42,079 bases of DNA, taken from positions 1-42,079 of the forward strand of contig JAAYUV010000065.1 in assembly GCA_012517475.1 (NCBI GenBank). The letters run 5' to 3'. How positions within the stretch are numbered: position 1 is the first letter of the stretch; each line of letters starts with the position of its first letter. The DNA is from Peptococcaceae bacterium. GTDB lineage: Bacteria > Bacillota > Desulfitobacteriia > Desulfitobacteriales > Syntrophobotulaceae. The position numbers and the translations under genes were made by a program. Shown here one piece after another: positions 1 to 42,079 of the stretch. The notes beneath the pieces are model-generated. The model was not told where the DNA came from. It worked only from the letters and a program-made list of their open reading frames with translations, and ran no database searches.

Positions 1-10
1 CCGTATCCAT
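1..10 (-). CDS. tnpA: TnpA-like IS200 transposase, first codons only (runs off left edge)
   Basis: An ATG at 8-10 (minus) opens Met-Asp-Thr and is cut by the window edge. An AGGAGG sequence sits about 11 nt upstream. The start is assigned from the ribosome site and from resemblance of the leader to IS200 tnpA leaders. The protein itself cannot be judged from this window. Confidence 0.5.
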
Positions 11-17
11 TTGGATT

Positions 18-78
18 ACTACCTCCTATTTTAATGCGGCTGCCAAACCTGCACTATTTTATCAAAATCGGAGGTAGT
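18..78 (-). promoter_or_regulatory. RNA hairpin sequestering the ribosome site of the left-edge gene
   Basis: Positions 64-78 and 18-32 are reverse complements at 14 of 15 positions, and the 18-32 arm contains the Shine-Dalgarno of the ATG at 10. The roughly 31-nt loop can form a small inner TGC/GCA plus GG/CC stem. In the transcript this would bury the ribosome site, as is known for IS200 tnpA mRNA, where translation is kept very low. The pairing is seen directly; the repressive effect is inferred. Confidence 0.6.
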
Positions 79-142
79 CTTTCTACTCATAGCTAAAGCT
101 CTTTGGAACCACCTGCATAGCAGGTGGTTTTCGTTAGACAAG

Positions 143-176
143 AAAGCCGGCACCCTATCTGGAAGGTGCCGGCTTT
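143..176 (-). terminator. Intrinsic terminator of the DUF1858 operon
   Basis: A perfect 12-bp stem (143-154 with 165-176) with a 10-nt loop lies 16 bp past the stop of the DUF1858 gene. Its minus-strand 3' flank is T-rich. It separates the operon from the IS element. Confidence 0.75.
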
Positions 177-191
177 AAGACTCAACTGGAT

Positions 192-386
192 TTAATTAAC
201 CGATCCTTTGTTTAATTCTTTCATTAACTGATCTACATCAATTCCATGAGCGAGGGCCCCTTGTTCAATATTCTCAAACCTTGCAGCCATGCATCCAAAA
301 CAATGCATCCCATGTTTTAATAGAATCTCAATCGCTGCCGGGTGTTTTTCAACAATTTCTGTGATGGACATGTCTTTCGTTATCAT
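192..386 (-). CDS. DUF1858 domain protein, 64 aa
   Basis: A small cytosolic protein made of one DUF1858 domain, the domain found at the N-terminus of ScdA/RIC-type and hybrid-cluster-associated proteins. The family hallmark is visible: a helix-rich start (residues 5-25) followed by a CxxC pair in the HGMHCFGC segment near residues 28-32. This pair may take part in disulfide or metal chemistry, but no function is established for stand-alone members. A good GAGGAG ribosome site precedes the ATG. It is the last gene of a three-gene minus-strand operon after a nitroreductase and a 58-aa protein, and is followed by a clear terminator. A redox-related role is inferred from the cysteines and the nitroreductase partner only. 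Confidence 0.85.
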   Translation of the reverse strand: MITKDMSITEIVEKHPAAIEILLKHGMHCFGCMAARFENIEQGALAHGIDVDQLMKELNKGSVN

Positions 387-387
387 G

Positions 388-564
388 TTATATCTCCTCG
401 TTTTTTAATAAAGTTTTTTGTCTGACAAATCTTGCGCCCATTTCAAAGGCTTTTTGACAATCTTCCGGAAAGACATCCTTGCGTCTCTTGGCCTTTGCTT
501 CCGCATTTAATCCGGATGTTTCATATTTCGAGTAATCGTCAAACTGGTACGTACCTAAGTTCAT
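388..564 (-). CDS. Small hypothetical protein, 58 aa, coupled to the nitroreductase
   Basis: A 58-codon frame starts at an ATG that overlaps the nitroreductase stop codon by one base (TAATG) and ends one base before the ATG of the DUF1858 gene. Such tight packing on both sides is hard to explain unless it is translated, and it fills an otherwise empty 177-bp gap between two co-directional genes. The product begins MNLGTYQFDDY, is charged, has a Lys/Arg-rich middle (residues 24-29) and one cysteine in a FPEDCQKAFEMGARF segment, with no membrane segment. There is no good ribosome site of its own, so translational coupling is likely. I do not recognise the family. Confidence 0.6.
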   Translation of the reverse strand: MNLGTYQFDDYSKYETSGLNAEAKAKRRKDVFPEDCQKAFEMGARFVRQKTLLKNEEI

Positions 565-1118
565 TACCGGATGTAGTTCACAACATCCGGTTTTCTTTTT
601 GGAGCAACCGGCTCCTTGCCTTTTACCTTATATCCGAAAGACACTCCGTAATAGGGTTCATACCCATCGGGAATTTCCAATTCTTTTCTGTTTTGTTCTT
701 CTTCAAAGTAGAATCTTACCAAACCCAGCCAAACTGACCCAATGTCCAGACTCTCAGCGGCTAACAGCATGTTCTGTATGGCGGCGGCGCAATCTGCGCT
801 CCAGGCGATGGAGTCGGACTTGCCGGAGACAATAACTAAGGTCGGGGCATTGTATGTTACCTGGAAGGAGGGATTAGATCCCATTTTACGAATCCATTCT
901 ACCTCGGACTGTGCCATCCTGACTCTTACTGTCTCATTGATATGCTGCAATAAGCTTGGGTTCTGAATAATTGTAAAATGCCAGGATTGTTGGTTATGGG
1001 CACTGGGAGCATAAGTTCCGGCTTCAATGATCAAATCCAGACTTTCCTGGCTAATTTGTTCAGGACTGTAATGCCTGACACTTCTCCTGCTTTTGATTGT
1101 TTTTAAAACTTCATTCAT
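564..1118 (-). CDS. Nitroreductase-family FMN oxidoreductase, 184 aa
   Basis: An NAD(P)H:FMN-dependent reductase of the nitroreductase fold. The N-terminal IKSRRSVRHYSPEQIS segment (residues about 8-23) is the typical phosphate/FMN-binding start, APSAHNQQSW (residues about 36-45) is the conserved FMN-ribityl segment, and the C-terminal GVSFGYKVKGK segment is also typical. Length is normal for a one-domain member. I chose the ATG at 1118 because AGGGGA lies just upstream; the longer TTG start at 1148 has no ribosome site and adds ten atypical residues. It heads a three-gene operon, divergent from an ArsR-type regulator, with a palindrome in the shared promoter region that suggests repression. 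The physiological substrate is unknown. Confidence 0.88.
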   Translation of the reverse strand: MNEVLKTIKSRRSVRHYSPEQISQESLDLIIEAGTYAPSAHNQQSWHFTIIQNPSLLQHINETVRVRMAQSEVEWIRKMGSNPSFQVTYNAPTLVIVSGKSDSIAWSADCAAAIQNMLLAAESLDIGSVWLGLVRFYFEEEQNRKELEIPDGYEPYYGVSFGYKVKGKEPVAPKRKPDVVNYIR

Positions 1119-1146
1119 AGGCCATCCCCTTATATATAAAAAGTTC

Positions 1147-1172
1147 AATAGTTCAAATACAATTGAACTATT
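1147..1172. promoter_or_regulatory. Palindromic operator between nitroreductase and ArsR-type regulator
   Basis: AATAGTTCAA and TTGAACTATT form perfect 10-bp arms around a 6-bp spacer in the divergent intergenic region, with a third half-site (TTGAACTT on the minus strand) beside it at 1141-1147. It lies 29 bp upstream of the nitroreductase ATG and 100 bp upstream of the regulator. A TATAAT box at 1195-1200 could serve the regulator. The symmetry and position fit an ArsR-family operator repressing the nitroreductase operon. Confidence 0.6.
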
Positions 1173-1271
1173 CCTAATGTATCATAGGATATGATATAAT
1201 TCAAGAGAAATTTATAAATTTGTGAATTACACCTTTCGTAAAAGATAACAACTAAAGAAGGAGGAAAAACG

Positions 1272-1565
1272 TTGCGACAGTTATTTCACCCTACAACAGA
1301 TCAATTCAATTTATCCACAATTTTAAATGCTCTTGGAGATCCGACCAGGCTTCAAATTATAAAAAACCTTGCCGACAAGAGTGAAAAAACCTGTGCATGC
1401 TGCAATGTGGATTTGCCTAAGTCTGCCTTGTCCCATCATTTTAAGGTATTGCGGGAAGCAGGTTTAATTAATGTTCGGATTGAAGGGAAACAGCGTTTTT
1501 TATCCATCCGGTACGAAGAATTGGAAGAAAAATTCCCGGGTTTATTGCAGGTTATTCTCAGATGA
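1272..1565 (+). CDS. ArsR-family winged-helix regulator, 97 aa
   Basis: A compact winged-helix repressor. The recognition region SALSHHFKVLREAGLI (residues 51-66) is the classic ArsR-family helix, followed by a basic wing (RIEGKQRFLSIR). Three cysteines at residues 41, 43 and 44 sit just before the helix-turn-helix, near where ArsR/SmtB members bind thiophilic metals, but no canonical CVC motif is present, so metal sensing is only possible, not shown. Start is TTG at 1272, chosen for an AAGGAGG site 8 nt upstream. It is divergent from the nitroreductase operon and overlaps the convergent M24 gene by 8 bp. Nitroreductase control is the likely job. Confidence 0.85.
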   Translation: MRQLFHPTTDQFNLSTILNALGDPTRLQIIKNLADKSEKTCACCNVDLPKSALSHHFKVLREAGLINVRIEGKQRFLSIRYEELEEKFPGLLQVILR

Positions 1566-2748
1566 CAATAATATTTCTTCCCCCGCCTGTTATGCATCTT
1601 CCTCCTCCGGATGCCACGATATAAGTATCTTCCACCCCGACCATGCCCACATGCTCAATTCCTTTTTTAGGTTCCAGGGAAATGACCATATTTTCTTCTA
1701 TGGCTGAAGTAAAACCATTTGCGATCACGGGAAATTCATCAACATGAAGTCCGACACCGTGACCTAAAAATTTAACCTGTCTCTCTTTAAATCCCATGAA
1801 ATTTCGTTTAAAATTCTCATCAAGACTGTTTATGATGAAAGAATATATATCGGACGGAATGGCACCTGGCTTTAGGAGTTCTGCCGTACGGGATTGCACA
1901 TCGATACATCCTTGATGTGCTTTTTTCATTTCTTCTGTCGGGCTGCCGCCAAAAACATAAACTTGTGTTTTATCGCTATGGTAACCATACATGCCGAAGG
2001 CAATATCCACAAAAACCAAGTCGCCTTTTTTAAGCTTTCTGTCGCGGCTGCCCAGCAGTGGAACACCCGGATACAATCCGCGTGCGCCGCCGGGACCGTC
2101 AAAACTTGTTGGGTAAAGAGAGTTTTCCCCAAAACCAATCTGACCGACAACGATTTCCGACTGGAACATGGCAAAACGGCAAAGTCCCTGGTGTCCCTGT
2201 TTAACCATTTCAGCAAATAGTTCAGCTGCAAAGTCAGCTTCGCTTATACCTTCCTTAAGAAGTGAAGGGACAATATCCATCAGGATTTTATCATGATTTT
2301 GGCCGGAGCATTCTAAACATTCCAATTCATAAGGGGTTTTTACAGCCCTAACAGAAAGAATAACCTTATCCAAAGAATTGATTGTTTTAAGGTTTAAGTG
2401 TCTTTTTAACCGGTCAATTAAGCCTAATGTTACGACTTCTGTTTCCAGAAAAGTATTTCCGAAGTCCGGACCAACGATGGCAGCTACATCCCGATAGCTT
2501 TCCATGGGATAAATCTCTTTCAAAGGTGATTCCGATTCAGCGCGTTCAAAACTCCGGCGTACAAAATAATACAGTTCCCTGTTCCGTTTGATGACTAACA
2601 GCCCATCCTGCATGGTGCCTGTAAAGTAATACTGGTTTACCTTACTTACAATCAAGGCCGTATCCCACTCGGGATAGGTGTCATCCATTGCGGAACAAAA
2701 CCGTATGCACCTTTTATCTAATTCATTTATTGTAAGATCCTGAAGCAT
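1558..2748 (-). CDS. M24-family metallopeptidase (Xaa-Pro peptidase-like), 396 aa
   Basis: A pita-bread-fold metalloprotein of the M24 family. Residues 1-140 form the N-terminal creatinase/prolidase-like domain and 145-396 the catalytic domain. All five expected metal ligands can be placed: D248 and D259 (FVDIAFGMYGYHSD), H330 (GHGVGLH), E359 (ISLEPK) and E373 (GVEDTY), so a dinuclear metal centre and Xaa-Pro dipeptidase or related hydrolase activity are expected; substrate is not predictable. The start at 2748 is preceded by GGAGG; the longer frame to 2775 would place that site inside the gene. It is followed tail-to-tail by the ArsR gene and lies 49 bp after the GATase stop, so the two may be co-transcribed. 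Confidence 0.85.
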   Translation of the reverse strand: MLQDLTINELDKRCIRFCSAMDDTYPEWDTALIVSKVNQYYFTGTMQDGLLVIKRNRELYYFVRRSFERAESESPLKEIYPMESYRDVAAIVGPDFGNTFLETEVVTLGLIDRLKRHLNLKTINSLDKVILSVRAVKTPYELECLECSGQNHDKILMDIVPSLLKEGISEADFAAELFAEMVKQGHQGLCRFAMFQSEIVVGQIGFGENSLYPTSFDGPGGARGLYPGVPLLGSRDRKLKKGDLVFVDIAFGMYGYHSDKTQVYVFGGSPTEEMKKAHQGCIDVQSRTAELLKPGAIPSDIYSFIINSLDENFKRNFMGFKERQVKFLGHGVGLHVDEFPVIANGFTSAIEENMVISLEPKKGIEHVGMVGVEDTYIVASGGGRCITGGGRNIIVI

Positions 2749-2797
2749 GTTTAAACCTCCGTATGTCATATTCAAAGTTTAATTATTTTTGAATAGT

Positions 2798-3517
2798 TTA
2801 GTCGGCCAGGTTGGAAATTTGAATAAATCTTTTTAACAGAATTCCGCCGTAAGGATTTTCCTGTACTGTTCCGGCCAGTTTTTCCGGGTCGACCCCTTCT
2901 TTTCTCAAGTTCTCTTCCTCATGACGGATATATGCCAGGGTGATATCGGCGGTAAACTCGGGATGAAACTGGACTCCCCATATGCGCTTTTGGATACAAA
3001 AAGAATGATGTTTTTCGAAATTATTCTTAGCCAAGAGTTGACTGTTCTCCGGTAATGTTGTTGCTGTCTGGGCATGAGCTACATGACCTAAAAAGCTGCG
3101 GGGAAGAACGCCTAAAAGTTCATCGGATACCCCTTGATATGTCAGTTCGATCGTTACGGTACCGAGTTCCTCCCCTTGGGGATGGTAATCTACGACCCCA
3201 CCAAAGGTATGGGCTAAAAGCTGGTGTCCGTAGCAGATCCCAAGTATCGGGACTGGCTTATCCATATCTTGTTTTAACCAATGTGAAAGACGAACACTCC
3301 AGGAATCAAAATCTGTAACCATTGCATCCGATCCCGTGATCATGATTGCGGAAATATTCCTTAAATCGGGTAAAGATTCATTTTGAAACACGGATGAAAC
3401 AATTACTTTTTTAGGATGAATTTCGATTTGATCCATAATAAAATCTTCGAAATCCCCATGTTCTTTGAAAATTGCAGAAGGGGTTGTACCGGTCTTTATA
3501 ATCAAAAGCTTTTTCAT
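2798..3517 (-). CDS. Class I glutamine amidotransferase-like protein, 239 aa
   Basis: A stand-alone GATase class I domain of the GMP-synthase-like type. The nucleophile C95 lies in the elbow GICYGHQLL, and H185 and E187 in GVQFHPEF complete the catalytic triad, so it should be able to release ammonia from glutamine or hydrolyse gamma-glutamyl bonds. No synthetase domain is fused or adjacent, as is common for free-standing members, some of which act on gamma-glutamyl compounds. The ATG at 3517 is preceded by GAGGAAGAG; the longer open frame to 3580 has no ribosome site. Neighbour on the same strand: the M24 peptidase-like gene. A joint role in peptide or gamma-glutamyl catabolism is only a guess. 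Confidence 0.83.
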   Translation of the reverse strand: MKKLLIIKTGTTPSAIFKEHGDFEDFIMDQIEIHPKKVIVSSVFQNESLPDLRNISAIMITGSDAMVTDFDSWSVRLSHWLKQDMDKPVPILGICYGHQLLAHTFGGVVDYHPQGEELGTVTIELTYQGVSDELLGVLPRSFLGHVAHAQTATTLPENSQLLAKNNFEKHHSFCIQKRIWGVQFHPEFTADITLAYIRHEEENLRKEGVDPEKLAGTVQENPYGGILLKRFIQISNLAD

Positions 3518-3580
3518 AGGCTCTTCCTCTTTTTGTTGATCTATATCACAATAAAATAGAGTATAGCATAAAAACAACAA

Positions 3581-3603
3581 AACGGCAGTAAGTTACTACC
3601 GTT
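3581..3603 (-). terminator. Probable terminator downstream of the glyoxalase gene
   Basis: Arms 3581-3591 and 3593-3603 pair at 10 of 11 positions; on the minus strand the hairpin is followed by a T-rich run. It lies between the glyoxalase stop and the GATase start. Confidence 0.5.
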
Positions 3604-3634
3604 TAAAAGATATAGCAAAGCTGTAATCCTGCCG

Positions 3635-3699
3635 AAAAGGAGCTATCCATTACGGTGACTTTGCCCATATTATTTAGATCTACGAATCAGTCTACTAGT
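3635..3699. repeat. Copy A of a small inverted-repeat element (one end missing)
   Basis: The stretch ends in TACGAATCAGTCTACTAG, preceded by a TGACTTTGC-type segment and a CCATTACGG segment. The same modules occur in copy B at 4877-4984. Copy A has the right-hand end but no recognisable left terminal repeat, and its CCATTACGG core is inverted relative to copy B. It lies directly downstream of the glyoxalase stop. A decayed MITE-like or intergenic repeat is the likeliest reading. Confidence 0.6.
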
Positions 3700-3704
3700 T
3701 TTGA

Positions 3705-4073
3705 TTATTTTGCAGGAAGGATTTCCAGCCAGTAGTTATCCGGATCGGTAATAAAATAAATGCCCATGGCTTTATTTTCATAACAAATACAACCCATTTG
3801 TTTATGCTTCTGATATGCAGCATCAAAATCATCTACGGTAAAGGCAAGGTGAAATTCGTTTTCCCCTAAATTATAAGGCTCTTTTCTGTCTTTCAGCCAG
3901 GTAAGTTCCAAAGAGTGGCGGGTAGAGCCGTCTCCCAGATAAACCAGGATAAATTCCCCGTTTTCCTGAACATATCTTTTTACTTCAACAAGTCCCAGCG
4001 CCTCTTGATAAAAATCAAGGCTTTTCTCCAAGTCCAAAACATTAAAGTTATTATGCGCAAAATTGAATTTCAT
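3705..4073 (-). CDS. Glyoxalase I-like VOC-fold protein, 122 aa
   Basis: A one-domain vicinal-oxygen-chelate protein resembling lactoylglutathione lyase (GloA). The start MKFNFAHNNFNVLDLEKSL is typical of GloA-like proteins; HNN near residue 7-9, the glutamate of LELTW near residue 57, His in NEFHLAF near 77 and the C-terminal DPDNYWLEI match the positions where metal ligands lie in the family. An organism of this type may use another thiol than glutathione, so the actual substrate is open. I start at 4073, 9 nt after an AGGGG site; the ATG at 4082 directly abuts that site. It stands alone between two intergenic repeats and a divergent MBL gene. Confidence 0.85.
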   Translation of the reverse strand: MKFNFAHNNFNVLDLEKSLDFYQEALGLVEVKRYVQENGEFILVYLGDGSTRHSLELTWLKDRKEPYNLGENEFHLAFTVDDFDAAYQKHKQMGCICYENKAMGIYFITDPDNYWLEILPAK

Positions 4074-4179
4074 AGATTTCATCCCCTTTCTATTACTTAA
4101 AACTCTTAGGTTTTTTTGATATATTTATTTAAGATTCCTAAACTTATATAAGGGATTAGAATTCTGTGGAGGGATACAA

Positions 4180-4872
4180 ATGAACAAGCAGGACATTAAG
4201 ATTCAATATATTTATCACAGCGGGTTTCGGATCGAAACGGAAAAGCATATCTTCATCTTCGATTATTTTCAGGGTCAGGTTGTATTAGGCGATAAACAAA
4301 CGATTGTTTTTTCCTCCCATAGTCATCCTGATCATTATAATCCTGTCATATTCTCCTGGCAGAATGACAAGCCGGATATTCATTATGTGTTGAGTCATGA
4401 GATCAGCTCCGTACCAAAAGGTGTAAATGTCAGCTTCCTTTCCCCGTATGAAGAAATAGTAATTGGTGATGTGTATATAAAAGCTTTTGGCTCTACGGAC
4501 CTAGGGGTGTCTTTCCTGGTCCGATGCCATGGGTTAAGTCTTTTCCACGCCGGAGATCTGAACTGGTGGTACTGGTGGAGGGATATCCCGGAGGAAATTA
4601 CCAAAGCGGAACTCTTATTTAAGGAAGAAATAGCCAAGATGAAAGGTCAAAAGATAGATATTGCCTTCTTCCCTGTCGATCAAAGATTGGAACATCATTA
4701 TTGTACAGGGGCTGATTACTTCATTCAAGAAATAGGTCCTCAATATTTGGTCCCGATGCACTTTGGGGATGATTTAACTACGCCCGTTACTTATGCTGAA
4801 AAAATGAAGGATAGCCCTACCAAGGTCATCAAAATCACAGAGGAAGAACAAGAGATTCTGTTATCGGTATAG
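4180..4872 (+). CDS. MBL-fold metallohydrolase (UlaG-like), 230 aa
   Basis: A metallo-beta-lactamase-fold hydrolase. The metal-binding motif HxHxDH is clear (H47, H49, D51, H52 in SSHSHPDHYNP), with H123 and D126 (FHAGDLNWW) and H194 (VPMHFGDD) completing a dinuclear site. The overall short form and Trp-rich NWWYWW segment resemble UlaG-like proteins, whose substrates range from lactones to phosphodiesters; none can be assigned. A GGAGG site precedes the ATG. It is divergent from the glyoxalase gene and convergent with the MFS exporter, with repeat copy B between them. Confidence 0.83.
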   Translation: MNKQDIKIQYIYHSGFRIETEKHIFIFDYFQGQVVLGDKQTIVFSSHSHPDHYNPVIFSWQNDKPDIHYVLSHEISSVPKGVNVSFLSPYEEIVIGDVYIKAFGSTDLGVSFLVRCHGLSLFHAGDLNWWYWWRDIPEEITKAELLFKEEIAKMKGQKIDIAFFPVDQRLEHHYCTGADYFIQEIGPQYLVPMHFGDDLTTPVTYAEKMKDSPTKVIKITEEEQEILLSV

Positions 4873-4876
4873 AACT

Positions 4877-4984
4877 AGTAGACTGATTTGTAAATTCCGC
4901 TAAAACAGGGATTAGCCATCGTAATGGATGACCGGCGTCAAGATGACTTTGCTCCATATAATTAAATTTACGAATCAGTCTACT
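4877..4984. repeat. Copy B of the inverted-repeat element, complete, about 108 bp
   Basis: Left end 4877-4896 and right end 4965-4984 are 20-bp inverted repeats with one mismatch; the core contains CGTAATGG and a TGACTTTGCTCC segment shared with copy A. The two ends could pair into one long stem, so a transcript from either side would fold strongly. It fills the gap between the convergent MBL and MFS genes. I see no ORF in it. MITE-like insertion or a palindromic intergenic element acting as a bidirectional terminator are both possible. Confidence 0.7.
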
Positions 4985-4991
4985 TGGATAT

Positions 4992-6413
4992 TTATTGTTC
5001 GGGGTGTGGACTGTCACTTTTAGAGTAGCTTTTCCGATTCAGGGAAATGAAAGCGGCAAATATGGCAATAGCCATTGCTACAAGCATCACCGTATGATAA
5101 GCAAACATGAATGCTGCCGTTTGACCGGGTTGCGGGGCAGTCTCACCGCCTAAAGCTTCAAACAAAGACACCGAAAAGGCAATCCCTGTTATCATTCCGA
5201 CATTTCTTACCAGGCTGTTAATCCCGCCGGCAACGCCCAGTTTTTGACGTGGCACAGAGCTCATGACACTGCTGTTATTTGGGGACTGGAACATCCCTGA
5301 TCCCAAACCCATAAGCAGAGAGCCGGGTATTACTTGATAGAATTGGGTTGAAGGAGTAAGTGTGGAAAAATAGAATAGTCCTAAGGCTATGATTCCCAGA
5401 CCTGTTGTTGTAAGAATCATAGGACCGAATTTATCGGAGGCGTTTCCGCTCAGCGGTGCCACGATTGCCATGGTAATAGGAAAAACAGTCATCAGTAAAC
5501 CGACCTGTGAAGGGGTATACAAGAGAATCTGCTGAAGATAAAAAGGAAGAAGCATGGTATTCGCAAACATGGCAACAAAACACAGCCAGCCGGATAAGTT
5601 ACCAATGAGGAAAGGACGGCTTCGAAACATGGAAAAATCAATCATAGGATGTTGAACTCTGCGTTCAACAACCGCAAAGACTGTAAGAAGTATTAATCCG
5701 AGAATGATGCTGGTAATGATCGGAAAGCTTGACCAGCCCCAATCTTCACCGTTGTTAATCCCTAGGAGCAAGCTGATCATTCCTGAACTGAATAAGATGG
5801 CTCCTGCAAAATCAAAATCTTCTTTTTCTTTTTTGGGTTTATCTATAGGGAGAATAAGCCTGGCCATAACAAATCCTATTAAACCTATTGGTAAGTTAAT
5901 GAAAAAAATAAAGTGCCAGCTTGACAATCCAATCAGAATTCCTCCCAAAGCCGGACCTGTCAAACTCCCTAAAGCAACAACGGTCCCGGTCAGTCCGAGT
6001 GCCCTTCCCCGTTCCTGCGGCGGAAATACTGCCGTGACGATAGCAACTCCGTTAGACATTAACATCGACGCGCCAACCGCCTGCAAAACTCTCATTCCAA
6101 TTAAAAACCCAAGACTTTGTGCCAGACCGCAAAGAATCGATCCCAGCGTAAATACTAAAAAACCCAAAGAATAAATCTTTTTACGCCCCAGTAGATCCGC
6201 AATCCGGCCAAAAACCGGCAATAGGCTCGAAATGGTTAAAAGATAAGCGGTAACAACCCATTGTAAACTCGAAAGATTGGAATAAAGCTGTTTGGATATT
6301 GTGGGCAAAGCTACATTCACGATGCTGCTGTCTAAGGTTGCCATAAAAGTACCTATTGAAACAGTGGCTAAAACATACCAACGATAATTATTCGTTTGAG
6401 TAATATTATTCAA
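4992..6413 (-). CDS. DHA2-type MFS multidrug exporter (EmrB/QacA-like), 473 aa
   Basis: A proton-coupled drug exporter of the 14-TM DHA2 family. The TM1 segment TFMATLDSSIVNVALPTI (residues about 18-35) is the family motif D1, GRIADLLGRKK (about 70-80) is the loop 2-3 motif A, and LTGPALGGIL (about 151-160) is the antiporter motif C. Length and hydrophobic profile fit 14 helices. The start codon lies within the end of the upstream marR-type gene (8-bp overlap), so the two are one operon and translation is probably coupled. Regulation by that MarR protein in response to a toxic compound is the normal arrangement. Substrate unknown. Confidence 0.9.
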   Translation of the reverse strand: MNNITQTNNYRWYVLATVSIGTFMATLDSSIVNVALPTISKQLYSNLSSLQWVVTAYLLTISSLLPVFGRIADLLGRKKIYSLGFLVFTLGSILCGLAQSLGFLIGMRVLQAVGASMLMSNGVAIVTAVFPPQERGRALGLTGTVVALGSLTGPALGGILIGLSSWHFIFFINLPIGLIGFVMARLILPIDKPKKEKEDFDFAGAILFSSGMISLLLGINNGEDWGWSSFPIITSIILGLILLTVFAVVERRVQHPMIDFSMFRSRPFLIGNLSGWLCFVAMFANTMLLPFYLQQILLYTPSQVGLLMTVFPITMAIVAPLSGNASDKFGPMILTTTGLGIIALGLFYFSTLTPSTQFYQVIPGSLLMGLGSGMFQSPNNSSVMSSVPRQKLGVAGGINSLVRNVGMITGIAFSVSLFEALGGETAPQPGQTAAFMFAYHTVMLVAMAIAIFAAFISLNRKSYSKSDSPHPEQ

Positions 6414-6843
6414 CCTTGTTTTCCTCCCCGGTTGTGTTAAAAATTTTGTTTAATAATTTCTTTAAAAGTTCTTGTTCCTCTGGGGAAATGTTTTTAAAAG
6501 AACTTATCATGGTTTTACGGGCTATCTCGTTTAAAGGCCTTTTCAGATCCCAGCCTTCGGGTGTTAAATTAATCAAAAATGCCCGTCGATCTTCTATGTC
6601 GATCTCGCGTTTCAGCAACCCTCGTTTTTCTAATTTATCCAGAATGCGAGTGATCGTCGGCTGATCTTTCAGGCTTTTTTCCGAAAGAGCTTTTTGAGAA
6701 ATACCGTCTTCTTCCCAAAGCCTGTTGAGAATTGCCCACTGTTCCACTGTAACGTGATAGGGTTTTATTGCATTATTCAGGTTGCTTTTGAGTTTGGCAT
6801 TAGTTCTCCCAATTAAAAATCCCAGTGAATCTTCAAAGCTCAT
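6406..6843 (-). CDS. MarR-family regulator, 145 aa
   Basis: A winged-helix dimeric repressor. The core reads SQKALSEKSLKDQPTITRILDKLEKRGLLKREIDIEDRRAFLINLTPEG (residues about 49-97), with the DxR wing motif typical of MarR. It overlaps the MFS exporter by 8 bp and presumably controls the two-gene operon. AT-rich sequence upstream (6845-6900) contains an ATAA/TTAT-type inverted motif near 6859-6872 that may be its operator, but the symmetry is weak. Confidence 0.9.
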   Translation of the reverse strand: MSFEDSLGFLIGRTNAKLKSNLNNAIKPYHVTVEQWAILNRLWEEDGISQKALSEKSLKDQPTITRILDKLEKRGLLKREIDIEDRRAFLINLTPEGWDLKRPLNEIARKTMISSFKNISPEEQELLKKLLNKIFNTTGEENKVE

Positions 6844-7200
6844 TTATACCACCTACATGTTATAACAATTATTGACCAGACAAGTATACGCAATTATTTT
6901 TTTAAAAACAAGTACCTTTCATACTATTTAAAATAATAAGCTCAGGAAAAATAATTCCCGAGCTTACTTTTGTTTGCTGATTTCTAAAAGGCAGTTTATA
7001 CATTTTATTTCCATATAGTATTCTTCATATATATGGAAATACCTCCCATTTTCTTGAAGTTTTTCCCTTTTTTACATACTCCAATATAATCCTATAGTTT
7101 TAGGACAAATTATTTCTTTAAAAAAGGAGAAAAAACGTTAAGCAGGAGTAAGGAAACAGCTGACAGCGAATTTTTTTGAAGGAGATTGGCTATTGTCCGT
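6844..7200. other. Intergenic region with terminator and an 11-bp inverted repeat
   Basis: I see no gene here. It contains a bidirectional hairpin at 6937-6966 and a second perfect inverted repeat (7007-7017 with 7030-7040, 12-nt loop, TATATGGAAAT arms) with no T tail, which may be a protein-binding site or an RNA hairpin. Ribosome-site-like AAGGAG sequences at about 7124 and 7181 (plus) are not followed by any frame of useful length. Confidence 0.5.
6937..6966. terminator. Terminator hairpin after the DUF4153 gene
   Basis: Arms 6937-6948 and 6955-6966 pair at 11 of 12 positions. T-rich flanks on both strands make it plausible in either direction; it would insulate the DUF4153 gene from marR. 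Confidence 0.6.
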
Positions 7201-8979
7201 TTATTGAGGTATACCGAATAAAACAGTTGCGGAATAATCAACACCCGTATCTGTTCCTGTTCCTAAAGTCATATTTACATTTTGAAGAATAACCTTCAGC
7301 TTATACCGGTTTTGTGCAACATCCAGTGTCATTTTTTCAGCCGGCATAGCTTCTTTGGGGGTATTCCCGCTTCCGGCAAGGCCTTTAACGAAATCGTATA
7401 GTCCGGTTCCAATCAGTTCAATTCCTGATGAGTTTTTGACGGATATTCTTACTTCCTCATTCGATATCCTGTTCACAGTAAGGATGTAATCAATTCCTTT
7501 TACATTAAACGTAACGGGAGTTGATTCCGGGCCATTCTTATACCGGTTAGAAAAAACCTGGACGGAAATATCGTATCCGGAGATAATCAAAGGTTTTTTC
7601 ATATCCGCATTGGCACTGAAATAACGGCTGTTTAATTCTGCGTTAAGACCCCCGTAAGTCGGTTCAAAGCCAAGGACGGCTTTCATGTCTCTGTACATTC
7701 TAAAGTCTTCCGGGAGCCATTGAATATATTTTAAAGAGCTGCGGCTTTCCAAATAAGAAAGGATATTTGTCGTTTCAACTTTGGAATTTTCTTGGATATC
7801 CGCCTTCGGAGTCAATTTCCCGCCGGCAAGAATCCCTTCTGCCTGCAGAATTTTTTCTACCCTACTGATTTGGCTGGAACGCGATACCGTGAAAGCATCC
7901 ATGGGAGGTATCACGGAAAAAATGGCAAAACCTGCTGCCAATAAAGCAATATATTGATTCTTTGACACGGGCTTTACGCTGAGCAAAATGCCGATCACAA
8001 TCGAAAAAATCCCAAACAGAGCCACATAATAACGCGATTCTGTGACACCGTAGGCACGGAGTCTTATTGCTACGGAGATCATTTGCATGATCACGATCGG
8101 GATCAGTGCCTTCGGGAAAATCTTCCGGTAGAGCATAGCAAAGCGGTTCTCAAGCAAACTGGCAAGTACGAAGATTAATAATCCTGCAGCGGAGTAAACC
8201 AAAACCATCGGGCCAAGCTGCCCTGAAGGCCAGCGGAAAGTTACAAGTATTTTGATAAAGTAAGCCAACAGTACCAGCGTATAAGTGGCAACCAACGGAA
8301 TTGCAATATAAGAAACCAGGATTTCCAGAAACCTGGGGTAATTACTTGCTGAATTCATAGCTTCTAAACCTAAGTCGTCTTCAAAGTTGAACTTGGGCAA
8401 CAATGACATGTAATACAAAGGGGCAAACATTACCCAGACAACCGTCATCATATAAGGGTAGGCATCGTTATTTACGTGGAAGAGCAAAATATCCACGGCA
8501 GCAATAATTGCCGCAATTCCTGCCGACAAAACACCGGAATAAAGTGCGGAGGTAAAAACAGATTTGAAGTGAATCAACGCAACTCTATTAAAATCTGCTT
8601 GATTTTTAAAAGAAGGAACCCAGAGTGCGGCACAGATCAGAGCAAATACTGCAACAAAAGTCCGTACCGTAATTTCTGCGCGGATTTCAGGTGCCGGCCA
8701 TAATATCATAAAATATCCGACAGTAAGCAGGATGGAAATTCCGTAAACCATCAACCTCATTTTCCATAGTTTCTTGAATCTTTCCATGGAAAATTGTGCA
8801 GCCATACCCAAAATGGCGCCAACCAAAAATGTGAACATCAATTTTTGTATTACCAGGGACGGCGTTCTATGGAGGGAAATCATGTAACAAATCAGTACCG
8901 TAGCACCGAGAAGGCTCACTACAGTAAGAGGGAATCTTAATACCGCTCCGGACATCCCTTTTAATAATTGAAGAATCAT
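7201..8979 (-). CDS. DUF4153-type multipass membrane protein, 592 aa
   Basis: A polytopic membrane protein. Roughly residues 1-370 hold about ten to eleven hydrophobic segments, followed by a soluble C-terminal domain (about 375-592) that begins with a RSSQISRVEKILQAEGIL segment and ends in beta-rich sequence. This two-part build, and the ESRYYVALFGIFSI region, match what I know of DUF4153/DUF4173 proteins of Firmicutes; no function is established. Start is uncertain: the ATG at 8979 has no ribosome site, and a strong AAAGGAGG lies 24 nt upstream followed by a 9-codon TTG frame whose TGA overlaps this ATG. It is divergent from the DUF4474 gene. Confidence 0.75.
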   Translation of the reverse strand: MILQLLKGMSGAVLRFPLTVVSLLGATVLICYMISLHRTPSLVIQKLMFTFLVGAILGMAAQFSMERFKKLWKMRLMVYGISILLTVGYFMILWPAPEIRAEITVRTFVAVFALICAALWVPSFKNQADFNRVALIHFKSVFTSALYSGVLSAGIAAIIAAVDILLFHVNNDAYPYMMTVVWVMFAPLYYMSLLPKFNFEDDLGLEAMNSASNYPRFLEILVSYIAIPLVATYTLVLLAYFIKILVTFRWPSGQLGPMVLVYSAAGLLIFVLASLLENRFAMLYRKIFPKALIPIVIMQMISVAIRLRAYGVTESRYYVALFGIFSIVIGILLSVKPVSKNQYIALLAAGFAIFSVIPPMDAFTVSRSSQISRVEKILQAEGILAGGKLTPKADIQENSKVETTNILSYLESRSSLKYIQWLPEDFRMYRDMKAVLGFEPTYGGLNAELNSRYFSANADMKKPLIISGYDISVQVFSNRYKNGPESTPVTFNVKGIDYILTVNRISNEEVRISVKNSSGIELIGTGLYDFVKGLAGSGNTPKEAMPAEKMTLDVAQNRYKLKVILQNVNMTLGTGTDTGVDYSATVLFGIPQ

Positions 8980-9202
8980 TTCTTTAATGCGTTTGATACC
9001 AATTCCTCCTTTAGAAATATGTAGAGGCGTTCTTCATCCCGGATACCAAAAAAAACCTTGTGTAGATAAGTATAGCATTTTTCTGCTTAGTATTCCTCTA
9101 ATACCAACGATAAAAAATCACAATCAGGGTGGAAACAAAGGTTCCCATGATTGTCCGTCCGACATAAAATATACCAAAAAATGGTAATAAGGAGAGATTA
9201 AA

Positions 9203-10258
9203 GTGTCATTCTTGAATAATACGAGAGTAACGAATGGCATCATGACACTTTGGGGAGAAGACCTTTGGAGACCTGACCCCGGAAGACTTTTCCCTGAAGA
9301 AATAATACTGAACCCAAACGGAAATATTCCTAAAGAGCAAAGTCCCTACTCCGGTGAAGATGCAAAGAATATTTCCGAGGGTACAGAATCCGAAATAGAA
9401 GAAACGGGCATTGAACAGCTGGATGAACTCGCTGAACTAACCGGTTATTCTTATGATCCCGAACAGGACATCTTTATTTCCAATATCAGACCATGGCAAA
9501 GGTATATCGGTTATTGCCGGCTTTATGACGAATTCGCTGCGCCTACCGGTATGATCATTGATTGTGATGAAATTTACTTTGAGTATCAGGATAAACAATG
9601 GATGATCGGTTTATGGAAAGGCCAGTATGATATGGTCACCGGCGGAGAGATCGGGTTTTACAAAAATGCTCTCAAATTCAATATTCCGGGTATTCCGAAC
9701 GCCCTATTCTATAATGCAGTTGACGATGAAGACATGTTAGAAATGTCCTATGTGTTAAAGAAGAACGGAAATGTTTTATTCACCAGAAAAGCGAAACACT
9801 GGTGGTTAACCGGGTTTAAGCCGGGAGAGTTCTCAGAGCCTTCCGAATTGTCAATGGACATCAGCATCACCTTAAAGGATATATTCATGACAAATGCCTT
9901 CCTGGCAGGGATGAAGAAAGCAGGATATCAAACTGAAGAACTATTAATAGACGGCAATACGGTCAGCTTTACGTTTGATGCCCCACGTACCCGTCAACCC
10001 TGGACACGAAAGAAAATAACAGATCGGATCATTCAAAGAAAGAATAAATTCTTATGTGATAAGTATCAGGAATTAACAGGTTCCCACAATACAGTCCAAG
10101 AGAAAATCAGAGCCATTAAAGAACAAGATCAGGAGATTTATCAAAAAGTTAGAAAAATGGGCAAGATGTCATATACTCTTGAGGGTTGGATTACTGTGAT
10201 CGCAGCTCTCTTCGTCTTGTATTATCTTGGGAGCAGTGTTCAGCGTGAAAATCCTTAA
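9203..10258 (+). CDS. DUF4474 domain protein with C-terminal membrane anchor, 351 aa
   Basis: The central part (residues about 70-270), from the YSYDPEQDIF segment through the tryptophan-rich KHWWLTGFKPGEFS to SITLKDIFMTNAFLAGMKKAGY, matches the DUF4474 family as I recall it; no function is known. The first 70 residues are acidic and low in complexity, and a coiled-coil-like Lys/Glu segment (about 285-325) leads to one hydrophobic helix at residues about 328-346, so the protein is probably tail-anchored with the bulk in the cytoplasm. Start is GTG, chosen for AAGGAGA 7 nt upstream. An imperfect TACCA/TGGTA dyad lies at about 9172-9186, overlapping the likely leader. Confidence 0.7.
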   Translation: MSFLNNTRVTNGIMTLWGEDLWRPDPGRLFPEEIILNPNGNIPKEQSPYSGEDAKNISEGTESEIEETGIEQLDELAELTGYSYDPEQDIFISNIRPWQRYIGYCRLYDEFAAPTGMIIDCDEIYFEYQDKQWMIGLWKGQYDMVTGGEIGFYKNALKFNIPGIPNALFYNAVDDEDMLEMSYVLKKNGNVLFTRKAKHWWLTGFKPGEFSEPSELSMDISITLKDIFMTNAFLAGMKKAGYQTEELLIDGNTVSFTFDAPRTRQPWTRKKITDRIIQRKNKFLCDKYQELTGSHNTVQEKIRAIKEQDQEIYQKVRKMGKMSYTLEGWITVIAALFVLYYLGSSVQRENP

Positions 10259-10280
10259 CCTTGATACCAGCAAGTATTAA

Positions 10281-10301
10281 CGACCGGCAAAGAGCCGGTC
10301 G
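10281..10301 (+). terminator. Hairpin after the DUF4474 gene
   Basis: A perfect 8-bp GC-rich stem (10281-10288 with 10294-10301, 5-nt loop) follows the stop by 22 bp. The T run is weak, so efficiency is uncertain. Confidence 0.5.
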
Positions 10302-10337
10302 CTTAAATCAAATACAATAAATCTTGATGTGACGATG

Positions 10338-11102
10338 TTATTTTTGCATTCCGGTATAAATCAGAATCGCATCCCTCAGAAATGCAGCCGCACCTGGCTG
10401 CTTTTCATCATAATAGGCTGTAAACCTTGGGTCATCGACATACATCTGTCCTAGCCCCGCATGGGCTTCTTTACTGTAGCTGTCCCAAAAATAACACAGC
10501 CATTGGCGGTGGAGCTCTGCAGCTTTTTGGGCTAGTTCACCTGAAGGATCCCCGGTTTGAAATGCTGCATAGAGTGTTTCCATCACCTGCTCAGATAACC
10601 GGGTTACTTCATCATATTGCTCAGGAGTCATTCCCTTTACTTTGGCGTTTGATTGATTTACGGCTTCTTCCCCATACTTTTCACGTATTTCCTTACCGTA
10701 TTTCGCCTCATTTTCATCTATCATTTTCTGTTTAAAACCTTCAAACTTTTCTTTATCCGACATGGTTATTCTCCCTTCTGCCTGGGCGATGGTTTTCTCC
10801 ACATTCTTGATGAGGATATCCAATTGCCCCCGTTTTTCAAGAAGCTTCACATGATGTTCCTGCAGTGCTGAAATTCCGTCAAATGAGGATGCAGTAAGGA
10901 TTTCTTTAATTTTGTCCAAACTTAATCCCAATTCTCTGTAAAATAAGATATGCTGCAATCGGTTTACTTCAGCCTGACCATAGATACGGTACCCTGAGGA
11001 GTTAATTCTTGCCGGCTTTAGAATTCCCAACTCATCATAATAACGTAATGTTCTGGTACTGATTCCTGCAATTTGACTTAATTTATGCACTGTATACTCC
11101 AT
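10338..11102 (-). CDS. MerR-family regulator with TipAS ligand domain, 254 aa
   Basis: Residues 1-70 are a MerR DNA-binding domain (YTVHKLSQIAGISTRTLRYYDELGIL), residues about 75-115 the dimerisation coiled coil, and about 120-254 an antibiotic-recognition domain of the TipAS type (EKFEGFKQKMIDENEAKYG, then the EQVMETLYAAF and CYFWDSYSKEAHAGLGQMY segments). TipA-like proteins bind thiopeptides and other drugs and activate their own promoter. A GAGG ribosome site precedes the ATG. The promoter has the 19-bp spacer expected for such control, so autoactivation is likely. No resistance gene lies directly downstream in the same direction, so its targets may be elsewhere or it may act as a drug sink. 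Confidence 0.88.
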   Translation of the reverse strand: MEYTVHKLSQIAGISTRTLRYYDELGILKPARINSSGYRIYGQAEVNRLQHILFYRELGLSLDKIKEILTASSFDGISALQEHHVKLLEKRGQLDILIKNVEKTIAQAEGRITMSDKEKFEGFKQKMIDENEAKYGKEIREKYGEEAVNQSNAKVKGMTPEQYDEVTRLSEQVMETLYAAFQTGDPSGELAQKAAELHRQWLCYFWDSYSKEAHAGLGQMYVDDPRFTAYYDEKQPGAAAFLRDAILIYTGMQK

Positions 11103-11133
11103 GTTTCACCTCAACGTCCGGTAACGGACTGAT

Positions 11134-11164
11134 ACTATAATCATAAACCTTAACGCAGCGTCAA
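11134..11164 (-). promoter_or_regulatory. MerR-type promoter with 19-bp spacer
   Basis: On the minus strand a TTGACG -35 (11159-11164) and a TATAGT -10 (11134-11139) are separated by 19 bp, the overlong spacing that MerR proteins correct by twisting DNA. A TTGACG/CGTTAA dyad overlaps the -35 side of the spacer. Confidence 0.65.
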
Positions 11165-11209
11165 TGTAAAGAGTTATTTAAAAAATTTTTTTACGTTACT
11201 AACCAAAAT

Positions 11210-11243
11210 AAGAACCTTGGGATTATTCTTTCCCAGGGTTCTT
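11210..11243 (-). terminator. Terminator of the methyltransferase gene
   Basis: Thirteen-bp stem with one mismatch (11210-11222 with 11231-11243), 8-nt loop, followed on the minus strand by TATTTT. Confidence 0.65.
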
Positions 11244-11285
11244 ATTGTAAAACTACTGTGTTTGTAATCGTCTGTTTGCATCAAG

Positions 11286-12020
11286 TTAACAAGCAATTTT
11301 TTTATTATTGGCTATGAAGAATACCCGGTGAAACGGAAATAATATTTTACCGTCCTGATTGGCAGGATAATATTTCATGATTTCTATCAGAAGTTCGTTT
11401 TGAAATTTTGTTTTTGACTTTTGATCGGGAAGGCAGTCCAGGTAAGGTTTTAAGCCGGCACTTTCGTACCAATACAAAAGATCTTCAAAACCATCCATGA
11501 CATGATAATACCTTGTTTCCCACAACTGGATGTCGGGTGTAAAATCATACAAAACGTCATAATAGAAATCCGGCGGAAATACCTTATAGGATTCAGATAT
11601 ACCCTTGAAAAATCTTGACCATTTAGGAGTTTCTATCATATCCAGAAGTATTTCATGGATTAACATTTCTTTGACAAACGGAACCTGAACAGCTAGTACC
11701 CCGTCCGGGTTAAGCATAGAGAATAGCTTTGGAATGAGACGATCATTTTGCGGAATCCGCTGAAACACCGCATTAGAAAATATAATATCAAATTTACCCA
11801 AAAAGGATAAGTCTGAAAGCATTGAGGGTGAATTATCTATTCCGATAATGCTGGCATCCTTCCAAAGCCTGGATAAAATATTGGTACTGTTCCCCTGCCC
11901 GCAGCCGATATCCAGGATTTTCTCCGGGTGATCGTGTTCGATGCGCATCGCCAAGTCCAGCGCCGGCATGCTTCGTTCCCTCTCAAATTGCATATAAGAA
12001 TTTTGGTTTAAAACAGCCAT
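11286..12020 (-). CDS. SAM-dependent methyltransferase, trans-aconitate methyltransferase-like, 244 aa
   Basis: A class I (Rossmann) methyltransferase. Motif I, ILDIGCGQGNS, is at residues about 35-45, the acidic residue after beta-2 in IGIDNSPSML at about 59-68, and FDIIFSNAVFQRIP at about 77-90 is motif IV/post-motif. The N-terminal MQFERERSMPALDLA and the C-terminal WYESAGLKPYLDCLP segment are typical of Tam (trans-aconitate 2-methyltransferase), so a small-molecule carboxylate is a plausible substrate. AAGGAGGGG precedes the ATG. It is divergent from a LysR-type regulator with a T-N11-A-like dyad in between, which suggests control by that protein. Confidence 0.82.
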   Translation of the reverse strand: MAVLNQNSYMQFERERSMPALDLAMRIEHDHPEKILDIGCGQGNSTNILSRLWKDASIIGIDNSPSMLSDLSFLGKFDIIFSNAVFQRIPQNDRLIPKLFSMLNPDGVLAVQVPFVKEMLIHEILLDMIETPKWSRFFKGISESYKVFPPDFYYDVLYDFTPDIQLWETRYYHVMDGFEDLLYWYESAGLKPYLDCLPDQKSKTKFQNELLIEIMKYYPANQDGKILFPFHRVFFIANNKKIAC

Positions 12021-12067
12021 ATTAACCCCTCCTTTTCTTTCTTCTTTTATTTTATAAAGAATTTATA

Positions 12068-12093
12068 TATAATTGAAATGCATAATAATTATA
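12068..12093. promoter_or_regulatory. LysR-type dyad between methyltransferase and regulator
   Basis: TATAATT (12068-12074) and AATTATA (12087-12093) form a perfect 7-bp inverted repeat with a 12-bp spacer, close to the LysR box pattern, in the 97-bp divergent region. The AT-richness makes chance possible. Confidence 0.45.
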
Positions 12094-12117
12094 TTTGCCA
12101 TGATTAGAGGTTATAAT

Positions 12118-12999
12118 ATGGATCTGTTTTTGGAACTCTATAAAACATTTTATCTGGTAGCCAAATATGGGAATATATCTGCTGCTGCTCAAAATTTATA
12201 TATTACCCAACCCGCGGTCACCAGAACCATTCAGAAGTTAGAAGAAACCCTGGGGGTCACCCTGTTTTCCAGAACTTCCAGGGGAGTCCGGCTGACGGCC
12301 GAAGGAAAACTTCTTTATCCATATGTTGAAAAGGCGATGCAGGAATTAAGCAAAGGCGAAGAATTGCTGAAGAAGATCGTTCAGAAAGAAAGCGGTAAGA
12401 TCATCATCAGCGTTAGTCCTACCCTATTTAAACACTTTTTGATTCCTAAATTAGAGAGTTATATTAAAGATTACCCGAAAATTGAAGTCAATGTGGTGAG
12501 CAAGACATCCTTTGAAAGTCTCCAGCTTCTGGATGAAGAAAAAATCGACTTATGTATCATAAGCCGTCCTTTGGATTGTTCCAATTTTATTTTTATTGAG
12601 CTTTCAGAAATTCAGGATATTTTTGTCGCCAGCAAAAGCTACCTGGCTTCTATGGAGACATCGGATCTTCTGCGTGAAGGAACATTCATGTTTCTTGAAA
12701 ATGGGAATGTAACCCGTGAATACATTGATAAACATTTGAAAGATATGGGGTTCATCTTTCCGCCGAAAATCGTATTGGGCAACATGGATTTTTTAATAGA
12801 ATTTGCAAAAATCGGAATGGGCATTTCAGCAGTGATTAAAGACTTTGTGCAGCAGGAATTGGCAGAGGAAACCTTGGTTGAATTGTCGATGCTTCCGGCT
12901 TTACCCAAAAGAAGCATCGGTGTGGCATATCCTAAGAACACTGAACTGTCCATTGCCGCCAAAAGTTTTCTTGAACATCTTGTAAAGTTACAGAAATAA
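12118..12999 (+). CDS. LysR-family transcriptional regulator, 293 aa
   Basis: The N-terminal winged helix-turn-helix (residues about 4-63: FYLVAKYGNISAAAQNLYITQPAVTRTIQKLEETLGVTLFSRTSRGVRLTAEG) is canonical LysR; residues about 90-290 form the periplasmic-binding-protein-like effector domain. I start at the ATG at 12118, preceded by AGAGG, since the longer frame to 12073 has no ribosome site and would add a hydrophobic stretch before the helix-turn-helix. It is divergent from the Tam-like methyltransferase and overlaps the convergent membrane-protein gene by 12 bp. The effector is unknown. Confidence 0.9.
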   Translation: MDLFLELYKTFYLVAKYGNISAAAQNLYITQPAVTRTIQKLEETLGVTLFSRTSRGVRLTAEGKLLYPYVEKAMQELSKGEELLKKIVQKESGKIIISVSPTLFKHFLIPKLESYIKDYPKIEVNVVSKTSFESLQLLDEEKIDLCIISRPLDCSNFIFIELSEIQDIFVASKSYLASMETSDLLREGTFMFLENGNVTREYIDKHLKDMGFIFPPKIVLGNMDFLIEFAKIGMGISAVIKDFVQQELAEETLVELSMLPALPKRSIGVAYPKNTELSIAAKSFLEHLVKLQK

Positions 13000-13500
13000 A
13001 AACGAGTATAGATTATTTTTTCTTATACCGGCCAAAGGACTTGTCCTGATAAATAACCAAGCAGCAAAGCTCCACCAGCCTAAAAAAATAAAGTACGCAG
13101 GGACAGGATATAACCACGGTACAAAATCGTATTGATTCACATTATGTACTATATAAGCATATCCAACGCTATATCCTGCCCAGGTAGCGATATAGGGGTA
13201 TAAAAACCGGGGTTGTGAGGGCAAAAAGTATAGAAAAATCATAACCGTCATCGTCCAGCTTGGCGGGGATAAGGCTATTTGGCCTAAAACGTTGAATATC
13301 CCATGATTTTTAAACCACATGATATGAAGGAGATTTTGCATCATGCCAACGACGATAATATCGCCCAACCCGCCAATTAAGAAACCGTAAATAAAGTAAT
13401 TTTTATAATCCTTTTTTGGAATGAATATGAGCGTTAGAATAAAAGTCATCGCTAAAAAAACAGGATAAAAAAGATAAGTAATGATTGGTGAGCCAGGCAT
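12988..13500 (-). CDS. Uncharacterised integral membrane protein, 170 aa
   Basis: About five hydrophobic helices are visible (residues about 8-26, 34-54, 65-92, 98-118 and 130-152), with short polar loops rich in Trp, Tyr and Pro and a basic C-terminal tail, so the cytoplasmic end is probably the C-terminus. It is reminiscent of small CBO0543-type membrane proteins but I do not recognise a firm family. A GGGGAGG site lies 12 nt before the ATG. It overlaps the end of the LysR gene tail-to-tail and is not obviously in an operon. Confidence 0.65.
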   Translation of the reverse strand: MPGSPIITYLFYPVFLAMTFILTLIFIPKKDYKNYFIYGFLIGGLGDIIVVGMMQNLLHIMWFKNHGIFNVLGQIALSPPSWTMTVMIFLYFLPSQPRFLYPYIATWAGYSVGYAYIVHNVNQYDFVPWLYPVPAYFIFLGWWSFAAWLFIRTSPLAGIRKNNLYSFLFL

Positions 13501-13592
13501 ATGAATGAAATCCTCCCCAACGTAATTCTACCGTTAGTTTTAACAGAATAACGTTTTATATGAATCTCATCCATAACAAATTTTCTTATCTG

Positions 13593-15437
13593 TTATTTTA
13601 ATTGAGCAATTCTGTCTGCCAAATCATTCAAATAGATCCATCGGTTCATTTTTTCTGCAAGCGTTTTTTCCAATTCCTCTTTTTCTTTTACTAATTCTTC
13701 TAAACGCAAATAGTTGCTTGCTTCCATTTCAATCGTATTTTCTACTTGGAGCAACCTGTCTTCAAGTTCAGCGATAAACCCTTCAATTTCTTGAAACTCT
13801 ATTTGTTCTTTATAAGTAAACTTTAGTTTTCTTATCTCATCAGTTTTATCGTCAGGATTTTCACTTCTCGCAGGGATATCTTGGCCTGGGTTATTTTTCT
13901 TATTCGGCGATATCTTTTTGTTCTTTACTTTCGCTGTTTTTTCCGGATTGGCTTGAGATGAAACGGTTTGAAGGTAATCTGAATATCCTCCAAGATAGGG
14001 TTTTAACGTTCCGTCCGCTTGAAAAACGAAAACGCTGTCTACCACTTTATCCAGGAAATAACGGTCATGGGATACAACAACGACAGCCCCCTTAAAATGT
14101 TCTAGATAATCTTCCAGAATGACCAGCGTTTCAATATCCAAATCATTGGAAGGTTCGTCCAAAAGGAGGATATTGGGGGCTTCCATAATTACTCTGAGTA
14201 AAGAAAGCCTTCTTCGCTCACCTCCTGATAGTTTGGATATGGGATTCCACTGCAATTCGGGCGGAAAAAGGAATTTCTCCAGCATTTGTGAAGCACTCAA
14301 CGATCCGTCTACTGTTTCAATGTGTTCGGCAATCTCTCGGATATAGTCAATCACCCGGACAGACGTATCCATTTCTTCACTTTCCTGCGAGAAGTATCCG
14401 AGTTTGACAGTATCCCCTTTCACTACTGTTCCGCTGTCCGGTAAGATATCGCCGGTAATCATCTTCAGTAAGGTTGATTTGCCGCAGCCATTTTTACCAA
14501 TAATCCCTAGCCTCGCATCGCGGAGAATAATATGTTCAAAGCTCTGAATTAACGGTTTTCCACCAAAACCTTTAGATATTTTGTTTATCTCTATGGTTTT
14601 TTTCCCTAAACGCGAGGAGATCGAATCAAGTTTTAACTTTTCTCCGACGACAGGTTTTTCCCGTTCGCTTAATTTTTCGAACCGTTCTATTCTTTCCTTA
14701 CTTTTTGTCCCCCTGGCCCGAGCCCCTCGCATCATCCACTCTAATTCTTTACGATACAAGCTTTTATTTTTGCGCTCAGTGCTCCATTCCATCTCTTCCC
14801 GTTCAGCCTTAAGCTTTAAATATTGGCTGTAGTTCGCTTGATAAGCGTAGAGATTTCCCCTGTTGATTTCAACAATGCGATTGGTTACCCGGTCAAGAAA
14901 ATAACGGTCATGGGTAATCATCAAGATGGCGCCGGTATATCGACACAGGTAATTTTCCAGCCATTCGACCATCTCGTCATCCAAATGGTTGGTTGGTTCA
15001 TCACAAATAAGGATGTCACTTGGATGGATCAGGGCCCTTGCGACGGCAACCCTTTTCTTTTCTCCCCCGGATAAGACACTTACATCCTGAGAAAAATCTG
15101 TTATTCCCAGTCTGGTTAGTATAGATTTTGCCTCATACTCCATCCGTTCTGTCTCATCCAAGGAAGCTCCCTTGCATACTTGTTCCAGAACTGTAAGATT
15201 CTCTTCAAAAACGGGATTCTGTGGCAAATACGCGATTTTTATTCCCGAAGCGCGGGTTATGGTTCCGTTGTCAGGGGTTTCAAGTCCTGCGAGGATCTTC
15301 AGGAAAGTGGATTTCCCGGCACCATTTACGCCAATAACACCGACTTTATCTCTATCGCTTACATAAAGGGAAATGTCTTGAAGCAATTTCTTTTCACTGT
15401 AACTTTTGCTGATTTTTTCCGCCGACAACAGGATCAA
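13593..15437 (-). CDS. ABC-F ATPase, Uup/YfmR-like, 614 aa
   Basis: A cytosolic ABC-F protein: two ATPase domains, no membrane part. Domain 1 has Walker A GVNGAGKST (about residue 37), signature LSGGEKKRVAVARAL and Walker B ILICDEPTNHLD; domain 2 has GKNGCGKST (about 315), LSGGERRRLSLLRV and LLLDEPSNDLD. The linker between them (about 220-280) is the basic P-site tRNA-interaction motif, and residues about 510-614 form a Lys-rich tail plus coiled coil, the C-terminal domain typical of Uup/YfmR. Family members act on stalled ribosomes. Start is uncertain: TTG at 15437 lies 7 nt after AGGTG; a GTG at 15452 is the alternative. It stands alone. Confidence 0.85.
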   Translation of the reverse strand: MILLSAEKISKSYSEKKLLQDISLYVSDRDKVGVIGVNGAGKSTFLKILAGLETPDNGTITRASGIKIAYLPQNPVFEENLTVLEQVCKGASLDETERMEYEAKSILTRLGITDFSQDVSVLSGGEKKRVAVARALIHPSDILICDEPTNHLDDEMVEWLENYLCRYTGAILMITHDRYFLDRVTNRIVEINRGNLYAYQANYSQYLKLKAEREEMEWSTERKNKSLYRKELEWMMRGARARGTKSKERIERFEKLSEREKPVVGEKLKLDSISSRLGKKTIEINKISKGFGGKPLIQSFEHIILRDARLGIIGKNGCGKSTLLKMITGDILPDSGTVVKGDTVKLGYFSQESEEMDTSVRVIDYIREIAEHIETVDGSLSASQMLEKFLFPPELQWNPISKLSGGERRRLSLLRVIMEAPNILLLDEPSNDLDIETLVILEDYLEHFKGAVVVVSHDRYFLDKVVDSVFVFQADGTLKPYLGGYSDYLQTVSSQANPEKTAKVKNKKISPNKKNNPGQDIPARSENPDDKTDEIRKLKFTYKEQIEFQEIEGFIAELEDRLLQVENTIEMEASNYLRLEELVKEKEELEKTLAEKMNRWIYLNDLADRIAQLK

Positions 15438-15486
15438 GGAAAAGCACCTCACCTATCTGTAACATCCGTATTTTGATATTATAGCA

Positions 15487-15539
15487 TAAAAAAAGAACTG
15501 CCGAGGAGACTACCCTGCCGACAATTCCCTGTCAGTTCT
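15487..15539 (-). terminator. Terminator overlapping the end of the DUF4139 gene
   Basis: On the minus strand AGAACTG (15533-15539) pairs with CAGTTCT (15494-15500), followed by seven T. The upstream arm lies inside the last codons of the DUF4139 gene. Confidence 0.55.
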
Positions 15540-16721
15540 ATATCTTAATCTTATTTTTTCTTCACTGTTCGGTTTTACTTTTAACGAAATTTCAATATGA
15601 TTGGAAGACATCCTCCTATAAATGTGGGATGAAGAAATAATTAGACCATTTGGTTGGATAAAAGGCTTCATTTTCACTTCAATTTCTTCTTGCCTGTCGT
15701 TTCTTATCCTGTATTCATATTCTTCCAGATCATACCCGCTCAGTTTCTTTTGATCAACTTTTTCCCAGGTACAAAAGACGTCAGAGGCTTTTCCTAAATT
15801 AATCTGGATATTTTTCCGAAGAGCGGTATATTCCATTTCTCCTTCTTGAATTAATTCAAGCGCGGTGTCCTTTCTATCTTCTTGAAATATTTTAACTGTC
15901 CCTTTTGGCAAAGGGTATCCCGGGCTATGAAGCGGGTAAGGATCAAATTCAAGTATCATTTTGGGCCTATTTGCATTTTCTGAATCAAATTCATAATACT
16001 TTTTGTATTTCAGGGCTGGAATGGAACAAAAGTTTATCTGTTTATCCTGATTGTTTTTTAAAGTGGTATGGTGTTCCAAAGAATAAGTAAACTGATCTGC
16101 CGTCCCGTTGACTTCTCCCCCAATCAGCTTGATCCTTGCATTCTCATAAGTTGTTCCGGAAGAATTGGAAATATTGATCCACCCTACAAGTTGACATTTG
16201 TTTTCCTTAAGCTCCATGACATAATTTGCTGTCCATGTAAGTCCTTTGGTAATGTAGGATACTCCTACTTCTTTGGATTGTACGGACTTTACCTTCCAGA
16301 GTAATGCCGGTTTGGTAATCAAACCATGAGCAAGTTTTGGCAGAATTAATTCTTCGGACGGATTAATGATGATTTTTTTGGTATGTTTGTTTTCAAGCAC
16401 AATACCGCCCTTGGTACTAAGCAAAGTACATTCTGTTTTTGTATTGGTTGCTTTATCATGAAGAAAAACGGTATGATCGATATAGTTATCCAGGATTTTC
16501 TTTTTATCGATAAAATCATAATCGTAGCTATATTCGTATATCTCCAAACCATTTACAAGCAGGGACTCTGTTTCAATCTGCTGTGCGACATCAAGGTACT
16601 GAACCATATGGTCATCCTGCGGAATGATCAATTCGCGTTTTTCTTTGACAATTCCAAAACCGTTTTTATAAATGGAGAGAACGATTTCTGTTGCATCTTT
16701 CATCGTGGAAATAATTGCCAC
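15510..16721 (-). CDS. DUF4139 domain protein, 403 aa
   Basis: A soluble, beta-rich protein without signal peptide or membrane helix. Residues about 1-90 resemble the N-terminal region of DUF4139/DUF4140 proteins (early NGFGIVKEKRELIIP strand), and the stretch VGVSYITKGLTWTANYVMEL...GWINISNSSGTTYENARIKLIGGEVN (about 155-210) is the family hallmark. The C-terminal third is repetitive in beta-strand pattern. Function is unknown for bacterial members. I start at GTG 16721, 7 nt after GGGGGGT; a TTG at 16751 is in frame but lies before that site. The putative large RNA ends 128 bp upstream, on the same strand, so readthrough into this gene is possible. Confidence 0.72.
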   Translation of the reverse strand: MAIISTMKDATEIVLSIYKNGFGIVKEKRELIIPQDDHMVQYLDVAQQIETESLLVNGLEIYEYSYDYDFIDKKKILDNYIDHTVFLHDKATNTKTECTLLSTKGGIVLENKHTKKIIINPSEELILPKLAHGLITKPALLWKVKSVQSKEVGVSYITKGLTWTANYVMELKENKCQLVGWINISNSSGTTYENARIKLIGGEVNGTADQFTYSLEHHTTLKNNQDKQINFCSIPALKYKKYYEFDSENANRPKMILEFDPYPLHSPGYPLPKGTVKIFQEDRKDTALELIQEGEMEYTALRKNIQINLGKASDVFCTWEKVDQKKLSGYDLEEYEYRIRNDRQEEIEVKMKPFIQPNGLIISSSHIYRRMSSNHIEISLKVKPNSEEKIRLRYRTDRELSAG

Positions 16722-16848
16722 GCTATTACCCCCCACCCTATATGGTAACAATACTATATTTCCATTTTATTCCAAATCGAAGAAATTATTACTGCTATGA
16801 GGATGATCTTTCGCAAAATCTTTACTTCCATATAAAAAAGCAAATAAT

Positions 16849-16881
16849 AAAAAAAACCCTTCGTTCTAAACGAAGAGTTTT
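16849..16881 (-). terminator. Intrinsic terminator of the candidate large RNA
   Basis: Arms 16853-16865 and 16869-16881 pair at 12 of 13 positions around a 3-nt loop; the minus strand continues with eight T (16856-16849). This is among the strongest terminators in the window, and no coding gene ends before it. Confidence 0.85.
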
Positions 16882-17371
16882 GAGTTAATATTAAAATCCC
16901 GCAAAGTCCTCTTGAGCACAGGGTCTAATAAGTTAACGAAAGCCACCTACTTCATTCATTAAAGACACACGTTCTTAACCGGTTCTAACGAAAACACTAT
17001 ACACCTTTCTGAAGAATCATTGGACTTTCTATTTGGTGTACCTTCGACACAAAAGAAACGGGCTTAATGTTATTTACTGTACGGGACCGATTTATTTACC
17101 TCTTACACAAAACTTGGGCGTTTAAACCTAAACTCAAACGGAACACAATAAACGTGGAAAGGATTTACTAAAAACGGAATTGGTAAACTCACAACTACGA
17201 GGAACTTTGCGGGAAACTTCTCTAGACAACGAAAGCCATCCTTGGTGGGTGGCTTTGAATCCGATCGGCTCATCATTACCATTCTCTAACCTGCCTCGGA
17301 TTAAAACCAGACCTTGTCAGTAGAAAGTTAACACTGAAAATTGAACCTCTTTATTATGTTGTACCGTTTAT
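16849..17371 (-). ncRNA. Candidate large structured non-coding RNA, about 520 nt, class unknown
   Basis: No frame of coding quality exists on either strand, yet the unit is bounded by a consensus promoter (17378-17406) and a strong intrinsic terminator (16849-16881). Directly visible pairing on the minus strand: a long-range helix joining 17214-17199 to 16911-16897 (15 bp with one bulged T, mostly GC), closing a 290-nt domain; hairpin 17337-17333/17321-17317 (5 bp); helix 17302-17296/17264-17258 (7 bp) extended by GGC/GCC; and hairpin 17256-17250/17238-17232 (7 bp). The motif GGCTTTCGTT occurs twice, once at each side of the closed domain. It does not match tmRNA, RNase P, 6S, T-box or cobalamin aptamers by eye. 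OLE or ROOL-like RNAs are similar in size, but I cannot align to them from memory. It could also be a leader of the DUF4139 gene. Confidence 0.6.
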
Positions 17372-17377
17372 GATTTA

Positions 17378-17406
17378 AGTTTAAATCCACTTTCCGAAAA
17401 TGTCAA
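17378..17406 (-). promoter_or_regulatory. Sigma-A promoter of the candidate large RNA
   Basis: TTGACA (17401-17406) and TAAACT (17378-17383) on the minus strand with a 17-bp spacer. The expected start is near 17371. The region upstream is very AT-rich, as for strong stable-RNA promoters. Confidence 0.7.
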
Positions 17407-17456
17407 TATTGAAAATATAAGATAATATATCCAATATTGTCATAAAGCGGTACATA

Positions 17457-17621
17457 TTATAAGAGTTTCTGCATCCAAATAATATCAATATCCCGGTCTT
17501 TCTTTTTCCCCGCAGATTGGAATTTGCCGCATTCCACAAAGCCATGTTTCAGGTGAAAACGGATACTGGGTTCGTTAATTGCGTATATCCCGCTTGCTCT
17601 CACTTTTTGGATTTGGTAATC
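17457..17621 (-). pseudogene. C-terminal remnant of a GNAT acetyltransferase
   Basis: A 54-codon open frame ending at a TAA at 17457-17459 encodes a recognisable GNAT C-terminus: GIYAINEPSIRFHLKHGF (the acetyl-CoA-side NxxSxxxxxxxGF motif of phosphinothricin-acetyltransferase-like proteins) followed by VECGKF and a DIDIIWMQKLL end. A stop lies in frame directly upstream and no start or N-terminal two thirds of the domain is present, so this is a decayed fragment. It sits between the candidate RNA promoter and the ABC exporter. Confidence 0.7.
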
Positions 17622-17694
17622 TTAGATAGAAACACGCTATGGCAAATTGTAATTGCAATTTTTACATTGGCATAATAGTTTTGGGGGTTATTAT

Positions 17695-18274
17695 ATGACC
17701 TATCATGCAGGAGCTCAAGCTATATTTGCTCAAAACTTAACCAAACGTTTCGGATCTTTTACGGCTGTGAACAACATTTCTTTTGCGGTTTCCAAAGGGG
17801 AATGTTTTGGCCTTCTAGGGCCCAACGGCGCCGGGAAAACTTCCATTGCCAGGATGATTATTGGTTTTTCTCCAATTTCGGAAGGGAAGCTATTGGTTCT
17901 CGATCAGGACATTCATACTCATGCACGTGAGGTAAAAGCGCGAATTGGCGTGGTAGCTCAGGAGGACAACCTTGATCCGGAGCTCACTGTCCTGGAAAAT
18001 CTTTTGGTTTACGCCAATTATTTTCGTTTGCCCCGAAATGTTGCCCGGGAAAGAGCAGAGGAAATTCTAAAATTTATGGATTTGACAGATAAGGCCGGTG
18101 CTGTCGTCGATGAGTTATCAGGCGGTTTAAAAAGACGTTTGACCCTGGGCCGTGCCCTCATTAACCGACCCGAGCTCTTGATTCTGGACGAACCGACTAC
18201 CGGACTTGATCCCTATGCCCGGCAAACTAACCGGTGAAACTTTACAGGGTTCAGGTGATGAAGCGGAAGAGTAA
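17695..18274 (+). pseudogene. Truncated ABC-2 exporter ATPase gene (internal deletion and frameshift)
   Basis: The frame from the ATG at 17695 (GGGGG site upstream) encodes an ABC-2/NodI-type ATPase with Walker A GPNGAGKTS (about residues 43-51), Q-loop VVAQEDN, signature LSGGLKRRL and Walker B LILDEPTTGLDP, then stops three codons after PYARQ at 18237. The H-loop and the C-terminal third are missing. In the +1 frame the DNA continues as a plausible family C-terminus (GKLTGETLQGSGDEAEE, stop at 18272-18274) just before the permease ribosome site. The simplest reading is loss of roughly 100 codons, not a multiple of three in net effect. The 180-aa product should not hydrolyse ATP normally. An assembly error cannot be ruled out. 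Confidence 0.75.
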
Positions 18275-18286
18275 GGGGGGCATCCC

Positions 18287-19093
18287 ATGACAAAAAATAA
18301 AAATCTATTGCAGGGATGGTATAGAAAACCGGATATTGATATAGGGCTTACCTACCGGGTTTTTTATCGGAACTTAAAAGTATTTCTGAAAACCTGGAAA
18401 GCCAATATTATGTTTAATTTTTTGGAGCCATTGCTCTATCTCTGGGCCATGGGACTAGGCCTGGGAATGTATGTATCACAGATCAATGGTCTTTCCTATC
18501 TGGAATTTTTAGCTCCGGGTCTGATTGCCTCTTCTGCCATGTTTTCCACAACTTATGAGGTCACATACAATAGTTATACCCGAATGGCCAGAGAAAAGAT
18601 TTTTCATGGCATGGTTGCAACCCCTGTAAGTATGGATGATGTGGTTTTAGGAGAAATCCTATACGGCACATTTAAGGGAGTCTTGTATGGCTTGGTTTTC
18701 TTTATCGTAGTTGCTTTTTTTGGCATTGTGCATTCTCCTTTTGCCATCTTTATTCTTTTTCCCCTCTTTTTGATGACCGTGATTCTTTCCAATCTTTCAC
18801 TCATCTGGACAAGTTTGGCCCCGAACTATGATTCTTTTGGCTATTTTTTTACTCTGCTGATTTCCCCCATGTTCCTTTTTGGAGGAATCTTTTTTCCTGT
18901 AGAAAGCTTACCTGCGGGAATTCGTTTTCTTCCCTGGTTCACCCCCCTTTATCATGCGGTGGAAGCGATTCGGCCCATGGTTCTGGGCCTGTCGGATTAT
19001 TCTGTATCCGGACACCTCGTCTGGCTGATTGTTGTCACGGTTGTTACCCTCCCCTTTCCGTTGACAATGGTTAAAAATAAGCTGATCCAATAA
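18287..19093 (+). CDS. ABC-2 type exporter permease, 268 aa
   Basis: Six hydrophobic helices are visible (about residues 45-65, 75-95, 125-150, 157-178, 188-208 and 240-260), and the PMFLFGGIFFPVESLPAGIRFLPWFTPLYHAVEAIRPM segment (about 193-231) is the characteristic ABC-2 (NodJ/DrrB) motif. AAGGGGGG lies 6 nt before the ATG. It follows the ATPase remnant by 12 bp and would have been its partner. With that ATPase truncated, the exporter is likely inactive unless another ATPase substitutes. Confidence 0.85.
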   Translation: MTKNKNLLQGWYRKPDIDIGLTYRVFYRNLKVFLKTWKANIMFNFLEPLLYLWAMGLGLGMYVSQINGLSYLEFLAPGLIASSAMFSTTYEVTYNSYTRMAREKIFHGMVATPVSMDDVVLGEILYGTFKGVLYGLVFFIVVAFFGIVHSPFAIFILFPLFLMTVILSNLSLIWTSLAPNYDSFGYFFTLLISPMFLFGGIFFPVESLPAGIRFLPWFTPLYHAVEAIRPMVLGLSDYSVSGHLVWLIVVTVVTLPFPLTMVKNKLIQ

Positions 19094-19208
19094 ATAAAGC
19101 GTTTTTGCTTGATATTTCCTTATAAGATCCCTGGAAAATACGGTATAATCATGATGCGAAATGAATGAGCATGTGATGAAACTGAAAAATCATGAAAAGG
19201 AAGATAAA

Positions 19209-20765
19209 ATGAGCATTCTTACAGTGAAAAATTTAAGTCACGGTTTTGGAGACCGTGCTATTTTTAACAATGTTTCTTTCAGACTTTTAAAAGGTGAACA
19301 TATCGGATTAATAGGGGCCAATGGTGAAGGCAAATCCACGTTTATGAGTATTATTACCAGGCAACTGGAGCCAGATGAGGGACAGGTTGAGTGGTCCAAA
19401 CGGGTTCGTGTAGGCTATTTGGATCAGCATACGATTTTAGAAAAAGGAGCATCCATCAGAGATGTTCTGAAGGATGCCTTTAAATACTTATTTGATCTGG
19501 AAAATGAGATGAATTCTATTTGTGAAAAAATGGCGGAAGCTTCACCCGAAGAATTAGAAACCTTGCTGGAAGAAATGGGTTTGATCCAGGATATCTTGAA
19601 TCATAATGATTTCTACATTATTGATTCTAAGATTGAAGAAACCGCACGGGGCTTGGGGTTACAGGATATCGGTCTGGATAAGGATGTTGAAAGCTTAAGC
19701 GGAGGCCAGAGGACCAAAGTTCTTCTTGCCAAGCTGCTGCTGGAGAAACCCGATATTTTACTCCTGGATGAGCCAACCAATTACCTGGATGAACAGCATA
19801 TTGAATGGCTGAAGCGTTACCTTTTGGAATATGAAAACGCCTTTATTCTCATTTCTCATGATATGACTTTTTTGAACAGTGTCATTAACCTGATTTACCA
19901 TATGGATAACCAGCAGTTAAACCGATATGCAGGAGATTATGATAACTTCTTAAATGTCTATGAGACCAGGAAACAGCAGCTGGAAGCTGCCTATAAAAAA
20001 CAGCAGCAGGAAATAGCCGATCTGGAAGATTTTGTGGCCAGAAATAAAGCACGGGTTTCCACCCGCAATATGGCGATGTCCAGACAAAAGAAACTGGATA
20101 AAATGGACCGGATTGAGCTGGCCAAAGAAAAGCCGAAACCGGTATTTCATTTTAAGGAAGCACGGACTTCCGGCAAACTGGTTTTTCAAACGAATGATTT
20201 GGTTATCGGGTACGGAGAACCTTTATCCAAACCCCTGAATATCAGTGTTGAACGCGGACAAAAAATCGCCTTAACCGGAGCCAATGGTATCGGAAAAACA
20301 ACTCTCCTCCGCAGCATTCTCGGTGAAGTTCAGCCGATGTCCGGAAGCGTCGAGCTGGGTGATTACCTTTATATCGGTTACTTTGAACAAGAAATGAAAG
20401 AAGCTAACTACAAAACCTGTCTGGAAGAAGTCTGGAACGAGTTTCCCGGATATACCCAATATGAAGTTAGATCAGCATTGGCTAAATGCGGATTAACAAC
20501 AAAGCATATTGAAAGCAAGGTACTGGTATTGAGCGGAGGCGAGCAGGCTAAGGTCAGGCTCTGTAAACTCATTAATAAGGAGACAAACCTTCTGGTTCTG
20601 GATGAGCCTACCAACCACTTGGATGTTGAAGCAAAGGAAGAATTAAAACGTGCTCTCAAGGCCTACAAAGGCAGTATCCTGATTATTTGTCACGAACCGG
20701 ATTTTTATCGGGATGTGGTATCACAGGTTTGGAATTGTGAGGAATGGACAACAAAAGTTGTTTAA
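19209..20765 (+). CDS. ABC-F ATPase (second paralogue), 518 aa
   Basis: Two ABC ATPase domains in one soluble chain. Domain 1: GANGEGKST (about 38-46), LSGGQRTKVLLAKLL, LLLDEPTNYLD. Domain 2: GANGIGKTT (about 345), LSGGEQAKVRLCKLI, LVLDEPTNHLD. The linker (about 250-300) is coiled coil rich in Gln/Lys and contains RNKARVSTRNMAMSRQKKLDKM. It lacks the long C-terminal extension of the other paralogue at 13593-15437. ABC-F proteins act on the ribosomal E site; whether this one gives antibiotic protection or acts in translation quality control cannot be read from the sequence. The ATG at 19209 is chosen for AAGGAA upstream; the frame is open to 19161. Its end overlaps the convergent ferredoxin-like gene by 4 bp. 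Confidence 0.87.
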   Translation: MSILTVKNLSHGFGDRAIFNNVSFRLLKGEHIGLIGANGEGKSTFMSIITRQLEPDEGQVEWSKRVRVGYLDQHTILEKGASIRDVLKDAFKYLFDLENEMNSICEKMAEASPEELETLLEEMGLIQDILNHNDFYIIDSKIEETARGLGLQDIGLDKDVESLSGGQRTKVLLAKLLLEKPDILLLDEPTNYLDEQHIEWLKRYLLEYENAFILISHDMTFLNSVINLIYHMDNQQLNRYAGDYDNFLNVYETRKQQLEAAYKKQQQEIADLEDFVARNKARVSTRNMAMSRQKKLDKMDRIELAKEKPKPVFHFKEARTSGKLVFQTNDLVIGYGEPLSKPLNISVERGQKIALTGANGIGKTTLLRSILGEVQPMSGSVELGDYLYIGYFEQEMKEANYKTCLEEVWNEFPGYTQYEVRSALAKCGLTTKHIESKVLVLSGGEQAKVRLCKLINKETNLLVLDEPTNHLDVEAKEELKRALKAYKGSILIICHEPDFYRDVVSQVWNCEEWTTKVV

Positions 20766-22036
20766 CCGTAATTACTGAGTAAACGGTCAAGATAGACCGA
20801 TTTAAGTTGTTTACTGGCCATTGCTTGTTGGATTGGAGGCAATTTGAGAATCACAGACAGGATTGCCGCCATGGCCCGATGACTGGCAAACGCCTGGTTA
20901 TCAAAAATTAAGTGGTGAAGCATCCCTTTTTCTATAGCCATTAACACGATTCTATGTACAGTATTGACAGGTGTAATAACCTGTTGTTCCCGTCTTTTTA
21001 AATAGATGCTGTCCCGATGGCAGGACCTGACGCATATACCGCACCCAAGACAAATGCTTGAATCAATTTCCGCCGATTTTCTGACTTTCCCGTCAGTTTC
21101 GGTTTCAACCAATTTGATCGCATTGATCGGACAAGTCCGGACACATTTTCCGCAGCCTGTACAAGTTTTTTCCGTAATCACCGGCAAATAATTGGTAGTG
21201 TGCAAAGGCTGAAGGAGCCCGAATTTTTTAACTGCCAGCAATCCCTCGCAGCAGCAGCCGCAGCAATTACAGATAAAACTGACTTCATTTCTTACGTTTT
21301 CGCCGCATTGAACCAAATTATGTTCCTGAGCCAAAGAAAGAATTTCCAAACCTTCCCCTGCTTCCACACGCCGGGCATGCCCATGTTTAATCAAGGAAGC
21401 TGCAGCCGAATTAAATGTCAGGCAAACATCCATCGGCGCTTCACAGGCTTTCTCCAAATGTTTCATTTTATGACGGCAATAGCACAGACTTACCCCTATA
21501 TGGGATGAAGTCCTGATCACTTCACTGGCTCTCTCATAATCCAGAATATGGATGGCATTTTCATTTGTTAGAACAGATTCCCGAACAAAAACCCTTCCCA
21601 GTCTCGTTTCACTACCGAGGAATAATTCTTTAACGAAGTCTTCCTCAATATTTAAGTACTGGTGGAACAATTCGCTTAAGGTCTTCTGATCAATATCATT
21701 TCTGACTCTCATCAGGGAAAATTCAAAAAAACCGGCCATAGGCGGAGGAAGTACATATTTTTGTTCCCCGTCGTACTCCATGTCCAATAAAAGTGCCCTG
21801 GACGCCAGTCCATCCAAAATCTTGCGGGCACTCAGCTCATCTGTTTTCCAAATCATGCTCGCTGTCTTGGCATCAAAAGGCTTAATAGGCAGTTGTGCTA
21901 CAAGACCGGCTTCATTTTCCTCAAACAGAATCCCCAGTATTTTAGTCAACGTATCGGAAGAAGGGGCTTTCTGAGGAAACCTGTTCAGACGGTCTTCCAG
22001 TCTTTTGTACCCTGATTTTAGATGATGGTGGGACAT
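20762..22036 (-). CDS. 4Fe-4S protein with N-terminal regulatory-type region, 424 aa
   Basis: The C-terminal part carries a bacterial two-cluster ferredoxin domain (CTGCGKCVRTCP at about 293-304 and CLGCGICVRSC at about 331-341), so it binds two 4Fe-4S clusters. Before it lie two further cysteine groups, CYCRHKMKHLEKAC plus downstream Cys (about 206-226) and CNCCGCCCEG (about 258-267), which may hold an additional metal or cluster. The first 110 residues look helical and winged-helix-like (TASMIWKTDELSARKILDGLASRALL). Related proteins in anaerobes are annotated only as 4Fe-4S binding proteins. It lies 39 bp downstream of the Gate-domain membrane protein stop... in gene order it follows the gene at 22076, so the two may form an operon. 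Confidence 0.8.
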   Translation of the reverse strand: MSHHHLKSGYKRLEDRLNRFPQKAPSSDTLTKILGILFEENEAGLVAQLPIKPFDAKTASMIWKTDELSARKILDGLASRALLLDMEYDGEQKYVLPPPMAGFFEFSLMRVRNDIDQKTLSELFHQYLNIEEDFVKELFLGSETRLGRVFVRESVLTNENAIHILDYERASEVIRTSSHIGVSLCYCRHKMKHLEKACEAPMDVCLTFNSAAASLIKHGHARRVEAGEGLEILSLAQEHNLVQCGENVRNEVSFICNCCGCCCEGLLAVKKFGLLQPLHTTNYLPVITEKTCTGCGKCVRTCPINAIKLVETETDGKVRKSAEIDSSICLGCGICVRSCHRDSIYLKRREQQVITPVNTVHRIVLMAIEKGMLHHLIFDNQAFASHRAMAAILSVILKLPPIQQAMASKQLKSVYLDRLLSNYG

Positions 22037-22075
22037 AATTCTGAAAACCTCACAACTCCATACATGATTAGGTTA

Positions 22076-23026
22076 TTACATTGGTTCCGAAAAAACCTTT
22101 CTTTGGTCAATTTTCTTCCAAAAACTTGCGGTCACTGCCGTAACGACAAAGGCCAAAGCAACTCTGATCAATAATAAGGGCAGTACGTTAATACCCAAGG
22201 GGATAAATATGAGCGTATCTTCAATTACAGCGTGACAGGAGACTAAAAAAATGCTGACAAGATAGAGGTCTTTCTTCGATAAATTTTCTTCCTTTGCTGT
22301 TTGGATAATAACCCCTGCCCCATACGCAATTCCAAAGAGTATACCTGCCAACAAAGTAACCCCTGTTTTATCACTTACCCCTAAAACACGTGTAAATGGG
22401 CTTAATAATTTGGCAAGTAACGGTAAAACATTAATATCTTTAAGGATTTGGATCATGATCATTACCGGAATCACAATCATTGCAATCTGCAAGATTCCCA
22501 GAAAAGCTGTCTGCACTGCATTCATTAATATATCTGACCAGTTATTCAATACTTGGGTCTTAGCAGAGATTAGCCCGTATTGGGCGATGTCCTGACCGCC
22601 GCTCCAGATAAGGTTTAACACAAAAGCAAATACAAATGCCAGGAAGAGTCTTAAAAGAGCCATAATCCAGGGTTTAACCCCTATTCTTGTTGTAATCGCT
22701 GTTTCGACAATTAAATTATGAGAAAGACTCAGCATGATTGCCAAAAGAAAAACCTGTTTTACCGTCAATTCCATGGTAAGGATGGCTCCGACAGCGGCAT
22801 AAAGATTGAGGACATTTCCCAGAACCAATACAATGGCTGAGTCCCCGGATAATCCGAACAGCCCCATCAAAGGCTCAAGAATCCTGGTTAAAAAGTGGAT
22901 AACGGGTGTGTATTTTAATATGCTTACTGCTAAAGTAACCGGGAAAACGATTTTAGCAAGGCTCCAGGTTGTATCGAGGCCTTTCATTATTCCATTTTTC
23001 CAGGTGCTCATTGTAAGATTGCTCAA
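22076..23026 (-). CDS. Gate (nucleoside recognition) domain membrane protein, 316 aa
   Basis: A polytopic membrane protein with about eight to nine helices and two copies of the Gate fold. Segments such as GLFGLSGDSAIVLVLGNVLNLYAAVGAI (about 55-82) and FTRVLGVSDKTGVTLLAGILFGIAYGAGVI (about 211-240) are the paired pore-like repeats seen in SpmA/SpmB, FeoB C-termini and CNT-type proteins. Transported substrate is unknown. Start is TTG at 23026, preceded by AGGAAG; an in-frame ATG at 23011 has no ribosome site. It follows the DUF3846-like gene by 27 bp and precedes the 4Fe-4S protein, suggesting a three-gene minus-strand operon. Confidence 0.8.
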   Translation of the reverse strand: MSNLTMSTWKNGIMKGLDTTWSLAKIVFPVTLAVSILKYTPVIHFLTRILEPLMGLFGLSGDSAIVLVLGNVLNLYAAVGAILTMELTVKQVFLLAIMLSLSHNLIVETAITTRIGVKPWIMALLRLFLAFVFAFVLNLIWSGGQDIAQYGLISAKTQVLNNWSDILMNAVQTAFLGILQIAMIVIPVMIMIQILKDINVLPLLAKLLSPFTRVLGVSDKTGVTLLAGILFGIAYGAGVIIQTAKEENLSKKDLYLVSIFLVSCHAVIEDTLIFIPLGINVLPLLLIRVALAFVVTAVTASFWKKIDQRKVFSEPM

Positions 23027-23053
23027 TATTTCTTCCTACTTTCAGTTCCGTGA

Positions 23054-23353
23054 TTAAGCTAATAAATTTTCAAGATCCTGAATCTCTTCATCTGTCAATG
23101 AAGTAAATTGCTCCCCGTCTTTCCTGCAGAAAATACAATAACCAAAAATCGGGTCCCCCTGGATAAGACGGTTTATGACCAAATCTTTCTTATGTCCGTC
23201 ATCATCAAACAGGAGGCAGAGGCCATCTCCCAATACTTTAACCCCCAGTGAACCTTCCAGCAGTTCTTCGATTTTCGGAATCTCATTGCTGATCTCGATT
23301 AATTGGGGCTTCTTGCCGGGAGGGCAGAGCAAAACTTTCATTATTTCAGACAT
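23054..23353 (-). CDS. DUF3846-like protein, 99 aa
   Basis: A small acidic soluble protein whose start (IMKVLLCPPGKKPQLIEISNEIPKIEELLEG) resembles DUF3846 proteins, followed by a LCLLFDDDGHKKDLVINR strand pair and the PIFGYCIFCRKDGEQFTSLTDEEI segment. Two cysteines form a CxxC-like CIFC at about residues 73-76. No function is known. The ATG at 23353 is 8 nt after GGGAAG; the alternative GTG at 23362 lies within that site. It is the first gene of the presumed operon with the Gate protein and the 4Fe-4S protein; a TTGACT/TTATCT promoter with 16-bp spacing lies upstream (about 23391-23418). Confidence 0.7.
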   Translation of the reverse strand: MSEIMKVLLCPPGKKPQLIEISNEIPKIEELLEGSLGVKVLGDGLCLLFDDDGHKKDLVINRLIQGDPIFGYCIFCRKDGEQFTSLTDEEIQDLENLLA

Positions 23354-23523
23354 AAGAAACACTTCCCTTTCTTCTATCTTTCTTTACATAAGATAATATA
23401 ATCCCCTGAGGAAGTCAATTCCACGTCATGGCCGCACCGTAAACTGGACAAATTCTGGCTTTCGTTTCCATGTTATGATAAGATAGTTGTAGCAATTCCA
23501 CCAAAAGTGAAAGAGGAGATCCT

Positions 23524-24366
23524 ATGGATAGCAATTCTGTTCCAACTAAATCCGTCAAAAAAACGTTGCTGAAAATTCTGCCCCTATTCCTGATCATTGG
23601 GCTGATCGCAGCAATTGTAGGTTTCAAAGGATATGTAATCGTTGAACCCGGAAACAGAGGGGTTGTCGTAGAACTTGGTGCAGTGAAGTCTTCTGTTTTG
23701 GGTGAAGGATTACATCTGAAAGTTCCTTTTATTCAGGAAATCATTCCGATAGAAGTACGGGTGCAAAAAGCTCAATCCGAGGAGACCACCTCATCAAAAG
23801 ATTTGCAGGTAGTCAATACGATTATTGCTGTAAACTACCGGCTTGATCCGGAAAGTGTAAACAAGCTGTATCAGGAAGTCGGATTGGACTATAAGGAACG
23901 GATAGTGGACCCTGCAATCGGTGAATCACTTAAGGCTGTAACGGCCCAGTATACTGCGGAAGAACTTATTTCTAAAAGGTCTGAAGTAAGTTATAAGGTT
24001 AAAGAAACACTCGCGAAGAAATTATCTACGTATTATATGATTCTGGACGAAATTAACATCACAGAATTTAAGTTTAGTCCGGAATTCAATCAGGCAATTG
24101 AAGAAAAACAGATTGCCGAACAACAAGCATTAAAAGCAAACCTTGATTTGCAAAGAATAGAAGTCGAAGCAAAACAGAAAATTGAACAGGCCCGGGCGGA
24201 AGCGGAATCCCTGAAATTGCAAAAAGATCAGGTTACCCCGGAATTGGTTGAACTGAGAAAAATAGAAGCACAGTTAGAGGCCATTAAAAAATGGGACGGT
24301 AAACTTCCCTCCATCACCGGAAACGGTGCTGTTCCCTTCCTTAATATTGATCAATTCAATAAATAA
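23524..24366 (+). CDS. SPFH/prohibitin-family membrane protein, 280 aa
   Basis: An HflK/HflC/prohibitin-like protein. One membrane helix (residues about 16-36) is followed by VEPGNRGVVVELGAV (about 42-56) and the SPFH domain to about residue 200, then a long Glu/Ala/Gln-rich coiled coil (about 195-250). Residues 73-90 (EVRVQKAQSEETTSSKDL) are the conserved SPFH core. Such proteins form ring assemblies on the membrane and modulate proteases such as FtsH; orientation here is N-in with the domain outside, if like HflKC. GAGGAG precedes the ATG. It stands alone, divergent from the DUF3846-like gene, with a terminator downstream. Confidence 0.88.
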   Translation: MDSNSVPTKSVKKTLLKILPLFLIIGLIAAIVGFKGYVIVEPGNRGVVVELGAVKSSVLGEGLHLKVPFIQEIIPIEVRVQKAQSEETTSSKDLQVVNTIIAVNYRLDPESVNKLYQEVGLDYKERIVDPAIGESLKAVTAQYTAEELISKRSEVSYKVKETLAKKLSTYYMILDEINITEFKFSPEFNQAIEEKQIAEQQALKANLDLQRIEVEAKQKIEQARAEAESLKLQKDQVTPELVELRKIEAQLEAIKKWDGKLPSITGNGAVPFLNIDQFNK

Positions 24367-24382
24367 TCTATATACAAATAAG

Positions 24383-24456
24383 TGGAAGCACGCATTACGT
24401 GCTTCCAACCGAGGACGTATGGCATTGAAAAGATGAATACGTCCTCTTTCTTTTCT
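24383..24456 (+). terminator. Tandem hairpins ending the SPFH gene
   Basis: A 10-bp stem (24383-24392 with 24398-24407) lacks a T run; a second 10-bp stem (24411-24420 with 24437-24446) is followed by TTTCTTTTCT and is the likely terminator. The latter abuts the end of the convergent Nramp gene. Confidence 0.7.
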
Positions 24457-25711
24457 ACTGAAAAAATGAAATCACTAAAGTAACCGATAATGCTAGTAAA
24501 ACAACAATTGTGATCCACGAAATAATATTGGATAGGGGTTTATTGACGTACTCGCCCATAACTTCTTTTTTATTGACAATAATCACCATACAAATGAGAA
24601 CCACGGGAAGCAGAATACCATTAATCCTTTGCGACCATAAGGATATTTGAATCAGCGGCGCATTAGGGATTAGAATTGCACCGGCAGCTATAGCAAGAAT
24701 TCCTGTATAAAGCCAGTAAAACTGCGGAGCTTCACTCCATTTTTTATCAATGCCGGCCTCAAAGCCAAAGGCTTCACAAACATAAAAAGCAGTTGCAACC
24801 GGCAAAATAACCGAGGCAAATATGGATGCTACAAACAGTCCGAAGGCAAATACCTGGGAGGCTAAAGCCCCCGCAACCGGTGCTAGGGCAGCTGCGGCAT
24901 CACTCGCATCGTTAATGGATATTCCTTTCATGTTCAGGGTGGCAGCGCAAGCAATCATGATAAAGAACGCAACAACTACTGTACAAAGACTACCAATAAA
25001 CACATCCAAAGTGGAATACTTCAAATCCTTGAGTTGGAGCCCTTTTTCTATGACCGCGGATTGCATGTAGAACTGCATCCAAGGGGCAATGGTCGTGCCA
25101 ACAATTCCAATAACCGTTGATATATAGATAAAGTTCGTTTCTATGTCGGGTCGAATGATTGATTTTTCCACTGCGGTCCAATCAGGCTGTCCCATTAAAG
25201 CTGCGGCAACATAAACAAATAAGCAAACACTGAAAAAAAGAAATATTCTTTCTGCTATGCGATAAGTACCTTTGACCACCATAAACCAGACAAATATCGC
25301 AGCAATAGGTACGGAAATGTATTTACTTATTCCAAAGATTTGGATACTACCGGCAACACCGCTGAATTCTGTCATCGTATTTAATATATCCGCTCCCAGC
25401 AAGAAAACGAAGATAAAGAAAGTAACTTTTACCCCTGCATTTTCACGAATAAGATCGGCCAACCCTTTACCGGTGACAATACCCATTCTGGCATTCATTT
25501 CCTGGGTTACGAATAACACAATAAATGCCGGAATCAGTGTCCAGATCAGTTTATATCCAAACATGGCCCCGGCGACTGAATATGTTGTAATTCCCCCAAC
25601 GTCATTATCAACACTTCCGGTGACGATACCAGGACCTAATATAGCTAAAAAAACAAGCAGATTTCTCCAGAGACTTTTCTTTTTAACAGAATTAATAACA
25701 TTTGCAACCAT
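24455..25711 (-). CDS. Nramp-family transporter, probably Mg2+ type, 418 aa
   Basis: An 11-TM SLC11/Nramp-fold transporter: GPGIVTGSVDNDVGG in TM1 (residues 26-40), the GADILNTMTEFSGVAGS region in TM3, and TTIAPWMQFYMQS in TM6 (about 206-218). Ordinary Mn/Fe Nramps carry DPGN in TM1 and MPH in TM6. Here TM1 keeps the Asp (D35) but reads DNDV, and TM6 reads APW (209-211), so the sulfur ligand that selects transition metals is absent. Nramp-related Mg2+ transporters (NRMT) are known to lack that methionine. With the M-box riboswitch and an MgtE_N/CBS gene upstream in the same operon, Mg2+ uptake is the best assignment, by inference. GAGG precedes the ATG; spacing to the upstream gene is 17 bp. 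Confidence 0.85.
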   Translation of the reverse strand: MVANVINSVKKKSLWRNLLVFLAILGPGIVTGSVDNDVGGITTYSVAGAMFGYKLIWTLIPAFIVLFVTQEMNARMGIVTGKGLADLIRENAGVKVTFFIFVFLLGADILNTMTEFSGVAGSIQIFGISKYISVPIAAIFVWFMVVKGTYRIAERIFLFFSVCLFVYVAAALMGQPDWTAVEKSIIRPDIETNFIYISTVIGIVGTTIAPWMQFYMQSAVIEKGLQLKDLKYSTLDVFIGSLCTVVVAFFIMIACAATLNMKGISINDASDAAAALAPVAGALASQVFAFGLFVASIFASVILPVATAFYVCEAFGFEAGIDKKWSEAPQFYWLYTGILAIAAGAILIPNAPLIQISLWSQRINGILLPVVLICMVIIVNKKEVMGEYVNKPLSNIISWITIVVLLALSVTLVISFFQ

Positions 25712-25728
25712 ATCATTCGCCTCGGTTC

Positions 25729-26985
25729 TTATAATCTTCTTCTTCTGGTTGACCTTAATAAGTTATAAACAACATCATCGATTACTACCATGCCCAACAT
25801 GACTTTATCTTTATCTACGACGGGTACGGCGAGCAAGTTGTATTTGGAAATTATTTCGTCAATCGAATCTACCTTATCCTTATCGGTAACATAAACAACC
25901 TTTTCGTTCATTATTTCACTCAAAGTAGTGTTTGGTTGAGAGACAATGATGTCTCTTAAGGATACAGTAGCAACAAATCTTTCTTTCTCATCCACAATAA
26001 ACAGATAATAGATTGTATCGGATTCAGGCTTCATTCTTCTGAGTTCCGTAATCGTATCTTCTACTGTCATATTTTTATGGAAAGAAATAAAATCTGTAGC
26101 CATTAGGCTTCCGATTTCATCATCATCATATTCCAAAAGCTCCCGGACTTCTTCCGAGGTCTCGCTATCCATTTCGGACAGGAGCTCTTGGGCTTTCTCT
26201 TCTTCCAATTCGTCGAGAATGTCGGCGACTTCGTCGGCAGGCATCTTTTCAAGTACATCAGCAGCTTTTTCAATCGGCATACTTTCAAGGACATGAATCC
26301 GTACATCTGTTTCCAGTTCCTCAAGAACATCGGCGGCTTTTTCTTCATCAAGGGATGCAAAGACTTCAGCCTGAATTTTGGAATCCATATCTTCGATAAT
26401 ATCGGCAAGATCGGAAACGTGGAGAGTTGAAAGCTTGGAAAAAGGTGAAGAAAGCTTAATTCCCTCATGACCGAAATCAATTGTCTCAACTTCATTCCAG
26501 AGAATTAGTTTACTGGGCATATTTACATTAAAAATATCCAAAAGCTTCTTCATCGGTTTTGCTACGCCAAGTCTTCTCAGCAGACCTTCAATCCCTACGT
26601 CAACCGCTACAACATAAGCACCCGCTGCGAAGATGGCCAGGCGCAAATCGTTAACTCTTACTAATTTTCGCCCGTCAATATCTACCAGCTGCCGATCCAA
26701 AACATTTTTTTTAAGAAATAAGGTATTCTCCTTTACATCTTTCCATGTGTTGTATAGGTTATTGCATTTGAATAAATATTGATTGTTATGTTTGACGATT
26801 GTAAAACTGGAAAAGTCAATTATTGTTGTTTTATTGCCTGTTTTTATTTGGATGGCCGCTACTTGTGGTTTTTGGGATTGAACATTTACTAAAATATCCG
26901 CAACCTTCCCAATTACCCTATCCGATTGGGAGAATACCTTTCTGTTCAGTACCCTGCTGAGATAAAATGTTGTTACATCTTGCAT
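25729..26985 (-). CDS. Soluble PRC-barrel / MgtE_N / CBS protein, 418 aa
   Basis: A cytosolic regulatory-type protein: PRC-barrel-like domain at residues about 5-70, a second at about 95-165, an MgtE N-terminal superhelix at about 185-285 (LADIIEDMDSKIQAEVFASLDEEKAADVLEEL and the repeated EKAADVLE, DEVADILDEL units), and two CBS domains at about 290-410. In MgtE magnesium channels this N+CBS unit is the Mg2+ sensor that gates the pore. Here the MgtE membrane domain is missing and the next gene is an Nramp-type transporter, so the module may sense Mg2+ and gate that transporter in trans. AAGGAGG lies 7 nt before the ATG. The leader carries an M-box and two terminators. Confidence 0.87.
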   Translation of the reverse strand: MQDVTTFYLSRVLNRKVFSQSDRVIGKVADILVNVQSQKPQVAAIQIKTGNKTTIIDFSSFTIVKHNNQYLFKCNNLYNTWKDVKENTLFLKKNVLDRQLVDIDGRKLVRVNDLRLAIFAAGAYVVAVDVGIEGLLRRLGVAKPMKKLLDIFNVNMPSKLILWNEVETIDFGHEGIKLSSPFSKLSTLHVSDLADIIEDMDSKIQAEVFASLDEEKAADVLEELETDVRIHVLESMPIEKAADVLEKMPADEVADILDELEEEKAQELLSEMDSETSEEVRELLEYDDDEIGSLMATDFISFHKNMTVEDTITELRRMKPESDTIYYLFIVDEKERFVATVSLRDIIVSQPNTTLSEIMNEKVVYVTDKDKVDSIDEIISKYNLLAVPVVDKDKVMLGMVVIDDVVYNLLRSTRRRRL

Positions 26986-27018
26986 TTCTCACGCCTCCTT
27001 GTTATGAGGAAGTATTAA

Positions 27019-27049
27019 AAAACCCTCCGATCTTTTGATGGAGGGTTTT
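27019..27049 (-). terminator. Distal terminator in the leader of the Mg operon
   Basis: A perfect 10-bp stem (27040-27049 with 27019-27028) followed on the minus strand by six T, located 34 bp before the MgtE_N/CBS start codon. Its upstream arm CCCTCCAT (27038-27045) is also exactly complementary to ATGGAGGG (27097-27104) in the leader ORF, so an alternative antiterminator can form. Confidence 0.75.
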
Positions 27050-27069
27050 CAGACAAATATATATAAAAC

Positions 27070-27147
27070 CTAATTAATAAAAATTAAGTTAAATATCCCT
27101 CCATACTTATTCAAAACAATGCATGTACTATAAGGGTCGGCTTCCAT
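27070..27147 (-). CDS. Putative leader peptide ORF, 25 aa, in the Mg operon leader
   Basis: An ATG at 27147 with a strong AGGAGGT site 9 nt upstream opens a 25-codon frame that ends in TAG at 27070, about 20 bp before the distal terminator. The peptide begins MEADPYSTC and ends in a hydrophobic LIFIN. Codons for Tyr-Gly-Gly (about 15-17) contain the ATGGAGGG sequence that can pair with the upstream arm of the terminator, so ribosome progress on this frame could decide between terminator and antiterminator. Leader peptides of this kind are known in enterobacterial mgtA/mgtC control (MgtL, MgtP); that this is an analogue is inference. Translation is not shown. Confidence 0.5.
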   Translation of the reverse strand: MEADPYSTCIVLNKYGGIFNLIFIN

Positions 27148-27210
27148 AATAATATGACCTCCTATGCTACAGATTATTAACAAAAAATAAAACTGTTACA
27201 GATAGCATAT

Positions 27211-27251
27211 AAAAAATACCTTCACCCATACTTGAACAAGGCAAAGGTATT
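27211..27251 (-). terminator. M-box proximal terminator
   Basis: An 8-bp stem (27244-27251 with 27215-27222) followed on the minus strand by six T, directly after the aptamer. A CTTGAAC/GTTCAAG pairing (about 27274-27280 with 27231-27237) offers a competing fold. This is the usual transcriptional expression platform of an M-box. Confidence 0.7.
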
Positions 27252-27252
27252 A

Positions 27253-27414
27253 TAACCCCTTGATATTCCCGTTCAAGCTTTAGCTCTGCAAGGCGGTGAA
27301 ATTTGCGTTAGGTTATGCCTTGTTTTCGACATATCCTGTTGACCTTCTCGAGTTGTCTCCAACTCTCCGCGGCAGCAATCCATATCCTTGCGGTAGCCTC
27401 ACCTACCGAGTATT
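27253..27414 (-). ncRNA. M-box (ykoK) Mg2+ riboswitch aptamer
   Basis: Read on the minus strand, the segment has the conserved M-box modules in order: TAGGTGAGGCT with the following ACCGCAAGG (about 27406-27385), TGCTGCCG (about 27376-27368), GAGAAGGTCAACAGG (about 27351-27337), a variable hairpin, TTTCACCGCC, and GCAGAGCTAAAGC near the 3' end (about 27290-27278). In the family, Mg2+ binding stabilises the fold and terminates transcription of Mg transport genes. It is followed by a terminator and then by the MgtE_N/CBS and Nramp genes, which is the expected context. Confidence 0.92.
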
Positions 27415-27429
27415 ATTTTCTTTTATGCT

Positions 27430-27458
27430 ATTATAATACTATATTTTGTCGATTTCAA
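27430..27458 (-). promoter_or_regulatory. Promoter of the M-box/Mg operon
   Basis: TTGAAA (27453-27458) and TATAAT (27430-27435) on the minus strand with a 17-bp spacer; predicted start near 27424, about 10 nt before the aptamer. Confidence 0.75.
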
Positions 27459-27573
27459 CCGTAATAGGCGAATTTATTTCGTCTATGCTTATTAGACTAA
27501 AATAGCTATGTTCATCTATCAATATAAAAGGCAGAATCCCAAAATCAAAGTATTTTAAGGCATTTTTATGTTT

Positions 27574-27936
27574 TTACACATCAGAAGAATACAAGCCTTC
27601 TCTTGGGATAAATGTCTGACATTCGGTCTGGATCGGAGCCGTGGAAATTTCACTGATAATCTTTACATGGGGAGCATAACACATTTCCCTTTGGTTATAC
27701 TCGCAATTGATTGCGGAACATTCTACCTCCGGGCTGGAAATAAAAAAGTTATAATTATTGTCGTTATTTAAATGTTTTAAAGAGGCCTTTCCGTCACCAT
27801 CCACTGCAAAAGTTGAGCAATAAGTAAACCTGCCACCCATGGTATCCTCGCCATGAACCTGGATTTCGGGTGCAGTGCAAAGTTCTTCCAAGTTATAGAC
27901 ACATTGTTCAGCTTCACAACGCAAATCAACATCCAT
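27574..27936 (-). CDS. DUF1540 protein, two Cys-rich repeats, about 120 aa
   Basis: Two DUF1540 units are visible, each with four cysteines in the spacing C-x4-C-x8-C...C: the first spans about residues 6-44, the second about 70-110 (ECSAINCEYNQREMC). Such units probably bind a metal, likely zinc, and the family is widespread in spore-forming Firmicutes with no known function. Start is uncertain: I use the ATG at 27936, six nt after GCAGGG; frames from 27942 and 27954 are also open. The protein has no membrane segment. It is a single gene, 116 bp upstream of the Mg-operon promoter on the same strand. Confidence 0.82.
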   Translation of the reverse strand: MDVDLRCEAEQCVYNLEELCTAPEIQVHGEDTMGGRFTYCSTFAVDGDGKASLKHLNNDNNYNFFISSPEVECSAINCEYNQREMCYAPHVKIISEISTAPIQTECQTFIPREGLYSSDV

Positions 27937-28008
27937 ATTCATCCCTGCTTTCATATTTGATCAAGATCCTAAAAATATTTTTAACGAAAAACCAAATCTT
28001 ATGCGAAA

Positions 28009-28040
28009 GAAAAAACTGTTATCCCATTTGGATAACAGTT
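28009..28040 (-). terminator. Terminator after the AIM24-like remnant
   Basis: Perfect 11-bp stem (28014-28024 with 28030-28040), followed on the minus strand by six T. Confidence 0.75.
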
Positions 28041-28078
28041 GGAGAAAAAGCTTCTTTCAATAAAAGGACTCTTAAAAA

Positions 28079-28585
28079 TTAATCATTGTCTCCGTCAAGA
28101 ATATTGCCAAACATTCCAAGGATACTTCCTTCACCTTTTTGGGTACCGCCGGCACGCGGAGCGGAAGCAAATATTCTGTCGGCCAGTCTGCTGAAGGGAA
28201 GAGATTGCAGCCATACCTTGCCCGGTCCTGAAACCGTTGCAAAGAAAAGCCCTTCTCCCCCGAAAAACGCCGTTTTGATTCCCCCGACATACTGAATATC
28301 GTAGTCGACATTACCGGTCATTGCAACCAGACATCCTGTATCTACTCTCAATGTTTCACCGGGATTCAAATTCTTTTCGATGATGGTTCCTCCGGCATGA
28401 AAAAAGGCTAATCCGTCTCCCTCCAGCTTTTGCATGATAAACCCTTCCCCGCCGAAAAACCCGGTTCCAAGCTTTTTCGTAAATTCAATCCCGATGGATA
28501 CCCCTTTTGCCGCACACAGGAAAGCGTCTTTCTGGCAGATGAGCTTTCCATTATAGTCACTTAGAGAGATCCCACTCCTGTTCCA
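28079..28585 (-). pseudogene. 5'-truncated AIM24/TIGR00266-family gene
   Basis: An open frame of 168 codons gives the C-terminal two thirds of a TIGR00266 (AIM24-like) protein: the [15 protein letters not shown] strand, [67 protein letters not shown], and a Gly-rich tail. Full-length members are about 230-270 aa and begin with a similar beta-prism repeat that is missing here; a TGA at 28586-28588 closes the frame upstream, and only about 60 bp remain before the glucan synthase gene stop. An ATG at 28435 could give a 118-aa fragment, but I find no ribosome site for it. A decayed gene is the best reading. Confidence 0.72.
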
Positions 28586-28645
28586 TCAGTAATTTTGGAA
28601 CAATATTCCATGCCTCAGTACAAAATTCCTTCCTATTTGTCCGGA

Positions 28646-31600
28646 TTAGATGAAAATTTCTATGAGATGATTTTGTCCGTCATCATGTAAAACAACCGGA
28701 AAATCAGCTTGTCTCACGCCATCAAAACATATGGATTTCTCTTCATGGCTATGAAGCTGAACCCGGATCGTATATCTTGAACCTTTAAAACGGTATTCTA
28801 CAGAAAATTCCTGCCAATGGAGCGGTGCGCAAGGGGATAGAGTGAGCATGTCATTCTCAATTTTTATTCCAAGTATGCCCTCCAGAATAACCTGATACAT
28901 CCATCCTGCCGCTCCGGTATACCAGGTCCAACCTCCCCTGCCGATATTGGGCTGGACAGCATAGACATCGGCCGCCATAACATAGGGTTCTGCTTTATAT
29001 TTTGCTGCTTCCTGACCTGTTCTGGAATGGTTGATGGGGTTAAGCATATTCACCAGTTCAAGGGCTTTATCCCCTTCCCCCATTTTCGTATAAGCCAATG
29101 CCGCCCATATTGCGGCATGGGTATATTGACCTCCGTTTTCCCTTACCCCAGGTATATAACCTCGTATATAACCCGGATTCTTCTCGGTTTTATCAAAGGG
29201 CGGCGTAAACAGTTTGAGAATGGCTTCGTCTTTATCCCACAAATATCGTTCCATGGCTACGATGGCATCTTTAGCCCGGTTTTCTTTTGCACATCCGGAA
29301 ATCACCGCCCAGGATTGGGCAATCGCATCAATTTGGCATTCGGTATTGGAGATGGATCCAAGCGGTGTTCCGTCATCGTAATACGCTCTGCGATACCATG
29401 AACCGTCCCAGGCGTTTTTATCCATATTTTGTGTGAGTTCATTGACAATGCTCTGATACCGTTCAACTCTCTCAGAATCCCCCTGTTTTTTACAGATTGG
29501 TATAAAATCTTTCAGGGTAGACAATAAGAACCATCCCAGCCAGACACTTTCCCCTTTTCCCTCCCTACCCACGGCAGAAAGCCCATCATTCCAATCCCCT
29601 GTACCAATCAGGGGAAGCCCATGTTCTCCGAATTTCAGACTATGGTCTATCGCTTGGACACAGTGATGGTAAACCGTTGCATATTGATCTGTTACGGCGG
29701 GAATGGCATATTTTTCATCTTCATCAGCACCCAGCGGTTCCTGATAAAGGAACGGAGTTTTTTCCAGGAGAATGCTATCATCACCGGTATGAATAATATA
29801 GTCTGCGGTCACATAAGGCAGCCACAATAGATCATCCGAAAACTTTGTCCTGATTCCCTTTCCTTTTTCCGGATGCCACCAATGTTGGACATCTCCTTCC
29901 CGGAATTGCCTCGAACTGTGTAAAAGGATCTGGTGTCTTGTAATTTCAGGTTTTAATATAGCAAAAGACATGACGTCCTGCAGCTGGTCACGATAACCGA
30001 AAGCTCCTCCTGATTGATAAAAAGCGGAGCGGGCCCAGATTCTGCATACCAGGGTCTGATATATTAGCCAGCGATTTGTGATAAGGTCCAGGGTTGGTTC
30101 AGGAGTCCTGATTTGGATCGCGGATAAAAGATCATCCCAATATTTCAAAACTTTTTGCAATAACTCATCATACATTTTCGGGGTGTTCCATGTTTTTAAT
30201 AACGATACTGCTTTTTCCTTATCCGTTTCATCCCCGATCAGGAAATAAACCGTTTTTTCTTCTCCGGGCAGTAACGAAATTTCAGTCTGGATTACACCGC
30301 AGGGATCCATCCCATTGCCGGTTTTCCCTGATAATTGATCCGTAAGCAATCCCGCAGGTTCCTGAACCCCTTGGTTAACTCCTAAAAAATCTTTTCGATC
30401 AGTGGTAAAAGATTTGAATCTTCCGCCAAAAGAACATAGAAAAGCTACCCTGCCAAAAAATTCTTCCTGATAGACATTTCGGCAGAAAATGATCTGATCT
30501 TGAATTTCTGTAACAAGATAAGGTGCATTCTGCTCCCGGTTTACTCCTAAAACCCACTCCAAATAGTAATATGCGGAAAGGACTTTCTCTGAATCGGAGA
30601 TATTGGTTAGTTTTAATCTAACCACTTTCATATTTTTTTCTATGGGAACAAAGATCGTAGTCTCTTGCTTGATGCCGCTGCTAAGGTGTTCAAATACGGA
30701 ATATCCCTGACCGTGCCTGATGACATATGTTTGCATGGTTGGAACAGGTTGGGGTACCGGCGACCAAAATCTCCCTGTCTTTTCCTCTCGCAAATAGATT
30801 GCTTCTCCGCTGGTATCCAGGAGAGGATCGTTAGACCACGGAGAGAGTCTATATTCACGGCTGTTTTGAGACCAGGTAAAACTTGATCCCGAATCAGAGA
30901 CAAGTGTACCGAAATGGGGATTGGCAATAATATTAACCCAGGGCAAAGGAGTAATATGCTCTTTATCCCGGAAAATCACATATTCTTTACCGTCTTGGCT
31001 AAATCCCCCGTATTCATTAAAGTAAATCAGCTTATTTTTTATCTCGTTCCTTTTTAACCCGGTATCATCTATCCGTTCCTGGTCTTTTACCTTTTTATCA
31101 AAATCTTTTTTAGGGGGAAAGGTTTGTTCCGCTATTCGGACAACCTTACCGGCTTGATTAATCAGGGAACCGTTTTCACCGGAAAAGACGATCCGTGCTG
31201 TTGTATGGAGTAAAACTACCATATCGTTGGGAAGTTGATCCCTTTTTAAAAGAAAAACTCCTCCGGGTTTATTCACGAATTTACGGACATGACTGATTCC
31301 GACTTTTTCCTGAATCATTTCGTGAATGGTTTGATAATACCCTGTTTTATCTTCATTTAAAATGACCAGATCAATAAACAATCCTTTTATTTCCCAATAT
31401 TCATGGATTTTTAACATCTGTTCAACCAGCTTAATCTGACTATGCTCCTGAATTTTCAAAAGCACAATGGGTAAATCTCCGGAAATTCCGTAAGGCCACA
31501 GTGAAGATTGTCCGCGTTGATTATTCTTAATCTGAAAACTGCGGCGAACAGGCCCGGGAAAAACCACTTGGCTGGCTAAACTTGAAATCATATTGGCTTC

Positions 31601-34600
31601 TTCAAAAGACAGTCCGAGATTGGTTAACTCCATGAGGTTTTGGGACCAGGCCAGCTCTTTGGCCTGATTAATGAGATAACTGCTGCGGTATTCTTCTGCA
31701 AGGTTCAACACAGACTTTTTGCTGTCCCCTACACCGGTCAGGAAATAGACCGAAACTGTTTTGCCAGGATTAATTCTTATCCTTAGCCGTAAACTCATAA
31801 TCGGGTCCAGAACCGCACCGGCGGAATTAGACAAAGGTTGGTTAAAATCCATCGCTTTGGGGTTAGCGAGAGTCCTCCCCCGTCCAATAAATTTCATCCG
31901 GTCCGTTTCATATTCAATTTCCCCCAGTTTCTCCCCTTCGAAAAAGAAAGTATGCATCGCAAAAAATTTCTTTTTATCCTGGTGTCTGGGTCTTCTAAAG
32001 GCGATAAGGGTATTGTTTTCGAATCTGGTTTGAATAAAAAGCTTACTAAAACCAGGATGTGCCATATCAGCTTTTAGCTGGTCCAGCACGACTTCTAAAT
32101 AACTGGTAAGTTGAATGTCTCTGGAATATTGGCTGTGATTGGTCAGTGATACTTTTCGAACTTCCATAGGGTCTTCAGGAGTAACAAAGATTTCTGTCTG
32201 GGTTAATATATTGCCGTCCCTGCGGGAATACCGGACGTTATTGGGAAAACAAGTGACTTTATAGTCGTCGCCAGGATGATCAAACGGCTTGGACGTAACC
32301 GACCAAACATTACCGGAATTCAAATTTTGAACATAGATAAATGTTCCATACATATCCACTGTAGGATCTTCCCGCCAGCGGGTAACATGGATGTCATTGT
32401 ATTGACTATACCCTGATCCCGACAGCGTGATCATAACGGAGTATTCCCTGTTGGATATAAAAGCTGTTTTTGGCATCCTGGTATCAGGCCTGTAATAAAT
32501 CACCGGTTTTTCCGCCTGTTTCCGGGATATTGCAGGAAATTCCTCTTCTTTCAATTCTTCCATAATTGGATTAAAAGTATATTCTTTTAAAGGCACTTGT
32601 TCCTGCAGCAACAGCTCAATCGACTTGATAACCGGTTCCCGGTGAAAACGCTGCTGCATCAGGTTATTATTCAAAACATTATTTAACGAGATAAAACTCA
32701 TACCCTGATGGTGAGACATATAGCTTTTTACCACGCTGAATTCCTTATGATAGGGTACTCTGGTTTTTGTAAAGTCTATCGCTTCAAATAATCCATAAAT
32801 CCCGTTAAATCCTTTTTTCTTCATTTGTTTCAGATTTTCCATACTGCTTTCGAAATTTACCGCCAGGGCCATAAAAGTTGAGTATGGGGAAATAACCATA
32901 TCTTTGGATAAACCTCTTTTGAGGCCCAATCCGGGTACACCAAAGGCCTTATACTGGTAGTTGTTTTGAATATCGAATGAAAAAAAGCCTGATTCTGAAA
33001 TTCCCCAGGGTGCGTGACCCTTTTGGGAATATGATTTTTGAATCCGCAGAACAGACCGGTATGATTCATCCAATAAGGTTCCGCGGTAGTTTTTAAACAG
33101 GATTAAGGGCATAAGAAACTCAAACATGGTTCCGCTCCAGGCGACAAGGCAGCGGCTGCCTTCGATCCGGGTAAGGGGACGCGACAGCTTGAACCAATGC
33201 CCTTCCGGAACGTCTCCCTTGGCAATAGCAAACAAACTTGTCTGACGGGCTTCTGAAGCCAGCAAGTCATAATAGGATTTATCCAACTTTTGTTCAGTTA
33301 AGTTATACCCGATGGAAAAGAGTTTTTTACCCGAATCAAACAAAGGTTTGAAATCCATTCCATAGGCAATATGGTGCAGCCTGTTGGCTGTTCTTTTGGA
33401 TACGAATAAGGTTTTCGCGGTATTTTTTATTCCCTTTTTTATGAACGGCATTAGGTTTTTCTGTATATTGGTTCTTTTTCCCCTGAGTATATCAACATAC
33501 TCGTTTAATAACTCCCGGGAACTCAGGTACTGTATCGTTTGTAATGGTTCCGGAAGGTCAGGATATTCTGCAAAAGGATAATACGATTGTATCGTCTTTC
33601 TGATATCGCCTAACATTCTGGTCAGGGCAGCAGCCCAGAATTCAGCATGATCGGGATTAACATTCTTATCCTGAACGTTTTCAATATCAAAATGAAAACG
33701 GTTTAGTTCTTCCTGCCATTTGACTATAAATTGATAGCTACCGTATAGATCAGATTTTTGGCTGTTATCCATGAAGACAATGAGCTCTTTTTGGAACTCT
33801 TTCATTTTTGCCTTCAGATCGTTCTCTGTTTGATTGCCCGTGGAAGAGTTTTCGATGAGATTGCATGTATCCATAAAACCTTCCCAATAAGCAGGTTCCA
33901 GAAAGGATTTTTGCGGTATTTCCATGATGCCGTTCTTGAGGGCTATTAAATAAGTTGCGAAATTACCGCTGTCCACTGTTGAAATATAAATAGGGTATAA
34001 AGGTTCCAGATTTTTTGTATTGTACCAGTTATAAATATGACCGTTCCATTTCGGCAGTTTTTGGATGGTGTTAAGGGTATGGCCAACTTTGCCCAGCATT
34101 TTACAAACAGATATATAGCCAAGATCCCAGGCTGCAAGATTAGCCAGCATGGCCAGTCCGATATTGGTCGGAGATGTGCGATGCGCTACTCCTTTATAGG
34201 GTTCCAGCTGAATATTATCCGGAGGAAGATAACTGTTCTCCCGGTTAACAAAGAAATCGAAATAGGCCCATACTTGCCTTGCCCATTTTCTCAATTCTTT
34301 TCTGTCTTCGGCACTAATTTCACCGACATGAGCCGGGTATGGCAAACTCAGTCTGTAAGCAATGGCAGGCGAAGCCACCCAGGTTATAAGGAACAGGGTA
34401 AGAAGTGTTCCAGTAAACAGTGAGCTATATAAATAACCGTCCACAAATAATAAACTGAGCAGAACACCCGGAGCCATACGTGAATAAAAAGTTTTCGTAT
34501 TAAGATCAAAAGATTTTTCCGAATCGGCTGCGGGTTCCCATTCTAAAAGATGACGTTTGGTGATGAACTGTCTTCCTATACTGCGAATCACCGCATCCAT

Positions 34601-37210
34601 CTGAATATAGGCCTGATAAGGTAAAACAGCTAAAGCAAAAAGAGCTTGAAAAAGGCCAAGACGAATTTCATACTTGAATATCCGGAAGGTTAAGCTCCGG
34701 TCCAGTATTCTTTCAGTGAGATTTAGAATGAGGGGCAATATCAAAGTCAAAATGACCAAACCTGCCAAAAGACTGAAGATACTTTGCAAACTGGTAAAAG
34801 CCAGCAAAAGAATGATGAACTGAAAAGGTGCTTCTAAACTCCTTCTCAGATTATCAAGGATTTTCCAGCGTGAAATAACCGAAAGGTCTTTGTTGAAGAG
34901 GTAACGGGCAATTTGCCAATCCCCTCTGATCCAGCGATGCATTCTTTTGGTATAAGAAAGATATTTGGATGGATAACCGTCAAATAATTGTATATCGGTA
35001 ACCAGACCTGTCCGGGCATGTAATCCCTCAATCAGGTCGTGACTTAAAATTGAATTGTCAGGGAAAACATCTTTCGTCTTATCATGGAAGACCTGAAGAT
35101 CATAAATCCCTTTTCCTGTAAAAATTCCTTCACCGAATAAATCCTGATAAATATCGGAAATGGCACAAGTGTACGGGTCAATTCCGGCTGTGCCCGTATA
35201 CATCGCCGAAAAGGGTGAAGCAAAGGCTCCGGCTGCAGTTAATCCGATACGCGGCTGTATTACTCCATAACCCGTAACGATTTTATGCTCATCTGCTTTT
35301 GCTTTCTGCATGGGATGAGCAATGGTGCCAATTAATTTACGGGCTGAGTCTCTCGGAAGGATGGTATCAGAATCCAAAGTAATGACATAACGTACATTTT
35401 TGAGCAATTCCAATTTGCCGGCTTTAATATAATAGCTTGTGTCCCCGTCATCTAAGAGATAACGGTTAAATTCAATCAGCTTTCCTCTTTTGCGTTCCCA
35501 ACCCATCCAGGCTTTTTCTCCGTCATTCCACTTTCTGGCACGATGAAAGAAGAAAAATTTATCGCCGTATTGTTTATTTAATTTTTGTATTCCATTAATG
35601 CCGGCCAAAACAATGGCATGATCTTCAGGCATCGTTTCTTGCCTGGCATCCGAAAAGTCACCCAGTAAGGCAAAATACAGGTTTTTTTCCTGATTGGACA
35701 GAAAATGAATTTCTAATTGTTCCAACAGTTCATTTACTTTGTTAGGATTGTTGAATATAACCGGAATCACTACCACTGTTTTATTTTCTTCCGGAATCCC
35801 TTCTCCAAAGTCAAGTTTGGGAAGAAAACTAGCCGGCAATATATTGCAAAAAAACCGGTTAACAAAATAGACCGCCATTCCATTAATCAGGACCAGCGAA
35901 GCAAAAGCGGTGAGAAGATATGTTCCTAAAGACCTTTCCCCTATTTCGACCAGACCATTTCCCCAAAAAAGGAATACGGAAAAAATCGTTAATAGAATAA
36001 TCGACCCAAGGTAAGACAATGTGGAATGCTTTTTATGAAAACAGAGGAGTTCATGAAAAGATTGACGGACTCTGCCCCAATTATTCGTAAGTTCTTTTTC
36101 CAGCAAAATTCTGCCCATGCCGAATAAATAATAACCTACATGGTTAAACGGGGACTCCTGAGATGACAGGGCAAGACTTTCCAGGGTTTTGGCAACAGTT
36201 AATTCCGAAACGTAATACTTGCCGGCCAAGGTCTCGATAACATGCCTGTATTGATCCCTTGAATCAAAATCCATTTTAGAAAAAACCGCGGCGGGGTCTC
36301 CCTGCAGGATCTGCTGTACCAAACTAACCCCTTCAAAAAACTCAGACCAATTCTGAGAATTAATCATTTTGATGGCTGAAATAATATTACCCATCAAAAC
36401 GCCGTAAGAAGTAAGATAATATTGTTCAGAGCGAATGACCTTTTCAACAGTCATATTTTGTTTGCTTGCAACGTTATCCAGCCAATTAAGCAGTAGCTTG
36501 GCGTCTGTGCCAAGTTCCTTCAGTTTCTTGGCAACCCTTTCAATATACACTGAAGAAAAGGTCTTGCTTAAATCCAATTCCTGCTGAGAAAAATCGATTT
36601 TGCTGTTCCCTTGGCCCAAAACTGAATTAATCCAGCTTTCAGCGTATGTTCTTTCTTTTTGAATATGGAGAATACGTTCAACCTGGTAAAAGATTTTTTC
36701 CAGCATGATGATTTTCAGCATAATAGGAACAGCCCATATTTCCGCAGATGAAAGCGGCGATTCGGTCTGATATTTGGCAATAAAATGTCTCAGCGCCTGA
36801 AAATCCAACTCTTCATTATTGTTTTTTACAAATTCGGACACAAGCAAATAAACCCGCGGAAAACCGGCAAAATCCCCCCCGGAGAGGTACTGAAGTTTAG
36901 ACTCATATTGTTTGGACAAATCCTCAATCAGCTCATTCATCAACTCATTGATCAGATAATAATTATCCAGATACCATTCTGCTGCGGGAATAATATCGTC
37001 TGTTTTGTAATAGAACTCATTAATCTTAGAATAGGAATTTTTTATGAAGGAACAGTATTCTCGAATCATGGGCAGAAGACTTTTACCGGTATTTTTAAGA
37101 CCCAGCCAATTATGGAATTGAGCAAGATCTGTTGCATAAACCATGATATCATCTCTTCTATCCATATGATCAAGGTTTATCTTTGGGAATGGTTTCTCTG
37201 TGATCTTCAT
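28646..37210 (-). CDS. NdvB-type cyclic beta-glucan synthase (GT84 + glycoamylase-like + GH94), 2854 aa
   Basis: A giant membrane enzyme. Residues about 1-390 form the soluble N-terminal region; helices at about 397-420 and 432-455; then a GT84-type glycosyltransferase with DSDT (about 612), HDLIEGLHARTG (about 715) and RMHRWIRGDW (about 755); more helices at about 797-870 and 910-955. Residues about 1290-1510 are a glycoamylase-like domain (SYMSHHQGMSF). Two carbohydrate-binding GH94 N-terminal-like modules (about 1560-1850 and 2070-2330) precede a GH94 phosphorylase domain with GTGDWNDGLSAVG (catalytic Asp region, about 2537) and GGWTWYTGAAGW (about 2745). In rhizobia and Brucella this architecture makes cyclic beta-1,2-glucan, with the GH94 part controlling ring size. 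Length matches those enzymes. The ATG at 37210 has only a weak GGGG site. Product and export in this organism are inferred. Confidence 0.88.
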   Translation of the reverse strand: MKITEKPFPKINLDHMDRRDDIMVYATDLAQFHNWLGLKNTGKSLLPMIREYCSFIKNSYSKINEFYYKTDDIIPAAEWYLDNYYLINELMNELIEDLSKQYESKLQYLSGGDFAGFPRVYLLVSEFVKNNNEELDFQALRHFIAKYQTESPLSSAEIWAVPIMLKIIMLEKIFYQVERILHIQKERTYAESWINSVLGQGNSKIDFSQQELDLSKTFSSVYIERVAKKLKELGTDAKLLLNWLDNVASKQNMTVEKVIRSEQYYLTSYGVLMGNIISAIKMINSQNWSEFFEGVSLVQQILQGDPAAVFSKMDFDSRDQYRHVIETLAGKYYVSELTVAKTLESLALSSQESPFNHVGYYLFGMGRILLEKELTNNWGRVRQSFHELLCFHKKHSTLSYLGSIILLTIFSVFLFWGNGLVEIGERSLGTYLLTAFASLVLINGMAVYFVNRFFCNILPASFLPKLDFGEGIPEENKTVVVIPVIFNNPNKVNELLEQLEIHFLSNQEKNLYFALLGDFSDARQETMPEDHAIVLAGINGIQKLNKQYGDKFFFFHRARKWNDGEKAWMGWERKRGKLIEFNRYLLDDGDTSYYIKAGKLELLKNVRYVITLDSDTILPRDSARKLIGTIAHPMQKAKADEHKIVTGYGVIQPRIGLTAAGAFASPFSAMYTGTAGIDPYTCAISDIYQDLFGEGIFTGKGIYDLQVFHDKTKDVFPDNSILSHDLIEGLHARTGLVTDIQLFDGYPSKYLSYTKRMHRWIRGDWQIARYLFNKDLSVISRWKILDNLRRSLEAPFQFIILLLAFTSLQSIFSLLAGLVILTLILPLILNLTERILDRSLTFRIFKYEIRLGLFQALFALAVLPYQAYIQMDAVIRSIGRQFITKRHLLEWEPAADSEKSFDLNTKTFYSRMAPGVLLSLLFVDGYLYSSLFTGTLLTLFLITWVASPAIAYRLSLPYPAHVGEISAEDRKELRKWARQVWAYFDFFVNRENSYLPPDNIQLEPYKGVAHRTSPTNIGLAMLANLAAWDLGYISVCKMLGKVGHTLNTIQKLPKWNGHIYNWYNTKNLEPLYPIYISTVDSGNFATYLIALKNGIMEIPQKSFLEPAYWEGFMDTCNLIENSSTGNQTENDLKAKMKEFQKELIVFMDNSQKSDLYGSYQFIVKWQEELNRFHFDIENVQDKNVNPDHAEFWAAALTRMLGDIRKTIQSYYPFAEYPDLPEPLQTIQYLSSRELLNEYVDILRGKRTNIQKNLMPFIKKGIKNTAKTLFVSKRTANRLHHIAYGMDFKPLFDSGKKLFSIGYNLTEQKLDKSYYDLLASEARQTSLFAIAKGDVPEGHWFKLSRPLTRIEGSRCLVAWSGTMFEFLMPLILFKNYRGTLLDESYRSVLRIQKSYSQKGHAPWGISESGFFSFDIQNNYQYKAFGVPGLGLKRGLSKDMVISPYSTFMALAVNFESSMENLKQMKKKGFNGIYGLFEAIDFTKTRVPYHKEFSVVKSYMSHHQGMSFISLNNVLNNNLMQQRFHREPVIKSIELLLQEQVPLKEYTFNPIMEELKEEEFPAISRKQAEKPVIYYRPDTRMPKTAFISNREYSVMITLSGSGYSQYNDIHVTRWREDPTVDMYGTFIYVQNLNSGNVWSVTSKPFDHPGDDYKVTCFPNNVRYSRRDGNILTQTEIFVTPEDPMEVRKVSLTNHSQYSRDIQLTSYLEVVLDQLKADMAHPGFSKLFIQTRFENNTLIAFRRPRHQDKKKFFAMHTFFFEGEKLGEIEYETDRMKFIGRGRTLANPKAMDFNQPLSNSAGAVLDPIMSLRLRIRINPGKTVSVYFLTGVGDSKKSVLNLAEEYRSSYLINQAKELAWSQNLMELTNLGLSFEEANMISSLASQVVFPGPVRRSFQIKNNQRGQSSLWPYGISGDLPIVLLKIQEHSQIKLVEQMLKIHEYWEIKGLFIDLVILNEDKTGYYQTIHEMIQEKVGISHVRKFVNKPGGVFLLKRDQLPNDMVVLLHTTARIVFSGENGSLINQAGKVVRIAEQTFPPKKDFDKKVKDQERIDDTGLKRNEIKNKLIYFNEYGGFSQDGKEYVIFRDKEHITPLPWVNIIANPHFGTLVSDSGSSFTWSQNSREYRLSPWSNDPLLDTSGEAIYLREEKTGRFWSPVPQPVPTMQTYVIRHGQGYSVFEHLSSGIKQETTIFVPIEKNMKVVRLKLTNISDSEKVLSAYYYLEWVLGVNREQNAPYLVTEIQDQIIFCRNVYQEEFFGRVAFLCSFGGRFKSFTTDRKDFLGVNQGVQEPAGLLTDQLSGKTGNGMDPCGVIQTEISLLPGEEKTVYFLIGDETDKEKAVSLLKTWNTPKMYDELLQKVLKYWDDLLSAIQIRTPEPTLDLITNRWLIYQTLVCRIWARSAFYQSGGAFGYRDQLQDVMSFAILKPEITRHQILLHSSRQFREGDVQHWWHPEKGKGIRTKFSDDLLWLPYVTADYIIHTGDDSILLEKTPFLYQEPLGADEDEKYAIPAVTDQYATVYHHCVQAIDHSLKFGEHGLPLIGTGDWNDGLSAVGREGKGESVWLGWFLLSTLKDFIPICKKQGDSERVERYQSIVNELTQNMDKNAWDGSWYRRAYYDDGTPLGSISNTECQIDAIAQSWAVISGCAKENRAKDAIVAMERYLWDKDEAILKLFTPPFDKTEKNPGYIRGYIPGVRENGGQYTHAAIWAALAYTKMGEGDKALELVNMLNPINHSRTGQEAAKYKAEPYVMAADVYAVQPNIGRGGWTWYTGAAGWMYQVILEGILGIKIENDMLTLSPCAPLHWQEFSVEYRFKGSRYTIRVQLHSHEEKSICFDGVRQADFPVVLHDDGQNHLIEIFI

Positions 37211-37312
37211 GTTTCAACCCCAACTATAAAATTTTCATTATTCATTATGTCCATTTATCTTTGCAAAATTCGTATCTTGTTGGAATTGATGTAAAAAAAT
37301 TGGTTTACATAG

Positions 37313-37346
37313 AAAAAACATCCAGCAAATAATGCCGGATGTTTTT
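37313..37346 (-). terminator. Terminator of the PHP-channel-FtsK operon
   Basis: An 11-bp stem with one G-T pair (AACATCCGGCA on the minus strand, 4-nt loop), followed by six T, 24 bp after the FtsK stop. Confidence 0.78.
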
Positions 37347-37369
37347 CAATAAACTTTAAAGTGAGATGA

Positions 37370-39517
37370 TTAAGAACAATAGCTTTGATTAAAAGTATCC
37401 AGGGACATCAGTATATCCCGGGGTTTATTCCCGTCCGACCTTCCAACAACACCTGCCTCTTCCAGCATATCCATCAGCCGTGCCGCCCGGGAGTAACCCA
37501 CTCTTAAACGCCTTTGTAAAAATGAAACTGACGCAACTCCTGAACTAATAACCAGTTCGGCAGCTTCCATAAAACGGTCATCAAGTTCTTCATCTTTTTT
37601 CTCTACTGAAACGGATTCTTCCAATTGTTCTTCGCTAATACCAAACTGGGGCTTGCCTTGGGATTTCCAGTGCTCAATGACATTCTTAACTTCCTGTTCA
37701 TCAATATAACATCCATGAACCCTGAGCGGCTTGCTCAGCCCGATGGGTGAATAAAGCATATCCCCTTTGCCAAGTAATTTTTCCGCTCCGCCTGCATCCA
37801 AGATTGTACGGGAATCGATTTGGGAAGAAACTGCAAAGGAAATCCTGCTGGGAATATTGGCCTTGATTAAACCTGTAATAACATTGACAGACGGCCTCTG
37901 AGTCGCAATGACCAGGTGAATGCCCGCGGCTCTGGCCATTTGCGCCAGTCTGCAGATCGCTTCTTCAATTTCATTAGAAGCAACCATCATAAGATCCGCG
38001 AGTTCATCAATGACAACAACAATGTAAGGTAATTTCTTGAGAGTGGTTGATTTATTATAATGATCAATATCCCTTACCCCGGAAGAAGCAAATAATTCAT
38101 AACGATTTTCCATTTCTCTTACAATATACTTCAGATACTTATTTGCTTTTTTCGGATCGGTTACAACAGGGGTCAGGAGATGGGGGATCCCGTTATATTG
38201 GTTTAATTCAACCATTTTCGGATCAATAAGAAGTAATTTCACCTCATCGGGCGTTACAGTATACAAGAGGGAATTAATCAGGCAATTAATAAAAATACTC
38301 TTACCTGAACCGGTAGCACCTGCAACCAGTAAATGAGGCATTTTTTCCAACTGGCCGATTACCGCAGTATCTGCAATATCTTTACCCAGGACCATTTTTA
38401 GTTTTGCCTTGTTACCCCTGAAGTTTTCCGAATCAATCACTTCACGGAAATATACTGTTCTGGGATTTTTCCTGGGTATCTCTATCCCTACTGCCGCTTT
38501 TCCCGGAATAGGCGCTTCAATACGAATGTCTCTCGAAGCCATAGCTAAAGCGATATCATCCGCAAGGTTAACGATCTTGCTGATTTTTGTCCCGGGAGCA
38601 GGAGATAACTCGTAGCGTGTTGTTACCGGTCCTGTACTAATATGAATCACCTTGGCTGTTACCCCAAAGGTACTTAAAACATCCTCAAGTAATTTGGGAT
38701 TATGCTGCTCAGATGCATTTTCAATTTTCTTGGGAAAAAGCAAATCAAGGCCAGGTAATATCCAAGATGGCTGCTTCGTTGTTTCTTTAATTTTCAGAGT
38801 GAGGTCATTGCCTTTTTCTTCCCTGTAATCCATCGTTACGGGAAGGATTTCGGACTTTGGTTCTTTCATCTGGATTGTAACGGGAGGAAAAGGATATTTT
38901 TTCGGCAGGACCTTAGATTCTGTTTCAAGGTTATTTTCCCTTCTAACTGTATCGTTGGCTGCTTGATCATATTCTTTGACAAGAGTGCTGCGGTCCCGGA
39001 AATAATCTCGAAAGCCCTGCAAATCAACAGTCTTTGCCGGCATATATATATTTTTTTCACCTTGACCGAAATAGGTAGAAAAATTTGTTCCTAAATTCTC
39101 AAGCCCGTCTTTATTAATCGGTCCGTTGTCCCGTATCGTTAGATTGCCGCTGAAATAAGACGGAAATCCATTACCGCCCGGTGTCTTTTCCAAGGATTGA
39201 AATTGATTCCTTTTTTTATCTCTGCCTGAGTGCTTTGCAGGGCGTTCTTCCAAAGGCTCCCCTATATCATACAGATCATCATCATCTTCTTCAGCTTTAC
39301 CCTCACTGCCGGATATTTTCCAACACACAACGGTAAATACCAAACAAACAAAAGGCAATATTAAGGCGTATTTTCCCATGAAATTATTAAAAAAGGCAAA
39401 GATACCGGCAGAAAACTTTTCTAGTCCAAAGTATCCGAGAAAGCCAATAGCCGCCATAACCAAATAGATAAAAGCAAGACTCCTAACCAGAATTTTCCCC
39501 AAAAGTTTCAAATCCAT
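37370..39517 (-). CDS. ftsK: FtsK/SpoIIIE-family DNA translocase, 715 aa
   Basis: A membrane-anchored DNA pump. Two or three helices at residues about 12-32 and 45-68 are followed by an acidic and basic linker (about 75-240), the motor alpha/beta domains with Walker A GATGSGKS (about 400-408) and Walker B VVVIDELADLMM, and a C-terminal gamma winged helix (SSGVASVSFLQRRLRVGYSRAARLMDMLEEAGVVG, about 655-690) that reads KOPS/SRS orientation signals. Canonical FtsK/SpoIIIE has four membrane helices; the short N-terminus here suggests a variant or paralogue. Start ATG at 39517, with GGGAG close upstream; GTG at 39520 is possible. It is the last gene of an operon with a K+ channel and a PHP protein. 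Confidence 0.88.
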   Translation of the reverse strand: MDLKLLGKILVRSLAFIYLVMAAIGFLGYFGLEKFSAGIFAFFNNFMGKYALILPFVCLVFTVVCWKISGSEGKAEEDDDDLYDIGEPLEERPAKHSGRDKKRNQFQSLEKTPGGNGFPSYFSGNLTIRDNGPINKDGLENLGTNFSTYFGQGEKNIYMPAKTVDLQGFRDYFRDRSTLVKEYDQAANDTVRRENNLETESKVLPKKYPFPPVTIQMKEPKSEILPVTMDYREEKGNDLTLKIKETTKQPSWILPGLDLLFPKKIENASEQHNPKLLEDVLSTFGVTAKVIHISTGPVTTRYELSPAPGTKISKIVNLADDIALAMASRDIRIEAPIPGKAAVGIEIPRKNPRTVYFREVIDSENFRGNKAKLKMVLGKDIADTAVIGQLEKMPHLLVAGATGSGKSIFINCLINSLLYTVTPDEVKLLLIDPKMVELNQYNGIPHLLTPVVTDPKKANKYLKYIVREMENRYELFASSGVRDIDHYNKSTTLKKLPYIVVVIDELADLMMVASNEIEEAICRLAQMARAAGIHLVIATQRPSVNVITGLIKANIPSRISFAVSSQIDSRTILDAGGAEKLLGKGDMLYSPIGLSKPLRVHGCYIDEQEVKNVIEHWKSQGKPQFGISEEQLEESVSVEKKDEELDDRFMEAAELVISSGVASVSFLQRRLRVGYSRAARLMDMLEEAGVVGRSDGNKPRDILMSLDTFNQSYCS

Positions 39518-39539
39518 CACTCCCTACCCACTATTATCG

Positions 39540-40553
39540 TCAAATATCAAAAATTTCTTTGATTTTTTCCAATTCTTTTTTCTGGCCAAAAAAGATGAGA
39601 ATATCACCTGCTTTGACTAATTCAGTATTCCTAATAATATGGATTACGGTTTTATCCCTGACAATCGCGAGAAGGGTGACCTCTGAATTTTCACCCAGAA
39701 AAGAAATATCCCCGACAGCCATGCCGTCCAAATTCGTTCCCTGAAGTACCAATATTTCTAAAATTTTAAAATCAGAATTTTTTTGAATAAAATCAAAATA
39801 TTCAACGCTGGCAGGATTGGAAACCAGCATGGCCATCCTTCTCCCTCCGAGGCTGGCAGGAGAAACCACTTCATCGGCCCCCGCCCTTCTTAATTTTGGT
39901 TCGGATGAAGGACTGTTTGTTCTTGCCACAACCTCGATCTGCGGATTTAGTTCCTTGGCGGTTAAAGTGACATAAACGTTCTGGGAATCTTCCGGCAGTG
40001 TTGTTACAAGGCCTTTGGCTCTTTCAATTCCGGCCTTGACCAGATTCTCATCATTGGCGGCATCCCCATGAAAAATAAGAATCCCTTTGTCCATTAAACT
40101 CTCGACAAGCTCTTCGTTTTGTTCTATAACTACAAAATCCAATTCTTCTTCTATTAAATTATTGATTACCTGAATCCCTACCCGGCCAGCGCCGCATACA
40201 ATGACATGGTTATACAGCTTGTTTATTTTTCTAAACATTTTTCTTCTCCCGTGAAGACGAAATAACTGCCCCTCAATAGTAAACGTCGTAACCAGCCCAA
40301 ATAGATAAAACATAACAGCGGCGCCGCAAACCATGAGAAAAATAGAAAATATTTTACCGGCCTGAGTGGCTATCTTTATATCCCCGAAGCCGACTGTTGT
40401 TACTGTTTCAACTGTAAAATAAAAAGCATCGAAAAGACTTAAACCTTCGATCAAGTAAAAACCGGCGGTACCGATCGTGACGATCAAAGCGAGGACAAAA
40501 AAACTGATTCTTAATTTCTTGATCACAACAAGTGCCGCCGTCCTCTCATTCAA
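39540..40553 (-). CDS. Two-TM RCK potassium channel (MthK/TrkA-N type), 337 aa
   Basis: Residues about 15-35 and 65-92 are the two pore helices, with the selectivity filter TVGFGD at 53-58. The cytosolic part is an RCK (TrkA-N) Rossmann domain starting VIVCGAGRVG (about 116-125) with the acidic EQNEE after beta-2, followed by a TrkA-C domain (about 255-337). GFGD rather than GYGD is common among prokaryotic K+ channels. A tetrameric or octameric RCK ring gated by Ca2+ or nucleotides is expected. Its start overlaps the PHP gene by 8 bp, so translation is coupled. Confidence 0.9.
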   Translation of the reverse strand: MNERTAALVVIKKLRISFFVLALIVTIGTAGFYLIEGLSLFDAFYFTVETVTTVGFGDIKIATQAGKIFSIFLMVCGAAVMFYLFGLVTTFTIEGQLFRLHGRRKMFRKINKLYNHVIVCGAGRVGIQVINNLIEEELDFVVIEQNEELVESLMDKGILIFHGDAANDENLVKAGIERAKGLVTTLPEDSQNVYVTLTAKELNPQIEVVARTNSPSSEPKLRRAGADEVVSPASLGGRRMAMLVSNPASVEYFDFIQKNSDFKILEILVLQGTNLDGMAVGDISFLGENSEVTLLAIVRDKTVIHIIRNTELVKAGDILIFFGQKKELEKIKEIFDI

Positions 40554-41382
40554 TCTGAAGATAGTCTTTTAAATCCATAACGCATTTTTCCGGAACTTTA
40601 ACTTGGCCGATTCCCACCGGACTGAAAAATCCATGGTAATCACTGCCCCCGGTGGAAAAAAGAGCACTTGTTTTGGAGATCTCTTCAAAAAGAGAAACTG
40701 TTGTTTCTCTTTGATCCCAATAACCGTAATAGACTTCAAGCCCGACGGGTTTATAGGTTAATAAATCTTTAATCATGGATTTATTCCGGATAAGGCCCGG
40801 GTGAGCCAAGACAGGAAATCCCCCGGTGCTGTATATCAAATCCACCGCTTCTTGATAAGGGTTGCCTCTGTATGGCAAATAAGCTATCCCGCCGGGCTTA
40901 AACCAGGATGCAACCTCATTCCAGTTGATTCGGCCATACTCAGAAGGTCTATTATAAAGGGCATACAAAATATGTGTCTTGCAAATAACCCCATCCCGGC
41001 TGGCACTCTTCATAACTTGTTCCCAATTGATCGGGATTCCGTTTTGACTAAGTTTTTCTACAATGAGCTTGGTTATCAGGGTTCGCTCTTTTCTGATTTG
41101 AAGGAGTCTTTCTTGCAGCTGATCGTTCTGAATGTCCTTATAATAACCTAATAAATGGACTTCTTCTTCTTGATAGAAGGTATTTAACTCTACCCCGGGA
41201 ATAATCTCAATTCCATAGGAATAAGCAATTTTCTGTGCCTTTTCAGCACCTGAAGTGGACTCGTGATCGGTAATGGACAAAAGGTTTAGACCAAGTTCGG
41301 AAGCAGTACGGAGTACTTCTTCCACAGAGAGGCACCCGTCAGATTCTTTTGTATGAATATGTAAATCAGCATTCAGCTTCAT
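40546..41382 (-). CDS. PHP-domain phosphoesterase (TrpH/RNase AM-like), 278 aa
   Basis: A metal-dependent phosphoesterase of the PHP fold. Metal-ligand motifs are in place: DLHIHTKESDG (residues about 6-16), SITDHES (about 37-43), a glutamate in GVELNT (about 64-69), LAHPG (about 197), and GSDYHG near residue 255-260. Stand-alone PHP proteins of this size include the 5'-3' exonuclease RNase AM and 3',5'-bisphosphate phosphatases. GAGAGGAAG precedes the ATG. It heads the operon with the K+ channel and FtsK, downstream of a good promoter. Confidence 0.87.
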   Translation of the reverse strand: MKLNADLHIHTKESDGCLSVEEVLRTASELGLNLLSITDHESTSGAEKAQKIAYSYGIEIIPGVELNTFYQEEEVHLLGYYKDIQNDQLQERLLQIRKERTLITKLIVEKLSQNGIPINWEQVMKSASRDGVICKTHILYALYNRPSEYGRINWNEVASWFKPGGIAYLPYRGNPYQEAVDLIYSTGGFPVLAHPGLIRNKSMIKDLLTYKPVGLEVYYGYWDQRETTVSLFEEISKTSALFSTGGSDYHGFFSPVGIGQVKVPEKCVMDLKDYLQIE

Positions 41383-41410
41383 TTACTTCCTCTCGCCACA
41401 ATTAGTGATA

Positions 41411-41438
41411 ATTATATTGTATTCTTTTTTTTATACAA
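41411..41438 (-). promoter_or_regulatory. Promoter of the PHP-channel-FtsK operon
   Basis: TTGTAT (41433-41438) and TATAAT (41411-41416) on the minus strand with a 16-bp spacer, 29 bp before the PHP start codon. Confidence 0.55.
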
Positions 41439-41518
41439 AAATCCTTCAAAATACTTTAGAAACAACAGATATTAGGAAAAATTAAACAACTTATAAAGAA
41501 TAAGTATGCTTGCTATTA

Positions 41519-41547
41519 TTGACACTTATGATGAATTTAGATATAAT
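41519..41547 (+). promoter_or_regulatory. Consensus promoter of tRNA-Trp
   Basis: TTGACA (41519-41524), 17-bp spacer, TATAAT (41542-41547): a perfect sigma-A consensus 30 bp before the mature tRNA. Confidence 0.85.
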
Positions 41548-41576
41548 AGCATTCGTCTTTGATATTTTTATTTTAT

Positions 41577-41650
41577 AGGGGATTAGTTTAATGGTAGAAC
41601 AGCGGTCTCCAAAACCGTTAGTGTGGGTTCGACTCCTGCATCCCCTGCCA
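41577..41650 (+). tRNA. tRNA-Trp (anticodon CCA)
   Basis: A 74-nt cloverleaf with the 3' CCA encoded. The 7-bp acceptor stem pairs AGGGGAT with ATCCCCT, the discriminator is G, the anticodon stem GCGGT/ACCGT encloses CTCCAAA with anticodon CCA, and the T loop is TTCGACT. It is transcribed alone, with its own promoter and terminator. Confidence 0.95.
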
Positions 41651-41663
41651 AGAGAAAACATAG

Positions 41664-41695
41664 ACACCGCAAAAAAATTGCGGTGTTTTTTGTTT
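41664..41695 (+). terminator. Terminator of tRNA-Trp
   Basis: Nine-bp stem (41664-41672 with 41678-41686) followed by a T-rich run, 13 bp after the CCA end. Confidence 0.85.
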
Positions 41696-41808
41696 TTATT
41701 TCACTCGAGTTTCAGTCAATCGCAGGAAGGTATTCATTCGTATACTAATTCTATTTAAACCGTCGTTTTTATGGCAACTTGGATTTACTCTGAGTTTCTA
41801 AATTATCT

Positions 41809-42079
41809 TCAAAGGTTAAATGTCATTTTACCAGTATCAATTGGATAGTATTCCGTGAATTTTACGTCCCTGACATATTGTAAATTATCCCAAAGTGTAT
41901 GATAACCCTTAAACCCTTTCAATGGTTTTATATATTTTCTCATTAACGTTGCATAAAAAATGTTCAAGAATTTCAACCAGAAAATAATATCCTTCATTTG
42001 GTAAATATGGTGTATACAGGTAGTTTGGTTTCTCTTCTCAACTTTAAAGGGGCAGCGACTTAAGAAGGTAGCCTTGTTC
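41809..42079 (-). CDS. Open frame running off the right edge, unassigned (possible C-terminus)
   Basis: From the edge to a stop at 41809-41811 the minus strand stays open for 90 codons. The product is rich in Tyr, Phe and Lys and ends in DVKFTEYYPIDTGKMTFNL; I do not recognise it. The internal ATG at 41997 has no ribosome site, so if real the start lies outside. No terminator is visible just downstream. It may be the end of a larger gene or a relic, and chance cannot be excluded. Confidence 0.3.
   Translation of the reverse strand, partial: NKATFLSRCPFKVEKRNQTTCIHHIYQMKDIIFWLKFLNIFYATLMRKYIKPLKGFKGYHTLWDNLQYVRDVKFTEYYPIDTGKMTFNL

Follow-up and report, generated by a model that had tools for sequence, protein, structure and literature searches.

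A probable stand-alone RNA gene of Desulfitobacteriales with a conserved long-range helix enclosing a variable loop

What is encoded by the roughly 520 nucleotides that separate a DUF4139-like gene (15510-16751, a weak Pfam match) from an ABC transporter pair (17653-19093) in a genome of the Peptococcaceae? The window, by which we mean the whole stretch of 42,079 nucleotides that was analysed, had been read in a preliminary description as holding here a large, structured non-coding RNA, transcribed from its own promoter to its own terminator and closed by a long-range helix. As that description had it, no coding frame was found between the flanking genes: 16849-17406 contains no ORF of at least 80 amino acids. 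A sigma-A-type promoter, TTGACA-17-TAAACT (17406-17378), and an intrinsic terminator, a 13-pair hairpin (16881-16853) followed by eight T residues (feature span 16849-16881), are both present, and both lie on the minus strand. Between them they delimit a predicted transcript of about 520 nucleotides (16849-17371, minus strand), the ends of which are placed from the sequence. The ATPase ORF of the adjacent transporter pair (17653-18237, plus strand) encodes 194 amino acids compared with 334 in the homologue of a sister genome (L174), and its C-terminal end looks truncated, by either deletion or assembly.

The proposed closing helix, hereafter the clamp, is present as well. Its 5' strand, UUUCCCGCAAAGUUCCUC (18 nucleotides, 17216-17199, minus strand), pairs with its 3' strand, GAGGACUUUGCGGGA (16911-16897, minus strand), through 15 base pairs with one bulge. 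Taken alone, the window copy gives modest evidence for this structure, with an MFE fold z-score of -1.4 and a longest perfect long-range run of 11 bp, a length reached among 60 shuffles (mean 8.3, maximum 11). That the feature exceeds chance is shown by its homologues, since promoter, helix and terminator recur in constant order in dozens of genomes and the helix covaries.

Because both clamp strands were almost invariant in the first homologues, further copies were sought with a pattern that reads either strand, a true gene appearing as two opposite-strand matches a few hundred bases apart. Homologous loci were found by paired-strand pattern or blastn in about 55 of the 74 genomes of Desulfitobacteriales (our own count); blastn gave matches in 19 of 61 relatives. 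The RNA is present throughout the Desulfosporosinus genus group (30 of 30 genomes, often with two or three copies), and further carriers belong to Desulfitobacterium-like and CEB3-like genera, to genera g17, g18, g19 and g22, and to seven genera within the family of the window. At the sensitivity of pattern and blastn it was not seen in g4, g5, g7, g11 (window's family), g14, g21, f3 or nine class-level outgroups. Among the matches listed from a species-genome collection (118 DNA stretches), convincing pairs came from Desulfosporosinus species, Peptococcaceae records and a few Bacillota bins. A search of 398 Bacillota genomes from outside the order, at one mismatch only, returned only matches with no partner strand to pair with, and several of these fell in what looks like coding sequence. 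Genomes with the RNA have one to three copies. Two tandem copies within about 1 kb were observed in some Desulfosporosinus genomes (L014, L046/L186 and L125).

Covariation of the clamp, which measures 15-17 bp across loci, was assessed in 46 distinct loci, with L164 and L168 excluded from the helix counts. Pairing was retained in 95.9% of cells, compensatory double changes were found at 6 of 17 pairs, and the covariation score was reached by none of 500 shuffles; when the register was slid, pairing fell to 35-58%. Thinning the set to 18 sequences across genera left 94.4% pairing, seven pairs with double changes and, again, 0 of 500 shuffles. At 94-96% pairing in both sets, the long-range helix of the preliminary description thus passes the covariation check that had been suggested for it. 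Clear double changes include UCCCGCAGAGUUUCUCC/GGAGAAACUCUGCGGGA in genus g19, AAAAUU/AAUUUU in a Dehalobacter-like genus and GAGCUCC/GGAGCUU in a Desulfitobacterium-like genus; about ten appear independent when counted by genus, a hand count rather than a phylogenetic test. A tree-based null applied to 34 Desulfosporosinus copies left a single marginal pair, which belongs to the terminator hairpin, the other helices being invariant in this genus. As invariant helices leave such a test powerless within Desulfosporosinus, this result is not evidence against the clamp. Sequence conservation in the clamp goes well beyond the needs of pairing, and the helix has accumulated G-U pairs, as an RNA helix is expected to.

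The signals for transcription are conserved together with the clamp. Promoter scores of at least 10 out of 12 were obtained at 60 of 62 loci (shuffled mean best score 8.6), and a terminator was found at all 62, closely behind the 3' clamp strand. The promoters of relatives (TTGACA, then TATACT or TATAAT) stand at a matching distance, about 190-200 nucleotides before the clamp, and nearly all Desulfosporosinus copies have the exact consensus TTGACA-16-TATAAT about 200 nucleotides before it. At loci that lack the 5' domain described below, the promoter is found about 55-65 nucleotides before the clamp; promoter and clamp therefore move together. When close species are compared, the flanking sequence, ahead of the promoter or beyond the terminator, has mostly diverged more than the RNA itself. 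A conserved promoter and terminator thus surround a conserved, covarying structure, the arrangement by which a stand-alone structured RNA gene is recognised, and the central proposal of the preliminary description, a non-coding RNA gene that has a promoter, a terminator and a closing helix of its own, is borne out.

Which other parts of the transcript are structured? Upstream of the clamp lies a 5' hairpin domain (type A, 17217-17350, minus strand), which was aligned in 13 relatives and is present in most but not all; it is absent from the Desulfitobacterium-like and CEB3-like genera. The domain comprises a hairpin, AAAGCCACC / GGAUGGCUUU (17232-17256, minus strand), found in every type A relative, and a stem, AAUCCG..GGC / GCC..CGGAUU (17258-17302, minus strand), that relatives also have, with wobble or variant pairs in it. 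In type B a GCCACC/GGUGGU-type hairpin takes the place of AAAGCCACC / GGAUGGCUUU; the 5' domain is family-specific, yet a second stem is kept, as is a hairpin of the GCCACC/GGUGGC type. Type B domains fold better than shuffles (z -2.2 to -5, the one exception being a copy with an assembly gap), while type A domains fold more weakly against theirs (z -0.1 to -2.4). Of the further local helices that had been proposed besides the clamp (at least three), the 5' hairpin and the AAUCCG/CGGAUU stem accordingly hold, and those of the interior are not conserved.

The loop enclosed by the clamp (16912-17198, minus strand) is variable and appears mostly unstructured. Its fold z-score is +0.7 in this copy, and mean values of +0.9 for type A, +0.2 for type C and 0.0 for type B are no better than those of shuffles. 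When the interior was folded to a consensus over the genera, no helix other than the clamp emerged. Loop length is 170-870 nucleotides in measured loci, with copies up to about 970, an approximately fivefold variation that in places stems from simple-repeat expansion; the loop is poor in C, evolves fast and is not conserved in sequence between genera. Across lineages UUUU is depleted and UUCAG enriched, UUAGUU/GUCAGU is repeated in type B, and Desulfosporosinus loops contain expanded simple repeats, (UUAG/UCAG)n among them. Large expansions of this kind, of tandem or simple repeats, for example (TTAG/TCAG)n in the DNA, were observed in the loops of L115, L164, L021 and L227 and differ between close species. 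Only a few loop motifs recur: GUAGGUGGCUUUCGUUAA (16933-16950, minus strand; GUAGGUGACUYUCGUUAA in an alignment of relatives), GUAGGUGAC near the 3' end of the loop, shared by the window's family and genus g19 of the other family, and CAGAUUGRCCC in the loops of several genera of that other family. The description of the RNA as ornate and highly structured therefore has to be given up, because the enclosed domain has a mean z near 0 and no conserved interior fold, and structure is confined to the clamp, the optional 5' hairpin domain and the terminator. Nor do the homologues reveal a degraded protein gene, which had been named as an outcome that would overturn the RNA interpretation. Among them, ORFs are conserved neither in position nor in length, and loop length differences between them are not multiples of three.

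As the preliminary description had suspected, the RNA falls into no known class. Rfam 15 at gathering score gave no family over the locus or over homologous copies from other genera, including ROOL, GOLLD, HEARO, raiA, group I and II introns, RNase P, tmRNA, T-box and riboswitches; we regard low-threshold matches at these loci as chance. Within the window Rfam recognises an M-box and a tRNA only, both away from the RNA locus. This M-box magnesium riboswitch (27259-27417, minus strand) precedes genes for an MgtE_N/CBS-domain protein and an Nramp-type transporter. Elsewhere in the window, a single ORF of 2854 amino acids (28646-37210, minus strand) has, judged from its sequence, the look of a cyclic beta-glucan synthase with glycosyltransferase domains. 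OLE (RF01071) was rejected as the identity of the RNA, having no match at the locus and a separate locus of its own both in this genome (G000:C2:11917-12504) and in 34 of 61 relatives. 6S RNA (RF00013) was rejected likewise: it lies on contig G000:C96 here and at a different locus in relatives too. No description of the RNA was found in the open-access literature, which is weak evidence, and the main texts of three published genome-wide RNA searches make no mention of the genera that bear it.

Comparison with known RNAs shows partial likenesses. Like the new RNA, OLE is a large stand-alone RNA of anaerobic Bacillota, of similar length and in the same order. OLE, however, is densely structured and conserved in sequence over about 600 nucleotides (PMC12054373, PMC9723947), whereas the new RNA is conserved in the clamp only. 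ROOL and GOLLD, too, are large, independently transcribed bacterial RNAs whose function is unknown, and form intricate homo-oligomers (PMC12286853); nothing in the new RNA points to such a structured interior. 6S RNA also stands alone and has an open region enclosed by a closing stem, but at about 180 nucleotides it differs in length as well as in sequence. Sequestering RNAs of the CsrB/RsmY type combine repeated short motifs, an otherwise fast-evolving RNA and a strong terminator, features that the new RNA shares. Its motif, however, is not of the GGA type and varies between genera, and we know of no long clamp helix in the CsrB/RsmY group.

The neighbourhood of the RNA bears on how it might act. 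No gene is common to all neighbourhoods, which makes action in trans the most likely mode; as read from sequence, conservation of the neighbours is largely limited to single genera, with thiamine genes and an SDR in Desulfosporosinus, cobalamin genes in the Dehalobacter-like genus and other genes elsewhere. At L174 and L175, in two genera, apparent remains of group II introns (5' sequence and maturase fragments) lie directly behind the RNA's terminator hairpin, with no Rfam match above cut-off; insertion behind terminators is known for class C introns. The downstream gene is co-directional at 31 of 33 loci, which counts against action in trans and would fit either an RNA that regulates the following gene in cis, as its leader, or a messenger that encodes a small peptide. 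Both are highly unlikely: the downstream genes belong to many families that differ by genus, rather than to the one family expected of such a leader, the orientation is opposite at two loci, every locus has its terminator, and the reading frames and loop lengths described above argue against a messenger. The bias in orientation remains a caveat for the preferred trans-acting RNA, yet it indicates no single regulated gene.

Other explanations turn on the clamp itself. Long conserved inverted repeats around variable DNA, in one to three copies per genome, might be thought to mark a DNA element, either the terminal repeats of a small mobile element or recombinase sites. Conservation does not end at the repeats, however, but takes in the promoter, 5' domain and terminator outside them; the loop has a single orientation, loci are syntenic within genera, and the G-U pairs of the helix are RNA-like, leaving this reading very little probability. 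Blastn against phage and plasmid records gave no match to the RNA, and a viral, phage or plasmid origin was rejected, since five single matches in viral contigs were all without the partner strand. A long, nearly perfect duplex that closes a large loop between leader and terminator also resembles a processing stalk, such as the stalk of ribosomal RNA precursors that RNase III cuts, and cleavage of the clamp could free the loop or the ends as a mature RNA. We consider this improbable, as the would-be product, the loop, evolves fastest, the clamp is the most conserved part and RNase III needs little sequence. Less easily dismissed, if still unlikely, is a base-pairing or sequestering RNA in which the clamp would only stabilise a transcript that presents a single-stranded loop with repeated motifs, or in which its CCUCC and GGAGG strands would open to Shine-Dalgarno or anti-Shine-Dalgarno sequences. 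The unstructured, C-poor loop with its UUAGUU/GUCAGU repeats in type B and its enrichment of UUCAG across lineages would suit such a sponge, as would the presence of CCUCC and GGAGG in the clamp strands. Against this, the loop motifs vary between genera, a 15-17-bp duplex would open rarely, and clamp-like sequence elsewhere in the genomes shows no clear excess beyond the RNA's own copies (judged by eye against a reversed-pattern control).

Comparison of the homologues thus supports a predicted RNA gene with a conserved promoter and terminator and a covarying clamp of 15-17 bp around a large loop that varies and is mostly unpaired; a folded 5' hairpin domain is an optional addition. We lean towards reading it as a free-standing, trans-acting non-coding RNA, vertically inherited in Desulfitobacteriales and duplicated in Desulfosporosinus, whose duplex docks a conserved protein and which serves as a scaffold or carrier with a flexible loop. 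Given its near-consensus promoters, the RNA would be transcribed strongly and probably constitutively. It would act in trans, and the duplex, conserved in sequence, would form together with the motifs beside it the putative binding site of the conserved protein. The loop would then be a tolerated or useful flexible arm, free in length and sequence; an interior without a conserved fold is unusual for a scaffold and counts against this part of the reading.

More tentatively, the RNA may represent an undescribed and abundant class of clamp RNA that, together with a conserved protein, constitutes a new ribonucleoprotein. Its sole constrained part would be a sequence-specific duplex around loops of about 170-970 nucleotides, and it would be ancestral to Desulfitobacteriales and present in every Desulfosporosinus-group genome examined. 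To our knowledge, large bacterial RNA classes whose function is unknown are few, and each has opened a way to new biology. Rfam lacks the present one, the hosts of which are culturable, environmentally important anaerobes, among them sulfate reducers and organohalide respirers. With such hosts, near-consensus promoters and a copy number of one to three, it lends itself to tests of expression and to knock-outs. The unusual layout, a near-invariant duplex around a freely evolving loop, raises for these organisms the question of what reads the duplex.
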